This document shows positions 1-12,286 of a stretch of DNA of 12,286 bases, one piece after another (positions within the stretch are counted from its first letter, which is position 1; each line of letters starts with the position of its first letter). Source of the DNA: an uncultured Lachnospiraceae bacterium. Lineage in GTDB: Bacteria; Bacillota_A; Clostridia; Lachnospirales; Lachnospiraceae. The translations under genes were made by a program, and so were the position numbers. The stretch is taken from NCBI GenBank assembly GCA_902767195.1, contig CACXGS010000098.1, positions 1 through 12,286 on the forward strand, in the 5' to 3' direction. The notes under the pieces are model-generated. The model was given only the letters and a program-made list of their open reading frames with translations. It had not been told where the DNA came from and did not search any database.

Positions 1-64
1 ACGTTCAAGGTTGTTCTGTTATTCAGTTATCAAGGTGCTTTTGTTTGTCCGCTCTCGCGCGAAC
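1..64 (-). other. probable rRNA operon leader (5' end only)
   Basis: Read leftwards, the transcript expected from the promoter at 71-99 begins with a short stem-loop (47-64, arms GTTCGC and GCGGAC with one G-T wobble). It continues with CACCTTGATAACTGAATAAC. That string resembles the boxA-type 'CTTTGAAAACTGAATA' segments common in leaders and spacers of Firmicute rRNA operons. No mature rRNA is present in the window. The assignment is an inference from this resemblance and from promoter strength; a tRNA or other stable-RNA operon is the alternative. Confidence 0.45.
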
Positions 65-70
65 TTCCAT

Positions 71-99
71 ATATTATCACAGGCAAATCCCTTTGTCAA
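71..99 (-). promoter_or_regulatory. strong sigma-A promoter firing leftward
   Basis: On the minus strand a perfect -35 TTGACA (94-99) is separated by 17 bases from a -10 TAATAT (71-76), preceded by TGTGA. Initiation is expected near 64-65. The upstream bases (100-130) are rich in A and T, as in an UP element. No protein-coding start follows inside the window, so it probably drives an RNA operon beyond position 1. Confidence 0.7.
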
Positions 100-124
100 C
101 AAGAAAATTAAATTTTTGACAAAG
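91..124. repeat. 9-bp inverted repeat around the -35 box
   Basis: CTTTGTCAA (91-99) and its exact reverse complement TTGACAAAG (116-124) are separated by 16 AT-rich bases. One arm contains the -35 hexamer of the leftward promoter and the other presents a TTGACA on the opposite strand. It could be an operator or a chance duplication of the hexamer. No good -10 follows the plus-strand TTGACA, so I do not call a divergent promoter. Confidence 0.4.
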
Positions 125-130
125 AAATTT

Positions 131-148
131 CCGACCCAAAAGAGTCGG
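131..148 (-). terminator. weak terminator-like hairpin after the kinase/oxidoreductase operon
   Basis: On the minus strand CCGACTC, loop TTTT and GGGTCGG form a 7-bp stem with one G-T wobble. The following bases, AAATTTCTTT, are only a broken U-tract. Its position downstream of the six-gene operon and upstream of the leftward promoter suits a terminator, but the tract is poor, so the call is tentative. Confidence 0.4.
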
Positions 149-186
149 ATAATTCATCAAAAATCAAGAATATTCTTTCTAATAGT

Positions 187-250
187 GGTGCCAGGCACCT
201 TTACAGAAGTGTTAACTGCGCGTAACACTTCTGTAAAGGTGCCTGGCACC
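187..250. repeat. REP/MITE-like palindromic element, 28-bp perfect arms
   Basis: Positions 187-214 and 223-250 are perfect 28-base reverse complements with an 8-base loop (215-222, ACTGCGCG). Each arm begins or ends with the smaller palindrome GGTGCCAGGCACC / GGTGCCTGGCACC, so the element is nested: one large hairpin or two small ones. There is no U-tract, so it is not a standard terminator. Such nested palindromes are typical of REP sequences mobilised by RAYT (Y1) transposases, but none is encoded here and the copy number is unknown. It starts 7 bases past the stop codon of the last operon gene and could cap or stabilise that mRNA. Confidence 0.75.
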
Positions 251-257
251 CTGCCCA

Positions 258-1361
258 CTACAGCAGATCCAGATAGGAAACTACTTCTTTTTCCGGCAGC
301 AGTTCTTTCAGCGGCCGGATGGCTGTCGGCTCAAAACTGACGATCAGATCGCTGTCGGCTTTCTGTATATCTATAGCTGCAGTATCGGCAATCTTTGTCA
401 GAATCTCCTCATCGGTCCCGAAACAGAGGTATTCCGGCCCTACGGGTCTCTGCCAGATTGTTAATTTGTTGACACGGATATCTCCGTGAACCAGGGGGAT
501 GAACTCTGCTGCACGTTTATCCGGGGTCTCTTTATTGTTCTTCATCAAAGCATTCAGGGTATCTGCATTGCAAAGATAACGCAGGTTAAAGCTTCCGCCG
601 TAGACATAGGCCGGACGGTCAGCTTTCAGCTCTTCCAGTTCTTCCACCAGATAGCGGATTTTAAACCTGGGCTCAATCCCCAGTTTGCCGGTCATGGTCC
701 TGAGCATCCAGGCCGCCTGGGCGGTGAGTACCATCACTTGGTCCGCTCCGGTTTCTTCCATTTTCTTTACGGCTGCTTTCAGTTGTTTTGTCCCTTCTTT
801 GATCATTCCGCAGGCAAAGTACTCAAAGCCCAGGAATACAGGCTCTGCTTCGTTGGCAAAGGCCAGTCCCTTTTCTTTGCAATATAACTCGAATTTCTCT
901 GCGCTTCCGGCATATCCCGCGGCCGCTGCATCGTCCAGAAGGATGGCTGTGTTTCCGGCAGGATCAACGGGAAGATCCCATGCAGGAGCCGGTGCCGCAT
1001 GACCGCCGTACTGTTTGATCCGTTTTTCCAGATCTTTCCTGCACTTTGCCTTATAGCCTTTCTCCGCCAGCATGGCCCGGCAGAGGAAGATGACGTCGGT
1101 GCAGTCCTCCGGATTCTCACGGAAGTTCTGCCAGCGTTCTCCCAGTCTTGACATGATGCCGGAATATACGATCTCTCCGATATAATCTGTCAGGGGAAGC
1201 TCTTCTTTCCAGACGGCTCTGGCAAGCTGGAGTTTTCTGGAGGGATAATCATGCATTTTTCTGGAAGCAAGGTATTCCGGACAGTAGCATACGGCCTGAT
1301 CCATATGAATGACCTGATGATTTAACTGTTCTTCATAAGATTCCAATGTATATTTTTTCAT
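258..1361 (-). CDS. degenerate GlcF/HdrB-like (CCG-domain) subunit lacking Fe-S ligands
   Basis: This 367-residue soluble protein has no clear catalytic motif, but its outline follows the Fe-S subunits of glycolate oxidase (GlcF) and heterodisulfide reductase (HdrB/D). Residues 40-60 (PSRKLQLARAVWKEELPLT) match the usual 'SPRGR..LARA...GE..LT' stretch. At 64-80 the cluster motif CxxCxxC is replaced by YSGIMSRLGERW. The two CCG-type modules can be traced at about 138-265 and 290-355. Their cysteine motifs now read GFEYFACG (178-185), TAQAAWML (213-220), YGGSFNLRYL (254-263) and SFEPTAIRPL (342-351). Scattered cysteines remain (25, 27, 87, 94, 161, 184, 264, 313), but not in ligand patterns. 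Start ATG overlaps the preceding flavoenzyme stop as ATGA, so translation is coupled. I infer a structural or regulatory partner of that flavoenzyme. The reading frame is intact, which argues against a dead gene. Assignment rests on motif alignment by eye. Confidence 0.6.
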   Translation of the reverse strand: MKKYTLESYEEQLNHQVIHMDQAVCYCPEYLASRKMHDYPSRKLQLARAVWKEELPLTDYIGEIVYSGIMSRLGERWQNFRENPEDCTDVIFLCRAMLAEKGYKAKCRKDLEKRIKQYGGHAAPAPAWDLPVDPAGNTAILLDDAAAAGYAGSAEKFELYCKEKGLAFANEAEPVFLGFEYFACGMIKEGTKQLKAAVKKMEETGADQVMVLTAQAAWMLRTMTGKLGIEPRFKIRYLVEELEELKADRPAYVYGGSFNLRYLCNADTLNALMKNNKETPDKRAAEFIPLVHGDIRVNKLTIWQRPVGPEYLCFGTDEEILTKIADTAAIDIQKADSDLIVSFEPTAIRPLKELLPEKEVVSYLDLL

Positions 1362-2770
1362 AATCCCAACACTCCCTTGTTCACCAGTCCTTTGGGATCC
1401 AGTGCGTCTTTGATCTTCTGCATGACTTCAATTCCCGCTTCTCCGTGCTCATATACCAGGTATTCCGCCTTTGCTTTTCCGCTGCCATGGTGATGGGAAA
1501 CATTGCCGCCGTTGGCCAGGCTGGTGCGGATGGCGATATCGAGACATTTCCTGTAATAGTTTTCGCCGTCAAAGTCATCTCCTCCGGTTTTGGCGTGGAA
1601 TATGACATAGACGGAAGCACCGGTGTGGTAGACATGGGAGAAATGACAATCCACACTGTCACAGAGCGGCTCCAGGGCCTTTCTCATCTCTCTCCACACA
1701 TCCAGGATGCGGTCCCAGGGCGCAGCCACCTCGATGGCATCGGCTGTTCCACCGCGGATGGCATCGAAATCCAGCATCTTTTTCGTGGAAAATCTGGTGG
1801 CAAACCAGTCGTCACCGGGCTTGTTCCCCTGGCAGACCCCTTCATGGGCCTGACAGAAGCGGCGGACTGTTTTTACTTCCAGATCTACCATCTCCGCCAG
1901 TCCTTCATAGCCAAAGACCACAAAAACATGCCCCTTCTCAAACCCGTATTTCTCAATCTTGGGAATGGCTTCCTCCTCATCATAGACACGGACAACGGCA
2001 GGAAGGATTCCGCTCTGGACGAATTCTCTCACTGCTGTCATGGCCTGCTCGGTGCTGGGGAATGTATATGCTTCAAAATATCGTTTCTCGGCAACCGGGT
2101 AGATTTTCATCTCCACCTTGGTCACGATTCCGTAGACCCCTTCCGCCCCCAGGAAAAGCTCGTCAAGCTCCGGCCCGGTGGATGCTTTTGGACAGCGGTG
2201 GGTTCTTACGATATGGCCGTTTGGAAGGACCACTTCCAGAGAATTCACCATGTCATCCATCTTACCGTACTTGGTGGAAAATGTTCCGATCGCTCTGGTG
2301 GATACCATTCCTCCGAGAACGGCGCTCTGGAAAGACTGGGGATAATGGCCGGCGGTAAATCCCGCCTCGTTGAGCATATTCTCAAACTCGGCCCCGTTAA
2401 GTCCTGCGCCGCACATGGCGGTACAGTTGATCGGATTGATTTCTATATCCCGAAGTTTCTTGATATCGACAATGATTTCTCCCCGGTCGGGAATGGATCC
2501 GCCTACGATGCCGGAACCTCCGCCAAAGGGTATCACACCGATCTCATATTCCTGACACAGCTCCATGATCCGGCTGACTTCCTCTGTGTTGTTGGGTCTG
2601 ACAATAAGCGAAGGCAGGTATTTATAAGGACCCTGAAGAAGCCATTTATACTCCACCGGATAGCAGCCGTGAGCATAGATCAGCTTCTCTTCCTCCCGGT
2701 CAAGGATCTCCACCTCGGGCAATTCCTTAATAATGCTTTCAACAAATTGCTGTAATGCTTTTTCCTTCAT
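1358..2770 (-). CDS. FAD-binding oxidase, alkyl-DHAP synthase-like (VAO/GlcD fold)
   Basis: This 470-residue flavoprotein belongs to the VAO/PCMH fold. The N-terminal FAD_binding_4 domain carries PFGGGSGIVGGS (81-92) and GHYPQSFQSAVLGG (141-154). The C-terminal half belongs to the FAD-oxidase_C type. Beyond the general GlcD pattern it resembles eukaryotic alkylglycerone-phosphate synthase (AGPS) from memory: STRAIGTFSTKYG (157-169), STGPELDELFLGAEG (197-211), APWDR (350-354), VYHTGASVYVIF (380-391), the triple histidine HHHGSGK (426-432) and the DPKGLVNKG end. The arginine (261) and tyrosine (381) corresponding to AGPS catalytic residues are kept. AGPS swaps the acyl group of acyl-DHAP for a fatty alcohol; related bacterial proteins may instead oxidise 2-hydroxy acids. 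Start at 2770 follows AGGAGG with a 4-base gap; an ATG at 2785 has a poorer site. It begins 11 bases after the DUF1667 stop. Confidence 0.8.
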   Translation of the reverse strand: MKEKALQQFVESIIKELPEVEILDREEEKLIYAHGCYPVEYKWLLQGPYKYLPSLIVRPNNTEEVSRIMELCQEYEIGVIPFGGGSGIVGGSIPDRGEIIVDIKKLRDIEINPINCTAMCGAGLNGAEFENMLNEAGFTAGHYPQSFQSAVLGGMVSTRAIGTFSTKYGKMDDMVNSLEVVLPNGHIVRTHRCPKASTGPELDELFLGAEGVYGIVTKVEMKIYPVAEKRYFEAYTFPSTEQAMTAVREFVQSGILPAVVRVYDEEEAIPKIEKYGFEKGHVFVVFGYEGLAEMVDLEVKTVRRFCQAHEGVCQGNKPGDDWFATRFSTKKMLDFDAIRGGTADAIEVAAPWDRILDVWREMRKALEPLCDSVDCHFSHVYHTGASVYVIFHAKTGGDDFDGENYYRKCLDIAIRTSLANGGNVSHHHGSGKAKAEYLVYEHGEAGIEVMQKIKDALDPKGLVNKGVLGL

Positions 2771-2774
2771 GATT

Positions 2775-2780
2775 CCTCCT
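2775..2780 (-). promoter_or_regulatory. ribosome binding site that decides the flavoenzyme start
   Basis: AGGAGG lies between two in-frame ATG codons (2785 and 2770). It can serve only the downstream ATG at 2770, giving MKEKALQ as the N-terminus. The spacing of 4 bases is slightly short. Confidence 0.6.
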
Positions 2781-2781
2781 G

Positions 2782-3147
2782 TCATATCCTTTCCATGGTT
2801 CTGGCAGCGATGATATCCACGCCGGTCTCCCGGATGTTCTCGACAATGATGTCTCCTTCTCTTACCGGAGCAGTGACGCTGATCTGATAAAGATCCTTCA
2901 GACAGTCATTGAATATACTGCGGCTGATCTCACCGGAACTTACAACGGGCAGCAGGGAATAGGGAGCCTGGCTGATACTTACTGTAGTCGTAAGTACCCG
3001 CCTGGGATCCTTGTATTCGTTGATGGCATACTCTTCCCCGTTTTTACAAAAGAATCCTTCTGTTTTTATATTTCCGTCATCATCAATCTTCAGGGTACCC
3101 ACACAGCTCCTGGGGCACACGATACAAGTATAGGTTTTTTCTATCAT
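2782..3147 (-). CDS. DUF1667 small four-cysteine protein, oxidoreductase partner
   Basis: This 121-residue protein has four cysteines in the DUF1667 pattern: CIVCPRSC (C8, C11, C15) and GFFCKNGEEYA (C34), followed by the family's PRRVLTTTV stretch. The cysteine layout suggests a Fe-S cluster or metal site, but I cannot show that from sequence. In Clostridia, DUF1667 genes regularly follow a GlpA-like and an HcnB/GlpB-like flavoprotein, as here, and are thought to complete an anaerobic glycerol-3-phosphate dehydrogenase complex in place of GlpC. Unlike E. coli GlpC it is short and has no CCG domains. Start ATG 3147 is preferred over the in-frame GTG at 3156 because GGAGG sits 10 bases from the former and only 1 base from the latter. 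The gap to the upstream gene is 5 bases. Confidence 0.85.
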   Translation of the reverse strand: MIEKTYTCIVCPRSCVGTLKIDDDGNIKTEGFFCKNGEEYAINEYKDPRRVLTTTVSISQAPYSLLPVVSSGEISRSIFNDCLKDLYQISVTAPVREGDIIVENIRETGVDIIAARTMERI

Positions 3148-3152
3148 AATGA

Positions 3153-4403
3153 TCACACCTCCATGTCGATGGTAATGTTCTCATCCATGAGGAGAGCGTC
3201 CTTCCTGAGCACTTCGCCAACCATTTCCGGCGGTTTAACAGCCACGTGTTTTCGAAGTCTGGTTCCGGTATCTCCCTGTGTGAGCACTGCCGTAACATTT
3301 TCTTCAGGCTCCTTTACTCTCATGTAGAGGCGGATCCTGTCATTCATGGTATCCTTGCGGATTTTCTGCGGGAATATGAAAGATACATTTCTGCCCGGAA
3401 GAACGTCGACGGTCTCATAGGCCTTCTCCCCTTCCCGCACATAACGGGCAGCGCCTCTTGCCGCTGTTTCCCCGGTTTCAGAAACGTAATCCACCAGGTC
3501 AAATACTGTTGCCACATTTCCTGCCGCAAAGATTCCCGGGATAGATGTCATCATCTCGTCATTGACTACCGGCCCTTTGGTAGCCGGGCACATCTCGACA
3601 CCGGCATTCTCGCTCAGCTCATTTTCCGGAATCAGACCGACGGATAGTACCAGCAGGTCACAGGGGATATAACGTTCGGATCCCTCAATGGGCGCCAGCT
3701 TGTCATCCACATCCACTACAGTGACCCCTTCGATTCTTTTTCTGCCGTGAATCTTACGCACAGTGGTCCCCAGATGGAGAGGAATATTATAGTCTTCAAG
3801 GCACTGGACAATGTTCCGGGTCAGGCCGTTCTGGTGGTGCATGATCTCATAGACACCTTCCACCTCGATTCCCTCTAAAGTCATTCTCCTGGCCATAATC
3901 AGTCCGATGTCTCCGGATCCCAGAATCACCGCCTTCTTTCCGGGAAGGTAACCCTCCATATTAATATATCTCTGAACCGCACCGGCAGTAAGAACTCCCG
4001 CCGGTCTGCTTCCGTAGATCATGACCTGGGACCGGGTCCTCTCCCTGCATCCCATGGTAAGGATCACGGTCTTCGCGTCAATTTCTGTCATGCCGTCCTT
4101 CTGGTTGACAGCGTATACTTTTTTATCTTTTGTCACTTCCAGGACCATGGTGTCCAATAAAACAGGAATCTTCAGCTCCACCAGCTCATCGATGAATCTC
4201 TGGGCATACTGGCCGCCGGTCATCCTTTTCTTAAAACGCTCAAGTCCAAAGCCGTCATGGATACACTGCTGGAGGATTCCTCCCAGGGTTTTGTCTCTTT
4301 CGATCACGATGGTATTAAGCCCCTGTTTATGTGCTTCGATAGCAGCTGCCAGACCGGCCGGCCCGCCGCCGATGACGGCACAGTCTACGATATATTGCTT
4401 CAT
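3153..4403 (-). CDS. FAD/NAD(P)-dependent oxidoreductase, HcnB/GlpB-like
   Basis: This 416-residue flavoprotein has two dinucleotide-binding sites: GGGPAGLAAA (12-21) for FAD with the acidic strand end at IVIERD, and ILGSGDIGLIMARRM (160-174) for NAD(P). The MGCRERTRSQ and GSRPAGVLTAGAVQ segment (117-143) is typical of HcnB-type subunits of hydrogen cyanide synthase and opine oxidase and of clostridial GlpB-like proteins. GIFAAGN (290-296) is the C-terminal FAD-contact motif. It lacks the redox-active CxxC disulfide of thioredoxin reductase-type enzymes. It likely passes electrons from the GlpA-like dehydrogenase to NAD(P) or another acceptor, together with the DUF1667 protein. Its ATG overlaps the upstream stop as ATGA (4400-4403), with AGGAG just upstream, so the two flavoproteins are translationally coupled. 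The exact acceptor is unknown. Confidence 0.88.
   Translation of the reverse strand: MKQYIVDCAVIGGGPAGLAAAIEAHKQGLNTIVIERDKTLGGILQQCIHDGFGLERFKKRMTGGQYAQRFIDELVELKIPVLLDTMVLEVTKDKKVYAVNQKDGMTEIDAKTVILTMGCRERTRSQVMIYGSRPAGVLTAGAVQRYINMEGYLPGKKAVILGSGDIGLIMARRMTLEGIEVEGVYEIMHHQNGLTRNIVQCLEDYNIPLHLGTTVRKIHGRKRIEGVTVVDVDDKLAPIEGSERYIPCDLLVLSVGLIPENELSENAGVEMCPATKGPVVNDEMMTSIPGIFAAGNVATVFDLVDYVSETGETAARGAARYVREGEKAYETVDVLPGRNVSFIFPQKIRKDTMNDRIRLYMRVKEPEENVTAVLTQGDTGTRLRKHVAVKPPEMVGEVLRKDALLMDENITIDMEV
3158..3162 (-). promoter_or_regulatory. ribosome binding site for the DUF1667 gene
   Basis: GGAGG lies inside the last codons (Glu-Val) of the upstream oxidoreductase gene. It sits 10 bases from ATG 3147 and 1 base from GTG 3156, which selects the ATG and gives a 121-residue protein. 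Confidence 0.65.
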
Positions 4404-6127
4404 TCTGCCATCTCCTTTCTGGACTTATCCACAAGAATGTTGCTGCCTTCTCCTGCTTTGGTAATCTCCATCTCGTCAAGACCGAGCTCTCTGGCCAGGA
4501 TCTCCACAACACGCGGGCCGCAGAATCCGCCCTGGCATCTTCCCATTCCGGCTCTGGTCCTTCTCTTGACCGCATCCACGGTCCTTGCCGGAATCTTTCC
4601 GTGGATGGCATCCACAATCTCTGCTTCCGTTACCGTCTCGCACCGGCAGATCACATGACCGTAGAGGGGATTCTCTTTAATAAGAGCTTCCTGCTCTTCT
4701 TTACTGCATACTCTGAAAGGTTTCTTTCCTTTCCGAATAGGATTGTAGTCATCCCGGATTTCTGCATCCGGAACCATTTCCCGATAAATCTCCGTTACCC
4801 GTTCCGCGATAGCCGGAGCCGAGGCAACGCCCGGCGACTGGATGCCGGAAACATGGATAAAGTTAGTAAGGATTTCAGATTTTTCTATGATAAAGTCTTC
4901 GATATAATTGGAAGGACGGTTTCCTCCGAAATAGCGAATGATATCTTTCTCGTTGATTCCGGGTGTGAGCTTCTTGCCTTTCTCCATAATAAAGTAGAGA
5001 TCATTCTCATCCACACCGGTATCCCTCTTATCCGGAACTTCCAGGGCTGACGGACCCCAGAAGGGATTGCCTGCCGGACTGATCTGCGGACCTCCGCCTT
5101 TGGTAAAGTTCCTGGGAGCTGTTCCCACGAAGCAGTGCGGCGTCAGATCTGCCTTTTTCCGGTCCATAACTACCAGGGCGCCTCTTCTGCCATGGATGGT
5201 GTAGAAGCGGTCACCGGCCATCTCTGCGATCTCATCGGCATAGAGTCCGGCTGCATCGATGACGATGCCGGCCTTTATGATGCCTTTGTTGGTCACGATT
5301 CCTGTGATGGTATTGCCTTCTTTGTCCATGGCAAGGACTTCTGTATCCAGCATCAGTTTTGCCCCGTTATCGATGGCATTCTCCATCAGGGCTTCCACGA
5401 CTTCATAGGGCTCGACAAAAGCTGCTGAGGGAGTCCAGAGGGCTGTCGTCACATCTTTGCTCAGACGGTGTTCGATCTTCCTGGCTTCTTCCCCGGAAAT
5501 GAGTTCGATGCCGGGAACTTTATTAACCAGTCCACGTTCATAGTAGCCCTTGATTACCTTATCGTCCTCCTCGTCAAACCCGATGACGAAGGATCCCAGA
5601 CGAAGCAGGGTGAAATCCAGCTCCTCGGCCCACTGTGTGTACATGGCATTGCCCTTTACATTAAATCTGGCCTTAAGGGAGCCTGGTTTGGAATCATAGC
5701 CTGAGTGGATCATGCCGTTATTGGATTTGGAAGTCCCTTCACATACATCGGAGGCCGCCTCAAGAACGATGATGCTCTTATTCAGCTTCGACAGCTCCCT
5801 GGCTGCCCCACATCCTGTGATACCTCCCCCGATAATCACGATATCGCTCTCGGCCACGATCCCTTTCTTTCTGCCTGCCTCGATATCTGCGGTCCGGTCT
5901 ATTACAGGCGCCTGATAGTCCTCGGATGTAATGAGGTTGACCACGCCTTTTGTCCCCGGTAGTTTTCCCGCGATGTGTCCGATGTCCACTACCTGCTGCC
6001 ATACCGGAACAAGGCCTTCAAGAGTGATGACATGCCGCTCATCGATGGACATACTGATTCTGTCTGCAATCTCTTTCCCGCATTGTTCTGTAACCTGACT
6101 GTAAAATGTATCCCTTTCTGATGACAT
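4400..6127 (-). CDS. GlpA-like FAD dehydrogenase with BON-like N-terminus and C-terminal [2Fe-2S] domain
   Basis: This 575-residue protein has three parts. Residues 12-70 resemble a BON (OsmY-type) domain, with 'V.LEGLVPVW...' and 'LPGTKGVVNLI' matching the family's 'V.L.G.V.....A......PGV..V.N' pattern. Residues 95-465 form a DAO-type FAD oxidoreductase with IIGGGITGCGAAREL (98-112), GTSKSNNGMIHSGYDSKPGS (131-150, typical of anaerobic G3P dehydrogenase) and HVSGIQSPGVASAPAIAE near the end. Residues 490-540 form a BFD-like domain with C494-x-C496 and C531-x4-C536. Clostridial GlpA is normally about 480-500 residues, so the N-terminal block accounts for the excess length. Predicted reaction: glycerol-3-phosphate, or a related polyol phosphate, to the ketone. 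It follows the kinase by 76 bases and has AAGGAGG before ATG 6127. No membrane segment or signal peptide is visible. Confidence 0.88.
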   Translation of the reverse strand: MSSERDTFYSQVTEQCGKEIADRISMSIDERHVITLEGLVPVWQQVVDIGHIAGKLPGTKGVVNLITSEDYQAPVIDRTADIEAGRKKGIVAESDIVIIGGGITGCGAARELSKLNKSIIVLEAASDVCEGTSKSNNGMIHSGYDSKPGSLKARFNVKGNAMYTQWAEELDFTLLRLGSFVIGFDEEDDKVIKGYYERGLVNKVPGIELISGEEARKIEHRLSKDVTTALWTPSAAFVEPYEVVEALMENAIDNGAKLMLDTEVLAMDKEGNTITGIVTNKGIIKAGIVIDAAGLYADEIAEMAGDRFYTIHGRRGALVVMDRKKADLTPHCFVGTAPRNFTKGGGPQISPAGNPFWGPSALEVPDKRDTGVDENDLYFIMEKGKKLTPGINEKDIIRYFGGNRPSNYIEDFIIEKSEILTNFIHVSGIQSPGVASAPAIAERVTEIYREMVPDAEIRDDYNPIRKGKKPFRVCSKEEQEALIKENPLYGHVICRCETVTEAEIVDAIHGKIPARTVDAVKRRTRAGMGRCQGGFCGPRVVEILARELGLDEMEITKAGEGSNILVDKSRKEMAE

Positions 6128-6178
6128 ATGAACATCCTCCTTGTTTTATACAATCTTCAAAATCATCGAAAAGATGGA

Positions 6179-6196
6179 CGGGGAGAAAACTCCCCG
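6179..6196 (-). other. intercistronic hairpin between kinase and dehydrogenase genes
   Basis: CGGGGAG, loop TTTT and CTCCCCG form a perfect 7-bp GC-rich stem in the 76-base gap, starting 7 bases after the kinase stop. The bases after it (TCCATCTTTTCG) are not a proper U-tract. It may act as a partial terminator, processing site or 3' stabiliser that sets the kinase level apart from the oxidoreductases. Confidence 0.55.
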
Positions 6197-6203
6197 CCTG
6201 ATC

Positions 6204-7697
6204 TTATTTATCCTTCATCCAGCCGATGCTTCTCTTAATGGCATCCTGCCACTGGGTATAGCGCCGCTCTCTCTCTGCCTCATCAATCTGAGGATCAAAG
6301 GAACGATCGATCGACAGAGCCTTGTCCATCTCATCCAGTGTCCAGAAGCCGGTGGCCAGAGCTGCCATCTCTGCAGCGCCCAGACTGGTAGCCTCAACAG
6401 AAGCCGGACGGTTAACCTTTACATTTAACATGTCGGCCATGTTCTGGGCAAGGAAATTGTTATTGGAAGCACCGCCGTCAATCCGCACATCCTGCATCTT
6501 AACACCGGACTCTTTCTCTACAGCGTTCAAAATATCTTTCAGACGGAAATTGATTCCCTCCAGAGTAGCTCTTGCCAGGTGGGCTCTTGTGGTTCCTCTG
6601 GTGAGTCCGAACATAGTTCCTCTGGTGAATGGATCATGGTAAGGAGCACTCAGTCCGGTGAGAGCCGGCACGAAGATGACACCGTTGGAATCCGGTACAG
6701 ACAGGGCAAGGTCCTCGGTCTCGGGTGATGCATCGATGATCTTGATTCCGTCACGCAGCCACTGGATCGCAGAACCGGTTACAGCCTCATATCCCTCCAG
6801 GGCATAGGTGATCTCATCACCGATCTTCCATGCAATAACCGTATTCAGTCCTTCATCGGAAATGACACAGTTATTTCCGACATTGATATCCAGGAAGGAT
6901 CCGGTTCCGTTGGTAATGTCAGCGGTCCCTTCTGTCCGGCAGCCCTGGGCAAACAATGCCGCATGCTGGTCTGCGATGGCGCCGGCAATCAGGATCTCGC
7001 CACCAAAGATATCCGGATCGGTCGTGCCAAAGCTTCCGGAGTCATTCCGAACCTCCGGGAAAATAGAAACCGGGATTCCCAGATAATCCAGGAATTCTGT
7101 ATACCACTTACCGGTGGACAGGTCCAGACTTCCCATAACCGAAGCGTTGGAAAATGCTACTGCGTGGGTCTTGCCTCCGGTAAGCTTCCAGATCAGCCAG
7201 GTATCGATGGTACCGATCAGGGCATCTCCCTTATCGATGGCTTCCTTAATCTCCGGAACATTCTCGATATACCATTTGAGCATCATGGAGGTATAAACCG
7301 GTGCTACCGTCCAGCCCGTAGCCTTCCGGGCTTTCTCTCCCCACTCGCTGTTGTTGATAGCATCACAATCCTTACTGGTTCTGGCATCCTGCCATACAAT
7401 GGCTTTATAATAGGGGATACCTGTATTCTTATCCCATACCACACAGGTCGCTCTCTGGTTGGTAATTCCGATGGAATCAATCTGGTCAGCAGTGATTCCT
7501 GCTTCCTTCATGGCATTCTTACACATGGCGACAGACTTATCATAAATCTCCATGGCATCATGCTCCACCTTGTCCTCGGCCGGTGTGTACTGTGTAAACT
7601 CTTCATAGCTCTGGGCAGCGATATTGAAATCCTTATCAAACAATAACGCTCTGGTTCCTGTGGTTCCCTCGTCGATTACCATAATGTACTTGCTCAT
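6204..7697 (-). CDS. glpK: FGGY-family kinase, glycerol kinase-like
   Basis: This 497-residue protein has the full glycerol-kinase length and layout: DEGTTGTRALLFD (9-21, phosphate 1 loop), AIVWQDARTS (99-108), GTIDTWLIWKLTGG (162-175), GTGSFLDIN (264-272), WLRD (313-316), FVPALTGLSAPYHDP (342-356) and IDGGASNNNF (407-415, adenosine site). Compared with E. coli GlpK, Arg83, Trp103, Asp245 and Phe270 are kept, but Glu84 is Ala83 (NQRATCVVW) and Tyr135 is Val134 (APVYTSM). Both normally bind glycerol, so substrate choice is uncertain. The regulatory histidine of the Firmicute YHFFG loop, phosphorylated by the PTS, is Asp229 (PDIFG). Start ATG 7697 (MSKYIMVIDE) follows AGGAGG with a 6-base gap; the longer frame from 7736 has no such site. 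It is the first gene of the six-gene operon. Confidence 0.85.
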   Translation of the reverse strand: MSKYIMVIDEGTTGTRALLFDKDFNIAAQSYEEFTQYTPAEDKVEHDAMEIYDKSVAMCKNAMKEAGITADQIDSIGITNQRATCVVWDKNTGIPYYKAIVWQDARTSKDCDAINNSEWGEKARKATGWTVAPVYTSMMLKWYIENVPEIKEAIDKGDALIGTIDTWLIWKLTGGKTHAVAFSNASVMGSLDLSTGKWYTEFLDYLGIPVSIFPEVRNDSGSFGTTDPDIFGGEILIAGAIADQHAALFAQGCRTEGTADITNGTGSFLDINVGNNCVISDEGLNTVIAWKIGDEITYALEGYEAVTGSAIQWLRDGIKIIDASPETEDLALSVPDSNGVIFVPALTGLSAPYHDPFTRGTMFGLTRGTTRAHLARATLEGINFRLKDILNAVEKESGVKMQDVRIDGGASNNNFLAQNMADMLNVKVNRPASVEATSLGAAEMAALATGFWTLDEMDKALSIDRSFDPQIDEAERERRYTQWQDAIKRSIGWMKDK

Positions 7698-7703
7698 ATC
7701 ATA

Positions 7704-7709
7704 CCTCCT
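7704..7709 (-). promoter_or_regulatory. ribosome binding site of the kinase gene
   Basis: AGGAGG, 6 bases before ATG 7697, fixes the N-terminus at MSKYIMVIDE and excludes the upstream in-frame start at 7736. Confidence 0.85.
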
Positions 7710-7721
7710 GTGAAATGAAAA

Positions 7722-7731
7722 AACAGCTGTT
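7722..7731 (-). other. 10-bp palindrome in the kinase leader
   Basis: AACAGCTGTT is a perfect palindrome in the 5' untranslated region, about 45-50 bases after the predicted transcription start. It could be a protein site. It does not fit the CcpA cre consensus well, and a chance palindrome of this length is possible. Confidence 0.25.
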
Positions 7732-7781
7732 ATCATTATCTTGTTGCATAAAAATAAAAGAGTACATATTATGTTAGTTTA

Positions 7782-7810
7782 ATGATAATATAATCATCTC
7801 TTTTTGTCAA
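7782..7810 (-). promoter_or_regulatory. sigma-A promoter of the kinase/oxidoreductase operon
   Basis: On the minus strand a perfect -35 TTGACA (7805-7810) and -10 TATCAT (7782-7787, five of six consensus bases) are separated by 17 bases. The start is expected near 7775, giving a leader of about 78 bases before ATG 7697. The neighbouring DeoR/GlpR-type gene is the natural candidate regulator. Confidence 0.8.
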
Positions 7811-7812
7811 GA

Positions 7813-7850
7813 ATAATGTTCACTTTCTATTCACTTTTTATAAACATTAT
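7813..7850 (-). promoter_or_regulatory. putative operator: inverted repeat plus 11-bp spaced direct repeats
   Basis: Immediately upstream of the -35 box the arms ATAATGTT (7813-7820) and AACATTAT (7843-7850) are perfect reverse complements with 22 bases between. Within this block TTCACTTT occurs twice (7819-7826 and 7830-7837; AAAGTGAA on the minus strand), 11 bases apart, about one helical turn. Direct repeats on one face of the helix suit DeoR-family proteins that bind as tetramers. A position upstream of -35 fits activation or looping repression. Binding by the adjacent regulator is an inference. Confidence 0.5.
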
Positions 7851-7872
7851 AAAAAATATATGAAGTGTCATT

Positions 7873-7904
7873 AAAAAAAGAGGGTTCTCTTTTCGAGAAC
7901 CCTC
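7873..7904 (-). terminator. intrinsic terminator of the deoR-type regulator gene
   Basis: GAGGGTTCTC (7895-7904), a 5-base loop and its exact complement (7880-7889) form a 10-bp stem followed by seven U (7873-7879). It lies 11 bases past the regulator stop codon and separates the aspS group from the kinase operon. Confidence 0.93.
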
Positions 7905-7915
7905 AAAATTAATAT

Positions 7916-8683
7916 TCAAATCACCGTAATATCATTGGCCCTTGCATACTCTTTGTAGCGGTCCGGCATCTTATCGTCCGTAATAAAGGCATCGAACATA
8001 TCCAGATCGAACATATTGGCCATGGACACTTTATCGAACTTGGAGTAGTCCGCCACCAGATAGCAGGCGTCGGACACCTCAGCCAGTGTCTGATTGGTAA
8101 TGCACTCTTCCAGAGAGGAGTGGGTTACCCCTTTTTTTAAGGAAACGGCAAGTACGCCCATAAAGGCTTTATCGATATTAAAGTTCCGTAGGAAATCATT
8201 GGTAAAGCTGCCGATAAAGGCTCCGGAGATGTTACGCATCTTTCCCCCGGGCATGTAGACCGTCGCATGGGACAGAGTCCTTGCTTTCGCTGCCACATTC
8301 AGAGACAGGGTCACCACATTGATGGGGATGGTATCATCCACATAATCCAGGATCAGTTCAACCGTAGATCCCGAATTCAATGCTATGGTATCTCCGGCAT
8401 GGATCAGCCTGGCTGCCTTCTGTGCTATAATCCTCTTCTCCGGAAGATGAGCCTGCCGCTTCTGGGTAATACTGAATTCTTCCGCTGTCTGGTAAGATGA
8501 GGGTTCGTCCACATAGGCGCCGCCGTACATGAGATTAACCCCGTACTCTTTCGACAGGTATTTCAGATCTCTCCGGATGGTGGGAACTCCCACCTGATAG
8601 CGTTGTGCCAGTTCATCGGCTTTCACGGATCCCTGCTTAATCAGGATATCCATAATCTCTTTTCTTCTCTCAATGGGAAGCAT
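7916..8683 (-). CDS. DeoR/GlpR-family transcriptional regulator
   Basis: This 255-residue protein has the family's two domains. The N-terminal winged helix (4-58) carries RRKEIMDILIKQGSV, then ELAQRYQVGVPTIRRDLKYL as helix-turn-helix, and ends with MYGGAY. The DeoRC sensor domain (about 80-235) has the NSGSTVE phosphate-binding loop (103-109) and the ADYSKFDK motif (211-218). Family members usually sense phosphorylated sugars or polyols and repress a neighbouring catabolic operon. Here the kinase operon begins just downstream, so its product, a polyol phosphate, is the likely effector (inference). ATG 8683 follows GGAG by 6 bases and the aspS stop by 16 bases, so the gene is probably transcribed with aspS and present under all conditions. 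The stop is followed by a strong terminator. Confidence 0.92.
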   Translation of the reverse strand: MLPIERRKEIMDILIKQGSVKADELAQRYQVGVPTIRRDLKYLSKEYGVNLMYGGAYVDEPSSYQTAEEFSITQKRQAHLPEKRIIAQKAARLIHAGDTIALNSGSTVELILDYVDDTIPINVVTLSLNVAAKARTLSHATVYMPGGKMRNISGAFIGSFTNDFLRNFNIDKAFMGVLAVSLKKGVTHSSLEECITNQTLAEVSDACYLVADYSKFDKVSMANMFDLDMFDAFITDDKMPDRYKEYARANDITVI

Positions 8684-8699
8684 ATCCTACTCCATTTCT

Positions 8700-10493
8700 T
8701 TACTTGTCTTCCGGCATCCGGATGGCCAGACACAGTTCCTCCAGCTGGCTTTCTTCCACCACATTCGGAGCGTCTGTCAGCAGGCAGGACGCGTCCTTGA
8801 TCTTAGGAAATGCAATGACATCACGGATGCTGGTCTCCTGTGCCATGAGCATGACCAGGCGGTCCAGGCCGTAGGCCAGCCCTGCATGGGGCGGTACACC
8901 ATAGCGGAAAGCCGTCAGAAGGAAACCGAACTTCTCCTCTGCTGTCTCCCTGGAGATACCCAGACTTTCAAACATTTTCTCCTGGATATCATTCTGATGG
9001 ATTCTGACACTTCCGCCACCCAGCTCTGTTCCGTTCAGAACAATATCATAAGCCTTGGCACGGACTGCTCCCGGATCGGTATCGATCAGGTCAAGATCCT
9101 CTTCCATGGGCATGGTGAAAGGATGGTGCATGGCCGTGAACCGGTTCTCCTCCTCCGACCACTCAAGAAGCGGGAATTCCGTGATCCATACAAAGCGATA
9201 GTCAGAGGGATCCAGAAGTCCCAGATCTCCGGCAAAACGGAGACGGAGAGCGCCTAACACGTCACAGACAACTTTATAACGATCGGCGGCAAAGACAATC
9301 AGGTCTCCCTGCTCTGCATCCATAGCCTTTATGATCTCCTGAAGTTTCTCTTCACTGACAAACTTGGAGAAAGGACATTTGATGCTGCCATCAGACTTGA
9401 GCTGGATATAAGCCAGGCCTTTGGCGCCATAGTCTTTGGCATTCTTTTCTACATTCTTCATTTTCTTGGAGGACAGATCTCCCAAACCTTTGGCACAGAC
9501 GGCACGGACATAACCACCGTTTGCTGCTGCACCTTCAAAGACTCCGAAACCGCAGTCTTTTACCAGGTCTGTAAGGTCACGGATCTCCATGCCGAAACGA
9601 AGATCCGGCTTATCGGAACCGAAACGGTCCATAGCTTCTTTCCAGGTCATGCGCTGTATGGGAAGAGATACTTCCACGTCCAGGCACTCTTTGAACAGAA
9701 AGGCCAGCAGACGTTCGTTGACGTCCAGAACGTCATCCACGTCCACAAAGGATAATTCCATATCAATCTGGGTAAACTCCGGCTGACGGTCCGCACGCAG
9801 ATCTTCGTCACGGAAACATCTGGCAAGCTGGAAATAACGGTCATATCCGGAGCACATCAAAAGCTGTTTAAAGAGCTGGGGCGACTGTGGCAGAGCGTAG
9901 AAACTGCCGGGGTGTACACGGCTTGGCACCAGGTAATCTCTTGCTCCCTCCGGTGTGCTTCGGGTCAGGATCGGTGTCTCGATCTCTAGGAATCCTTCCT
10001 GGGCAAGGAACTGTCTGGTCAGAGTGGCAATCTTACTTCTTAAGATCAGGTTCCTCTGAATATTGGGCCTGCGAAGATCCAGGAAACGATACTTCAGCCT
10101 CAGATCATCTTTCACGGTAATGTCGGCATTGATCGGGAAGGGCGGCACCTCCGATTCGGACAGGATTCGAAGGCTCTCCGCCTTCACTTCGATCTGGCCG
10201 GTCTTAAGGGCCTCGTTAAACTCCCCGTTCCTCTTCAGTACAGTCCCGCATACTGCGATCACATACTCCGACCTGAGAGAACCGGCTTTCTCGAAGCCTT
10301 CTTTACCGATGGTGTCCTCTTCAAAATAAAGCTGGATCAGGCCGCTTCTGTCTCTGAGATCCACAAAGATCAGGCTTCCCAGGTTTCTTCTCTTCTGTAC
10401 CCATCCCATCAGAGTCACTTTCTCTCCGATATTATCGTTGGTCAGTTCTGCACACCGATGGGTTCTTTTTAGTCCTTTCATGGATTCTGCCAT
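8700..10493 (-). CDS. aspS: aspartyl-tRNA synthetase
   Basis: This 597-residue class II synthetase attaches aspartate to tRNA(Asp) in the cytoplasm. It has the bacterial layout: an OB-fold anticodon-binding domain (about 1-110), the catalytic core, an inserted GAD domain (about 290-420) and the C-terminal core. Visible signatures are QSPQLFKQLLM (203-213), motif 2 FRDEDLRADRQPEFTQIDME (227-246), GGGSVRIH (492-499) and motif 3 GLAYGLDRL (538-546). Leu38 in KRRNLGSLIF stands where discriminating bacterial AspRS have leucine and non-discriminating ones usually have histidine, so it probably charges only tRNA(Asp). ATG 10493 is preceded by AGGAGGA with a 7-base gap. The gap to the upstream HD-GYP gene is 28 bases. 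Confidence 0.98.
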   Translation of the reverse strand: MAESMKGLKRTHRCAELTNDNIGEKVTLMGWVQKRRNLGSLIFVDLRDRSGLIQLYFEEDTIGKEGFEKAGSLRSEYVIAVCGTVLKRNGEFNEALKTGQIEVKAESLRILSESEVPPFPINADITVKDDLRLKYRFLDLRRPNIQRNLILRSKIATLTRQFLAQEGFLEIETPILTRSTPEGARDYLVPSRVHPGSFYALPQSPQLFKQLLMCSGYDRYFQLARCFRDEDLRADRQPEFTQIDMELSFVDVDDVLDVNERLLAFLFKECLDVEVSLPIQRMTWKEAMDRFGSDKPDLRFGMEIRDLTDLVKDCGFGVFEGAAANGGYVRAVCAKGLGDLSSKKMKNVEKNAKDYGAKGLAYIQLKSDGSIKCPFSKFVSEEKLQEIIKAMDAEQGDLIVFAADRYKVVCDVLGALRLRFAGDLGLLDPSDYRFVWITEFPLLEWSEEENRFTAMHHPFTMPMEEDLDLIDTDPGAVRAKAYDIVLNGTELGGGSVRIHQNDIQEKMFESLGISRETAEEKFGFLLTAFRYGVPPHAGLAYGLDRLVMLMAQETSIRDVIAFPKIKDASCLLTDAPNVVEESQLEELCLAIRMPEDK

Positions 10494-10521
10494 GTCTATA
10501 TCCTCCTGGATTGTTTATTGT

Positions 10522-11151
10522 CTATTCACCTATTTCGGCTTCATTGACCTCCACCTGCTGAGTATGAAGATAAATACTCTCAAGCTTGGCTTTCAGGTCA
10601 GCCGACTGTGTCAGTTTCTGGAAAGCCAGAAACACTTTCATATCAAAATATTTCACTTCATCAATCATAATGGTTAAGGCCGTCTCAATATCAAATGCTC
10701 CGCGGACAGGCCGGTTGGCAATCAGTGCTCCGAAAGCATCACATACTCGCAGGATCTTTGCATTCAGCGGAATCTCATCCCCTTTCAGGTTGTTGGGATA
10801 ACCGCTGCCATCCACATTCTCATGGTGATAGAGAACCGCCGTCAGAATCTCATCCTTGTAGCCGTGCTCTTTTAATATGGCATAGCCCAGAGTGGGATGC
10901 AGTCTGACATAGCGAAGTTCATCGATATTCATATGGGCTTCTTTTTCTTCGTATACATAGGAACGAAGACGCAATTTGCCGATATCATGTACCAGTCCCG
11001 CCACTGCGAGATTATGGCACTGCTCCTGCGGCAGTTTCATCTCTTTTCCGATCATGTATGCCAGGTTGCTTACAATCATTCCGTGAACAATATGATCTCC
11101 CAGAGAGTCCTTCAATGAAGTTTCCAGTTCATGTACCCATTGATTCTCCAT
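10522..11151 (-). CDS. HD-GYP-type phosphohydrolase, stand-alone
   Basis: This 209-residue protein consists of little more than one HD domain. The metal-binding signature is VHDIGK (H55, D56), with LHPTLGY (H85), LYHHENVDGSGYP (H109, H110, GYP 117-119) and RVCDAFGAL (D138). The HHE-DG-GYP, GDEIPL and RPVRG segments point to the HD-GYP subfamily, which degrades cyclic di-GMP or related cyclic dinucleotides. No receiver, PAS, GAF or membrane segment is attached, so a signal would have to come through a partner. The C-terminal tail after about 185 looks helical. It sits between hemZ and aspS with gaps of 30 and 28 bases and AAGGAG before ATG 11151. A more general HD phosphohydrolase role cannot be excluded. 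Confidence 0.85.
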   Translation of the reverse strand: MENQWVHELETSLKDSLGDHIVHGMIVSNLAYMIGKEMKLPQEQCHNLAVAGLVHDIGKLRLRSYVYEEKEAHMNIDELRYVRLHPTLGYAILKEHGYKDEILTAVLYHHENVDGSGYPNNLKGDEIPLNAKILRVCDAFGALIANRPVRGAFDIETALTIMIDEVKYFDMKVFLAFQKLTQSADLKAKLESIYLHTQQVEVNEAEIGE

Positions 11152-11181
11152 GATATAACTCTCCTTTCTCAGTTATTCTTC

Positions 11182-12286
11182 TTACCGGTCTTCCAGATAC
11201 TGCCTCTTTCTGTCAATCATCTCATCGATTCTAGCAATGTAATGCTCCAGGCTCTTTACATTTTCCGTGCGCTCGATCCGTCCGGTATCGGGAAAGACAA
11301 CCTTGGTGGTGGCGCCAGCACCGCAGGAAATGATATCCTGCTTTTCCTCCATGATGAGGATGTTGTAGAGACATTCTTTTCCGGGTACGCTGTATCCGAT
11401 GTTTTCAAGATTCCCCGGTATATTCTTCTGACGGTACATATAGTAGGGCTCCATCCCCATCTCCCGAGCATACTGGTCCACCCGGGTCAGCATCTCGTTG
11501 GTGCTCCCGTATACCAGACTCCGGTAGCGGTCTATCTCAATGTTCAGATTGGCCGCCCGCTTGATCGCCAGAGAATGTACCGTCAGGCTCTCCGGTTTCA
11601 GGCGAAAGATTCCGTCGAGGGTTCCTTCCACCTGCTCAAGCCGCTCTCCGGGAAGCCCGGTGATCATATCCATATTTATATTATCAAAGCCGGCTTCCCT
11701 TGCCATGGAATAGGCTTCCAGGGTCTGGGTCACCGTGTGTTTTCTTCCGATCAGGTCCAGTGTGTCCTGGTGCATGGTCTGAGGATTGATGGATATCCGG
11801 CCAACGCCGGCATCTTTCAGAATCTTAAGCTTCTCATCGGTAACACTGTCAGGTCTCCCGGCTTCCACTGTAAATTCCTCTGCCCGGCTTACCGGAAACA
11901 GGGCATGTACTCTGTCCATCAGCAATGCCAGGGAAGCAGGATCCAGGGCGGTGGGCGTTCCTCCTCCCACATAAACCGTGGTCAGTTTCTTCCCTTTCAT
12001 CCTTTCTGACACATATTCCATCTCACGAAACAGGGCCTGCATGTAATCCGGGATACATCTCCCGAAACGAGAGACCGGAAAAGAAGTAAAAGAGCAGTAC
12101 AGACAGGTCGTGGGGCAAAAGGGAATCCCGATATAAAGGCTGTACTCCCGGGCATAATCCCGGGCGGCCAGGATCTCCCTTTCCTTCTGCGCCACGGTTC
12201 GGCACAAATGAGCTTTCTGGCGGTCTGCCAGATAGGTGCGGCAGAAACGGCTCTCCAGCGCGTTGCTGTCCTCTTCCCCTTCCTCC
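11182..12286 (-). CDS. hemZ: HemZ, coproporphyrinogen dehydrogenase-like radical SAM protein (5' end outside window)
   Basis: The open frame continues to the window edge (the last visible codons read EEGEEDSNALESRFC), so about 368 codons of the 3' part are present. Family members are about 490-500 residues, so the N-terminus is missing; the internal TTG at 12207 is not the real start. PFCPTTCLYCSF supplies the CxxxCxxC that binds the radical-SAM cluster, followed by VGGGTP, VEAGRPDS, GVGRISINPQT and NMDMITGLPGE, and a HemN-type C-terminal part. The CPTTCLYCSF form and the acidic/arginine-rich extension before the core match HemZ rather than HemN/HemW. Predicted role is oxygen-independent coproporphyrinogen III oxidation, although HemZ function is less certain than HemN. 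It is followed by the HD-GYP gene after 30 bases. Confidence 0.92.
   Translation of the reverse strand, partial: EEGEEDSNALESRFCRTYLADRQKAHLCRTVAQKEREILAARDYAREYSLYIGIPFCPTTCLYCSFTSFPVSRFGRCIPDYMQALFREMEYVSERMKGKKLTTVYVGGGTPTALDPASLALLMDRVHALFPVSRAEEFTVEAGRPDSVTDEKLKILKDAGVGRISINPQTMHQDTLDLIGRKHTVTQTLEAYSMAREAGFDNINMDMITGLPGERLEQVEGTLDGIFRLKPESLTVHSLAIKRAANLNIEIDRYRSLVYGSTNEMLTRVDQYAREMGMEPYYMYRQKNIPGNLENIGYSVPGKECLYNILIMEEKQDIISCGAGATTKVVFPDTGRIERTENVKSLEHYIARIDEMIDRKRQYLEDR

Follow-up and report, generated by a model that had tools for sequence, protein, structure and literature searches.

A putative cluster-free relative of GlcF-type iron-sulfur subunits paired with an AGPS-like flavoenzyme in a glycerol-use operon

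Fe-S subunits of the GlcF/D-lactate dehydrogenase type, whose partner is GlcD, combine a PF13183 domain with two PF02754 domains. HdrB and LutA share the double-domain CCG fold, and in EtfD of Mycobacterium smegmatis two cubane clusters, one linear [3Fe-4S] cluster and one noncubane [4Fe-4S] cluster make up the electron wire (PMC13083937). For alkyl-DHAP synthase (AGPS, also ADPS), residues R352, R447 and Y508 of the Dictyostelium enzyme are reported to be important for catalysis (PMC3509576, legend of Figure 5). An operon coding for an AGPS-like enzyme, a glycerol-3-phosphate (G3P) dehydrogenase and a kinase (PA3026-PA3024) has been reported in Pseudomonas aeruginosa, its function being unproved (PMC8151288).

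Here we describe CCGx, a protein encoded in the window, i.e. the whole analysed stretch of 12,286 nucleotides from an uncultured Lachnospiraceae bacterium (contig CACXGS010000098.1). CCGx is like GlcF in fold and domain order, its gene directly follows that of a FAD_binding_4/FAD-oxidase_C flavoenzyme, named AGPSx, and the sequence homology of the two subunits is transitive. Unlike GlcF, CCGx proteins have no CCG motifs and at most two of the eight ferredoxin ligands, and the flavoenzyme is AGPS-like and not GlcD-like. The fold of HdrB and LutA recurs in residues 133/136-367 of CCGx, which differs from them by the lack of cluster ligands and by an additional N-terminal former ferredoxin domain; the ligand sets of EtfD (9ojn, soluble Fe-S region) are missing as well. 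CCGx appears to be a new form, devoid of clusters, within a fold family already known; an intermediate is documented, and the function of CCGx is predicted.

The CCGx gene, its operon and related loci

From right to left, the window contains genes for a DeoR regulator, glpK, glpA, OxB, DUF1667, AGPSx and, as the last one, CCGx (Table 1). They are tightly packed, with four-base overlaps between successive genes from glpA onward, and the setting is an operon for glycerol use that occurs in gut bacteria and acetogens. The preliminary description of this DNA had read the frame as intact and as coupled to the flavoenzyme gene by ATGA. Both readings held: CCGx is a minus-strand ORF of 367 codons, the plus-strand reading of the same positions being interrupted by stops, and the ATGA overlap of four bases occurs in the window and in all 11 other loci read that have an intact AGPSx-CCGx pair, and is gone in the three loci with a broken CCGx. 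Directly 3' of the CCGx stop, at 187-250, lies a perfect inverted repeat with an 8-nt loop and 28-nt arms that start with GGTGCCAGGCACC; it may serve as a terminator or represent a mobile repeat.

Table 1. Coordinates of the features identified in the window
Feature	Position	Strand	Description	Evidence
CCGx	258..1361	minus	Putative cluster-free protein of GlcF/EtfD/HdrB fold, 367 aa	ORF, fold, family searches
CCGx residues 1-100	1062..1361	minus	Former two-cluster ferredoxin domain, most conserved part	
CCGx residues 133-367 and stop	258..965	minus	Double CCG-type domain without CCG cysteines	LutA and HdrB matches
ATGA overlap	1358..1361	minus	AGPSx stop/CCGx start, translational coupling	
AGPSx	1358..2785	minus	AGPS-like FAD enzyme, 475 aa, FAD_binding_4 and FAD-oxidase_C; partner gene of CCGx	Domain matches, PDB match, trees
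DUF1667 protein	2782..3156	minus	Fused in frame to AGPSx in locus L036	
OxB	3153..4403	minus	FAD/NAD(P)-type oxidoreductase, Pyr_redox_2	
GlpA	4400..6127	minus	GlpA-like glycerol-3-phosphate dehydrogenase/oxidase with Fer2_BFD domain; best NCBIfam matches under cut-offs	
GlpK	6204..7736	minus	Glycerol kinase	Pfam, NCBIfam
DeoR	7916..8683	minus	DeoR/GlpR-type regulator upstream of the cluster, same strand; putative member of the transcription unit	

Because every genome sample was built around a genome already known to carry CCGx, the following rates are not general frequencies. In the family sample centred on Eubacterium aggregans, CCGx (E < 1e-140) was found in 10 of 40 genomes and AGPSx (E < 1e-200) adjoined it in the same 10, while two more genomes gave weak matches near 7e-4 at ordinary Fe-S/CCG protein loci. 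Both genes were present in the same 3 of 299 genomes of the family sample centred on a Lachnospiraceae bacterium, and genome G001 alone of the 291 in the class sample had a CCGx or AGPSx match of that strength (E < 1e-140 and < 1e-200). GlpK, GlpA, OxB, DUF1667, AGPSx and CCGx occur together in 9 of the 15 other loci read; L004 ends at a contig end, and L001, L036-L038 and L040 deviate. The AGPSx-CCGx pair is the constant core across the loci.

Locus L040 (5111-12289) carries a GlpP-type G3P-responsive antiterminator, an Fe-ADH whose best NCBIfam match, under the cut-off, is G1P dehydrogenase, then AGPSx, CCGx, an FGGY kinase and a HAD-IIA hydrolase; no OxB, GlpA or DUF1667 lies within the 15 kb read, and two DUF1667 matches are located elsewhere in this genome. 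In the near-identical loci L036-L038, CCGx is broken (ATA for ATG and an in-frame TAA) and AGPSx is open; AGPSx may thus function in the absence of CCGx, or may itself be decaying there. DUF1667 and AGPSx are fused there into a single ORF of 598 aa (L036:6491-8287), flanked by genes for a glycyl radical enzyme and an activase, and neither a kinase nor GlpA was found near the pair in these three loci, L037 being a short contig. In L001 (4598-5768), an OxB fragment is joined to a 5'-truncated CCGx that adjoins the DeoR gene, and the genome bin has no AGPSx match, an arrangement that may reflect a genuine deletion or faulty assembly. Three further AGPS-like genes, in a single Eubacterium callanderi genome (L013, L014 and L015), adjoin an FGGY kinase and GlpA and have no CCGx; in L014, as in L066-L068, ETF-domain genes follow the AGPS-like gene.

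Fold, cluster ligands and conservation of CCGx

No Pfam or NCBIfam model matched CCGx at E <= 0.1. The earlier suggestion of a possibly undescribed family is consistent with this, and a literature search of open-licence papers yielded none recognised as describing the family. The GlcF/HdrB-like outline proposed from the sequence was borne out by the structural model, which matched CCG-domain proteins: EtfD over residues 3-367, LutA and HdrB over residues 136-367, i.e. an N-terminal ferredoxin-type domain followed by the CCG-domain fold. Taken alone, the Foldseek match to HdrB (E 3.3e-03) is at the same level as that to glutamate racemase. The sequence homology of CCGx to GlcF/HdrB-type CCG proteins is, as judged from profile comparisons, transitive and runs through a sister family described below, the bridge family, which HHalign aligned with CCGx at 99.6% (E 8e-25, 343 columns). 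The chain comprises GlcF-FS at 99.6%, GlcF-bridge at 96.9%, FS-bridge at 99.4% and FS-CCGx at 93.5% (FS is a second related family, also described below). The direct GlcF-CCGx comparison reached 90.7% over 147 columns with a GlcF set of two sequences only, and an HdrB-like set of 12 proteins only 19.8%, whereas decoys (reversed profiles, flavoenzymes) remained at or below 1.1% in 16 comparisons. The likeness is not due to chance, given the 113 proteins, the window's own included, found at E <= 1e-3 in a protein search with CCGx, and the 99.6% to its cluster-bearing sister against decoys of at most 1.1%. An unrelated fold merely resembling GlcF was ruled out by the structure matches, the profile chain through the bridge family and the decoys. 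A hydrolase or peptidase identity was likewise rejected: among the 96 members scanned, Peptidase_C93 matched 11 (best E 0.022), DUF6930 matched 7 (best E 0.0027) and HAD Hydrolase matched 5 (best E 5.3e-05), and the window copy had no such match.

The segments once quoted as replacing the cysteine motifs are all present. In profile alignments, the start of GFEYFACG faces the first CCG motif of GlcF (CCG against FLG) and TAQAAWML its CPSC motif, and YGGSFNLRYL and SFEPTAIRPL map to the second CCG domain via the bridge family. YSGIMSRLGERWQ aligns with the second ferredoxin motif of that family, CxxCxxCxxxC. The first ferredoxin motif, HQVIHMDQAVCYCPEY, with Q16, H19, A23 and C27 at the ligand positions, had been overlooked; since C27 is a surviving ligand cysteine, the statement that every ligand was lost is slightly too strong. 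PF02754 found no match in the window copy and none among the matches listed for 96 members (25 of 42 families), the GlcF control L011 being matched, and the CCG cysteine positions are replaced.

The ligand columns were counted in 127 CCGx proteins of 339-400 aa, including the window copy, after four shorter ones of 131 had been dropped. Aligned on the bridge family, the first motif has Gln16 in 125/125, His19 in 110/125, Gly/Ala23 in 126/126 and Cys27 in 80/126 proteins with a residue there; the second has Ser/Gly68 in 109/127 rows and Ser71, Gly74 and Gln78 in 127/127 each. The eight cysteines of two [4Fe-4S] clusters that characterise PF13183 are therefore not found in this family: 44 of the 127 proteins keep none, 81 keep one and 2 keep two. 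The first motif could not hold a cluster with its single surviving ligand. The loss, which might have concerned one degenerate copy, is common to the family, and that candidate was dropped on these counts. CCGx has lost the ligand sets for both cluster types and has kept the fold and the linkage.

It is improbable, in our estimation, that the emptied sites have taken up another cofactor or ligand, be it a metal at His19, Cys27 and Asp21 or a substrate, CCGx then being a repurposed active or binding subunit. The frequent His19 and Cys27 would fit such a role, as would the 20 of 31 columns with at least 98% identity that fall into residues 1-100, many of them polar or charged, but the Cys27 and Cys25 columns vary (Asn, Ser, Thr and others), which makes a conserved metal site on them unlikely, and no prominent enzyme family appears among the Pfam matches listed for CCGx members.

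A profile search with CCGx gave 186 matches, of which 120 were listed; the few source names given in this and the protein search were mainly 'hypothetical' or 'uncharacterized' protein, with one TPR repeat protein. The alignment of 96 members has 21 invariant columns, none of them a cysteine, and the 31 columns at or above 98% identity among the 127 full-length members include four of the eight ligand columns, a modest excess (hypergeometric P 0.0023 for the whole protein and 0.049 for residues 1-100 alone). By this measure, the former ferredoxin domain is the most constrained part of CCGx, a pattern not expected from free decay. That CCGx is a decaying relic of a GlcF subunit is accordingly very improbable and largely refuted by conservation. 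Its cofactor is gone, its dN/dS exceeds that of AGPSx in 6 of 7 pairs with both computed, and its copies in L036-L038 and in L001 are broken and truncated, respectively; however, dN/dS is only 0.066-0.179 in all 7 computed pairs of 8 tried (AGPSx, 0.015-0.149 in 8 pairs; values are rough where dS > 1, as in some pairs), 127 full-length members persist with their conserved columns, and the four-base overlap is retained. The gene is thus maintained, as had been presumed, and a pseudogene was excluded by purifying selection and column conservation.

Cluster-bearing relatives and the flavoenzyme AGPSx

A class-wide search revealed proteins encoded after AGPS-like enzymes that have two ferredoxin motifs and no CCG match, which we call FS. 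They were found downstream in 18 of 30 loci, 15 of the 18 being full length. Fer4_8 matched the two FS proteins scanned and the CCG model did not, the GlcF control being matched by both. Six further columns have cysteine in 8-13 of the 15, and one protein contains a CC[AGST] string. The FS loci include L043 and L044 (as well as L046-L065), and in L043 and L044 the FS gene has ETF-domain and KduI/IolB-family genes in its vicinity.

A phylum-wide search (398 genomes, E <= 1e-10) identified a sole closer relative besides G001, L105 in genome G642 (E 3.7e-23). Its operon reads DeoR, GlpA, OxB, DUF1667, AGPSx (48% identical), partner, GlpK, with an AGPSx/partner overlap of 7 bases. This partner and six database relatives form the bridge family (L105 and P0132-P0137; L105 and P0132 are 99% identical, and P0138 was excluded because its N-terminus is missing). 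It resembles CCGx in operon type, in its sister flavoenzyme and in the absence of a CCG motif, and differs by retaining all eight ferredoxin cysteines and by matching Fer4_8; no further cysteine is common to all six database sequences. In the scans of P0132 and P0136, Fer4_8 was found (slightly under the cut-off for P0136) and CCG was not.

In the flavoenzyme tree, the CCGx-linked enzymes form one clade (100/100) and the FS-linked enzymes another (100/100), with 2 of the 19 'FS' labels (L048 and L054) assigned by likeness in sequences lacking the downstream part, and 'none' denoting no adjoining CCG-type gene in the sequence covered. The bridge flavoenzyme is sister to the CCGx-linked clade (100/99), its row being flagged as long and of unusual letter make-up; the deeper joins are weak (81/69), with long branches flagged. 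The simplest reading would be that a GlcF-like partner lost its CCG ligands first, the cubane ligands being lost later in the CCGx line, an order that is testable because an intermediate with two cubane motifs and without CCG motifs is still living.

The motifs GDGN.H and SGEHGIG mark GlcD-type metal-dependent 2-hydroxyacid dehydrogenases. In all 13 CCGx-linked flavoenzymes, SHHHG and SHVYH[TN]GASVY stand in their place, the GlcD-type controls L074 and L017 carrying the GlcD motifs (SGEHGIG). The best PDB match of AGPSx, and thus its closest solved structure, is AGPS (2.3e-56, against 7.2e-37 for D-lactate dehydrogenase). AGPSx is thus no ordinary GlcD-type dehydrogenase, and the electron hand-off raised in the preliminary description may be the wrong question. 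With Dictyostelium AGPS numbering mapped by hand (offset of 3), the equivalents of R352 and Y508 are present in 13/13 CCGx-linked enzymes, several of them near-copies, whereas that of R447 is Leu in 12/13, Gln in 1/13 and Arg in none; Arg is kept in 6/6 members of a longer AGPS-like clade with no adjoining CCG-type gene seen (for L070, the sequence covered has no downstream gene). Full membership of the AGPS family by these three residues was consequently rejected. AGPSx, wired into glycerol metabolism in a bacterial operon with a kinase and a G3P dehydrogenase, unlike AGPS/ADPS, is best regarded as an uncharacterised AGPS-like flavoenzyme.

These likenesses raise the alternative, tentative and on balance unlikely in our view, that AGPSx, like AGPS, works through a flavin N5 adduct to form or cleave a C-O bond in a DHAP-type substrate, and that CCGx only holds or gates it, the clusters having been lost because the reaction had become redox-neutral. 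One form of it would be glyceryl-ether breakdown by a kinase, oxidation at C2 and AGPS-type release of DHAP. Besides the structure match, SHHHG and the two retained residues, the occurrence of an FGGY kinase and a glycerol-phosphate-type dehydrogenase near the pair, in the glp operon and, from other families, in L040, fits such a scheme, as does the similar P. aeruginosa operon, reported with its function unproved (PMC8151288). On the other hand, the R447 equivalent is replaced, related AGPS-like enzymes adjoin ETF-domain genes (L066-L068 and L014), which suggests electron transfer, the two ferredoxin motifs of the sister family are hard to explain with redox-neutral chemistry, and L036-L038 have no kinase or GlpA near the pair.

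Predicted role of CCGx and its significance

The explanation that we consider probable is that CCGx descends from a GlcF-type subunit, has become cluster-free and binds AGPSx in a structural or gating role instead of serving as an electron wire; a former electron carrier now seems to accompany a flavin enzyme as a partner without redox function. Support comes from the fold, from the missing ligands and the fixed residues in their place, from purifying selection, from the nearly constant association with a single flavoenzyme clade and from the sister family, which has both ferredoxin motifs. An AGPSx-CCGx complex is likely, in which CCGx would bind AGPSx in the manner of GlcF-type subunits and their flavoenzymes. 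Residues 1-100, where many Gln, Asp, Ser, Arg, Trp and Glu residues are now fixed, would form an interface or a lid near the flavin, and CCGx would act as a scaffold or a gate. The substrate of AGPSx would probably be a phosphorylated glycerol derivative provided by the kinase and glycerol-phosphate dehydrogenase of the operon. Electrons from the flavin, if any, would bypass CCGx and pass directly to another partner, with less confidence but most plausibly DUF1667/OxB, a route weakened by the L040 pair, since OxB, GlpA and DUF1667 are all missing from the 15 kb read at that locus. A soluble carrier may instead reoxidise the flavin. Electron transfer is favoured by the fusion to DUF1667, by the relatives linked to ETF genes and by the sister family that still bears clusters; redox-neutral chemistry by the AGPS-like site and the L040 context.

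A bolder combination, which we regard as doubtful, is that an Fe-S subunit became a cluster-free gating subunit through the surviving intermediate and that it and AGPSx free DHAP from ethers or C1-substituted glycerol phosphates. If true, it would give anaerobic gut and acetogenic bacteria an oxygen-independent route of glyceryl-ether catabolism.

This work draws notice to AGPSx as an AGPS-like flavoenzyme in glycerol metabolism. CCGx itself appears to be a clear case of clusters lost from an Fe-S subunit while fold, gene order and partner persist, and, as a naturally non-redox counterpart of a widespread electron-transfer subunit, it may help to tell apart what GlcF/HdrB proteins contribute structurally and what they contribute electronically.
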